From a virus: a stretch of DNA of 46,670 nucleotides. The stretch is taken from positions 1 to 46,670 of IMG/VR virus record IMGVR_UViG_3300031972_002472; one strand, 5' to 3'. The position numbers were made by a program, and so were the translations under genes. Of this stretch, positions 1-46,670 are shown in pieces; the stretch's first letter is position 1, and each line of letters opens with the position of its first letter. Below the pieces are notes generated by a model. The model was not told where the DNA came from. It made no database searches and was given only the letters and a program-made list of their open reading frames with translations.

Positions 1-93
1 GAACCAATAAATACAAAAGTTCCAAAAACAAAAGATGAACAAAAACAAGTAGACAATCTCAAAAATAAATTTGATGAATTGTTTTCTAATTAG
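1..93 (+). CDS. C-terminal end of an unidentified protein (partial)
   Basis: The first frame is open from base 1 to a TAG at 91-93, giving 30 residues that end in KFDELFSN. The fragment is rich in Lys, Glu, Asp and Gln and looks like a charged helical tail. The start lies outside the window. The AGGAGATAG ribosome binding site of the next gene overlaps its stop codon, so the two are probably co-transcribed. Too little is present to assign a family. Confidence 0.6.
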   Translation, partial: EPINTKVPKTKDEQKQVDNLKNKFDELFSN

Positions 94-101
94 GAGATAG
101 T

Positions 102-380
102 ATGTGGATATTTTTAACAATATTGTTTTTCTTAATAAGTGCCTTTACATCTACATTGGTGTATTACTCTTTACGAAGAATAACACAATACGAAGAATTA
201 ATTTTAGAAATTCAACAAGTGATAAAATTCTCAACGGATAAAATGAAACTTGTAGATTCTAAAGGACATTATGAATCAGATGATGAGACAGGTTTTTTCT
301 TTGAACAATTAAAACAAATTCAATTAGCCCTTGATGGGATATTTGAAGAGGGAGCTACAAATGACAAAAAAACAAAATAA
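102..380 (+). CDS. Small protein with N-terminal membrane anchor
   Basis: This 92 aa protein begins with a strongly hydrophobic segment (about residues 2-23, FLTILFFLISAFTSTLVYY) followed by a charged cytoplasmic-looking portion with helical character (EELILEIQQVIKF). It is therefore probably a single-pass inner-membrane protein with a short N-terminus. An AGGAGATAG site lies just before the ATG. It overlaps the gp55 gene by 20 bases, and the gp55 ribosome binding site (GAGGGAG) lies inside its last codons, which implies co-expression. I do not recognise the family. A role in the infected cell membrane is only inferred. Confidence 0.75.
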   Translation: MWIFLTILFFLISAFTSTLVYYSLRRITQYEELILEIQQVIKFSTDKMKLVDSKGHYESDDETGFFFEQLKQIQLALDGIFEEGATNDKKTK

Positions 381-1113
381 AAAAGTTAATGATGTTAAAG
401 CTGAAATTAAAAAAATAACAAAAAAGAAAAAACGAAAAGTTTATTTTGGGCAAGAGGTTCAAGATGCAGTTGTGGAATATAATTCATCAACTGATGATAA
501 TGAAAGAAATGTAATTTATGGTACAAGAATACATAAAGCTTTTGATAAACTTGCTGAAAATATAATTAATACTTTTAAATTTACTTATTTTGATTATGGG
601 TTTGAAGATATTAAACACGAAGTTGTAGCCTTTATGGTAGTGAATATGCATAAATATGACCACACAAAAGGTTCAAAAGCATTTAGTTATTTTTCAGTTG
701 TGGCTAAAAACTATTTAATTCTCCATAACAATAACAATTATAAAAAATTAAAATCTCATGATAAAATGGATGCATTGGATAGGCAACATAAAGCGAGTGG
801 GTTTAATGAATCTGACTACATAACTTTAACAGATGAAATCGTTGAATATTTTGATAATAATATGAACACTATATTTAAAAAAGATAGAGATTTAAAAATT
901 GGATACGCTATTATAGATTTAATGAAAGCACGAGAAGATATAGAAAACTTCAATAAAAAAGCAATCTACATTTTAATTAGAGAAATGACTGATGTGGAAA
1001 CAACACATATAACATCAGTTGTTAATGTTTTAAAAAAACACTACAAAAAACTATTAAATAAATACTATAATAATGGTTCAATTTTATTCAATACCTCAAG
1101 TTCATTCTTTTAA
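361..1113 (+). CDS. 55: Late-transcription sigma factor, gp55-like
   Basis: The 250 aa product resembles T4 gp55, the minimal sigma factor that directs host RNA polymerase to late promoters. A sigma-70 region 2-like core is visible: KAFDKLAENIINTF, then DIKHEVVAFMVVNMHKYD, then KAFSYFSVVAKNYLI, which corresponds to the core-polymerase binding and -10 recognition helices. The N-terminus is very Lys-rich. I chose ATG 361 rather than the in-frame ATG 331 because GAGGGAG lies seven bases ahead of it. The stop is followed at once by an intrinsic terminator and then by the first copy of a repeated promoter-like motif that heads the baseplate operon. The assignment rests on the sigma motifs and context. 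T4 gp55 is 185 aa, so this version is longer. Confidence 0.8.
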   Translation: MTKKQNKKVNDVKAEIKKITKKKKRKVYFGQEVQDAVVEYNSSTDDNERNVIYGTRIHKAFDKLAENIINTFKFTYFDYGFEDIKHEVVAFMVVNMHKYDHTKGSKAFSYFSVVAKNYLILHNNNNYKKLKSHDKMDALDRQHKASGFNESDYITLTDEIVEYFDNNMNTIFKKDRDLKIGYAIIDLMKAREDIENFNKKAIYILIREMTDVETTHITSVVNVLKKHYKKLLNKYYNNGSILFNTSSSFF

Positions 1114-1118
1114 ATACT

Positions 1119-1147
1119 AAACCCACTTCATTGTGGGTTTTTTATTT
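1119..1147 (+). terminator. Intrinsic terminator after the gp55-like gene
   Basis: A perfect 8 bp stem (AAACCCAC at 1119-1126 paired with GTGGGTTT at 1133-1140) with a TTCATT loop is followed by a T-rich tract. It starts five bases after the stop of the sigma gene and separates that unit from the baseplate operon. It is the clearest hairpin terminator in the window. Confidence 0.85.
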
Positions 1148-1170
1148 CATACAATTTCTTACAAATTTAA

Positions 1171-1184
1171 TATTTATATATGAA
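1171..1184 (+). promoter_or_regulatory. Putative late promoter motif TATTTATATATGAA, copy 1
   Basis: The 14-mer TATTTATATATGAA occurs identically here, at 24322 and at 31994, each time in a short intergenic gap 20-29 bases before a start codon. Here it follows the gp55 terminator and precedes the 1209 gene by 24 bases. Repetition at operon heads suggests a phage promoter, probably read by the gp55-like sigma factor. The TATTTATA part is the reverse complement of the T4 late consensus TATAAATA, so the true direction needs transcript-start mapping. Confidence 0.6.
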
Positions 1185-1208
1185 TAAGTACATCTAATAG
1201 GAGGTGTT

Positions 1209-1607
1209 ATGTCAGACAATAATGAAATATTTGAGGGAAAAACTTTCCAAGATTTAACAAAGGACATCTATGAGAACACTACAAAGCGTAAAGTTCAAAT
1301 AGATTTGTTAATATCAGAAATACACGGATTCATTACAACCATAGATGATGTGGTTATGGTAGCTCCTATCATAAAAGAATATATGGATACTGCTGTTCGT
1401 AATGATGAACATCTGGTTAAATTAGCTGGTGTATTGCAAAGAATTATTTCTAAATCACAAGGTGACTCTGATGAGTCAATGTTATTAAGTGATGAGGAAA
1501 AAGAAGAATTAATGGGAACACTTCAAGATACTGTAAATGATTTACAGAAAGAAAGTGATAAACTTGAGGCTACAAAAAACAAAACAATTGATTTGGGGAC
1601 TAATTAA
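1209..1607 (+). CDS. Unknown protein heading the baseplate operon
   Basis: The 132 aa product is acidic and mostly helical by eye, with a C-terminal segment (EEKEELMGTLQDTVNDLQKE) that looks like a coiled coil. It has a strong GGAGGTG ribosome binding site and is the first gene after the repeated promoter-like motif. Its TAA overlaps the ATG of the gp5-like gene as TAATG, so the two are probably translationally coupled. The position fits a small baseplate component or assembly chaperone, but I do not recognise the family and the role is inferred from context only. Confidence 0.75.
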   Translation: MSDNNEIFEGKTFQDLTKDIYENTTKRKVQIDLLISEIHGFITTIDDVVMVAPIIKEYMDTAVRNDEHLVKLAGVLQRIISKSQGDSDESMLLSDEEKEELMGTLQDTVNDLQKESDKLEATKNKTIDLGTN

Positions 1608-2968
1608 TGGGCTCTTTATTTACAACAAATGAAGATTTAACTGCAAAAGGAAATCTTGGTAAACCTATAAGTGTTCCTTATTATTTACAATTTGTGCCTG
1701 GATATTGTGCTGAAGTTGTACATTCAGAACAAAGTTTAAGATATAATGGGCCAAATAGTATAAATACAATTATAGCTCTTCCCCACGCCACTGATAAAGT
1801 CTATAAGACAAGAGCTAGTGCTGGTGAAGAATATAGATATTATCCTTTATTAAGAACAATGAATGATGTACCATCTAAAGGAGACCCAGTATTGTTGTGT
1901 ACTATTGGTAAAATAAAATATTATTTAGGTCCTCTGAATACTGATAATAATAATGCTACTTGGAATGATGACCCATCATTTAGACCTGACCCATTATTTT
2001 CATTTGGTGGTTCGGATGATACTTTGGGTAAAGTGTCTCCAAGAGGGATAAGAGGAGAGGGGCCAAATTTTAATAGAGATGTAACTTATGATAGAATGGC
2101 TAAAAGAAGAAAAGAAGAATTAGATTATGGTAATGCTATTTTTGAAACAACTGGTGATACATTGATTGAAGGTAGGCATGGAAATAGTTTAAGAATTGGA
2201 AGTCGTAGTAATAATCCATATATGTTTATATCTAATAAAAGAAATCCAAGTAATAAGTTTGAAAGTATAAGTGATGGTAGTTTAATCAGTATAACATCGA
2301 ATGGAACATTAAGACAACATTTTGATGGCCTTGTTGATGATGATAACAATGATGTTGAATTTGGATTATCAGTTGATAGTCTAACCAATTCATCAAATAC
2401 AATAGGTGATGTGTTTACTGATTTAAATGGTGGTAGTGATATATATCTTTATGGTTCAGAATTTCAAGATAAAGAAGTAGTTAATGAAGATGGAACAGGA
2501 ACTGTATCCACCATACAAAAAGGTATTGATGGTAATCAAATATTATTTCATTCAGATAGAATAACTTTAAATTCAAAACTTGATGATATTTTTGTATCAT
2601 CAATTAAAGACATACACATTGGTGCTGGTAGACATTTAACATTTACAACAGCTGGAGGGGATGAAGTAAATAATACGGATAGTGTTATTTTTCAAACATC
2701 AAATTTTAATATCGGTAATCCTTCAAGAAAAGATATGCAACAAATGGTGTTAGGTAATGATTTATTCGATGTATTACAAACAATTGTTGAATTTATGGGT
2801 AGATTACAGGTCCTTACAAGTTTAGGTATTCAGACACCACTTACTGTTGGTAAGTTTGCTGGTGATATATCACCCGGAGAACCATTAGCAGTTGCAATTC
2901 AAAATGAAATAATACCAATAATTGAAACTATGTTGAGTGCTAAACATAATATAGAAAGTAATACATAA
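1607..2968 (+). CDS. 5: Baseplate hub/central spike protein, gp5-like
   Basis: The 453 aa product resembles gp5-type spike proteins of marine T4-like phages. Residues about 20-120 look like the N-terminal OB-fold (ALPHATDKVYKTRASAGEEY, then DPVLLCTIGKIKYYLGPLN). The middle contains short beta repeats (LYGSEFQ, QILFHSDRITLNSKL, VSSIKDIHIGAGRHLTF) typical of a beta-helical spike. The C-terminal 100 residues are helical. T4 gp5 has a lysozyme domain between the OB-fold and the needle. I see no T4-lysozyme-like catalytic motif here, so peptidoglycan cleavage must come from elsewhere. It overlaps its upstream neighbour by one base (TAATG) and lies two unknown genes upstream of gp25. The gp5 call is by pattern and synteny. 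Confidence 0.65.
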   Translation: MGSLFTTNEDLTAKGNLGKPISVPYYLQFVPGYCAEVVHSEQSLRYNGPNSINTIIALPHATDKVYKTRASAGEEYRYYPLLRTMNDVPSKGDPVLLCTIGKIKYYLGPLNTDNNNATWNDDPSFRPDPLFSFGGSDDTLGKVSPRGIRGEGPNFNRDVTYDRMAKRRKEELDYGNAIFETTGDTLIEGRHGNSLRIGSRSNNPYMFISNKRNPSNKFESISDGSLISITSNGTLRQHFDGLVDDDNNDVEFGLSVDSLTNSSNTIGDVFTDLNGGSDIYLYGSEFQDKEVVNEDGTGTVSTIQKGIDGNQILFHSDRITLNSKLDDIFVSSIKDIHIGAGRHLTFTTAGGDEVNNTDSVIFQTSNFNIGNPSRKDMQQMVLGNDLFDVLQTIVEFMGRLQVLTSLGIQTPLTVGKFAGDISPGEPLAVAIQNEIIPIIETMLSAKHNIESNT

Positions 2969-2983
2969 AAATAAGAGGTAATT

Positions 2984-3382
2984 ATGAAAAAGAAAAAAAC
3001 AACAAAACAGATAATCAGACAAATCGTTAGAGAAGAAGTTGCGATGGCTATCAAGGAAGTGATAACTGAATTAAAACAACCAACTCAATCTCAACCACAA
3101 CCTAAAAAAATAATTGAAAAAAAATCATTTACAAATAATTCAGTATTAAATGATGTATTGAATGAAACAGCTAATGGAGATGATTGGAAAACATTAGGTG
3201 GTAAAGAATTTACAACTGATAGAATGAGTGAATTGATGGGTAAACAATATGGTGATATGATGAATAAAAATACACCACAAGCTGTTCCATCAAGTGACCC
3301 AATGAGTCAGTTTTTAAATAAAGATTATAGTGAAGTTTTAGAAAAAGCTGAACAAAAACAAAAACAAAAATACGGAAAATAA
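2984..3382 (+). CDS. Small Lys/Gln-rich protein between gp5-like and gp25-like genes
   Basis: The 132 aa product starts with a basic helix (KKKKTTKQIIRQIVREEVAM), followed by a Pro/Gln-rich linker (QPTQSQPQPKK) and then two short conserved-looking blocks, including a Met-rich stretch around RMSELMGKQYGDMMNK. The tail is Lys/Gln-rich. An AGAGGT site precedes the ATG. The low-complexity linker suggests a flexible tether or scaffold. It sits in the baseplate operon, so an assembly role is plausible, but no family is recognised. Confidence 0.7.
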   Translation: MKKKKTTKQIIRQIVREEVAMAIKEVITELKQPTQSQPQPKKIIEKKSFTNNSVLNDVLNETANGDDWKTLGGKEFTTDRMSELMGKQYGDMMNKNTPQAVPSSDPMSQFLNKDYSEVLEKAEQKQKQKYGK

Positions 3383-3385
3383 ATA

Positions 3386-3928
3386 ATGGGATTAAGACAA
3401 AAATTAATTGATGCTAAAGTAGATGCATTACAAGAATCATTACAAGAATCTATTGAATTAGATACGAGTGAAAATTCGGCTATTTATTTAGAAGCTGACT
3501 ACACTGCTAGAGCTATTCTTGAAACATTGTCTGAAGCTAACTTAACTATAACAAAATTTAGAGCACCCGTTGTGGTTGAGAGTTTAAAAACACCTGACCA
3601 AGTTGTAAATATTAAATTAGAAACATTGTTAGGAGATAAAGCTCCTATTTTAAAAGCTTTAAGAAAACTACCAATACCAGCTATAGGTGAAATTGTAGAT
3701 AAATTAGAGAGTGAAATTGAAAAGGCCATAAGACCTTTATTACAAGGTGGAGCTGCTTTGGCTGGATTAGATTTAGGAAAAGATAATGGTGGTTTGGATT
3801 GTGTTGGTTATGTGGTTATTGGTGAAGACCCGGACTCTGTGGAAAATTTTGATGTTGAAGATGAAGATGGTCAAAGAGATAATACAACTGTAAATTTATC
3901 ACTTGAAGACCTTGAAGGACTAATGTAA
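3386..3928 (+). CDS. Unknown baseplate-operon protein
   Basis: The 180 aa product has three parts: an N-terminal helical region with LQESLQES, a central alpha/beta stretch (VNIKLETLLGDKAPILKALR then PIPAIGEIVDKLESEI), and an acidic C-terminus (GEDPDSVENFDVEDEDGQRD). Only three bases separate its ATG from the previous stop, and it shares a TAATG overlap with gp25. Such tight coupling with gp25 and gp6 argues for a virion or assembly protein. I do not recognise the family. Confidence 0.7.
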   Translation: MGLRQKLIDAKVDALQESLQESIELDTSENSAIYLEADYTARAILETLSEANLTITKFRAPVVVESLKTPDQVVNIKLETLLGDKAPILKALRKLPIPAIGEIVDKLESEIEKAIRPLLQGGAALAGLDLGKDNGGLDCVGYVVIGEDPDSVENFDVEDEDGQRDNTTVNLSLEDLEGLM

Positions 3929-4419
3929 TGGCTATTAAAGATATATCAAAAAAACCTTTTATTCAAGACAATGATACCAATGTTAAAGTTGGTATTGATT
4001 TACCAATTCGTAGGGGTGCTGAACAAGATGGATTTTTTGCAACAACTTCAACAACCATTGAAGCTGTAAAAAACAATATAAGAAATTTGTTACAAACAAA
4101 TGAGGGTGAAAGATTTTTTCAACCAAACTTAGGTTTAAATTTAAGAACATTGTTATTTGAACATATCACCAATGAAAATTTAATTGGTGTACAAGATGCT
4201 ATATTAGATAAAATAGAATTTTGGTTACCTTTTGTTGAAGTAAGAGATATTCAAGTTTTAAGTAGAGATAACAATACAGATGTAGGAGCAAATGAAATAA
4301 GAGTTAAAATATTATTTAACATTAAACAAGACCCAAATACTTTGGATTCTATCACTTTAGATTTTAGTAGTGATATATCAGAGATTGAATCAAATACATC
4401 AAGTGGTGGTGGATATTAA
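3928..4419 (+). CDS. 25: Baseplate wedge protein gp25-like (GPW/gp25 family)
   Basis: The 163 aa product carries the gp25/GpW signature: a helix (AVKNNIRNLLQTNEGERFF), the loop QPNLGLNLRTLLFE and a final beta region (EIRVKILFNIK). In T4, gp25 is part of the inner baseplate wedge and helps start sheath assembly. Together with gp6 and gp53 it forms the wedge core. T4 gp25 is 132 aa, so this one has a modest C-terminal extension ending in a Ser/Gly tail. It is immediately upstream of the gp6-like gene, the usual order in this group. It starts within a TAATG overlap with the gene before. Confidence 0.9.
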   Translation: MAIKDISKKPFIQDNDTNVKVGIDLPIRRGAEQDGFFATTSTTIEAVKNNIRNLLQTNEGERFFQPNLGLNLRTLLFEHITNENLIGVQDAILDKIEFWLPFVEVRDIQVLSRDNNTDVGANEIRVKILFNIKQDPNTLDSITLDFSSDISEIESNTSSGGGY

Positions 4420-4432
4420 TTGGAGATAACAA

Positions 4433-6667
4433 ATGCCAAATTATGGTAAAGAAAATTTTAAAGAATCAAATGTAAATTATTTAAATAAAGATTTTGGAGC
4501 ATTAAAACAATCATTGATGAATTATGCTAAATCTTATTTTCCAAATACATATCGTGATTTTAATGAGACATCACCTGGTATGATGTTATTGGAAATGAAT
4601 GCGTATGTTGGTGATGTGTTATCATTTTATGTTGACCAACAATATCGTGAAATGTTATTACCTTTGGCTGAAGAAAGAAGAAACATAATCACAATGGCTA
4701 AGATGTTTGGTTATAAAGTAAAACCAATTGTTCCTGCTTATGTTGATTTAACATTTAAGTCAGATGTAAATGTAAGTAGTGGTGATGCATCAAAAGTAAA
4801 TTATAATCACGCGGGTGTATTTGATGCTGGTATTGGGGTAGTATCATCGACTGATTCTAATATTACTTTTGAAACATTAGAACCAATTGATTTTAGAATT
4901 GAAGATGACAGTGATACTAATACAATTGGCTCTACAAACGCTATTAGTGGTTTAGCAGAAACTTATACTTTATCAAGAACTGTAAGAGCTATGAGTGCAA
5001 CTCAAAAAACAATTACATTCCAAGTTGGAGTACCTGAAAAATTTAAAACATTAATCATACCTGATACAAATGTTATTGATATTATTTCTTGTGTGGATTC
5101 AAATAATAATAATTGGTATGAGGTTGACTTTTTAGCACAAGATAAAGTTCCAATTCAAATTCACTATACAGACGACATAAATAGAGCCTCAGCATATGCT
5201 GATGCGGAGGGTGGATTGGATTCAGGTACTGCTGTTCCTTTTTCATTAACTTATATTAATTCACCAAAAAGATTTACTCGTGAAACAAATCAAGACAATA
5301 CAACTTCATTAGTGTTTGGTAATGGTGTGTTGAAAGATGGTACAGATGGTACTATTGACCAGGGATATATTGATATGGAACAAGTTGGTATTGTAATACC
5401 TGGACAGACAAATGATTTAAATCAATCTATTGACCCATTATTGGGTAATGAATATTCAACACTTGGTGAAACACCAAACAACACAACTTTAACAATCACT
5501 TATCGTGTAGGTGGTGGGATTAATTCAAATGTTCCAGGTGTAGATTTGACAACTGGTGTAAGTGATATTACAGCTATTACACCAGCTCTTGGTACTGCAA
5601 CTTTAACAAGTGTAACAAACAATAATCCAGCTCGTGGTGGTAAGGATGAAGAAGATACAATTGAAATAAAAGAAAAAGCCAAAGCATTTTTCACAACACA
5701 AAACAGATGTGTGACTAAAGAAGATTATGAAGCTAGGGTGTTAAACATACCAAGTAAGTTTGGAAACATAGCAAAAGCATATGTGACAAGAGAAGCTCCT
5801 GAAATTCTTGGTGATTCTAATTTAACACAATTACAAAACTATTTTAATGATATAGATAGTGGTGTTACTTTTTTCCGAGACTACCTTAATTCACCACAAT
5901 TTACATTAAATTTAAACAACTTAATCAATGGGACAGGCAATATCGAAACAGTGATTTCTGGATTGGATGCCATTCTAGCATCAGAGATTGACGATATTGA
6001 ACAACCTGATATAAGTAATTTAGCTAGAGAATTAGAATTAGGAACAATAAACATTTATGTATTGGGATACAATAATAAAAAACAATTAGTTGGTAACACT
6101 CATTTCAGTAGTGTAGGCCTACCAACAACTTTAACATCAAACATAAAAAATTATTTAGAAAACTTTAAAATAATGACTGATACTGTAACAATCAATGATG
6201 GGTACATTGTAAACTTTGGCGTTATATTTGATGTGGTTGCTGAAAAATATGCAAACAAACAAAAAGTAAAATTAGATTGTATTCAAAAAATTAAAGATTA
6301 TTTTAGAATAGAAAACATGCAATTCAATCAACCAATTTATAAAAGTAATTTAGAATTTGAATTAATGGGTGTAGAGGGAGTTCGTTCTATTGGGCATGTA
6401 ACCCTTACTCAAGATTATGATTATTTTTATTTAGAAGACAGTGGTGATGGTGAATCATTAACTTCACCCACATACACATATTCTCGTGAAGGAGATGAAT
6501 TTATAGACCAATCAGGTGGAGAGGGAACAGCTGGTTATGGTTTTAAATATAATTTTGCAACTGCTCTTTCAGATGATGGTACAATTGTATTACCACCAAC
6601 TACAGATAACCCAGCTGTATTTGAATTAAAAAATCCAAACGAAAACATAGAAGGGAGGGTTAGATAA
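4433..6667 (+). CDS. 6: Baseplate wedge protein gp6-like (baseplate J family)
   Basis: The 744 aa product has the N-terminal gp6 signature: NVNYLNKDFGALKQSLMNYA, YFPNTYRDFNETSPGMML and AYVGDVLSFYVDQQYREM, followed by a J-like beta core and the conserved helical segment that starts near ENEDTIEIKEKA-type sequence (EDTIEIKEKAKAFFTTQNRC, about residues 407-426). In T4, gp6 forms the dimeric ring that ties the baseplate wedges together around the hub. T4 gp6 is 660 aa, so this version is slightly longer. A GGAGATA site precedes the ATG. It overlaps the next gene by one base (TAATG). Confidence 0.92.
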   Translation: MPNYGKENFKESNVNYLNKDFGALKQSLMNYAKSYFPNTYRDFNETSPGMMLLEMNAYVGDVLSFYVDQQYREMLLPLAEERRNIITMAKMFGYKVKPIVPAYVDLTFKSDVNVSSGDASKVNYNHAGVFDAGIGVVSSTDSNITFETLEPIDFRIEDDSDTNTIGSTNAISGLAETYTLSRTVRAMSATQKTITFQVGVPEKFKTLIIPDTNVIDIISCVDSNNNNWYEVDFLAQDKVPIQIHYTDDINRASAYADAEGGLDSGTAVPFSLTYINSPKRFTRETNQDNTTSLVFGNGVLKDGTDGTIDQGYIDMEQVGIVIPGQTNDLNQSIDPLLGNEYSTLGETPNNTTLTITYRVGGGINSNVPGVDLTTGVSDITAITPALGTATLTSVTNNNPARGGKDEEDTIEIKEKAKAFFTTQNRCVTKEDYEARVLNIPSKFGNIAKAYVTREAPEILGDSNLTQLQNYFNDIDSGVTFFRDYLNSPQFTLNLNNLINGTGNIETVISGLDAILASEIDDIEQPDISNLARELELGTINIYVLGYNNKKQLVGNTHFSSVGLPTTLTSNIKNYLENFKIMTDTVTINDGYIVNFGVIFDVVAEKYANKQKVKLDCIQKIKDYFRIENMQFNQPIYKSNLEFELMGVEGVRSIGHVTLTQDYDYFYLEDSGDGESLTSPTYTYSREGDEFIDQSGGEGTAGYGFKYNFATALSDDGTIVLPPTTDNPAVFELKNPNENIEGRVR

Positions 6668-7794
6668 TGCATCATTTTATTTTTCCAACACAAGACAATT
6701 GGATTTCAAGTGGTAGTAGTAAGATAGATGGAACTTCCTTCAAAGACCAAAACTTCGGAAGAGACCAAATACTTGAAGTCAAAAAAGAATTTTTTAACAC
6801 GTCATTCGACCATCAGACAAGAGCATTGGTTAATTTTAGTGGAACGGAATTTACTGAACTATCAAAATCAGTTGCTGATGGTACAATATCATCTAATGCT
6901 AAATATTATCTAAGGTTGTTTGAAGCTGAGGGTAATGCAGAAATGACTGAAGAATATAAATTAGCTATTCAACCAATCTCACAATCTTGGGTTGAGGGTA
7001 CTGGTAAGTTTGGAGACAATCCAAAAACAACAAATGGATGTAGTTGGGAAAATCGTAGTAATCCAATTGGGGGTAATGCTTTAACTTGGAGTAAAGCTGA
7101 TGGTACTAACAATCAAGGTGTATCTATATACTCTGTAAGTTCATCTACTCAAACTTTTTCAAACCAATCACCAGATGTAAATGTTGAAGTAACAGATATG
7201 ATGAATATGTGGTTAGAAGGTAGAGGAGAAAATTATGGAATGTTAGTTCGTTTTAGTGGTAGTCAAGAAACAGATGAAACTACTTTTGGACATTTAAAAT
7301 TCTTTTCAAGAAACACTCATACAATTTTTTCACCAAAACTTGAAGTCAGGTGGGATGATTCATCATTCTCTACTGGTTCATTAAATGAATTAACAATGAG
7401 TGGATTAGTAGATAACTTTTTATATATGAAAGGATTAAGAGAAAGTTATAAAGTAGGTGAACGAGTTAAGTTTAGAGTTGGTGCTAGGAAAAGATATATT
7501 CAAAAATCCTTTACTACTTCAGTTCAAACTTTGACTGGTTCATACATAACTAATAGTAGTGGTTCATATGCGATTAAAGATGTTGCTACTGATGAATTTA
7601 TTGTTCCATTTAAAGATTTAACAGGAACAAGTTATACAAAACTTAGTTGTGATAGTAATTCAAATTATTTTATTCAATATTTGGATGGATTTTATCCTGA
7701 TAGAGTTTATAAAATATTGTTAAAATTAAAATATGATGATGGACAAGAACAAGTGTTTGATGATGATTTTGAATTTATAGTTAAAAGGAAATAA
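6667..7794 (+). CDS. Virion protein with DNRLRE-like beta-sandwich
   Basis: The 375 aa product contains a region (about residues 15-230) resembling DNRLRE/disaggregatase-type beta-sandwich modules: an early FGRDQILEVKK, RALVNFSG strands, a helical-free stretch with KYYLRLFEAEGN, the LAIQPISQSWVEGTGKFGDN motif (Trp plus Gly-rich turn), VEVTDMMNMWLEG and the closing PKLEVRWDD. Such domains occur in surface proteins and bind or cap fibres. The C-terminal 140 residues are a separate beta-rich domain ending EFIVKRK. It directly follows gp6 with a TAATG overlap, the position of gp7 in T4, but it does not look like gp7. A similar fold seems to recur in the truncated last gene of the window. Confidence 0.65.
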   Translation: MHHFIFPTQDNWISSGSSKIDGTSFKDQNFGRDQILEVKKEFFNTSFDHQTRALVNFSGTEFTELSKSVADGTISSNAKYYLRLFEAEGNAEMTEEYKLAIQPISQSWVEGTGKFGDNPKTTNGCSWENRSNPIGGNALTWSKADGTNNQGVSIYSVSSSTQTFSNQSPDVNVEVTDMMNMWLEGRGENYGMLVRFSGSQETDETTFGHLKFFSRNTHTIFSPKLEVRWDDSSFSTGSLNELTMSGLVDNFLYMKGLRESYKVGERVKFRVGARKRYIQKSFTTSVQTLTGSYITNSSGSYAIKDVATDEFIVPFKDLTGTSYTKLSCDSNSNYFIQYLDGFYPDRVYKILLKLKYDDGQEQVFDDDFEFIVKRK

Positions 7795-7796
7795 AT

Positions 7797-9368
7797 ATGC
7801 CAGTTCCAGTAGAAGAATTATTAGATAGAATAGCCGAAGCTTTAATAGAGCACAATGGTATTGATACAACAGATGTTATAAATAATCAAAAATTTATTCT
7901 TAACGGACAATTACAATCAGGAGCGGGTGGTGATGTATTAGCACTATTTCAAAAAGATATTGAGGCGAATGTAGAAGACAATTTGCAAACTGCAGCTGAC
8001 CAAATAGATGATTCTGTTGGGTTTAATATTTATATTCTTGGTCAAAATGAAAATGTAACCATAACCATTGTAGGTGGTGGACTTCCAGATGGAGGTTTAC
8101 CTATTACTGATTTAGTCATTGGTGATGGTAATCCATTAAATTTAAGTCAGTTTATTCCGATAGAAAATAAAGAATCAATTGTAGATATAGAACGGGCTGA
8201 AGAATTTTTAGATACAAATATTTATGAATTACTTCCAAGTGGTGATACTCGACAATCAAGAATTATTAGATTATTTCAAGAATTAAACGCACTACTTCCA
8301 CCAGAAACACCTGAATTTGATATTAATCCACAAGATGGGGCTGTTGATAGAGATGAAAATGGTAATTGGATTGGAGATGAAGAATATCAACAAAACAATA
8401 GTATATCATATACTCAAGATAATTCTGATGAAAGTAATATTGATGAGGAAGATGCTTTTGTTCATAGACTAAAAAGTACAGCCAATGACACAAATTCAAC
8501 AAGAACCATTGAAGATATTTATAATACAATACTTCCTTATCTAACCGATATATTAGAAGACCCTATTTTACCACAAGATGATAGACCAAAGTATGAAAAT
8601 CAATCAAGTGGATATTTACAATTTAGAAATTTAAATCAAGGTATTATTATTCGTAATACAAATCAAGAATTTGTAAAGGGATTAAATCCAAACACTCAAG
8701 ATTATTTATCAACGGGTTTTACTATCACGATGTGGGTTAGATTTTTAGATAAGGTATCAGAAGGTACATTGTTTAATTTTGGAAATCCATTAAGAGATGA
8801 AAATCCATTTGGATTTAAATTAGAAACCTACGTGTTGGGTAAGGATGACCCTAATCCACATGGTGGTGGTGTACATACCACTTGGGGTGAGTTTGATATT
8901 TATTGTCAAGACAGAATAGATAATCCTGGAACAAATGATATTTATTTACCAAGATATGAAAATTCAAATACTGCTCGTTATGTTAGACTTGTTGTTGAGG
9001 ATAATGGGGTATTAAGAGATTCACATACTGGTGTAGGTGGTGGACAAAAAAGACCTGACATCCCACTTTTACCTGGCAGTGTAACAAGAGATATAGCATT
9101 AGCTCAAACAACATTCATACCAGAAGACTTTCAAGAATGGTATTTCATATGTGCTTCATTCAATCCTGCTGTTGATGAGGATGGTTCATACACACCACCT
9201 TTAACCGACCCACCAGGTATAGATTTAAGTCATAGTACAAACTATTGGTTAAATCATATAGACCCAACTACAGGTGAAAGTGTTGTAAACTCAGATTACG
9301 GAAACAGATGTAAAGTGGAAATTATTTCAAAATCAGATTTACTACGAGCTCGTGGTTTTAAATCATAG
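7797..9368 (+). CDS. Baseplate/tail protein with LamG-like domain
   Basis: The 523 aa product has an acidic N-terminal half with a Gly-rich hinge (TIVGGGLPDGGLP) and helical segments. A concanavalin/LamG-like jelly-roll runs over about residues 270-490: GYLQFRNLNQGIIIRN, GFTITMWVRFLDK, GTLFNFGNPL and the closing EEWYFICASF-like strand (FQEWYFICASFNP). Such domains usually bind carbohydrate or protein surfaces. It lies between the DNRLRE-like protein and the giant intein-bearing protein. AAGGA precedes the ATG. A virion role is inferred from operon position. Confidence 0.65.
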   Translation: MPVPVEELLDRIAEALIEHNGIDTTDVINNQKFILNGQLQSGAGGDVLALFQKDIEANVEDNLQTAADQIDDSVGFNIYILGQNENVTITIVGGGLPDGGLPITDLVIGDGNPLNLSQFIPIENKESIVDIERAEEFLDTNIYELLPSGDTRQSRIIRLFQELNALLPPETPEFDINPQDGAVDRDENGNWIGDEEYQQNNSISYTQDNSDESNIDEEDAFVHRLKSTANDTNSTRTIEDIYNTILPYLTDILEDPILPQDDRPKYENQSSGYLQFRNLNQGIIIRNTNQEFVKGLNPNTQDYLSTGFTITMWVRFLDKVSEGTLFNFGNPLRDENPFGFKLETYVLGKDDPNPHGGGVHTTWGEFDIYCQDRIDNPGTNDIYLPRYENSNTARYVRLVVEDNGVLRDSHTGVGGGQKRPDIPLLPGSVTRDIALAQTTFIPEDFQEWYFICASFNPAVDEDGSYTPPLTDPPGIDLSHSTNYWLNHIDPTTGESVVNSDYGNRCKVEIISKSDLLRARGFKS

Positions 9369-9379
9369 GGATTTAAACA

Positions 9380-12300
9380 ATGGCTGACGAAAATAATAAT
9401 AATAAAATAAATCCAAGCGGACTTACAAATAGAACTGAAGAGGGTGGCTTTGGTGGTATTGGTGATGGGGAAATAACACCAAGACCTAGACCTAGACCGA
9501 GACCTAATGATGGTCACAATAATGATGGTCATCATCATCATAATCATAAACATAATGGTAATGGAAATGGTTTAGGTGGTTTAGATGGAGAAACTGGTGA
9601 TGGTGATGTTGCTGGAGGTGGTGGACCAGATGGTGGTGGTGGTAATCAAGAATGTTTCGTTGCTGGAACAAAAGTCAAAATGTCAAATGGTTTGGAAAAA
9701 AACATTGAAGACATTAAAATTGGTGAAAAAGTTCTTTCTTACAATGTTCATACAAAAAAATTAGAATTAAAAAAAGTAACTAAATTATTTACACAAGTAC
9801 ACGATTTAGTTGATGGTGACATTACTGTTAAAACAAAATTCAACAATGGTGTGGAAACTCACAACACAATTGCAAATCCATTTTGGTCAAAAGATAAAGT
9901 ATTCGTAGCAGCTGATGCTGAAAGATGTAATAGATTACATAAATGGGTTAAACAAAGTAATAAAGGAAAAGACACCGAACAATTAAAAGTTGGTGATACA
10001 TTGTATCATTACAATGGTGAAGAATTACAAGAAGTAATGGTTACTGAAATTGAACACATTGTAGAACCATACATTAGAACATATGATATAACCATTGAAG
10101 ACAACCATACTTTTTTCGCTAATGGTATATTGACTCATAACTCCGGTGGTGATGCAGGTGATACTCCTGATGACAGTATTAATACTTATATACGTGGTTG
10201 TTTTGACCCAGGTGCAGATAATTACTATTGTGATGACCCCGACATCCCTACCCCTTGTTATGAAGGTTGTCCACCTGATGCTGACGCATGTTTAGATGAT
10301 GGTAGTTGTACATATGGTGGAGTAGATACTACTTATTCTGACGCTCCTAATCTTTTATGTTGTCTTTCAAACACTCACGATGGAACAGTTAGATACGGTG
10401 GTGAATTTCCATTTAGTGATGTGGAAAGTATTACTGAATTATATTATGGTGATAGTGAACTTAATGTAGGAAATGTTTATAATGCAGAGGCATGTAATCA
10501 AGTAGATTGTAGTATTCAAGAATTTGATGATGAACAAAATTTAATTCCAAAAGTACACTTTGATGGTCATTGTGTTAATTCATTAGGAACACATGGTAGA
10601 TTTGGACACAATATTGTTTTTGATTATTATTATGATACAATTCTTAGAAACTTTGATTATAATGATGAAGGTGAGGGTGATATTACAACCCCATCACTTT
10701 ACCATTATCCATTTGTTAGAACAAGGTTTGATTTTGATGATTCTTCAGAAAGCAATGCTATAGAATATAATAGAGATGTCGAAAACGAGAATAGATATTT
10801 TGAACCAATTACTCATACGAGTGTAGTCGATGAAGACACATGGGATGATTTTAATGATGGTTTAAATAATGGAGATAGTGTTATATTTGGTGATGCTGAA
10901 TATGATATTGGAGTACTTAATGAAGTATTTGATAGATTTCAAACTGGTGTGGATAAGGACGGAACTGAATTATATAATTTACCAATTTATAGAGAATTAA
11001 GTTGTCAAGATATTGAAAATAATGCGGGTATTGTTGTAGGTGATTATACTGGAAAAAAAGAAGATTATGATTTAGGGATAGGTTTTACCAAGTCACCATT
11101 TAGTTCTGGAGACATTCCAGAAGTTGATAATGAAACATATACATTAGGTGACAGTCACTCCAAAGGTATTGATTTTTGTGGTGGTGATGCATTGGTTACT
11201 GAAGCATTTCAAATTTTATTTGATAAACCATTGTACTTTAGAATAATAATGAACATATTTGCAAATCACCCAATAGAAACATGGTTTAGGTCTATTACTG
11301 AAGATACTCAAATTCCAAATCCAACTGATGGTTTTGGACTTGATAGTAGTGGTGTTGACGACATTATTGCTACTATAGAAGGTGAAGAATATATTAAAGA
11401 TGTTTTTATAAATGATGAAAAATTGAACAGAGATGTATTGATAAGAATTGGATTCCCCTTACCACCAATTTCATTTAATGAAATGGATTGTGCTGGTATA
11501 AGAGGTTCATATCTTCAATTAGTTGATGAATTTATTGGTGAGGTAGAAGCACTAACATTTTTTGCTGATTTTCAAATACCAAATGTAGAAATTGAACCAA
11601 CGATGAAAAATGAATTAGATGTATTGAGTGGAATTGATTTAAGAGAAGATGGATTAGATGCTTGTAGTCATATAGAATTTATGACTTTACCAGGTGGTAA
11701 CGCGGATGGTGATGGAATTTATTATACAGGTAATGACATTCCACCTATTTACTTTGATGCTCCATATGATGGTAATGTGGGTAACACTGCAGCAAATGAT
11801 ATGACAAAAGAAACTTATGTAAGAACTTTTGATTGTAAAACTGAACTTAATAACAATATACAATTTAGTAAAATGAGAGCCGTGTGTAAAGATGGTTCAT
11901 CGGTTGAAATGGCACAAGCTGGTATACAAGGTAATGGGTCTGTAACTATAGATTACGAAGACCCTACTGAAGCATTTTTCAATACAGGTGTGGAAGCTTG
12001 TAATTCAATATTAAAATTAAATTCAAGTCAAGAACTATATTATTTATCAGACAATGATGGTAAAGAATCATTAGGTATTTTCTTTTATGATAGTGAAAAC
12101 AAACTATCTGAAAATTTTATTAATGATAAAGATGAATCATTTGAACAATATGTTTATAAAAATGGTATTAAAAATGGTAATGGACGAGATGTTGGATATA
12201 CCTATACAGACGCGTCTTGGAACAATTTGGGTTGGGGACAAATTTATGAAGCTGAGAATTGGACTTTAATTGATAGCGTTGCAACGGACTTTAGTTTAAA

Positions 12301-15300
12301 CCATTATTCAAATAACATATCACCATATTGGAGAGCGAGTTATTTAGAATGTTTTTCACATAATAAATGTATTGTAGTTGATACTTTGAAACCACTTATA
12401 CAAAATGGTGTATCTGGATATGACCCAAGACAAGGTCTTACTACTTTTATAGATAGAGATGATTTACCAGAAATTGCACGAAGAAAAAAACAAAAATTTA
12501 AATTATCTTTTATGATGAAAACAATTGACTTAGGTGTTGGAGTTGATTTAAAAAATACAGGTATACATACTGTTTTAGAATTTGATAATTCTAAGGTTAG
12601 TAATCAAAATAAGTCATTTGCAGAATCTAAAATAGAAACAAAAGAATATAAAACTTCACAATGTTCACCATATGGTAAAAATCCAAATCATTATTCTGCT
12701 ATTTTGACTGAAGACAGATATTGTAAACAAACACGAGCTTCATTTACAAATAATAAAATAAATGAATGGCAAAAAATGGAGTATGTGTTTGAAGTTAATA
12801 CCGATAATAATCTTAATTCATACAAAGGTATAAATTTATATTTAACACCTTTAGATTATGCAAAATTTGAAGGAGATTTGTATACTGAAACAAATGATGA
12901 TTTATCTTATTTAGAAGATAATGCTTCTGTGATTTTAATAGATAATGTTGAATTTAAAGAAGCTTATGATTTTCATCCAGATGTTGACGTGAGAAAGAAA
13001 AAAGGAACAAATGATTATGGATTAGTAAGTTTAACAGAATATTATGATAGATTTAAACCAACTACTAATCCTGATAAAGTAATAGAAGAATTTAACGATA
13101 CAACTGCGCCATTGGAAGTACAATTTTATTTTTATCCAAGATTTCCATATGATAATACATTATCACCAAATAGAGAAATACTTTTAGAGGAATTTGAATT
13201 TAAACAATTTTATATCTCTGATGTGGATTGGGGTGATGGTTCACCAATTGAATTTACAACTGAACCAAAAAACATAGGAACAGATGTAGCTGTTTATCAT
13301 ACTTATGAAAAATCTGGAACATATGAAGTACAAGGAACTATGTTTATAACAGTAGCTGAGGAATACTCATACTCACTAAATCCTGGTGATAGAGAGTATA
13401 ATGGTAATTTAGGTGTTGGTTATAATAAAAAATTTAGGATAAAAATTAACATTAATGAGGGGTTAGATGAAGACTTTACATATTTTGGAACTGATGGTTT
13501 TTCATTTATTCCATATAAAAATACTTTACCACTTATAGGTGGATATTCAGAACAAAGTATTTATTATAAATCTTTAAAAAGAAATCTTGGTATTATTGAT
13601 ACAACTACATTTAATAATTTATTAGTAGAAAGTGAATTACTCACAAAAGATTTTCACGGGTACAACGGTACAGATGGAGCTAATTTTACTACACCAGCTA
13701 TAGAAGTGGAATTAGGTGGTGAAGATGGTTGGTATAAAACTCTTAGAGTAAATGAATTAACAGGTAATACAAACACAGAATTTCTTATGAGTAATAATGT
13801 TCCTGTAATTCCTGGTGTTACATATGTGGAATCATTTGATTTAAAACATGATGGAACAATTGATTCATTGGATATAACATTTTGGAATAGTACTAATGAG
13901 CATCGTGAAGTCTCTGCAATAATTGAAGATTTGGGTATTGATAATGATGGTAATTTTCATAAAAGAGTTTCAGCACAATTTACAACTGAAGATGGTGATA
14001 TTAAAATAAGAGCTATTGATTTTAAAAATGTTAATGATGATATTGATGGAGATTTTACATTTTTAGCAGTTAAAAATATTAGGTTTTATTCTTTAGAAGA
14101 TTTATCAAATACTTCATTAGTGGATGTTAATTATAAACGTATATCAGATAGATTACAAACAGAGTTAGCTTTTCAAAAAATGGATGATTCATATAATGAC
14201 AGTGGCGCATTTGATATTTTAAATTATTATCAAACACCACTTGAAATAACTGAAAATACATCGGATGAATATTTAGCCACTTTACCATTTCCAAGATACT
14301 TTCAAGAATTTGATATACTTGATGAAAATGAATTAACTGTTGAAACATATAATAGATGGGTTTTTGAAGGAAGGCCTGATATAGCAGAAGTTGTATTACA
14401 CAACATGTCAGAAGAAAGAGCTCAAATTGGAATTGTTGGTATTAAGAATATAGGAATGGGTTTTAATGTTACATTGGTTAAACCATTTGATGATTATAAT
14501 TCTATGCCACTTAACTATGAACTTTTTGACCAACCATTACTTGAACTTGCTATTAGTACTTATGCTTGTGCTACAGTTTTTGGAGGTGATGGTGATTTCA
14601 ATGGTGGTGATTATGCAGTAACACAAGCAGTTGGTACAGCTATTGATGATGATGGGGGTGAATGGGAAACATTTGATTGTATAGTGACTAATATTGATGA
14701 AGAGAGGAATGTAAATTTACCCACAATAAGTGAAAGTGATACTTATAATCCACCTGAAGTTTATATAAATCCAACTATAGAAAGACAAACGGAACAATAT
14801 ACTGGAAAACAATTTAGTTCACTTAAAGAACAACTTGGTAAATCTATTGGTGATTTAGATATTACAAGTATAAAATATTATGATACACCAAAATCCATAT
14901 GGGAATTGCTTGGATTTGAAGAAGAAGATTTAGAACAAATTGGAACACCCGATAATTCAAGATATTGGAAAAACATTATTCCTGAAGATTACTCTATTTA
15001 TAATAGAGAGGGTATTAATATTAATTCATCTCCAATAATAGACCCAAAACCATTTTATGAATTTGAAGAAATATTATCACCTGAATATTTTTCGGGTGAT
15101 GTGATAGGTCAATTGGTATGTGCACAAGGTGATGAAAATTGTCAAAGTAAATATGTAAATGGGGCTGAAGCATATGCTGAAGCTGCTGGTGAAGGTTTTA
15201 ATTGTCCAGGTAGTTATAGTACTGAAGAAGGAACATTTTGTAACAACATAGATAAAATATACCCTAATACAAATTATAATCTTATGACATTTATACCAGG

Positions 15301-15802
15301 CACGGTTGAGTTTTGTCACCCATTACTTGGATGTACAGGATTTGATAAAGGTGAGGGAATTATGTTAGAAGGACCAATGAATTATGACCAAAATGATTTC
15401 AACGTAATTTATACTGGACCATTTATGAGTTTTAATATTGTTAGTTTTGCTATGGTAGTGGATACTTATTCACAACAAGAGTGGTTAAATAATTATTACT
15501 ATCCTGTATTACCAAGATATGGACTAGATGGAAAATTCATTGAAGATGATTTTCCAAATGACAACATTCCATTTTCATTAGAAGGAAATATAACTGATGA
15601 GTATGAAAAAAATCAAAACTTATTAACAAATTTATCAGTAGATATGATTGATACAAATGTTTTAAATGATGGTAGTGGAGAAAATAATAAAGGATTTGTT
15701 ATATCTGATTATAAACCAAAGTCTGATATTGAAACATTGGAAAATAAAAAAATAAAAAATATGATTGTAATGAAACATAAAAAGTCTAATGGGGCGTTTT
15801 AA
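9380..15802 (+). CDS. Giant baseplate/tail protein with intein and PKD-like domain
   Basis: This 2140 aa precursor has four visible parts. Residues 1-91 are low complexity (Gly, His, Asn, four Arg-Pro pairs). Residues 92-254 are an intein-like Hint domain. Next comes a Cys-rich segment (272-312) ending DDGSCTY. A long middle part contains a beta-sandwich/CBM-like region (about 960-1200) and a PKD-like domain with VDWGDGSP at 1282-1289 followed by YHTYEKSGTYEV. The last 500 residues share motifs with the next gene: GRPDIAEV, KYYDTPKSIWELLGFEEEDL and a KGFVISDYK tail. If spliced, the mature protein would be 1977 aa. It lies in the late operon after gp6, where T4 has gp7-gp10, so an outer wedge role is inferred. 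AGGGA precedes the ATG and the stop overlaps the next start as TAATG. Confidence 0.8.
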   Translation: MADENNNNKINPSGLTNRTEEGGFGGIGDGEITPRPRPRPRPNDGHNNDGHHHHNHKHNGNGNGLGGLDGETGDGDVAGGGGPDGGGGNQECFVAGTKVKMSNGLEKNIEDIKIGEKVLSYNVHTKKLELKKVTKLFTQVHDLVDGDITVKTKFNNGVETHNTIANPFWSKDKVFVAADAERCNRLHKWVKQSNKGKDTEQLKVGDTLYHYNGEELQEVMVTEIEHIVEPYIRTYDITIEDNHTFFANGILTHNSGGDAGDTPDDSINTYIRGCFDPGADNYYCDDPDIPTPCYEGCPPDADACLDDGSCTYGGVDTTYSDAPNLLCCLSNTHDGTVRYGGEFPFSDVESITELYYGDSELNVGNVYNAEACNQVDCSIQEFDDEQNLIPKVHFDGHCVNSLGTHGRFGHNIVFDYYYDTILRNFDYNDEGEGDITTPSLYHYPFVRTRFDFDDSSESNAIEYNRDVENENRYFEPITHTSVVDEDTWDDFNDGLNNGDSVIFGDAEYDIGVLNEVFDRFQTGVDKDGTELYNLPIYRELSCQDIENNAGIVVGDYTGKKEDYDLGIGFTKSPFSSGDIPEVDNETYTLGDSHSKGIDFCGGDALVTEAFQILFDKPLYFRIIMNIFANHPIETWFRSITEDTQIPNPTDGFGLDSSGVDDIIATIEGEEYIKDVFINDEKLNRDVLIRIGFPLPPISFNEMDCAGIRGSYLQLVDEFIGEVEALTFFADFQIPNVEIEPTMKNELDVLSGIDLREDGLDACSHIEFMTLPGGNADGDGIYYTGNDIPPIYFDAPYDGNVGNTAANDMTKETYVRTFDCKTELNNNIQFSKMRAVCKDGSSVEMAQAGIQGNGSVTIDYEDPTEAFFNTGVEACNSILKLNSSQELYYLSDNDGKESLGIFFYDSENKLSENFINDKDESFEQYVYKNGIKNGNGRDVGYTYTDASWNNLGWGQIYEAENWTLIDSVATDFSLNHYSNNISPYWRASYLECFSHNKCIVVDTLKPLIQNGVSGYDPRQGLTTFIDRDDLPEIARRKKQKFKLSFMMKTIDLGVGVDLKNTGIHTVLEFDNSKVSNQNKSFAESKIETKEYKTSQCSPYGKNPNHYSAILTEDRYCKQTRASFTNNKINEWQKMEYVFEVNTDNNLNSYKGINLYLTPLDYAKFEGDLYTETNDDLSYLEDNASVILIDNVEFKEAYDFHPDVDVRKKKGTNDYGLVSLTEYYDRFKPTTNPDKVIEEFNDTTAPLEVQFYFYPRFPYDNTLSPNREILLEEFEFKQFYISDVDWGDGSPIEFTTEPKNIGTDVAVYHTYEKSGTYEVQGTMFITVAEEYSYSLNPGDREYNGNLGVGYNKKFRIKININEGLDEDFTYFGTDGFSFIPYKNTLPLIGGYSEQSIYYKSLKRNLGIIDTTTFNNLLVESELLTKDFHGYNGTDGANFTTPAIEVELGGEDGWYKTLRVNELTGNTNTEFLMSNNVPVIPGVTYVESFDLKHDGTIDSLDITFWNSTNEHREVSAIIEDLGIDNDGNFHKRVSAQFTTEDGDIKIRAIDFKNVNDDIDGDFTFLAVKNIRFYSLEDLSNTSLVDVNYKRISDRLQTELAFQKMDDSYNDSGAFDILNYYQTPLEITENTSDEYLATLPFPRYFQEFDILDENELTVETYNRWVFEGRPDIAEVVLHNMSEERAQIGIVGIKNIGMGFNVTLVKPFDDYNSMPLNYELFDQPLLELAISTYACATVFGGDGDFNGGDYAVTQAVGTAIDDDGGEWETFDCIVTNIDEERNVNLPTISESDTYNPPEVYINPTIERQTEQYTGKQFSSLKEQLGKSIGDLDITSIKYYDTPKSIWELLGFEEEDLEQIGTPDNSRYWKNIIPEDYSIYNREGININSSPIIDPKPFYEFEEILSPEYFSGDVIGQLVCAQGDENCQSKYVNGAEAYAEAAGEGFNCPGSYSTEEGTFCNNIDKIYPNTNYNLMTFIPGTVEFCHPLLGCTGFDKGEGIMLEGPMNYDQNDFNVIYTGPFMSFNIVSFAMVVDTYSQQEWLNNYYYPVLPRYGLDGKFIEDDFPNDNIPFSLEGNITDEYEKNQNLLTNLSVDMIDTNVLNDGSGENNKGFVISDYKPKSDIETLENKKIKNMIVMKHKKSNGAF
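9482..9555 (+). repeat. Low-complexity Arg-Pro and His-rich N-extein
   Basis: Four tandem AGA-CC(T/G) codon pairs at 9482-9505 encode PRPRPRPRP-type sequence. Bases 9521-9555 encode DGHHHHNHKH. The tract lies about 100 bases before the intein start. Such DNA is prone to slippage, and the His cluster could bind metal ions, as in many phage tail-tip proteins. No family fold is visible. Confidence 0.8.
9653..10141 (+). other. Mini-intein (Hint domain), 163 residues, no homing endonuclease
   Basis: The segment begins at Cys92 (CFVAGTKVKM, block A, Cys1) and ends with block F/G sequence DITIEDNHTFFANGILTHN followed by Ser255 as the +1 nucleophile. Cys1, the penultimate His, terminal Asn and Ser+1 are all present, so full protein splicing is chemically plausible. 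There is no LAGLIDADG or HNH endonuclease insert, which makes this a mini-intein. The expected block B motif TxxH reads TIAN before PFW, with Asn in the His position, so the first acyl shift may be slow or use another residue. The insertion site is in Gly-rich low-complexity sequence instead of a conserved active site, which is unusual. The alternative is a bacterial-intein-like or Hedgehog-type Hint that cleaves without ligating. Confidence 0.85.
10193..10315 (+). other. Cys-rich segment with GCxDPxAxNY...DDGSC motif
   Basis: Just after the intein, the sequence reads GCFDPGADNYYCDD, then several Cys, then ACLDDGSCTY. This matches, from memory, a short Cys module (GCTDPxAxNYxxxAxxDDGSCxY) common in extracellular proteins of marine bacteria and phages. 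Here it is expanded with extra Cys-Pro sequence. Paired cysteines suggest disulfides or metal binding in a surface-exposed part of the particle. Confidence 0.6.
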
Positions 15803-18800
15803 TGGCCAAAATACAACAATTTAAAAATAAACCAACACCATATTCATATGGTCAGTATTATTATGATAATGATGATATGGATACTTTTCAACCTATTGAA
15901 GAATCAGATAGTGTTTTAAAACCAATTGATAAATATTCAGATAAAAGTTTACACTCAAGTGTTACTGCGGATTCCACAAGAGACTATATTGTACAAAATC
16001 AATTAAGAAATGTTGGAGTAAGTGGAATAAAAATAAATGATTTACAAGTAAGAGAAAATAGTACTAGTGATGAACACATAGATTGTGATTTTCGTGGTTT
16101 TATTTGTGATAGAAAAACTTTTGATTGTTTTGATAATAATAATGATATAAGAGCATATAGAACTATTGAAGATTTTTTTATTGGTGGTGGTGAAGGAAGT
16201 TCAGAAACTGATGATGGTATTGAAACAGCGCGTTGGTTTAGACTTCAACCAGGTAATATATCTAATAATGACCATCCTAAATTTGATTTTTTACGAGACA
16301 AATATATTGTTAAAAATCTTTCACCAGATATAACAGAAAATTTACAAATACAAAGTGGTGATTATTTAGATGATTCAGAAATAGGATTAAAAGTAGGTTT
16401 AGATAATTTTATTTCATCATCTGTTGATAATTGGGATACTTCAATAGCTACAAATACTTTCAGTGCTTTTCAACCGAAGGATGATATTCTAATTCCTGAA
16501 GAGAGACTAACAAGTATTTTTCAAGAAGATGGAAAAACTGGTTCTGAAGAAAATTATATACAAATCGTCACATGGTTAAAATCAAATAAAAGTGGTCGTA
16601 GTAGAAGAAGAAGATTTTATGTTTTAAAACTACGTCCAAGAGATTTTATAAATACATCAACATCTCCAGCTTCACCTGGTGAGTTGTCAGGAGAACCAAT
16701 TGTAGTTAATTCTGACGACACATCACTTTTTGTAAGAGAAGGCCATCCAGACAAATCAAATGATGAATGTGATAAACCTGCTTGGTATATATCAAATCTT
16801 TCAGTTACTGTTACAGTTTCACAAGGTGTAGCAGCTGATGACTTTAATAATTTAGACCAGGAAATTATCGGCAAAATGCAAGGTAGAAATCCAATTAAAG
16901 AAAATAATTTTGATGTAGATTTCATGTCTGTTAATATTTTTCAAGAACCTTTTACATCTGCAATTTCTAATAATTATCTTTGGAGAAAAAACTTCACACC
17001 ATTTTCACAAGTTACAATCAATAACAGATTGGATAAAAACTTACAAGGATTTAAAACTAATGATTTAGATAGACAAATTTGTTCATCACCGACATTTGTT
17101 AATTTAAGAGTTGATGTTGCAGAATATAAACAAGCCGCAGAAGACAATAGTGTTTTTATAGAAAAAGGTTTTGCAGAAAACATATCACCACATTATAAAG
17201 TTTGTGTTGTTCATTGGAATGATATAGATGATGAATTTACATCAGTTCAAAATGTATTTGATAAAAAACCTACTGATATTAATGAAATCACAGCAGCTCA
17301 AGATAACAATACATTTATTTTTAAAGATTATTCAGAAACTTTTAACCATAATTATACCACACCTGGTATTAAAAAAATAAAAATATTTGTTTTTAATTAT
17401 ATACCATATAAAAATGATAGTTGGGATAATAGTTATTTAAATTCTCAAATTCCACCATTTAATAAAATTGAACCATTAAGATATAAATTATTAACATCAA
17501 GAATTTATTTAGATATACCGATAAGTGAATTTGAAGACTTTGGTGAATTGGGTGCAAAAGATTATAGAACATTGCCTTGGCCTTATACTACACCTGTGAT
17601 TGGTGGTGTAAGTAAGGATTCAAAATATTTAAAATCAATTGATGATATATTGGGTGGAGGTAAAATAGGTGATGCGGATATTATTGATGAAAGGCTTTTA
17701 CAAAACGCTAAAGAAAATGATGAACTTGGTCAAAACATAGAACAAATGGATTTAGAACAAGTAAGATATTTTAACACTGGTAGTTATAATATGAATAAAT
17801 TGCTAGGATTATCAGAAGAAAATTTAATTGTTCCATATCCAAACCCAACTTATTTAGAAGAAGATTATTTAAAAAACTTACCTTTTCCTATATACTTTGA
17901 CCAATTTAATGTTAGTGGTGATAATTTTTTAAATGATACTGATGTTGAGATTTGGATGAATGAATATGGAAGACCCGACATAGGAAATCAAATAACTGCA
18001 TATACGAATCAAATTCAAGCATTTGATGAAGCTTCAGGTGATGAAGAACAATTACTTGGTCAAATTTATTTAAGACACCAACAAAATAACTTTGATTCAG
18101 ACTATTGGTGGGTTCATTATTGGGCTGGTGAATTAGGAGGGGCATTACCCTGGAATGAAGCTGGGGGTGATAGTCCTGCTACTTATTGGGGGCTTGAGTT
18201 CAATGACGATGGTACAGTAGCTACTGAACAAGAAAGTGATAGAAATACATACCAAGATTTAGGGTTAAATGATTATACTGAAATAACACCACAAAATACA
18301 TGTAATTATTATTTTAAACATCTTGTAAATGATGTAACTCAAGTAGTACCTGTATTCAATGAAGAAATTCAATGGGGTGCTGGTGGTTCATATTATTCTG
18401 GATTTAATTGTATTACACCAAAAGAAAACTTATTATATCCATATCCATTTCTTAATTATATGGGATTATTTTCAAGTGAAACATTTTTAATACAAGAGTC
18501 AGTTGACTTAGATAATAATTATTTTGACCAAGATGAATACACAGAAATATATTGGACTGAAGATGCAGAAATGACATATACGGATTCTATTACAAATTGG
18601 GATGTGTACAATGAAGGTCATCAAAATTGTCAACACGATGGTGAACCAGACCCTAATGATTTTATGGTGGTAAATTCTGAAGATGGTGGAAGTGTAAGTT
18701 TTATAAAAACAAGAAATTGTTACACAACTTTAAGATTAAGTTCTAAAGAAGCTCTAATTCAACCTAACAAAACATATAAAATTGAATATAAACTTGAAAA

Positions 18801-19467
18801 TGGAGCTGATGGTTATGATGAGGATTTAGGTTTTAATGATAGTGGAGGGACTTTCAATAGTTGTCGTCTTACATTAATGGGTGCCGATGGTGTTGTCGCT
18901 CCCTGGTATAATGATAACTCAACTGAGTTATATCCATCTGATAATATTCAAACAATTGAATTTATTGCAAAAGATGGTGTGGATGATTTTGATAATGAGG
19001 TAATATTCCCTGCTAAATTGGTAATAATATCAGATAGTGTATCAAAAACTACATTTAAAATAAAAAGTTTAGTAGTTGTAGAGGAAATAAATATTGAGGC
19101 TCAATTACTAAATATAGAGAATTTTAAAAATACACAATATTTTGATGACCCTATGTATCTACTTGAATCATATAATTCACAAATATGGAATGGAGATACA
19201 GACGAAACAACTTTTCCGTTGGAAAGTTCAATCGGACAGATATTTATAAGTGATAATCAGGACAATGATTTAAAACAAAGTTGTAAATTAGAATTAAATA
19301 CTGGTGAGTTAACTGGAAAATCTATCGATGATTCTAGTGGTGAGATAAATAAAGGTTTATTAATTGGAGATTATAGAATTAAAAAGAATCAAAAAAATAG
19401 AAGTATGATAAAAAATTCACAAATAAAACTTCCAAAGAAAACTGGAAATAAAAATGGAGCATTGTAA
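15802..19467 (+). CDS. Large baseplate/tail protein, paralogue of the preceding C-terminal region
   Basis: The 1221 aa product shares order and motifs with the C-terminal part of the 2140 aa protein. A PKD-like beta domain sits near 460-540 (KVCVVHWNDID, TFNHNYTTPGIKKIKIFVF). It is followed by PVIGGVSKDSKYLKSI, MDLEQVRYFNTGSYNMNKLL, LPFPIYFDQFNV, GRPDIGNQI and the tail GEINKGLLIGDYRIKK. The paralogue has GGYSEQSIYYKSL, KYYDTPKSIWELLGF, LPFPRYFQEFDI, GRPDIAEV and KGFVISDYK. A beta-sandwich region near 1020-1100 could be carbohydrate-binding. The two genes overlap at TAATG. A shared wedge or fibre-network role after duplication is inferred. No intein is present. Confidence 0.75.
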   Translation: MAKIQQFKNKPTPYSYGQYYYDNDDMDTFQPIEESDSVLKPIDKYSDKSLHSSVTADSTRDYIVQNQLRNVGVSGIKINDLQVRENSTSDEHIDCDFRGFICDRKTFDCFDNNNDIRAYRTIEDFFIGGGEGSSETDDGIETARWFRLQPGNISNNDHPKFDFLRDKYIVKNLSPDITENLQIQSGDYLDDSEIGLKVGLDNFISSSVDNWDTSIATNTFSAFQPKDDILIPEERLTSIFQEDGKTGSEENYIQIVTWLKSNKSGRSRRRRFYVLKLRPRDFINTSTSPASPGELSGEPIVVNSDDTSLFVREGHPDKSNDECDKPAWYISNLSVTVTVSQGVAADDFNNLDQEIIGKMQGRNPIKENNFDVDFMSVNIFQEPFTSAISNNYLWRKNFTPFSQVTINNRLDKNLQGFKTNDLDRQICSSPTFVNLRVDVAEYKQAAEDNSVFIEKGFAENISPHYKVCVVHWNDIDDEFTSVQNVFDKKPTDINEITAAQDNNTFIFKDYSETFNHNYTTPGIKKIKIFVFNYIPYKNDSWDNSYLNSQIPPFNKIEPLRYKLLTSRIYLDIPISEFEDFGELGAKDYRTLPWPYTTPVIGGVSKDSKYLKSIDDILGGGKIGDADIIDERLLQNAKENDELGQNIEQMDLEQVRYFNTGSYNMNKLLGLSEENLIVPYPNPTYLEEDYLKNLPFPIYFDQFNVSGDNFLNDTDVEIWMNEYGRPDIGNQITAYTNQIQAFDEASGDEEQLLGQIYLRHQQNNFDSDYWWVHYWAGELGGALPWNEAGGDSPATYWGLEFNDDGTVATEQESDRNTYQDLGLNDYTEITPQNTCNYYFKHLVNDVTQVVPVFNEEIQWGAGGSYYSGFNCITPKENLLYPYPFLNYMGLFSSETFLIQESVDLDNNYFDQDEYTEIYWTEDAEMTYTDSITNWDVYNEGHQNCQHDGEPDPNDFMVVNSEDGGSVSFIKTRNCYTTLRLSSKEALIQPNKTYKIEYKLENGADGYDEDLGFNDSGGTFNSCRLTLMGADGVVAPWYNDNSTELYPSDNIQTIEFIAKDGVDDFDNEVIFPAKLVIISDSVSKTTFKIKSLVVVEEINIEAQLLNIENFKNTQYFDDPMYLLESYNSQIWNGDTDETTFPLESSIGQIFISDNQDNDLKQSCKLELNTGELTGKSIDDSSGEINKGLLIGDYRIKKNQKNRSMIKNSQIKLPKKTGNKNGAL

Positions 19468-22400
19468 TGCCAGATTTTGAATTTGAATTTAATCAACAAG
19501 ATAAAGAATTGGTTGTTACTCAAGATGATGCATTTCTTACTGAAGAACATTACATTAGACTAACTGTTTACCCAACAGAGGCTATTAACACTATTGTTGA
19601 TTTACCAAATAGTGATAATGGTATAGATGGAAAAGCTATTTTCTTTGCTACATTAAAAACTTCAGCATATGAAGTAAACATATCACCATTTACAGATAAT
19701 CAAGAAAATTTAATTGATACAATTGTTATTGGTGATTATTATCCAGGTAATAACACAAGTAATCCATATCAAAATGATTTCAAAATATATAAAAATCCTG
19801 ATGAAACTGTTTATTTAAAACCAAATGAAATATTTAACAAATTTGAATTACCACAAGGTAATTATAGAATCCAAATTGATTTTTTAAAACAAGAAGAATA
19901 TCTATTACCATTTGTAATTAAACAAATTTCAACTTCAAGAAAAGAAGTTAGATTAAAAGTATTAGATACCTCTATTACAAATGACTCACCACTTGCGGGC
20001 CCGAATCTACAAACACCACTTATTGATTCATTAATAAATGAATTTACTGACAATACGGGTGTTTACCAATTCAAACATGTATTAAATATTGGAACTGGTG
20101 ACCACATTCCAATAATGAATTATCAATTTGATGCATTGACGGATGGTAAAGATAATCAATCCTTAATATTAAAACTTTATAATGCAATACCAACTACAAT
20201 TTCAACTACATCACCAGTCACTATTGAGAGGGAAGTTTTAACCACACAAACTCAAGACATATTTTATTTTTCTGAAGTACCTGATGTTTTCTTCGGCGAT
20301 GGATTAGAATCAGACGCACAAGAGAATTGGATTAATCCTGATGGTAATGATGTAGAATTTCAAAATTATAATGATTTAACTGGTTCTATTGATAGTGGTG
20401 TTATTGAAACTTTAATATCATCTAGTGGATACAATTATCCAAATCTAAATACAGACTTTAGGTTTTTTGAAAATCACACATTCTTTGGTTCGGCTAAAAA
20501 GAAATTAGAAAATTTTAAAACAAAAGTAGAAACCATTCAAGGATATTATTCAGATATATCAAGTTCATTGTCAGCTAATGGGGGAGCTATAGTTGGTGAC
20601 TCAACTTTCTTAGTTCAGAAAAGAACAGATTTATTTAAAAAAATAAATGATGAAATAAAAGGGTTTACACCTTATGAAAGATTTTTATATTATGATGGGC
20701 AGAGTGAATCAACTGCTTCAGCTCCTGGTTTGGGTAAAAATTATACTGATTCAACACCAGTTAACTTACTAAGTGATGAAGGTACACAATTAAATGCATT
20801 TGATGGTTTTGATGTTGTGTATAAACACACAACAACGAATATGGGTGATGACACAAGAGTAGATGTATTTAATGGTAAAAATTTAATTCAAAACAAACCA
20901 TTGTTTAATTATAGTGGTTCTATTTATTTATCATTTTTATTAAAAGGTGATGAATTTATTACTAGCTCAAAGGGTGGTGAATTTGGTGGTCCTGGTTTAA
21001 GATGGGATAATGTTCAAAGCAATATGACCCACAATGGATTACCTGTTCAATTACCTAACGATTCTCTTCACCAAAAACTTATACAAAATCCAGCTATAAC
21101 TGGAAGTGAATATAGAAGATTTATTTATGAAGCATCAATGTCATATTGGGCACCAACCAATGTAGCCAATGGTGATGGTGTTCCTATTGATTTTGATATT
21201 GGAAAAATAACAAATTTTGCTAACGGTTCAACACACTATACAATTTTAAGTAACAATCCAAAAACAGGTTCTAATCCGATAAAAGATTCAACTGGTAAAT
21301 ATCCTACAACAGTCATAACACAATCTGGTATTCGATTTACCGGCTCGTGTATGCCAGCTGGTGACCCATTTTTTGTAAGATGGGCTAATGTTGGTAGTGG
21401 AAAAACAACATCATCTTTTATAACTAATGTAAATGTAACTTTAAACAATCCAAATAATGTTTTACCATTTGATACTGTGTATAAAACAACTTCAAATGAT
21501 TTTACCACTTGGTATAATGCATTATTAACAAAAGCAGAAAATTTTGATATTGATAATATCCATTCATTTGAAAACAATTTACCTCTTTATATACAAAATA
21601 GTTCTGAATATAATGATATGAAAGATTTTCTTGCACTACAAGGTGAACAATATGATTTAATTAGAAATCACATTGATTCAATGGGAACAATCCACAAAAG
21701 AGGATATAAGAAAACAAATTCACCACCTGATAACACATTACCAATGTTATTATCCAATATGGGTTGGGAAGCTATAAATCCATTTAGTGGTAATTTAACA
21801 GATACATTGGGACAATATTTAACTGGTGTAACTTCAATTGATGATATTAAAAATCAAACTTGGAGAAAAACTCTAAATAATTTATTATACATATACAAAT
21901 CAAAAGGAACAAAAAATTCAGTAAGAGCATTGTTGAACACTTATGGTTATCCACCTGATGTTTTAGAATTTCAAGAATTTGGTGGTTCAACGGAGGAGTC
22001 AAACCCAAGAATTTTTGTAAATACTCCACCATCGGGTAGTGGTATTGATTTATCTTTAGATACTTCAACTGGAAGTTTTTCCTTTACTTCAAAAAAAGAA
22101 AAACTTTTTAATTATAACTTTTCTTCAGTTAACAAAAGAATTTTAAATTTAGATTGGTGGATGGATAGTGCGAATATAAATACATTTGAATTTATTTATA
22201 AACACAATAATACTACCAATACACAAACAATTCTAAAATCAAGTGGTAGTGGTGCTCAAACATTATGGGATTTAAGATTAATCCCAAGTTCTGATGGAGT
22301 TAGTTCATCATTTGAATTTAGATTAAGTAATTCTCTTACAGGTTCTCTCGCTATAGCATCAAACGCAGTATCAATGTCAACTAACTATTCAAATATGTCA

Positions 22401-24290
22401 GATGGTCAATTGTGGAATGTAATGTTACAAAGAATGACAAGTAGTACTTCAACTAATATTACAAATGAATATAGATTACATAGTTCACTTCAAGAAGGTA
22501 AAAAAATAAAAACTTATAACTATGTAACAATGTCATTATCAGGCAGTGGAACGGCGGGTGATAAAAACGCTTTGGCTAATAAAAATTGGATGTCAAGTGG
22601 TTCAAAACATGCATTATCATCATCTAATTTATTTGTTGGTGAGATATTTAGTGGTTCACTATCAGAAATAAGAGGGTGGTCTACAGCATTAAGTACATCT
22701 AAATTTAGACAACATACACTTAATAAATTTTCTACTGTTGGTAATACAATTAATTCACATAAAAATGATTTAGTTTATCATTTTAAATTAAATGAAAATT
22801 ATACAAGTGCTTCAATATCAAGTTCAACACAAACAATGAATATTGTAGATGCAGCACCGACAACTACTTATTTAGATTATACTTTTACAAAAGCTGGAAG
22901 TACATTTAATACGGGAAGTGTATATGGATTTGATTTAATCGAAGTTACAAAATTAACTTTACAAGATAATGTTTCTAAAGCAAATGACAATAATATTTTA
23001 ATAAATCCTAAAAGAAATGTTGTTGGAGATTTAAGTCCTATCCAATCAGCTGTAAAACTATTAACACGAGAAAATAGTAAACCATTATTTAAAACATCTG
23101 AAAAATTAGAATTATATCGTTCACCACAAACATTTGTTGACAATTTTATTATAGATAATTTAAGTGGATTTAATTTAGAAACTCTATATGGAAATCCAAG
23201 AAACTATTACTCTCATTCATATAATGAGTTTGATACATTTAGAGATGAATTTTTTGAAGCACATCCAATATCTGTTGATACAAATAAATTTATAAGAGCT
23301 CATGAGAATATGTTTAATTCTTCTATTGTGGAAGGAATAAAGACAGTAGTTCCAGCTCGTTCAACATTTAGTGATAAAAATTCTAACTTTGGTGTTGAGA
23401 TAAAACCAACTATTTTAGAAAAACAAAAGTATGAAAATGAAGAACATAGTGTTGAAGCAAATCCAAATACTCGTAGTGGTAGTGTTAATCCAGTAGTTAG
23501 TTCCCCAACATCAGAATACATAAGACCAAAATCAGGTTCAGCTAGTGTTAATGTTACAAATACATCAACATATGAACAACCAAAAAGTGGTTCTATAAGT
23601 GCTAATGTTACAAACACAACAACTTATGAAAGACCAAAATCAGGTTCAATAACAACAACACCATCATTAACGGATTCATCAGTTCCAACTTCAAAAGATG
23701 GAACAATTGATTACGCTTCAACAGCAAATGAATCTTTTGTAGATATTCATAAAAATTGGGGAACAAGTTCAGCTGATGTTCAATTTATAAATTATTTTGA
23801 AAGTGGTTCAGAAGCAACATTTAATACTTATCATATTGATACGAGAGTTATATTTCATGCTGTTGGGGATACTGAGTATTATTCAGCCTCATTTGGAAAA
23901 GCAAGTGACTTTGGTAATTCATCAAGATTTTATAACAGATTATATTTAACGGATAATGTGAATGGTTCAGTGACTTATGATAGTAAAAAGTTTGCAACAG
24001 GTGCAGGAATTGTAACTGGAAGAATGATGGGTAAAACGAGATATTTTTCTACTGGTTCTGATGGGAATATTATTTTTCCAAGAAATCATGTAAGTCGATA
24101 TGTAGACCATTATATAACTAATATGAATAATGGAACAAAAAATAAAAATCCAGGTCAATTAAATGTACAATATGAAGATTATTCTACAGCTTCATTCTAC
24201 AGAGTAAAAGTAACTGGTGGTGAAAATGAGTTAAAAGTTGGTAGTGGTAATCCAACAATAGATAATAATAATAAAATAATTTATGGTTAA
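19467..24290 (+). CDS. Giant tail protein with tail-protein-I-like and LamG-like domains
   Basis: The 1607 aa product begins with a beta-rich region of about 150 residues. A central helical segment at about 798-840 (TWRKTLNNLLYIYKSKGTKN, then ALLNTYGYP) resembles the motif of P2 gpI/wedge gp7-type proteins that join tail fibres to the baseplate. A LamG-like jelly-roll follows at about 880-1090 (LDWWMDSANINTFEFIY, LWNVMLQRM, LFVGEIFSGSLSEIRGWSTA). Near the C-terminus, 18-residue Ser/Thr-rich repeats occur, then a final beta domain. It closes the first baseplate operon and is followed by a gap with the second promoter-like motif. The wedge/fibre adaptor role is inferred. Confidence 0.7.
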   Translation: MPDFEFEFNQQDKELVVTQDDAFLTEEHYIRLTVYPTEAINTIVDLPNSDNGIDGKAIFFATLKTSAYEVNISPFTDNQENLIDTIVIGDYYPGNNTSNPYQNDFKIYKNPDETVYLKPNEIFNKFELPQGNYRIQIDFLKQEEYLLPFVIKQISTSRKEVRLKVLDTSITNDSPLAGPNLQTPLIDSLINEFTDNTGVYQFKHVLNIGTGDHIPIMNYQFDALTDGKDNQSLILKLYNAIPTTISTTSPVTIEREVLTTQTQDIFYFSEVPDVFFGDGLESDAQENWINPDGNDVEFQNYNDLTGSIDSGVIETLISSSGYNYPNLNTDFRFFENHTFFGSAKKKLENFKTKVETIQGYYSDISSSLSANGGAIVGDSTFLVQKRTDLFKKINDEIKGFTPYERFLYYDGQSESTASAPGLGKNYTDSTPVNLLSDEGTQLNAFDGFDVVYKHTTTNMGDDTRVDVFNGKNLIQNKPLFNYSGSIYLSFLLKGDEFITSSKGGEFGGPGLRWDNVQSNMTHNGLPVQLPNDSLHQKLIQNPAITGSEYRRFIYEASMSYWAPTNVANGDGVPIDFDIGKITNFANGSTHYTILSNNPKTGSNPIKDSTGKYPTTVITQSGIRFTGSCMPAGDPFFVRWANVGSGKTTSSFITNVNVTLNNPNNVLPFDTVYKTTSNDFTTWYNALLTKAENFDIDNIHSFENNLPLYIQNSSEYNDMKDFLALQGEQYDLIRNHIDSMGTIHKRGYKKTNSPPDNTLPMLLSNMGWEAINPFSGNLTDTLGQYLTGVTSIDDIKNQTWRKTLNNLLYIYKSKGTKNSVRALLNTYGYPPDVLEFQEFGGSTEESNPRIFVNTPPSGSGIDLSLDTSTGSFSFTSKKEKLFNYNFSSVNKRILNLDWWMDSANINTFEFIYKHNNTTNTQTILKSSGSGAQTLWDLRLIPSSDGVSSSFEFRLSNSLTGSLAIASNAVSMSTNYSNMSDGQLWNVMLQRMTSSTSTNITNEYRLHSSLQEGKKIKTYNYVTMSLSGSGTAGDKNALANKNWMSSGSKHALSSSNLFVGEIFSGSLSEIRGWSTALSTSKFRQHTLNKFSTVGNTINSHKNDLVYHFKLNENYTSASISSSTQTMNIVDAAPTTTYLDYTFTKAGSTFNTGSVYGFDLIEVTKLTLQDNVSKANDNNILINPKRNVVGDLSPIQSAVKLLTRENSKPLFKTSEKLELYRSPQTFVDNFIIDNLSGFNLETLYGNPRNYYSHSYNEFDTFRDEFFEAHPISVDTNKFIRAHENMFNSSIVEGIKTVVPARSTFSDKNSNFGVEIKPTILEKQKYENEEHSVEANPNTRSGSVNPVVSSPTSEYIRPKSGSASVNVTNTSTYEQPKSGSISANVTNTTTYERPKSGSITTTPSLTDSSVPTSKDGTIDYASTANESFVDIHKNWGTSSADVQFINYFESGSEATFNTYHIDTRVIFHAVGDTEYYSASFGKASDFGNSSRFYNRLYLTDNVNGSVTYDSKKFATGAGIVTGRMMGKTRYFSTGSDGNIIFPRNHVSRYVDHYITNMNNGTKNKNPGQLNVQYEDYSTASFYRVKVTGGENELKVGSGNPTIDNNNKIIYG
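23523..23654 (+). repeat. 18-residue tandem repeats in the 1607 aa tail protein
   Basis: Two 54-base units (23523-23576 and 23577-23630) encode RPKSGSASVNVTNTSTYE and QPKSGSISANVTNTTTYE, followed by a partial third unit starting RPKSGSIT at 23631. A degenerate earlier unit (RSGSVNPVVSSPTSEY) may precede them. The repeats look like an extended Ser/Thr linker between globular domains. Confidence 0.85.
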
Positions 24291-24321
24291 TTTAAATTCG
24301 AGTATTTTTTCATTTTATTTA

Positions 24322-24335
24322 TATTTATATATGAA
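24322..24335 (+). promoter_or_regulatory. Putative late promoter motif TATTTATATATGAA, copy 2
   Basis: This is an exact copy of the motif at 1171, in the 74-base gap between the 1607 aa gene and the 232 aa gene, 29 bases before the ATG. The context is AT-rich with a T-run at 24304-24310, which might be the tail of a weak terminator, although I see no convincing GC-rich stem. Confidence 0.6.
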
Positions 24336-24364
24336 TTAAAGTATTTCGAAATTAGGAGATAAAA

Positions 24365-25063
24365 ATGGGATATTTAGATAACGGTTCAATTACGGTTGAT
24401 GCAGTATTGACAAAAAAAGGTAGAGAAATTTTAAAGAATGGTGGTAATTTAAATATTACTTCATTTACACTTTCTGATACAGGTGTGGATTATACTTTAT
24501 GGAATCCAGACCATCCAAGTGGTTCAGCATTTTATGGTGAAGGTATTGAAAAATTACCAATGTTAGAAGCTAGTGTTCATAGTGAATATAATCTGAGAAA
24601 TAGATTAATATCATTAAATCAAAACACAACATCAGTTCCTGCAATTCAATTAGGTAATTTGGACAGTGCTGATGGAACTATTTTAACACTTAAAGAAGGT
24701 AAACAAACTGCTAGGATTTCTGTTGATTTAGTTGGTTACACATCTACTGGTAATGTGACACTTGGTGGATTTCAATACTACTTTGTTATTCAAGACCCAG
24801 CACTTATCTCTACAAATTCTTCACTTATGAGTAATTTAAGTGGAACAAGTAGACAATTTTTACAAGAACAAGACATCCCATTTGCTCAACAATATGGATT
24901 TAATGGTAACGCATTTGATTTAAGTGCAATTCAACAAGACACTGCAGGGAAAGAAACAAATGTTTATGTAGTGCACATTGAAACTGGAGCTTATAATTCA
25001 TTTAGAGTAATAAACAATGTTACTAAAAATGTAACAGCAATAAGAACAACATCCATTGGGTAA
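24365..25063 (+). CDS. Predicted virion structural protein
   Basis: The 232 aa product starts MGYLDNGSITVDAVLTKKGR, then NITSFTLSDTGVDYTLWNPD, and later has beta strands such as VTLGGFQYYFVIQDP. The opening pattern (YLDNGSITVDAVLTKKGRE) is, from memory, common to a family of T4-like structural proteins of marine phages whose function I cannot state. It has an AGGAGAT site and heads a three-gene unit behind the second promoter-like motif. A capsid decoration, neck or tail role is possible. Confidence 0.6.
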   Translation: MGYLDNGSITVDAVLTKKGREILKNGGNLNITSFTLSDTGVDYTLWNPDHPSGSAFYGEGIEKLPMLEASVHSEYNLRNRLISLNQNTTSVPAIQLGNLDSADGTILTLKEGKQTARISVDLVGYTSTGNVTLGGFQYYFVIQDPALISTNSSLMSNLSGTSRQFLQEQDIPFAQQYGFNGNAFDLSAIQQDTAGKETNVYVVHIETGAYNSFRVINNVTKNVTAIRTTSIG

Positions 25064-25084
25064 AATAAATTAGGAGATATATAA

Positions 25085-26185
25085 ATGGCTATAGCTGGAG
25101 GAAATATAAGTTTAGATTCAACGGAGGGTATGGATAAAATAACCCAAACGGAAAAAGTAACAAGTCCATATTTTTCAAATGGTGCCGCAGTTTTAGCAGC
25201 TGCTAATGTGGTTTCAACATCATTATCAGATACAAATGAAACTTACTTTTTTGGTATATCAAATTCCACAACACCAACTGTTGAAGAGTTCAATGTTGCG
25301 TTTGGTAGTACAGGTGGTCTTGGTTCAGATGATGATGCTAATGCAATTAAAGCTCCAACTGAAGCTATTTATAAACAATATGCTAATTTACTTTTAGCAC
25401 CTACAGAAGTAACTGGTGGATTTTTTATTTCGTCCCCAGCAACAACAAGTGCTGTTGCTAGTGGAAAAGATACTGAAATATTTGTTCTTTCTGCTAGACG
25501 TTCAAATATGAAAGATAGAATTAATAAAGGAACTTGGCAAATAGCATTAAGTGGTTCAACCTCTGCAACTGCTGGGGCTCCAGCATTATATTTAAAAGAT
25601 GATAGTAGTACAACAAATCCAACCGCTACACCTGTTGGTGATAGATATAATATTGTAAGTGCATCTTCTACCGGTGTTATCGCTGGTGCAGCTACAGTAA
25701 AAAACTTTGGTTTCTTTTATCCTGATATGGGAATTATGGTACTTAGTGCTAGAGAATTATCAGGTTCAATTCCAGGTAAACATTCTGAACTAAATGGTGT
25801 TGTAGCATTTGATTCAGCTTCTCAAAAAGGTTTTGGATACACTACAGCTGTAGATGCAAATAAAAAAACTGCTTTAAGATTTGTAAATTGTTTACAACCT
25901 ACTGGAGCTCAACTTGAATTTAGAGATGAAGAAGACCAAGTAAGTGCTCAATATTTCTGTAGAGTTAGAAGTGGTCAAATGAATTTTTCAAATAACCCAA
26001 CATTTATTTCAGGTTCATTAAATGAAGTAAGACAAAAAACAATGAAAGGTAATCCATCAGTATATATTACATCAGTTCAATTATATAATGCATCTGGTGA
26101 TATGGTAGCTGTAGGAAATCTTTCAACACCATTGAAGAAAAACTTTAGTTCAGAAGCTACAATAAAAGTTAAATTAACTTATTAA
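25085..26185 (+). CDS. Predicted virion structural protein
   Basis: The 366 aa product is beta-rich with Ser/Thr/Ala-rich surface loops and few charges. The C-terminus reads NPSVYITSVQLYNASGDMVA, then a Pro-Leu-Lys-Lys stretch and a final SEATIKVKLTY. The next gene ends in a similar way (WQPYITTINLYQRGDYDTPV, then FKIKLDI), so the pair probably share a C-terminal beta domain. An AGGAGATA site precedes the start. A virion role is inferred from composition and context. I do not recognise the family more precisely. Confidence 0.6.
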   Translation: MAIAGGNISLDSTEGMDKITQTEKVTSPYFSNGAAVLAAANVVSTSLSDTNETYFFGISNSTTPTVEEFNVAFGSTGGLGSDDDANAIKAPTEAIYKQYANLLLAPTEVTGGFFISSPATTSAVASGKDTEIFVLSARRSNMKDRINKGTWQIALSGSTSATAGAPALYLKDDSSTTNPTATPVGDRYNIVSASSTGVIAGAATVKNFGFFYPDMGIMVLSARELSGSIPGKHSELNGVVAFDSASQKGFGYTTAVDANKKTALRFVNCLQPTGAQLEFRDEEDQVSAQYFCRVRSGQMNFSNNPTFISGSLNEVRQKTMKGNPSVYITSVQLYNASGDMVAVGNLSTPLKKNFSSEATIKVKLTY

Positions 26186-26197
26186 TGATAGGTTGCT

Positions 26198-27088
26198 ATG
26201 CATGTATTTGGAGAGATTGATAAATCATCAACTATAATTGAAAATAATATTGTAAATTATACTCAAAACCTTACTACATCATCTCTTGGTGTTCAATCAA
26301 AAAAAATAACTTCTGGTTCAATAAACACCAACTATTGGGACTCACTAAATGTAATGTTTTATACAAGTGGTTCTCCTAAATATGAGGGTGAAACAAAATT
26401 TACAGCTCCATCAAGTAATATGTCAATAAAACCAACGAATGGTGAACAATTTCTAACTAAATATCACGGATACCCAAATAGTTCTTTAATCATAATTCCA
26501 TCTCAGTATTATGGTGAAAAAATAAAAGAGGGTAGTTTTAAATTCACAGATATTTCAGGTTCTAATGCAGATAACAATAGTGTTAATCCAATAATTATAG
26601 ATGATGGTTTTGGTAATTTATATTCAACTAATGCACATCATTCACAAAGTATAACAAATGCTTCATCATCTGATAATTACGTTGGTAATATATTTTATGA
26701 TAAAGGTTTAGCAGTAATTACAGAAACGGGTTCTTGGAGTGGTAGTGTTAAATATTCTGATTTAGCTACAAACTATACATTAAAATTTGATTCACAACAC
26801 ACAATTACCACTCACGAATATAATGTTACTTTAATACCTCAAGATTTTAATTTAACAATGAATTATTCAATTAGAAATGTTTTGAGTGGAAGTACAGAAC
26901 CACTAACTTTAGGAACACCATATGTAGCATCAACTTTTTCAAGTAGTGCCTGGCAACCATATATTACAACAATTAATTTGTATCAGAGGGGTGATTATGA
27001 TACACCTGTAATTCAAGCTACTCTACCAAGACCAATTATAAAAAGTGATAAGATAAATACAAGATTTAAAATAAAATTAGACATTTAG
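26198..27088 (+). CDS. Predicted virion structural protein, C-terminally related to its neighbour
   Basis: The 296 aa product is Ser/Thr/Asn-rich and beta-rich. Its end follows the same P-x-IT-x-x-x-LY-x-x-GD pattern and KIKL-type final strand as the preceding 366 aa protein, which suggests a shared fold, perhaps an interface with the same partner. The ribosome binding site is weak (ATAGG, 11 bases ahead). The resolvase gene follows after seven bases, with its AGGAG site overlapping this stop codon, so structural and recombination genes share a transcript. Confidence 0.6.
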   Translation: MHVFGEIDKSSTIIENNIVNYTQNLTTSSLGVQSKKITSGSINTNYWDSLNVMFYTSGSPKYEGETKFTAPSSNMSIKPTNGEQFLTKYHGYPNSSLIIIPSQYYGEKIKEGSFKFTDISGSNADNNSVNPIIIDDGFGNLYSTNAHHSQSITNASSSDNYVGNIFYDKGLAVITETGSWSGSVKYSDLATNYTLKFDSQHTITTHEYNVTLIPQDFNLTMNYSIRNVLSGSTEPLTLGTPYVASTFSSSAWQPYITTINLYQRGDYDTPVIQATLPRPIIKSDKINTRFKIKLDI

Positions 27089-27095
27089 GAGACAA

Positions 27096-27605
27096 ATGGT
27101 TATATTAGGATTAGATGCATCAACGACTTGTGTCGGTTATGCATTCACACAAGATAAGAAGATTCTCGATATGGGATTCATCGACATCAAAAAAGAACAA
27201 ACACCCAAAGATAAAGTTGAAAAAGTGCTTGAAAAATTGAATGAAAGTTCGTATATTAATGATGTACTTGATATTAATATTGAAGATAGTTTATCAGGAT
27301 TTGCTGGTGGAAGAACTTCACAACAAGTTATTATCAAATTAGCTAAGTTTAATGCAATACTTTGTTTTATGTTAGAACACTTTGATTATAGAGTTAATAA
27401 CATAAATCCAATGACTGCTAGAAAACAAGTATTTGGAAAAGCTAGAGTCAAGGGAATAAAAGCAAAAGATTTAGTTAAAATGAAAATTGAAGAAATGTAC
27501 AATACCAAAAAATGGTGTAAAGAAACTGCACGGGGAAATTGGGATAAAAGGAATATCGATATGTACGATGGTTTAGTAATGTCACTTTATGAAAATAAAG
27601 CTTGA
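27096..27605 (+). CDS. ruvC: RuvC-like Holliday junction resolvase
   Basis: The 169 aa product has an RNase H-like fold with the RuvC arrangement: LGLDASTTCVGYA (Asp7), then IEDSLSGFAGGRTSQQ (Glu63), then NIDMYDGLVMSL (Asp155 and Asp158). These match the four acidic metal ligands of RuvC, spaced similarly to E. coli RuvC (7, 66, 138 and 141). It would cut branched DNA made by replication and recombination before packaging. T4 uses the unrelated gp49 endonuclease VII, so this is a functional replacement. An AGGAGA site precedes the ATG and overlaps the previous stop. Confidence 0.88.
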   Translation: MVILGLDASTTCVGYAFTQDKKILDMGFIDIKKEQTPKDKVEKVLEKLNESSYINDVLDINIEDSLSGFAGGRTSQQVIIKLAKFNAILCFMLEHFDYRVNNINPMTARKQVFGKARVKGIKAKDLVKMKIEEMYNTKKWCKETARGNWDKRNIDMYDGLVMSLYENKA

Positions 27606-27631
27606 CTTTAATACTAAATGTTTCGTATATT
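27602..27631 (+). promoter_or_regulatory. Candidate host-type promoter upstream of primase
   Basis: TTGACT (27602-27607) and TATATT (27626-27631) are separated by 18 bases, five of six matches to each sigma-70 consensus. The predicted transcription start would fall at about the ATG of the primase (27639), and no Shine-Dalgarno site is visible before that ATG. A leaderless or nearly leaderless message is therefore possible. Such matches are frequent in AT-rich DNA. Confidence 0.45.
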
Positions 27632-27638
27632 GTCTTAG

Positions 27639-28559
27639 ATGTATAAATACGAATTAGTTAAATTATTAGAAAAAGTTTTATATCCAAGTTATGAAATGAA
27701 AGGTGGGGAACATGCTTTCCATTGTCCTTTTTGTAATCATCATAAAAAGAAACTTCAAGTAAACTTTGAAACACAAAAGTGGCATTGTTGGGTTTGTAAT
27801 GCTGGTGGTCATAAGATTGGAATATTACTTAGAAAAATAAACGCACCTAAACAAATCATATCAGAAGTATTAAGAATACTTGGTGATTATAAAGGTGTTA
27901 AATATGAAAAAGATAAAAAGACAGAATATAATGTCAGTTTACCTCAATGTTATCAACCACTTTGGAAACCATCAACAGACCCATTATATAGAAATGCCAT
28001 AAGTTATTTAAAGAAGAGAGGAATAGGTGGAATAGATATTCTTCGTTATTCTATGGGTTATTGTTCATCAAATGGGTATTCTAATCGTATTATTATTCCA
28101 AGTTATGATGCTGATGGTAAATTGAATTATTTTATAGCTAGAGATATGTTTCCAAATAGTAAGTTTAAATACAAAAATCCACCGATGTCAAAGGATACAG
28201 TGTGTTTTGAGATGTTTATAAATTGGAATGAACCTATTGTTTTAGTTGAAGGTGTATTTGATGCTATTGCTATTAGAAGAAATGCTATACCTTTATTAGG
28301 TAAGTTTCCAAGTAAGACATTGGTTATGAGATTAGTAGAAAAAAAAGTAAAAACAATATATGTGGCATTGGATGAGGATGCTAGACAAGACGCAATTAAG
28401 TTAAGTAAGTTTTTAATGGATTATGGAATTTCAACATACTTATTAAATATGAAGGATAAAGACCCATCAGAATTAGGTTTCACAAGATTTTGGGAGTTAC
28501 TCAATACAACTCAACAATCAACATTTTCAGATATTATAAAAGGCAGATTATATGGTTAA
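27639..28559 (+). CDS. 61: DNA primase, gp61-like (zinc finger plus TOPRIM)
   Basis: The 306 aa product has an N-terminal zinc-binding domain with HCPFC (Cys29, Cys32) and HCWVC (Cys50, Cys53), then a TOPRIM core: VLVEGVFDA with catalytic Glu204, and VALDEDA with Asp245 and Asp247. It would synthesise RNA primers for the lagging strand with the gp41 helicase. T4 gp61 is 342 aa, so this is slightly shorter. There is no clear ribosome binding site, and an upstream in-frame mini-ORF (27618) ends in TAG right at the start codon. The stop overlaps the next gene by eight bases. Confidence 0.9.
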   Translation: MYKYELVKLLEKVLYPSYEMKGGEHAFHCPFCNHHKKKLQVNFETQKWHCWVCNAGGHKIGILLRKINAPKQIISEVLRILGDYKGVKYEKDKKTEYNVSLPQCYQPLWKPSTDPLYRNAISYLKKRGIGGIDILRYSMGYCSSNGYSNRIIIPSYDADGKLNYFIARDMFPNSKFKYKNPPMSKDTVCFEMFINWNEPIVLVEGVFDAIAIRRNAIPLLGKFPSKTLVMRLVEKKVKTIYVALDEDARQDAIKLSKFLMDYGISTYLLNMKDKDPSELGFTRFWELLNTTQQSTFSDIIKGRLYG

Positions 28560-31500
28560 AACAATTGCTCATTTAGCAGATATACATATTAGAAAACTAC
28601 ATAGATTTGTAGAATACAGACAAGTATTTAAAAATCTATATAAACAATTAAAAGACTTAAAACCAGATGCTATATACATTGGTGGTGATGTAGTTCATGG
28701 AAAATTGGATACCTCACCCGAAGAAGTAAGAATGGTTGCAAACTTCTTTTTAGAATTATGTAAGATTGCTCCTACAATTATCATACCAGGTAATCACGAT
28801 TGTAATTTAAATAACAAATCAAGAGAAGACACACTTTCTCCTATTATTGATTTAGTTAAAAAGATTACACCTAATTTACATTATTGGAAACAATCAGGTG
28901 TTTATACAATGGATAATGTTGACTTTGGTGTTATGTCTATATTTGATATTGATAAAGAAGGTAAACAATTAACAACAGGTTTACCTAACCCTAAAGATAT
29001 GGGTGATAACAAGATTGCACTATTTCACGGTGGAGTGGATAAACACTTTTATGATAATGGATTTCAAGTGGAAGACGATAGAGTAAAGGTTGATACATTT
29101 CAAGGTTATGATATGGTGATGTTGGGTGATATACATAAAAGACAATTCTTAGATGTAGATGAAAGAGTTGCATATCCAGGTTCTTTGATTCAACAAAATT
29201 ATTCAGAAGAACCAAGTCACGGATTTCTATTATGGGATGTAGAAAAAAGAAAAGCTGAATATCATCAAGTAGAGAATGATTATGGGTATAAAATACTACA
29301 AGTGGTAGATGGTGTGATTCAAAACAAAATGAATTTCATACCACCAAAAGGTAGTATTAAGATAAAGTATACAAATACAACATTGGAACAAATTAAAGAC
29401 ATTCAAATGGATGTAAGAAAGAAGTATCCAAAGCTTAAAGATGTTGTAACGGAAAGACAAGATAATATTTCAATTGGTGGTGATAGAGAGAATAAGTTGG
29501 ACATCGGTGATGTAAGAGATATTAATTATCAGAATGAATTAATTGAAGATTTCTTGAAAAGAAATGTTGAAGGCATACATGAAGAAACAATTAAAAGAGT
29601 ACAACACATAAATGATATGACGAATAACTCACCAGAAATATATGATGGTGATATTACAAGGAATGTGGATTGGAAAATTAAATCATTTGAATTTGACAAT
29701 ATGTTTTGTTATGGTAAAGGAAACAAAATAGACTTTACTAAATTGGATGGAACGGTTGGTGTAGTTGCTCCTAACCATAGTGGTAAATCTGCTATAATGG
29801 ATGCTATTGCATATACAATCTATGATGTATGTAGTAGAACTAATCGAGCGTTGGATGTAATGAATAAAAAGAAAACTACATTCAGAGCTAAATTGAATTT
29901 AGAAATCAATGGTATGGATTATTGGATTGAAAGAGATGCAACTTACAAAAGAGTGAATCATAAGAATGGTAAAGTATCTCATCAGTGTCCAGTTAAGGTT
30001 AAGTTCTATATGATAGACGAAGGTGGTGAAGAAGTGGATTTAAGTGGAGCAGCCCGTTTTAATTCTCAGTATGGTGGGGGAACTAATGAGGAAATCAAGA
30101 AAGTGTTAGGAACATTTGACGACTTCATCCTTACCTCGTTATCGCTACAAACCAATGGTATGAACTTCCTTGACAAGAAACAATCTGAGCGAAAAAAAAT
30201 TCTTTCTACTTTTATGGATATTGAGGTGTTTGAACAACTCGAAACTATAGCCAAATCCGATTCAAATGAAGAACGAGTTATGTTACGACAATTCCAAAAG
30301 AAAGATTCATATAAAGAATTAGGTACTATTAATCAACGAATCATTGAAATGGAAAAAGATGAAGATGAATTGAATACAAAAGATAAATCAATTGGTAATA
30401 AATTAACCGAATTAGAATCTGATAAAATAAATTTAGTTAGAAAACTATATAAAATAGATGAAACATATGATATTGAAGAATTAAAAACTTTACAACAAAA
30501 CCTTATATCTGAAAAACAAACTATTGAATCTCAACTTAAAGATGATAAAGAATACAAAGAACAACTTCGTCCAATGTATATGGATTATCATAAGAAACTT
30601 TCTGAAATAGATGAAGAAAAAATACAAGAAGATTATGAAAAATATAAAGAACTAAAAAAAGATGTTAGAGATTATGAGAATGCTTTAAAACTTAATGAAT
30701 CAAAAACTAAATCTTTAAATCATCACAACGCAGATTTAATGAAATTTAAATACGATGAAAATTGTGAATTTTGTATAAAAAATGGTAAAGAACAAATACA
30801 CGAACAAGATGAAATACAAAATAAAATAAAAGAATTATTTGATGAACATTCTAATTTAACTGCTCATTATAAAAAGTCATCATATGGACTTGAAAAGTTA
30901 GGTGATGCAGAAGAAAGAAATCGTGAGTTTAAAATATTCTCTGAAGAATTAAATCAAATACAACACGATGCTGTTAAGATTGGTGGTAAGATTTCTACAC
31001 AAGAAAGTAGATTAAATCACATTGAAAGTGAATTAACTACATTGGAATCTAATGTAAAAAGATACTATGAGTTAGAAGAAAAGATTGAAAACAATAAAAG
31101 ATTAAATGAACAAATATCTAATTTAACTTCTAAAATATCTAAACTACAAATGGATTCAATATCCATAGATAAAGATTATAAAAAAGTATTATCAACACTA
31201 TCAGTTGCTAAAAACCAAAAACAACAAATAGAAGATGATATTCAAAATCTTGTTGATATAGAACAAAAGATATTGGATTATGATTTATATCTTTTAGCTC
31301 TTTCTAAAGATGGTGTTCCTTATGAATTAATCTCAAAAGCTATTCCTTCGATTGAACGAGAAATCAACAATGTATTAGAAAATATGAATGCTGGTTTCCA
31401 TATTGAATTAGAGATGAAAGATAAAATGATTGATGCATTTATATGTTATGGTGATGATAAATGGAATCTTGAATTATCATCAGGTATGGAAAGATTCGTA

Positions 31501-31752
31501 TCTTCTCTTGCTATTCGTATTGGATTAATCAATGTATCAACATTACCTCGTCCAAACTTCATAATTGTAGATGAGGGATTCGGTGCATTGGATTCTGATA
31601 ATATTGCTAATATGCAGGGAGCATTTCAATACTTGAGAACTCAATTTGATTTCACAATGATTATTACTCACTTGGATACAATCAAAGATTATATGGATAC
31701 ATTGATTCCAATTAATGTAAACAATGGTTTGAGTAAAGTGGTGATGAATTAA
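28552..31752 (+). CDS. 47/46: Fused gp47-gp46 (Mre11-Rad50/SbcD-SbcC-like) recombination protein
   Basis: A single 1066 aa polypeptide contains both subunits of the phage recombination nuclease. Residues 1-340 are a gp47/Mre11 metallophosphatase: LADIH (Asp10, His12), GGDVVH (Asp46), GNHD (81-83), FHGG (His159), GDIH (Asp193, His195). From about residue 374 it is gp46/Rad50: Walker A-like APNHSGKS (406-413), a coiled coil, the zinc hook CEFC (738-741), a second coiled coil, LSSGMERF (signature, 975-982), FIIVDEGFGALD (Walker B and D-loop, 1003-1014). In T4 these are separate genes of 339 and 560 aa. The frame is continuous and all key motifs are intact apart from Ala instead of Gly at the first Walker A position. 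It would process ends and drive recombination-dependent replication. Confidence 0.92.
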   Translation: MVKTIAHLADIHIRKLHRFVEYRQVFKNLYKQLKDLKPDAIYIGGDVVHGKLDTSPEEVRMVANFFLELCKIAPTIIIPGNHDCNLNNKSREDTLSPIIDLVKKITPNLHYWKQSGVYTMDNVDFGVMSIFDIDKEGKQLTTGLPNPKDMGDNKIALFHGGVDKHFYDNGFQVEDDRVKVDTFQGYDMVMLGDIHKRQFLDVDERVAYPGSLIQQNYSEEPSHGFLLWDVEKRKAEYHQVENDYGYKILQVVDGVIQNKMNFIPPKGSIKIKYTNTTLEQIKDIQMDVRKKYPKLKDVVTERQDNISIGGDRENKLDIGDVRDINYQNELIEDFLKRNVEGIHEETIKRVQHINDMTNNSPEIYDGDITRNVDWKIKSFEFDNMFCYGKGNKIDFTKLDGTVGVVAPNHSGKSAIMDAIAYTIYDVCSRTNRALDVMNKKKTTFRAKLNLEINGMDYWIERDATYKRVNHKNGKVSHQCPVKVKFYMIDEGGEEVDLSGAARFNSQYGGGTNEEIKKVLGTFDDFILTSLSLQTNGMNFLDKKQSERKKILSTFMDIEVFEQLETIAKSDSNEERVMLRQFQKKDSYKELGTINQRIIEMEKDEDELNTKDKSIGNKLTELESDKINLVRKLYKIDETYDIEELKTLQQNLISEKQTIESQLKDDKEYKEQLRPMYMDYHKKLSEIDEEKIQEDYEKYKELKKDVRDYENALKLNESKTKSLNHHNADLMKFKYDENCEFCIKNGKEQIHEQDEIQNKIKELFDEHSNLTAHYKKSSYGLEKLGDAEERNREFKIFSEELNQIQHDAVKIGGKISTQESRLNHIESELTTLESNVKRYYELEEKIENNKRLNEQISNLTSKISKLQMDSISIDKDYKKVLSTLSVAKNQKQQIEDDIQNLVDIEQKILDYDLYLLALSKDGVPYELISKAIPSIEREINNVLENMNAGFHIELEMKDKMIDAFICYGDDKWNLELSSGMERFVSSLAIRIGLINVSTLPRPNFIIVDEGFGALDSDNIANMQGAFQYLRTQFDFTMIITHLDTIKDYMDTLIPINVNNGLSKVVMN

Positions 31753-31913
31753 AGCTTTAAAATTCTATCTGTGTCTTTAGGTTCGTTTTTAAAATAATCA
31801 AATAATATTCTTGATAGATTTGCTGATATAGTCAATCCTCTTGACTTACTATCATTTATAAGTTTACTATCTATTATTTCAGATATTGATATTGACCTTA
31901 TTTTCTTTTCCAT
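31749..31913 (-). CDS. Small ribbon-helix-helix-like DNA-binding protein
   Basis: This 54 aa gene reads from ATG at 31913 leftward to a TAA at 31751-31749. The product MEKKIRSISISEIIDSKLIN plus DSKSRGLTISANLSRILFDY has the Arc/MetJ-type pattern: a short basic beta strand (RSISIS), a first helix, a Gly turn (RGLT) and a second helix (SANLSRILFDYF). An AGAGGA site (31921-31926) lies seven bases upstream. It is the only minus-strand gene found, convergent with the Mre11-Rad50 gene. The two stops overlap within the palindrome TTAAAGCTTTAA (31749-31760). A promoter-like site and operator-like repeats lie just upstream, so autoregulation and regulation of the divergent fibre operon are plausible. 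Confidence 0.75.
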   Translation of the reverse strand: MEKKIRSISISEIIDSKLINDSKSRGLTISANLSRILFDYFKNEPKDTDRILKL

Positions 31914-31932
31914 AATAAATTCCTCTATTTAA

Positions 31933-31955
31933 TAATAATTATTAAGAATTATTAA
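31933..31955. promoter_or_regulatory. Candidate operator for the RHH protein
   Basis: The direct repeat AATTATTAA occurs at 31937-31945 and 31947-31955, with a 10 bp period that matches one helical turn, and overlaps the 12 bp palindrome TAATAATTATTA (31933-31944). RHH repressors such as Arc and Omega bind short tandem or inverted repeats in this arrangement. The site falls between the predicted start point and the ribosome binding site of the RHH gene. In such AT-rich DNA the repeats could be chance. Confidence 0.4.
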
Positions 31956-31963
31956 AAATCAAA

Positions 31964-31993
31964 AATATAAATTCAAATAATTTCTTTATTCAA
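31964..31993 (-). promoter_or_regulatory. Candidate host-type promoter for the RHH gene
   Basis: On the minus strand, TTGAAT (31993-31988) and TATATT (31969-31964) are separated by 18 bases, the same architecture as the site upstream of the primase. The predicted start lies near 31957, just ahead of the operator-like repeats. The -35 element directly abuts the rightward motif at 31994. AT-rich background lowers confidence. Confidence 0.4.
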
Positions 31994-32007
31994 TATTTAT
32001 ATATGAA
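31994..32007 (+). promoter_or_regulatory. Putative late promoter motif TATTTATATATGAA, copy 3
   Basis: Third exact copy of the 14-mer, 20 bases before the TTG start of the fibre operon, in a 115-base divergent gap with the RHH gene. Its proximity to the minus-strand promoter suggests the two directions could interfere. Confidence 0.6.
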
Positions 32008-32027
32008 ATCTTATATGGAGAAATCTC

Positions 32028-32684
32028 TTGGAATTTAGTAGCACTGCAACATACGCGAATAGATATGATTTAGATGAAATTGATGTTTTTCTTGAAGGTA
32101 ATTCAAACAATCCAATGTTTTTTAATATAAATGGATTGTCTGATAATTTATCATTTGGAAAACATTATTTTAACTTATCTATATTGGATTCAAAAAATCA
32201 AAATTATCAATTAAGAGAAAATTCTCGTATTCTTTTTGAATTTAAATCAAGTAATAATGTTGTATTGAAATCCGATGTTACCACTTTAAAACAAAGTAAT
32301 GGTGTTGCTACTTGTTTTGTAGAGATATTAAAAGACCCATTAAGAACATATAAAGAAGTTCAAGATGGAAAGGGTACTTTAACTATTGTTGGTAGTTTAA
32401 AAAACAAACGATATGGAAGAAGAGCAGACATACAACGAATACCAAAAAAATTTATTGGCGCTATGAATTATAGATGTATATTTCCAATTAACATAAGAAA
32501 AAATTTAATTAATGCTGATTCACCAAAAGTTTTACAATCTAAACACGAAACCAAAACAGCTTTAGGACAATTCTCATTTGGTAAAAATAGTGTTCCAACT
32601 CGTAAAAATTCATTAACTGGTACAACTCACAATGTTAAAGGTAGTGCTATTAATATACCAATAAAAGGTAAGGCAAAATCATAA
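32028..32684 (+). CDS. Tail-fibre-operon connector-like protein (TTG start)
   Basis: The 218 aa product has a beta-rich N-terminal domain (YDLDEIDVFLEGNSNNPMFF, LSFGKHYFNLSIL, NSRILFEFKSSNN, KGTLTIVGSL) that looks Ig-like, and a C-terminal basic, flexible segment (SVPTRKNSLTGTT). I chose the TTG at 32028 because a GGAG site lies seven bases ahead and both nearby ATGs run into a stop at once. It is first in the fibre operon and is followed by a TAATG overlap with the first fibre gene. An attachment role between baseplate and fibres is inferred. Confidence 0.65.
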   Translation: MEFSSTATYANRYDLDEIDVFLEGNSNNPMFFNINGLSDNLSFGKHYFNLSILDSKNQNYQLRENSRILFEFKSSNNVVLKSDVTTLKQSNGVATCFVEILKDPLRTYKEVQDGKGTLTIVGSLKNKRYGRRADIQRIPKKFIGAMNYRCIFPINIRKNLINADSPKVLQSKHETKTALGQFSFGKNSVPTRKNSLTGTTHNVKGSAINIPIKGKAKS

Positions 32685-34150
32685 TGCCAACTTATAATCT
32701 AAGAATATTATTAGAAAGTGTAGAGGGTAAAAAAACATCCTATATTACAAAAGGTGGTACTGTCGCTAGTTTTGTCAATACAGCTACAGATGGTTTTGCA
32801 CTTTCCGCCTCTGTAGCATATGGTAGAATTACAGGTTCTGTTTCTTGTTCGTTTCAAAATGAAATCAAATTCACAGGTGATACTGATGCGACCAAAAAAT
32901 TTAAACAAAACACACTTCTAAGTGCATCATTAAGTGGTAGTCAAAATACTGGTTCAATTGTATTCACATCATTAGATACAGAATACGATAGATTATTAAG
33001 ATATAAATTCATAGGTGAAAAGGTAACTAATACTTTAGGATTACCAAGTGACCAATGGATTTATACAGACCAAGTTAGATTGCCAGTAGATGATGAGGCA
33101 AATATATTTCAAGGTAATGCAAATTTAGGTAATACGGTTGTTACTGATACTTTAACTTTTGCAGGTGGTTCTGATGTTAATTCTGATATTCCAATTTTAA
33201 TAGATACAGGCTCGGATAGATATGTAAAATTTGTAGATGAAAGAGGTATTTCAGAAGTAGCATTAAGAATGGGTTATGATGTAGATGCAGATGTTTATGA
33301 AATAAGCGGTTCTGATAGTTTTACTGTAAACATTGGTGGTGTTGATAATATACTAGGTAATATAACAGCTAGTGGTGAATTTATATTTTCTAAAGATACC
33401 GATGGTGGTAATTCCATAATAACAATAGAAAATTCAAATACTGATACGGGAACTGATAAAGGTGCTGGTATTGAATTTAAACATAAAGATAATACTGGTG
33501 GAGGAGCAATTTCACAGCCGGCTGGTGCTATAATAGCTGGAAAAGATAATGCATATAATTCTTCAATCGGTTTTAATGCTTCAGTTGATTCAAATCTACA
33601 ATTCTTTACAACACTTAATGGAACTGATACTGAAAGAATAAGAATTGACTCCAATGGGAATGTTGGTATTGGAACATCTGTTCCAACTGTAGCATTACAA
33701 GTAGCAGGTAATATAAGTGCAAGTGGTGATATAATTGGTAATAGATATATAGTTAATTCAACTGTTTCAAACATAACACAATCATTTTCAAGTGGTTCAA
33801 CGATATTTGGTGATTCAGTTGATGATACACATCAATTTACAGGTTCTGTTTTATTAGGTCAGGTTGTTCAAATGACAGCTGCATCATCTACCGTTATTAA
33901 TACATTTAATACATCAAGTTTTCAAACTTGTAAATATTTATTACAAGTAACAAGTGCATCAAATATTCAATCAAGTGAAATGTTAGTTGTACAGAATAGT
34001 TCAAGTGCATTTAATACCGAATATTCACAAATAAATTCAGGTTTGAATTTAGTTGATTTTACTACAGATGTTAGTAATTCAAATGTTAGATTACTTGGTA
34101 ATAGTTCATTTATTAGTTGTAGTGTGAAATTCGTTAGGACATTAATTTAA
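32684..34150 (+). CDS. Tail fibre protein, short member of the ITASG family
   Basis: The 488 aa product has a distinct N-terminal domain (about 1-150, with SASVAYGRITGSVSCSF and TDQVRLPVDDEANIFQGNAN) and then fibre modules shared with the two larger fibre genes: a GNITASGEF motif near 225, IDSNGNVGIGTSVPT near 325 and GNISASGDIIGNRY near 343. The GIGT-x-x-P motif (NVGIGTSVPTVALQVAGNIS) is a frequent phage fibre element. The C-terminal domain has Ser/Thr-rich strands. Long thin trimeric fibres for host contact are the likely role. It overlaps its upstream neighbour by one base. Confidence 0.75.
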   Translation: MPTYNLRILLESVEGKKTSYITKGGTVASFVNTATDGFALSASVAYGRITGSVSCSFQNEIKFTGDTDATKKFKQNTLLSASLSGSQNTGSIVFTSLDTEYDRLLRYKFIGEKVTNTLGLPSDQWIYTDQVRLPVDDEANIFQGNANLGNTVVTDTLTFAGGSDVNSDIPILIDTGSDRYVKFVDERGISEVALRMGYDVDADVYEISGSDSFTVNIGGVDNILGNITASGEFIFSKDTDGGNSIITIENSNTDTGTDKGAGIEFKHKDNTGGGAISQPAGAIIAGKDNAYNSSIGFNASVDSNLQFFTTLNGTDTERIRIDSNGNVGIGTSVPTVALQVAGNISASGDIIGNRYIVNSTVSNITQSFSSGSTIFGDSVDDTHQFTGSVLLGQVVQMTAASSTVINTFNTSSFQTCKYLLQVTSASNIQSSEMLVVQNSSSAFNTEYSQINSGLNLVDFTTDVSNSNVRLLGNSSFISCSVKFVRTLI

Positions 34151-34158
34151 AAAATTTA

Positions 34159-34172
34159 TATTTATAACATAT
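34159..34172 (+). promoter_or_regulatory. Degenerate promoter-like motif TATTTATAACATAT
   Basis: The gap before the giant fibre gene has TATTTATA followed by ACATAT, similar to but not identical with the three TATTTATATATGAA copies. It lies 26 bases before the GTG start. It could be a weaker member of the same promoter class, which would allow separate expression of the giant fibre. Confidence 0.4.
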
Positions 34173-34197
34173 AGACAATATAGTGGAGAGTGAAGCT

Positions 34198-37100
34198 GTG
34201 TCAAAAAACTTTAAAATAAAAAATGGTTTAGAAACCACCAATATAACTGCAAGTTCTAACATAAGTTCAAGTGGAACAATAACTTCTACTCAATTCAATG
34301 CTGGTAATAAACAATCTGTAAAATATTTTGCAAATGGTGACCAAATAAGATTTGGAAACGCCACACAAAAGACCTCTATTAGAGGAGCTACTGCGACAAT
34401 TGTTCCTAACATAACCGCAAGTGGAGACATAAGTTCGAGTGGAACTATCACAGCAGCTACTTTAGATGCAGCAGCTGTTTCTGATGGATTAGCTGCAGCA
34501 ATTGTAGCTGAGATAGATAATGATGAAATTAGTGGTGATAAAATTAATGGTGGAACAATTGGCTCAACTACAATTACTGCTTTGGCTGGAAATTTATCTT
34601 TAGGTGATAATAACATTACAAATGTTGGTTCTCTTGCAGCTGATAGTATTGTCGTTGATGATGCTGCACAAGGACTTAACATAACATTTGGTGGTAATAC
34701 TACAAAAAATAAAATCACACTTACAGATAATTTGGCAGATGCTCTAAACATTACTGAAGGTTCAAACTCCTATATAAAATTTACAACTACAAATTCAAGT
34801 GAAAAAATATTAGTTAGTAAAGATACTGAATTTTTAGGGGATGTAAGTGGTTCTGCAACTTCAACTGGTTCATTTGGTAGATTAGAGGGTAATGGTGCTG
34901 GATTAACAAATGTAAGTGCTACTTTACCAGGTGGGGTTGTAAGTAGTTCAGCTGCAGGTTCATCACAAGGTAAATTTAAACTAAATGGTGTCGATGTGGA
35001 TGTTAATGGATTGGGAACAAACGGAGACCCAACATTTGACACTCTTACTTTAGACGCTGGAGGATTGAAAGGTGTTGGAGCATTTAGTTCATCTGCTCAA
35101 TTACCAAGTGGAATATTTAGTGCATCGGCTGCAGGTTCATCTCAAGGGAAGTTTAAACTTAATGGTGTCGATGTAGATGTAAATGGTTTAGGTACTGATG
35201 GTGATGTTACTTTTGATACATTAACTTTAGACGCTGGGGGATTAAAAGGAGCAGGGGTATTTAGTAGTTCAGCTCAACTTCCAGCTGGTTTAGTTAGTGC
35301 TTCATCTGCTGGCTCTTCTCAAGGAAAGTTTAAACTTAATGGTGTAGATGTTGATGTTAATGGATTAGGAACTGATGGTGATGTAACATTTGATACATTG
35401 ACTTTAGACGCAGGTGGGTTAAAAGGAGCAGGAGTAATTAGTTCATCTGCTCAAATCGCTACGGATATAAGTGGTTCAATTGTAGAATCAAGTGCTTCAT
35501 TCTCAACAAGAGTAAGTGCTAATGAAGTTGTTACTGCAAAAACATTAGTTTCAAGTTCAGCACAAATAAATTCTTTAATTAATGATACGATAGCTGCTAC
35601 TATTGTTGGTGAAATCGATAATGATGAAATCCCAATCGCTAAATTAGCCTCTGATGCAATTACAATTGGGGGAGCTGGTTCAACTACATTAGGTGGAACA
35701 GCGACTGTAGCTAATATATTAAAAGGTTCTACCACAATCAGCTCATCAGCTCAATTCGGTTCATCTGATAATGTTCAATTTAATCAGATAACTGCTAGTG
35801 GAAATTTAAGTGCTAGTGGTACGACTACTTTAAAAACATTAACAATAAAAGGTTTATCAAATCAAGGTTCGGAAGCAACAGCTGTTATGATAAATGGTTC
35901 AAGTGTTGTTGGAACAAGAGAATTAGGTTCAAATGCTTTTACCTCAACAACTATTGGTACGACAACAAATGCACTAACTGCAGGTGATGGATTAAATAAT
36001 GGTGGAGGAACTTTTACAGGAGCTACTGCAAGAACATTTTCTGTAAATTCAGCTTCAATTGCTCCATTTTTCTCTGCATCAATGAATAGTTTTACAACTA
36101 TTGGAAATATAAGTTCAAGTGCTGGTACAGTATCTGCTGAACACCTTTTTTCATCGGATGACGCTGAAATTACAGCTGACTTATCTGTAGGAGGTGTTTT
36201 GAGTGTTGCTGGTGATATTCGACATATAGGTGATACTGATACAAAAATAGTATTTGGTACAGATTCAATTGCATTTAGAGCTGGTGCTACAGAATTGTTA
36301 AAACTTACAGAAGCCTCTACTGATACAATTTCATTTGGGGCTGCAATATCATCTCACATAACTGCTAGTGGAAACATAAGTGGTAGTAATGGAAATATAT
36401 TAGGATTTAATAATATAACTATTGTTGGAACTGGTTCAGCTGGATATTTAACTGCTAATGAAATAAGTGCGAGTGGAACTATAAAGGCCGTTACTCTTGA
36501 CGCAGCAGCTGTTACTGATGGATTAGCCGCAGCTATTGTTGCTGAAATTGATAATGATGAAATCCCTATTGCTAAATTAGCAGAAGACGCCATTACAATC
36601 GCTGGAACATCAACTGTATTGGGTGGTTCAATTACAGCTGATACAATCGCTGGACAGATAAGTGCAGACACAATTAGTGGTAATCAAATAAATGGTGGAA
36701 CGATTAATGCAGTTACAATTTCAGACTTGACAGCTACAAAACTTAATGTAACACATTTCACATCATCATTTATAACTTCATCAACTATCCAAACCGAAGG
36801 TTCAAATATATTTGGTGACGCGATAATAGATACACATTTATTCAACGGACATATAACTGCAAGTGGTAACATAAGTGCAAGTGGTAATGGATTTTTTGAT
36901 GATTTAACTGTTAAAGATGATTTAGTGGTTGGTGATGATATATTTCTCTCTGATAGTGTAGTACATAGTGGTGATACTGATACAAAAATAGCATTTGCTA
37001 CTGATAAAATAACACTTGCAGCTGGTGGTGTAGATATGATAACCTTAACGGAGGCTACTACTGATACAATTGCATTAGGAGCTGCAATATCTTCACACAT

Positions 37101-40098
37101 AACCGCAAGTGGAAATATAAGTTCAAGTGGAACAATTAAAGCAGCTACTCTTGATGCTGATGCAGTTACCGATGGATTAGCTGCTATCATCGTAGCAGAA
37201 ATTGATAATGACGAAATACCTATTGCTAAATTAGCTGAAGATGCAGTAACCGTAACTGCTGGAACTGGTTTAACTGGTGGAGGTTCTATAACACTTGGGG
37301 GCTCAGCTACAGTTAATGTAATTGGTGGTGATGGTATAACTGCAAACGCAAATGATGTAGCTATTACAGCTGCTCAAACAACTATAACTTCTATATTCGC
37401 TACCGATTTAAAAATTGGAGAAGATGACCAAACTAAAATAGATTTTGAAGATACAAATCAAATAAACTTTTATGCTAATAATACAGAAGTAGCAGATATT
37501 AAAGATGGCGGTATTAATGTAAATGGACATATAACTGCAAGTGGAAACATAAGTGCGAGTGGAAACATTTTAACAAGTGGAAACATCACATCTCTTGGAA
37601 CAATAACTGCAGAACAAATTACATCAACGGATGACATAACTGCACTTGGTGATATAAGTTCAAGTGGTACTTTAATCTCAAAAAATATAAATGTTGCTGA
37701 GAAAATCATCCATTTAGGAGATGCAAATACAGAAATAGCTTTTACAAGTGACCAAATAACTTTTACAGCCGGTGCTGTTGAAATGATTAGACTTGTAGAG
37801 GGTTCTAATGACGCTGTTGTTGTTAATGATTTAAGTGCTGATATGGATTTTAGAGTTGAGTCTAACGCTAATACACATATGTTATTTGTAGATGGTGGAA
37901 ATAATACAGTTGGTATTAATATGGCTCTACCAAGTGCTTCATTAGACATTACTGGAGATTTAAGAGTATCCTCACACATAACCGCAAGTGGTAACATAAG
38001 TGCGAGTGGTGATGTAATTGCTCTTACAGGAACTGGTTCATTCGGTGAAATAAATTTAGAAGATAATAAAAAAATAAAAATTGGAACTGGTGATGATTTA
38101 CATATATGGCATAATGGTTCAAATAGTTACATACAAGATAAAGGAACAGGTGCTTTATATATAGATGGTACTGAAATAAGAGTAAGAGCTCAAAATAATG
38201 GTAACACAATTGCTGTATTCACACAAGGAGCTGGAACAGAATTAAAACATAACAATTCTACAAAATTTGAAACATCTGATGGTGGTATAAATGTAACTGG
38301 TCACATAACCGCAAGTGGAGTCGTAAGTGCAAGTGGTGGTTTTGTAGGTGATGGTTCAAATTTATCAAATGTAAGTGCTACCATTGGTGGTAACACATTC
38401 GCAACAGATTTAAAAATCGGTAGAGATGCTGACAACCTAATTGATTTCACAACAGACAATCAAATACAATTTAGAGTTAACGCTGGTAATGAATTAAAAT
38501 TAAATAATGCAGCTTTATTTCCAGCAGCTAATGATGGTCATTCGTTAGGTTCAGCTGGTCTTGCATTTTCTGATTTATTCCTTGCTGATGCAGCTGTTAT
38601 TAATTTTAATAATGGTGAAATAAATTTAACACAAACTGATGCAGCATTGGTAATGAGTGGTTCGGGCACTACAACATTAGAGGTTAAGGGTAACATAACT
38701 GTTGATGGTAACCTATCTAATGTAGCTACAACTCACATAACCGCAAGTGGAAACATAAGTTCAAGTGGTGAATTATCAGCCAACACCGTTGTTGTTGGTA
38801 GTACCATAACTCATATTGGTGATACAAATACATTAATATCATTTGGAACAGATACTTTAACTTTTAAAGCTGGTAATGAAGCATTTATAACTATTACTGA
38901 AGATGGTTCACAAGACAATATAGTGGTTGGTGATGGTGGAGATATTGACTTCCACGTTAAAGCTGGTGGAAGTAATACATTGTTTGCACAAGGTAGTTCT
39001 CAAAATATTGGAATTGGAACGGCTACTCCAACAGAGAAATTGGAGATAGTTGCTGGTGGTAGAATAAAAGTAACTCCTGGAACTGATGCTACTGGTTCAA
39101 TACTTTCATTGGCTAATGACCAAGATGTTTTATTATCATCACAAAACGATAGTGCTACTAATGACCCACAACAATTTGTTTTAAAACACAACGCAGGTGC
39201 TACTGAATTAATTAATAGAAGAGGTGATTTAATACTATCTGCATCAGGTGATATAACTACCACAGATAACTTAGAAGTTCAAGGAAACATAAGTGGTTCA
39301 GGTGCTTCAAACCTAACTATTGGTGGGAATGCAACAATTAATGGTAACATAGATTTAGAAGGTGACATTGATGTAAACGGAACAGCAAATTTAGATAACA
39401 TTGATGTGGATGGAACTTCAAATTTTGCAGATAACATAACAATAGCTGAGAACAAAGCAATATTCTTTGATTCAACTGATACATTCATAAAAGCAAATAC
39501 GGGTGCAGCTGAGGATTTAGTAATATCTGCAGATGAAGATATTATTTTAGCTCCTGATGATAATATACAAATTGAACACGGAGCAACAGCATATGCAGAA
39601 TTTATGGGTGATGAGAGAGAATTAAGAATAACAGGTAATGTAAGTGCAAGTGGATTTATTTCAACAAATACAAATATAACTGCAAGTGGAAACTTAGAAG
39701 TACTAGGTAATATAAGTGGTTCAGGTACTTCAACTATAACGATTGGTGGTAAATTAATAGCTGGTTCTAAATCATTTGTAATAAACAAGCCAGAGGGTGG
39801 TAAGTTAGAATATGGTGTTTTAGAGGGACAACAAAATGATGTATTTTATAGAGGTGAATTAAAAGGTGATAATGTGATTTATTTACCTAAAGAATGGGAA
39901 TGGTTGGTTGATGAAAATACAATTACAACTCAATTAACAAGTATTGGAAAACATCAAGAATTGTTTGTTAAAGAAATTAAAGAAAATAAAATATTTATAG
40001 ATATAAATGGTATGTTTAAAACAAAAGAAAATATTCATTGTTATTATATCATACATGGAACAAGAAAAGATATAGAATTAATAAGGAATCATCAATGA
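34198..40098 (+). CDS. Giant repeat-rich tail fibre protein
   Basis: The 1966 aa product is almost entirely modular fibre sequence: 11 ITAS(G/S) motifs usually extended as ITASGNISASG, three 59-residue tandem repeats, copies of TLDAAAVTDGLAAAIVAEID followed by NDEI, GDTDTKIAF-type modules, and one KIGRDADNLIDF to SDLFLADAAVINF module. The last 110 residues form a distinct C-terminal domain (SKSFVINKPEGG, GVLEGQQNDVFYRGEL, SIGKHQELFVKEI), seen from memory at the end of many marine phage fibres and possibly an assembly or tip domain. I chose GTG 34198 over GTG 34183 because GGAGAG lies seven bases before it. The stop overlaps the start of the next small gene (ATGA). It is likely a long side fibre for host recognition. 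Confidence 0.82.
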   Translation: MSKNFKIKNGLETTNITASSNISSSGTITSTQFNAGNKQSVKYFANGDQIRFGNATQKTSIRGATATIVPNITASGDISSSGTITAATLDAAAVSDGLAAAIVAEIDNDEISGDKINGGTIGSTTITALAGNLSLGDNNITNVGSLAADSIVVDDAAQGLNITFGGNTTKNKITLTDNLADALNITEGSNSYIKFTTTNSSEKILVSKDTEFLGDVSGSATSTGSFGRLEGNGAGLTNVSATLPGGVVSSSAAGSSQGKFKLNGVDVDVNGLGTNGDPTFDTLTLDAGGLKGVGAFSSSAQLPSGIFSASAAGSSQGKFKLNGVDVDVNGLGTDGDVTFDTLTLDAGGLKGAGVFSSSAQLPAGLVSASSAGSSQGKFKLNGVDVDVNGLGTDGDVTFDTLTLDAGGLKGAGVISSSAQIATDISGSIVESSASFSTRVSANEVVTAKTLVSSSAQINSLINDTIAATIVGEIDNDEIPIAKLASDAITIGGAGSTTLGGTATVANILKGSTTISSSAQFGSSDNVQFNQITASGNLSASGTTTLKTLTIKGLSNQGSEATAVMINGSSVVGTRELGSNAFTSTTIGTTTNALTAGDGLNNGGGTFTGATARTFSVNSASIAPFFSASMNSFTTIGNISSSAGTVSAEHLFSSDDAEITADLSVGGVLSVAGDIRHIGDTDTKIVFGTDSIAFRAGATELLKLTEASTDTISFGAAISSHITASGNISGSNGNILGFNNITIVGTGSAGYLTANEISASGTIKAVTLDAAAVTDGLAAAIVAEIDNDEIPIAKLAEDAITIAGTSTVLGGSITADTIAGQISADTISGNQINGGTINAVTISDLTATKLNVTHFTSSFITSSTIQTEGSNIFGDAIIDTHLFNGHITASGNISASGNGFFDDLTVKDDLVVGDDIFLSDSVVHSGDTDTKIAFATDKITLAAGGVDMITLTEATTDTIALGAAISSHITASGNISSSGTIKAATLDADAVTDGLAAIIVAEIDNDEIPIAKLAEDAVTVTAGTGLTGGGSITLGGSATVNVIGGDGITANANDVAITAAQTTITSIFATDLKIGEDDQTKIDFEDTNQINFYANNTEVADIKDGGINVNGHITASGNISASGNILTSGNITSLGTITAEQITSTDDITALGDISSSGTLISKNINVAEKIIHLGDANTEIAFTSDQITFTAGAVEMIRLVEGSNDAVVVNDLSADMDFRVESNANTHMLFVDGGNNTVGINMALPSASLDITGDLRVSSHITASGNISASGDVIALTGTGSFGEINLEDNKKIKIGTGDDLHIWHNGSNSYIQDKGTGALYIDGTEIRVRAQNNGNTIAVFTQGAGTELKHNNSTKFETSDGGINVTGHITASGVVSASGGFVGDGSNLSNVSATIGGNTFATDLKIGRDADNLIDFTTDNQIQFRVNAGNELKLNNAALFPAANDGHSLGSAGLAFSDLFLADAAVINFNNGEINLTQTDAALVMSGSGTTTLEVKGNITVDGNLSNVATTHITASGNISSSGELSANTVVVGSTITHIGDTNTLISFGTDTLTFKAGNEAFITITEDGSQDNIVVGDGGDIDFHVKAGGSNTLFAQGSSQNIGIGTATPTEKLEIVAGGRIKVTPGTDATGSILSLANDQDVLLSSQNDSATNDPQQFVLKHNAGATELINRRGDLILSASGDITTTDNLEVQGNISGSGASNLTIGGNATINGNIDLEGDIDVNGTANLDNIDVDGTSNFADNITIAENKAIFFDSTDTFIKANTGAAEDLVISADEDIILAPDDNIQIEHGATAYAEFMGDERELRITGNVSASGFISTNTNITASGNLEVLGNISGSGTSTITIGGKLIAGSKSFVINKPEGGKLEYGVLEGQQNDVFYRGELKGDNVIYLPKEWEWLVDENTITTQLTSIGKHQELFVKEIKENKIFIDINGMFKTKENIHCYYIIHGTRKDIELIRNHQ
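34936..35466 (+). repeat. Three 177-base tandem repeats in the giant fibre
   Basis: Units at 34936-35112, 35113-35289 and 35290-35466 each encode 59 residues with the same core: SSQGKFKLNGVDVDVNGLGT, FDTLTLDAGGLKG and SSSAQ. Units 2 and 3 are nearly identical in protein sequence but differ in synonymous codons, so the duplication is not very recent or selection acts on the protein. Confidence 0.95.
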
Positions 40099-40286
40099 TA
40101 ATAAAAATAAATTATGATAAATCTACAAAACAAATAGTGGTTTCAAATGATGTTAAACAAATAGTATTATCTGTAACGGATTCTACAATCATTGATACAA
40201 ATGATGAGTTATCATTTGAGATAGCAGGTAATACAACAGAATATGACAAAATGTTTGAAACAAATCCAGAGGATGAAATGGAATAA
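40095..40286 (+). CDS. Small acidic protein in fibre operon
   Basis: The 63 aa product starts MIIKINYDKSTKQIVVSNDV and ends acidic (ETNPEDEME). The start is ATG 40095, which overlaps the stop of the giant fibre gene (ATGA) and has AAGGA about seven bases ahead. A longer frame from 40038 lies within the fibre gene and is less likely. The stop overlaps the next ATG as TAATG. Its position between two adhesin genes suggests a fibre assembly chaperone or hinge, but no family is recognised. Confidence 0.7.
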   Translation: MIIKINYDKSTKQIVVSNDVKQIVLSVTDSTIIDTNDELSFEIAGNTTEYDKMFETNPEDEME

Positions 40287-42880
40287 TGGCAGCTTTAACC
40301 TCAAATCAATCAGGTAATTTTACAGCATCAGCAACTTGGGGTGGTGCTACACCTGCAGATGGTGATACTTTCACTATTGCTGCTGGACATAGTGTTACTG
40401 CTAGTACAATAGATATGCCAACAAATGGTTATGGTGATATAACTGTACATGGTTGTTTATCTTTTCAAAGTGGAAGTCAGTTTAAACTTAATGGTAGAGC
40501 TACAATTTATGGTGGTGAATCAAATTATTTTACAGAAGGTGAATCCGATTCAGCTGGTAAGTTTGAAATGAAAGCAAATACTGAATTAGTTTTAAAAGGA
40601 ACAAATTCAGAACAACATGCTATATGGTGTGAAACACAAACACGAACTCAAGTTATTTGTGAAGGTACGGATAAGGCATTAATCACAGCTATAAGTTGTT
40701 CAAATTATATTGATTACAATCAAGATTATTTACCTGTTATATCAGCTTCTAATTTTGCAGCTGGTGATTGGATTTCTGTGTATTCAAGATTTACAGGATA
40801 TAAACATTGTGATGATGAAAGTTTTTGGGTTCACGATGTTGATACAACAGCAGGTGCAAACAAAATTTATTACAGACAATTCGTATCTCCAACTGCTACA
40901 ATTCAAAGATTTGTAAATCCAAGAATGATACTTGTTGATAATGCAAAAGTATTTAGAGAAGGATACAAAATAATATTTGGAACTGGTAGTGATAGAAATG
41001 TTGTATCAATAACTGGAATTGACTTTTTAAGAAATTTTATTAGAATTGATGCAAATGTATCAGGTACAATAGCTAACTTAATAGGTAAAACAATTTATCA
41101 AACAGGAAATGAAAGAAGACATTTAAATGGACATGGGAAAGATTTACTTACAGATACAACTCCTTCAGGAACTCAACTTTTTGCAGCAAGTGGTTCACAA
41201 GTTAGAAGAAATGCAACCACTCTAACAACTGCTATTGAATCAGCTGATTCAACTGCAGATATTGTGGTGGGTAATGCTTCTGATTTAGCAGTTGGTGATG
41301 AAATTTTAATTGATGTAAACAATGATACAAATACTGGTTGGGATTATGACACAAAATATACAATCACTGCTATTGCTGGAACTACAGTAACATTAGACGA
41401 CCAAGTTAGATATGTTCATAAAGTAGGAAGTTTAGTTACAATTCTTACAAGAGATTGTGTGATTCGTTGTGACGATGCTGATGATAGAGTTTTTGTTTAT
41501 ATTGAGAATTGGGGTAGTCTTGGTAATAATGCAGCTACGCGGCGTATTAGGTTTAAAGATGTACAATTCAAAGGATTAGGTGGAAATACAAACAATAACT
41601 TTTATAGAGCTGGAGTTTGTATTGCTGGATACAATGGTGGATTAGACCCTGATAGTACTGATACATTGAATTATGGTTATCAATCAGAAGCTACAAATTG
41701 TACTTGGGATGGTAGTGCGAATAATTCTAACGATACACATCGTGGATTTATGGTTAGAAGTTCTTGGGGTATGGAAACAAGAAACATTGTTTCATATGAT
41801 GGTTATTACAATATGTATAATTGGGGTTATGGAGCACATGCAAAATTCAATGGTTGTTATATGACTCGTTCCGACCATACTGGATTTTTATTAGATAACA
41901 GTTCAGAAGTTTATTGTGATGTTAATTATATGTATATAACAAGAGTTGAAAGTTATGGAACAATATGGTATCATACAAGAGAAAATGTTAACAGAAGACA
42001 TTGGATTATGTTAAACAATCAAGGTAGACCTTATTATGATTTTTACTCATCACCAAATCAACTTAATGATAGATTCCATATGGATGGTTTTACTTATTGG
42101 CCTTATATGGGTGATGGAACTGGTCCTGTATACTTTTTAGATTCATATATTAAAAACAGATGGGATGTAACAGCACCTGAGGGTTTCACACCAGTTCAAT
42201 ATTCAAATTATCTTCGTATGGCGTCACATCCAAGAACTGAATGGGATAGAACAACTGGAACAACAGGAAAAGCTGTGTATCAAGAATACAATCATGAAAT
42301 AGATGGATTGGCTATGCAAATAGGACAATGTTTAAAAGAATGGGTAAGTGATGGTGGTTATTGGAAAGTGAAGTTCGGTGATGATAGTGCGGCTGGTGTG
42401 ATGGATATTGTATATGTTCCAGCAGGAACAACCGTTAGATTATCTTGTGAATTACAATCCGTAGGAACGGATGGTAATTTTACATATCCAAGATTAACAG
42501 CAAAAATGAGTGGTGATTATAAAATGGGTAGATATAATCTCGGTGAATACGATACAACTATATACACAAGTACTAATAAACCAAATCCAAACAAAAGTGT
42601 TGGATTTCGTGAAGATGTTGCATATACAAATGCAAGTATTGGAGATTTTCAAAATAAAACACTAACTATACAACCACAAAAATGTGGATTTTATTTACTT
42701 TATGGTGTAAGAGTTTCAAGTACGAATACAAGAGAAGAACACTTTTTTATTAAAGAACCAATTGTTAGATTTGATAAAGCAGGAAGTGCAGAGGTTAGAT
42801 TAGATAGAAATACACCAAACAAACCTGTTGTAAGAAGTAACTTTAATACGATTAAAAAAAGAATTAGTGGGAGAATATAA
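40286..42880 (+). CDS. Beta-helix-like adhesin or receptor-binding protein
   Basis: The 864 aa product begins with TWGGATPADGDTFTIAAGHS, a pattern seen in G8-like and parallel beta-helix surface proteins. Repeated short strands (ITVHGCLSFQSGSQFKLNGR, FEMKANTELVLKGTN) follow. The central region (about 400-620) is Asn/Tyr/Trp-rich with ladder-like motifs (CTWDGSANNSNDTHRGFMVR, NGCYMTRSDHTGFLLDN), consistent with a right-handed beta-helix that binds glycans. The last 130 residues form a beta domain. Unlike the neighbouring fibre genes, it lacks ITASG repeats. A tailspike or tip adhesin role is inferred. I cannot identify catalytic residues by eye. Confidence 0.65.
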   Translation: MAALTSNQSGNFTASATWGGATPADGDTFTIAAGHSVTASTIDMPTNGYGDITVHGCLSFQSGSQFKLNGRATIYGGESNYFTEGESDSAGKFEMKANTELVLKGTNSEQHAIWCETQTRTQVICEGTDKALITAISCSNYIDYNQDYLPVISASNFAAGDWISVYSRFTGYKHCDDESFWVHDVDTTAGANKIYYRQFVSPTATIQRFVNPRMILVDNAKVFREGYKIIFGTGSDRNVVSITGIDFLRNFIRIDANVSGTIANLIGKTIYQTGNERRHLNGHGKDLLTDTTPSGTQLFAASGSQVRRNATTLTTAIESADSTADIVVGNASDLAVGDEILIDVNNDTNTGWDYDTKYTITAIAGTTVTLDDQVRYVHKVGSLVTILTRDCVIRCDDADDRVFVYIENWGSLGNNAATRRIRFKDVQFKGLGGNTNNNFYRAGVCIAGYNGGLDPDSTDTLNYGYQSEATNCTWDGSANNSNDTHRGFMVRSSWGMETRNIVSYDGYYNMYNWGYGAHAKFNGCYMTRSDHTGFLLDNSSEVYCDVNYMYITRVESYGTIWYHTRENVNRRHWIMLNNQGRPYYDFYSSPNQLNDRFHMDGFTYWPYMGDGTGPVYFLDSYIKNRWDVTAPEGFTPVQYSNYLRMASHPRTEWDRTTGTTGKAVYQEYNHEIDGLAMQIGQCLKEWVSDGGYWKVKFGDDSAAGVMDIVYVPAGTTVRLSCELQSVGTDGNFTYPRLTAKMSGDYKMGRYNLGEYDTTIYTSTNKPNPNKSVGFREDVAYTNASIGDFQNKTLTIQPQKCGFYLLYGVRVSSTNTREEHFFIKEPIVRFDKAGSAEVRLDRNTPNKPVVRSNFNTIKKRISGRI

Positions 42881-45400
42881 ATGGCTAGTGATGTACTGAT
42901 AACACCCTCATCGGGATTAATACAATTTTCAAGTTCAGCTGGTTCTGGTTCAGGACAAATAAAAGCTGATGGTGATGATTTAGTCATCAGTAATGTTCTT
43001 GGGGATGTATTGTTAGGTGATGGTGCTTCTGATGTTTTTATTGGTGATGGAACAAATAATGTAGATATTGTATTTGAACAAAATGGTGAAATTAGAGATG
43101 ATGGTAGTGGTAAAAATATTATTTTTGGAAGTAAAACCACTAATGTTTTTATATCTGGTTCTAACACTGTGGCTTTACAAAGTGGTGGTGGTAATGTTGG
43201 TATTGGAACAGCAGGAGCTACTTCACAATTACATATATCAGGTTCAGATAGTAATCAAAAATATCTTTTAATAGAAAATACTGCTGGTACGGATGTACTT
43301 ATTGTAACCAGTAGTGGTAATTTTGGAAAAGTTGGTATTGGAACACCCACACCACAAAACACTTTATCAGTTTCAGGTTCAATGACTGTATTTACTTCAA
43401 ACAATACATCAAGACTTACGGTTGGTGAGGCTGATGATAGTGGTGTATCAAGTGCTAATTCTTTGGTTATTGAAACCACTGGTGCGAGTAATAAATCACA
43501 TACTTTTACTGTTGGAACAGGAAATGATTATATTGTAGAAGCCTTAGGAAATAAAGCAGATGTTCATTTATCAGCGAAAGGAAGTATAAAATTTGGTATA
43601 AATAATGGAAGTGCGTATAATTTTACTGAGAAAATGATGTTAACTGGCTCAACAGGAAATCTTGGTATTGGAACATCAACGCCCGGTGAAAAATTAGAAG
43701 TTATTGGAAACATAAGTGCAAGTGGGTTCGTATCTGCTTCTTCATTTAGTGGTGATGGAGCTGGATTATCAAATGTAAGTGCTACTGTTGCTGATGAATC
43801 AATAACTCTTGCAAAATTAGCACATGCAGCTGCGAATACAGTTCTTGTAAGAGATGCAAATAGTACAGGTGACCCATCATTCAAAGCAGTAACAAACACT
43901 CAAATTTTAATTGGTGATGGAACTGGTTTTACTGCCGCAGCATTAAGTGGTGATGTGACAATGACTAATGGTGGTGTAGTGACAATTGCAGCAAATTCAG
44001 TTGAAGGAACAATGTTAAACACAAATTCAGCTGATACTTCGACAATGGAATTATCATCTGATAGTTTATCAGTATTAAAAGTACCAAATGCTTTAACTGC
44101 AGGTGCTGGATTAAACAATGGTGGTGGAACTTTTGATGGAGCTGCAGCTAGAACATTTTCTGTAGATTCAGCTTCATTAGCTCCATTCTTTTCTGCTTCA
44201 ATGAATGATTTTACAGCTGCAGGAGATATAAGTGCAAGTGGAGCTCTAAAAGGCGCGAGTTTAGATATAAATGGTAATGCTGATTTTGGTGACGGAAACA
44301 TTACAAATGTAGGAACAATAGATGTAGATTCAGTTAGAGCTGACACTGCAACATCTGTCCTAATTTCTTTAAGTACAGGTGGAATACAATTTAATGCACA
44401 AGCTGGAGATACATATACATTTAATACAGGTGAAGTAGATGCGAACTTTGCCTATATGGATTCAGGTGAAAATGAACTTATATTTGGAGATGCTGGTTTA
44501 TCAAGAGTTGGTATTTCGGATACAACACCTGTTTCTAAATTAGATGTGGGTGGGGATTTAAATGTTCAATCACACATAACCGCAAGTGGAAATATAAGTT
44601 GTAGTGGAAATATCATTGGTGAATTGACTGGAATAGATGGGGATGTAACAGGTGTAGATTCAATTCTAAATACTGGTTTAAAAATCGGTAGAGACTCTAC
44701 GGATTTAATTGATTTTGCAACTGCTGATAATGTTATAGGATTTAGAGTAGGTAACAATGATGAAATGAAATTAAACACTACTAGTCTACAACCTGCAACA
44801 AGTAATGGATTAGCTTTGGGTGCTTCTAATAGACAATGGTCAGATTTATTTCTTGCTGAAGGTGGAGTTATAAACTTTGATAATGGTGATGTAACTTTAA
44901 CACAGACTGGAAATAATCTTACAATGGCTGGAGGTTCATTATCAGCTTCAGGTGATTTTGGTGTTAGTGGAACCGCGACAATAACTACAAATAAATTTAA
45001 TAAAACATCTAATACTGATGCTGACCATCAAGGTGATGTGGTTTTCTTTGGTGGAACAACATCAATGGATAATGGTAAAATTTATCATTACAAATCAGAT
45101 GGAACTTGGGAGTTAGCTGATGCTGACGCCGTTGCAAACTGTGATGGTTTATTAGCTGTTGCTTTAGGAGCAGCTTCAGATACAAATGGAATGTTGTTAA
45201 GAGGTACGGTTACATTAGACCACGACCCTGGTGCGGTTGGTGATGTATTGTTTTTAGCTACGGGTGGTACAGGACAAGCCACAGCTACAGCACCATCAGG
45301 TAATACTGATATAGTTAGAGTTGTTGGTTATTGTTTAGATGCATCAAACGGACAAATTTGGTTTAATCCTGATAACACATTTGTTGAAGTGAGTGCTTAA
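42881..45400 (+). CDS. Repeat-rich tail fibre protein, second large paralogue
   Basis: The 839 aa product shares modules with the giant fibre: GIGT-x-x-P blocks (NVGIGTAGATSQLHIS, GIGTPTPQNTLSVSGSM, GIGTSTPGEKLEVIGNIS), GAGLNNGGGTFDGAAARTFS to SIAPFF-like SLAPFFSASMN, HITASGNISCSG, and KIGRDSTDLIDF to SDLFLAEGGVINF. The C-terminal 130 residues (HQGDVVFFGGTTSMDNG, LLRGTVTLDHDPGAVGDVLF, VVGYCLDASNGQIWFNPD) are a different terminal domain from that of the giant fibre. GGGAG precedes the ATG, which follows the previous stop with no gap. Two fibres with related shafts but different ends suggest different receptors. Confidence 0.8.
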   Translation: MASDVLITPSSGLIQFSSSAGSGSGQIKADGDDLVISNVLGDVLLGDGASDVFIGDGTNNVDIVFEQNGEIRDDGSGKNIIFGSKTTNVFISGSNTVALQSGGGNVGIGTAGATSQLHISGSDSNQKYLLIENTAGTDVLIVTSSGNFGKVGIGTPTPQNTLSVSGSMTVFTSNNTSRLTVGEADDSGVSSANSLVIETTGASNKSHTFTVGTGNDYIVEALGNKADVHLSAKGSIKFGINNGSAYNFTEKMMLTGSTGNLGIGTSTPGEKLEVIGNISASGFVSASSFSGDGAGLSNVSATVADESITLAKLAHAAANTVLVRDANSTGDPSFKAVTNTQILIGDGTGFTAAALSGDVTMTNGGVVTIAANSVEGTMLNTNSADTSTMELSSDSLSVLKVPNALTAGAGLNNGGGTFDGAAARTFSVDSASLAPFFSASMNDFTAAGDISASGALKGASLDINGNADFGDGNITNVGTIDVDSVRADTATSVLISLSTGGIQFNAQAGDTYTFNTGEVDANFAYMDSGENELIFGDAGLSRVGISDTTPVSKLDVGGDLNVQSHITASGNISCSGNIIGELTGIDGDVTGVDSILNTGLKIGRDSTDLIDFATADNVIGFRVGNNDEMKLNTTSLQPATSNGLALGASNRQWSDLFLAEGGVINFDNGDVTLTQTGNNLTMAGGSLSASGDFGVSGTATITTNKFNKTSNTDADHQGDVVFFGGTTSMDNGKIYHYKSDGTWELADADAVANCDGLLAVALGAASDTNGMLLRGTVTLDHDPGAVGDVLFLATGGTGQATATAPSGNTDIVRVVGYCLDASNGQIWFNPDNTFVEVSA

Positions 45401-45966
45401 TGAGTAATTGGTATGTATCACAATCATTAGTATTTGAATCTGATAAAATCACAATAGATGGAATGGATAATGAAGTTATGATGTCTTGGGAAGATGATGT
45501 AATGTCAGCTTCTGCAGCTTATGTAACCGAAGGTGGTGGAGACATATTGGAAATAGGTTTCGGTATGGGAATATCAGCTGGATATATGCATTCTCATAGT
45601 ATTGATTCTCATATTATTGTTGAAAATCATCCTGAAATAATTCCAAAAGCCGTAGAATGGGCAAATGGAAAATCCAATGTAACCATTGTATCTCAAAGTT
45701 GGTATGATGTCAAAGATTCATTAGGAACATATGATGGAATATTTTATGATACTTATGGTGATGATAATGCAAAACAATTTTCATCAAGTTTATCCACTTG
45801 GACAAAAAGTGGGACAAAAGTAACTTGGTGGCACGACCGTTCAAACAATAGGTCGAATTATCATGGTATACAAAATGTTACTTATAAATCAATAAATGTA
45901 TCTCCACCTTCAAATACTTATTTTACAGGTAGTACAATTTATTATTTACCAATGAAGGAGTTTTAA
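45400..45966 (+). CDS. SAM-dependent methyltransferase, GAMT/RMT2-like
   Basis: The 188 aa product resembles guanidinoacetate and RMT2-type arginine methyltransferases: MMSWEDDVM (Trp30-Glu31), ILEIGFGMGISAG (motif I, 49-61), HIIVENHPEI (71-80), SWYDVKDSL (100-108) and YDGIFYDTYGDD (111-122). In GAMT the Glu in this W-E and the Asp in Y-D-T-Y contact the guanidino group, and both are kept (Glu31, Asp117). The protein is shorter than GAMT (about 236 aa), with a divergent end. It lies inside the fibre operon with a TAATG overlap to the fibre gene. It may modify an Arg side chain of a virion protein or a small guanidino compound. The substrate is unknown. Confidence 0.75.
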   Translation: MSNWYVSQSLVFESDKITIDGMDNEVMMSWEDDVMSASAAYVTEGGGDILEIGFGMGISAGYMHSHSIDSHIIVENHPEIIPKAVEWANGKSNVTIVSQSWYDVKDSLGTYDGIFYDTYGDDNAKQFSSSLSTWTKSGTKVTWWHDRSNNRSNYHGIQNVTYKSINVSPPSNTYFTGSTIYYLPMKEF

Positions 45967-46670
45967 ATGCCAGATTCTACGATATTTGCACTTGGTGGTG
46001 CAGGTGGTGATGCAGAACCAGATAGTTATGTTGAAAACTCACTAAGTACAATTGTAGGTGGGGCAAGTTGGGCTCAATTGATAGGAGATTCTACTGGTAA
46101 TAATCACAATAATACTGCTGCAAGTTTTGATGAGGGTATTCATAATGCAAAGTTTTTTGGTAGAGGAACTTCCAATACATGGGAATGTAATAGGTCTTTC
46201 TTTGCATTTGATTTATCAGGTGAATCAGGTACTGTAGCATCTGCTCAATTTAAAGTATATAGTGATAATCTTGGTGATACTGGAACAGACCAATCAACGG
46301 TTTATCTTGTTAGTTGGAATACTTTAGATGGTGATACTGGTGATTTTGACCGACCTGGCACTATGACTAATTATGGTAGTACACAAATATCAACCACAGA
46401 AGGTTATCATACCATAGATATAAATTCCGCTGGTATAACGGCTATAAATAGTGCAGTAGGAAGTGGAATATTAAATACAGGTTTAATAGGTAACTATGAT
46501 AAAACTGGTACTGACCCAGGAACTTCAAACGAAGTAAAAATTAAAATATTTTATGCAAATAGTGCGGGAACAAGTAAAGACCCTAAATTAGAATTAACCC
46601 TTGCTACATCAGGTTATAGTCATAAAGTTGTAAGTTTAGCTGCTGGAAGTATTGGAAAAGTAAATGGTGT
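45967..46670 (+). CDS. DNRLRE-like surface protein (partial, runs off window)
   Basis: The frame opens with ATG right after the methyltransferase stop and is open to the window end (234 complete codons). Sequence such as DEGIHNAKFFGRGTSN, RSFFAFDLSGESGTVASAQF, GYHTIDINSAGITAIN and DPKLELTLATSG resembles DNRLRE-type beta-sandwich modules, similar in layout to the 375 aa protein at 6667. A Gly/Ala-rich N-terminus (FALGGAGGDAEPD) precedes the domain. It is probably another fibre or adhesin of the same operon. GGAG lies nine bases ahead of the ATG. Confidence 0.7.
   Translation, partial: MPDSTIFALGGAGGDAEPDSYVENSLSTIVGGASWAQLIGDSTGNNHNNTAASFDEGIHNAKFFGRGTSNTWECNRSFFAFDLSGESGTVASAQFKVYSDNLGDTGTDQSTVYLVSWNTLDGDTGDFDRPGTMTNYGSTQISTTEGYHTIDINSAGITAINSAVGSGILNTGLIGNYDKTGTDPGTSNEVKIKIFYANSAGTSKDPKLELTLATSGYSHKVVSLAAGSIGKVNG

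Follow-up and report, generated by a model that had tools for sequence, protein, structure and literature searches.

The viral DNA stretch analysed here (the window, 46,670 nucleotides) very likely encodes a genuine fused Mre11-Rad50 (MR) protein of the viral family typified by Mimivirus R555, working much as T4 gp47-gp46 does. The gene occupies 28552..31752 of the plus strand as a single open frame of 1066 codons that begins with ATG and ends in a stop at 31750-31752. A preliminary description had placed both enzymes in one polypeptide, and this was borne out by the open frame, by Pfam and PHROG matches, by the motifs and by conservation in relatives. An Mre11-like nuclease is N-terminal and a Rad50-like ATPase C-terminal, in the order Mre11/SbcD phosphoesterase, capping region, helix-loop-helix, linker, first Rad50/SbcC half-head, coiled coil and second half-head, and PHROG phrog_77 (SbcC) spans residues 267-1064 (E = 3.5e-42). 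The predicted single-chain model (mean pLDDT 81.8, pTM 0.45) followed the same path, with Mre11 nuclease and capping strands and helices, then helix-loop-helix, linker, Rad50, two long helical arms flanking the hook, and a second half-head. At a pTM of 0.45, we infer rather than read from the model how the domains are placed and that they assemble in cis.

The Mre11/SbcD metallophosphoesterase domain covers approximately residues 1-248 (28552..29295, plus strand; the boundary, drawn from PF00149 and the motif columns, is approximate), with the Pfam Metallophos match (PF00149, calcineurin-like phosphoesterase) at residues 4-196 (E = 3e-12). Its motifs are DIH (10-12), GDVVH (45-49), GNHD (80-83), H159 and GDIH (192-195). 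Across 56 aligned relatives D10, D46, H49, N81, H82, H159, D193 and H195 are invariant, and H12 is kept in 48 of the 56, with Gln in the remainder. Every metal-binding position holds a plausible ligand, two of them substituted: GDxxH stands for GDxxD and GDxH for GHxH, both in 56/56 aligned relatives. The second exchange puts Asp in the place of P. furiosus His206, an equivalence assigned by motif and not by superposition. Asp and His are both suitable as Mn or Zn ligands. The capping region and C-terminal helix-loop-helix (helices 324-338 and 344-358) follow at 29296..29625 (plus strand), with approximate boundaries taken from the predicted model, in which the whole Mre11 part ends at about residue 358.

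On the Rad50 side, the N-terminal half-head (29668..30219, plus strand; motifs, Pfam and predicted model) carries Walker A APNHSGKS at 406-413 and Q533. The coiled coil (30220..31386, plus strand; helices 558-945 in the model) bears the zinc hook CEFC at 738-741, both CxxC cysteines being invariant in 56/56 aligned sequences. The C-terminal half-head (31387..31749, plus strand; Pfam, alignment and model) contains the signature SSGME at 976-980, Walker B/D-loop FIIVDEGFGALD at 1003-1014, and H1040. The Rad50-side Pfam matches, SMC_N at 390-439 and SbcC_Walker_B at 975-1025, lie below the Pfam cut-off. Walker A, Q-loop, signature, Walker B, D-loop, H-loop and CxxC hook were thus all found in the window fusion. 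An earlier statement that all motifs are intact stands in so far as none of them is broken, yet substitutions that run through the family affect both metal site and P-loop. In the 56 relatives the Walker A pattern is A-x-N-x-x-G-K-S, its Ala (for the first Gly) and Asn being invariant, and the signature reads S-G-M-E after S, T, C or A, the usual form being S-G-G. Since nearly all of these residues are invariant in the aligned relatives, the non-canonical motifs are family features and not damage. Broken or decayed motifs were ruled out, the odd residues being family-wide, and the fusion is well-formed and probably functional.

No biochemical data were found for any member of the R555-like fusion family. 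By homology with T4 gp47-gp46 and SbcCD, the window protein is most likely active as a one-chain DNA-end nuclease. Its chains would pair through their Mre11 domains, with ATP held between the Rad50 heads of the dimer, and the coiled coils would terminate in a zinc hook tethering DNA. Binding and hydrolysis of ATP would shift the heads, whereupon the nuclease would resect or open DNA ends, and the processed ends would pass into recombination, repair and replication. The fusion would set a 1:1 ratio and tie every Mre11 helix-loop-helix to the Rad50 head of the same chain. The two metal-site swaps (GDxxH and GDxH), together with the Walker A Ala, could change the activity. One possibility, which we hold to be rather unlikely, is that the aquatic-phage family represents an MR lineage of its own, fused long ago, in which swapped ligands and obligatory pairing in cis have led to a nuclease specificity or ATP coupling different from that of split MR. 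We also doubt, and more strongly, that the altered ligands make it a nuclease-weak or specialised MR acting mainly as an ATP-gated DNA tether or a structure-specific endonuclease and not as an end resector. Such a reading finds support in the replacement of GDxxD and GHxH in all aligned members, as in R555 (Yoshida et al., 2011; PMC3175470), but the remaining metal ligands are conserved, and the swapped positions are themselves under strong constraint, which argues that catalysis is retained.

The inter-domain linker comprises residues 359-372 (29626..29667, plus strand), as delimited by the predicted model, by linker lengths and by conserved R370 and W374. Among the 56 relatives, 13-15 residues separate the end of the helix-loop-helix from the near-invariant Trp374. 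R370 and W374, at the linker end, are conserved in this alignment, and the first Rad50 strand of the model starts at residue 373. Helix-loop-helix, linker and Rad50 head in sequence, with this spacing, fit the known Mre11-Rad50 interface, as had been proposed. The protein retains the capping region and helix-loop-helix, the linker is long enough to bridge about 28 A, and its length comes near the 9-12 residues computed for that distance by Yoshida et al. in their linker argument (PMC3175470). The linker block was modelled less confidently (block mean pLDDT 62), as would suit a chain translated whole and then cleaved into Mre11 and Rad50 parts. We regard such cleavage as very improbable, for Pfam and PHROGs revealed no intein or protease domain in the fusion protein, and the near-constant linker length and conserved linker-end residues speak against it.

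A scan of IMG/VR viral contigs with the full protein recovered 13 loci at 74-100% identity, and scans with alignments extended this to relatives at about 33-58% identity. At 146 retrieved loci, a number that includes some contigs two times, the whole fusion lies in one open frame. With the exception of a single contig (L008, which recurs as L097), the close-relative loci without contig-end cuts all carry the one-frame fusion. A scan with the Mre11 part only is the fairer test, because a full-length query may favour fusions. Its 80 loci, the best 80 of more than 570 matches, divide into 66 with the fusion, 13 truncated at the end of a contig or locus, 1 with an in-frame stop and 0 split; distant split relatives may have escaped, given that only these best matches were kept. 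Nearly every retrieved relative of the window protein thus has the fused form, and the Mre11-Rad50 junction is continuous and conserved among independent contigs. That an assembly or sequencing error joined adjacent gp47-like and gp46-like genes, the usual form elsewhere being split MR genes in an operon (e.g. T4, Bacillus phages), has a negligible chance of being true and is refuted by independent contigs at 74-100% identity with the same one-frame junction near 29600-29700, by the 146 loci, by a linker kept at 13-15 residues with R370 and W374 conserved, and by cultured-phage records of the fusion. The preliminary description was right on this junction, but its view of the fusion as unusual has to be given up: the form is near-universal among retrieved relatives, and a paper of 2011 had already described Mre11/Rad50 fusions (PMC3175470). 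It had itself named a widespread and already described fusion as the outcome that would undo its proposal, and with 146 one-frame loci and the 2011 paper this is the outcome we obtained.

Several individual loci deserve mention. The exceptional contig (IMGVR_UViG_3300031972_002264) has its in-frame stop at L008:9016-9018, just before Walker B, either a sequencing error or a decaying copy. In the uncultured huge phage LR756508.1 (L003), the fused MR gene at 3950-8175 is interrupted directly after GDIHKRQ by a frame of 305 aa (4671-5588) whose product has Cys motifs resembling zinc fingers, along with a TnsA-like endonuclease domain. This insert looks like a homing-endonuclease insertion, perhaps inside an intron; a group I intron was considered, and an Rfam search of the interrupted locus gave no match. 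Three relatives (L168, L169 and L170) sit on contigs of 3.9-7.1 kb binned to genomes of an archaeon, a deltaproteobacterium and a Bacteroidetes, and the short size suggests stray phage contigs.

A DNA primase gene (DnaG-like, Zn-ribbon and Toprim; 27639..28559, plus strand; phrog_47, E = 1.4e-39) overlaps the start of the fusion gene by 8 bases in the window. The primase is directly upstream of the fusion in 143 of the 145 loci with at least 2.5 kb of upstream sequence. A RuvC-like Holliday-junction resolvase, at 27096..27605 in the window (plus strand; phrog_159, E = 7.4e-8), was found upstream in 20 of these 145. Each of 13 long IMG/VR contigs gave one SbcC-like match and no second (13/13), so that these phages, that of the window included, probably have no MR enzyme besides the fusion. 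Two contigs have an extra, small metallophosphoesterase (236-245 aa), and the Microcystis phage Mel-JY01 has two additional weak SbcC-like stretches. In the wider family, 9 of 14 long records contain RecA-type proteins. Within the clade of the window itself, the two longest contigs, G001 (L010, 168.8 kb) and G002 (L006, 114.5 kb), both possibly incomplete, gave no match to RecA (PF00154), which makes a T4-like route of recombination-dependent replication uncertain in this clade. Elsewhere in the window, positions 9380-15802 encode a protein of 2140 aa that bears a Hint/intein-like domain close to the N-terminus (PF07591, residues 100-254, E = 1.7e-8), after a baseplate-wedge-like gene at 4433-6667 (phrog_219). 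A 54-aa frame on the minus strand (31749-31913) converges on the fusion gene, overlaps the stop codon of that gene and resembles by eye a ribbon-helix-helix DNA-binding protein; it has no Pfam match.

Sequence scores, a tree and fold comparison all placed the window protein nearer to the fused viral proteins than to canonical MR proteins encoded separately, with R555 judged by its description. The protein scored 582 and 513 bits against fused phage proteins versus 102 bits against the best split pair. A 27-row tree separated the fused from the split phage proteins by one branch (support 97/93), and in it an aquatic-phage core including Mel-JY01 and the window formed a supported group (100/99). 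The deep tree has very long branches for phiLo, T4 and pT24, and the placement of phiLo and pT24 is unsure; we relied on the supported core clade alone and, given such branches, do not claim a single origin of all phage fusions. For the core aquatic-phage family, one ancient fusion event is the simplest reading.

Among cultured phages, the nearest counterpart is the Mel-JY01 protein WWT39521.1, which has 1066 aa like the window protein, matches it over the full length at about 34% identity, has a primase nearby upstream and belongs to the same supported clade. A literature search on this phage found nothing. Thermus phage phiLo_161 and Tenacibaculum phage pT24 (gp019) also combine an Mre11-like N-terminus with a Rad50-like remainder in one chain, but both proteins are very divergent from the window fusion, and Walker A of phiLo is the canonical GPNGSGKS. 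Cultured-phage fusions appear to carry annotations of one subunit or domain: that of Mel-JY01 (L002:5962-9162) is named "AAA domain containing protein", that of phiLo_161 (L176:4412-7012) "endonuclease subunit" and that of pT24 (L178:5986-9918) "metallo-phosphoesterase". T4 gp47/gp46 are the same two kinds of enzyme with the same domain order of action, and are likewise recombination genes. In T4, however, the genes are separate, with 46.1 and 46.2 in between, GHFH of gp47 and GRNGGGKS of gp46 are canonical, and gp46, at 560 aa, has a coiled coil shorter than that of the fusion.

Structure searches pointed in the same direction. Hits in the PDB included the Mre11 and Rad50 proteins from T. maritima, M. 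jannaschii, E. coli and Chaetomium, and the best viral matches (BFVD) are giant-virus fusions, with Tupanvirus first (E = 8.7e-70, 26% identity) and then Harvfovirus, Yasminevirus and Catovirus, which look like R555 orthologues. A further BFVD entry, A0A068CB47 of Listeria phage LMTA-57 (1009 aa), is a full-length fold match and may be a fusion or a two-gene joined record. R555 itself was reported as an Mre11/Rad50 (SbcD/SbcC) fusion by Yoshida, Claverie and Ogata (2011; PMC3175470), together with twelve further fusions in bacteria, plasmids, eukaryotes and Bacillus phage 0305phi8-36; we compared R555 and the Bacillus phage by their description in that paper, not by sequence. Like the window protein, R555 has Mre11 then Rad50 in one chain, a short linker and the same two metal-ligand swaps, there described as His for the third Asp (GDxxH) and Asp242 for P. 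furiosus His206. It is longer (1351 versus 1066 aa), and the window protein sits clearly on a tailed-phage contig. The same authors found R555-like homologues, probably phage-borne, to be abundant in aquatic samples from short marine reads, and noted primases adjoining them. The enzyme class, the Mre11/Rad50 fusion, its aquatic-virus distribution and its structural rationale have therefore been in print since 2011. What the long contigs add is that the R555-like fusions of those marine reads sit stably on tailed-phage contigs beside primase, and this natural single chain of about 1050 residues could suit work on MR structure and mechanism as a construct.
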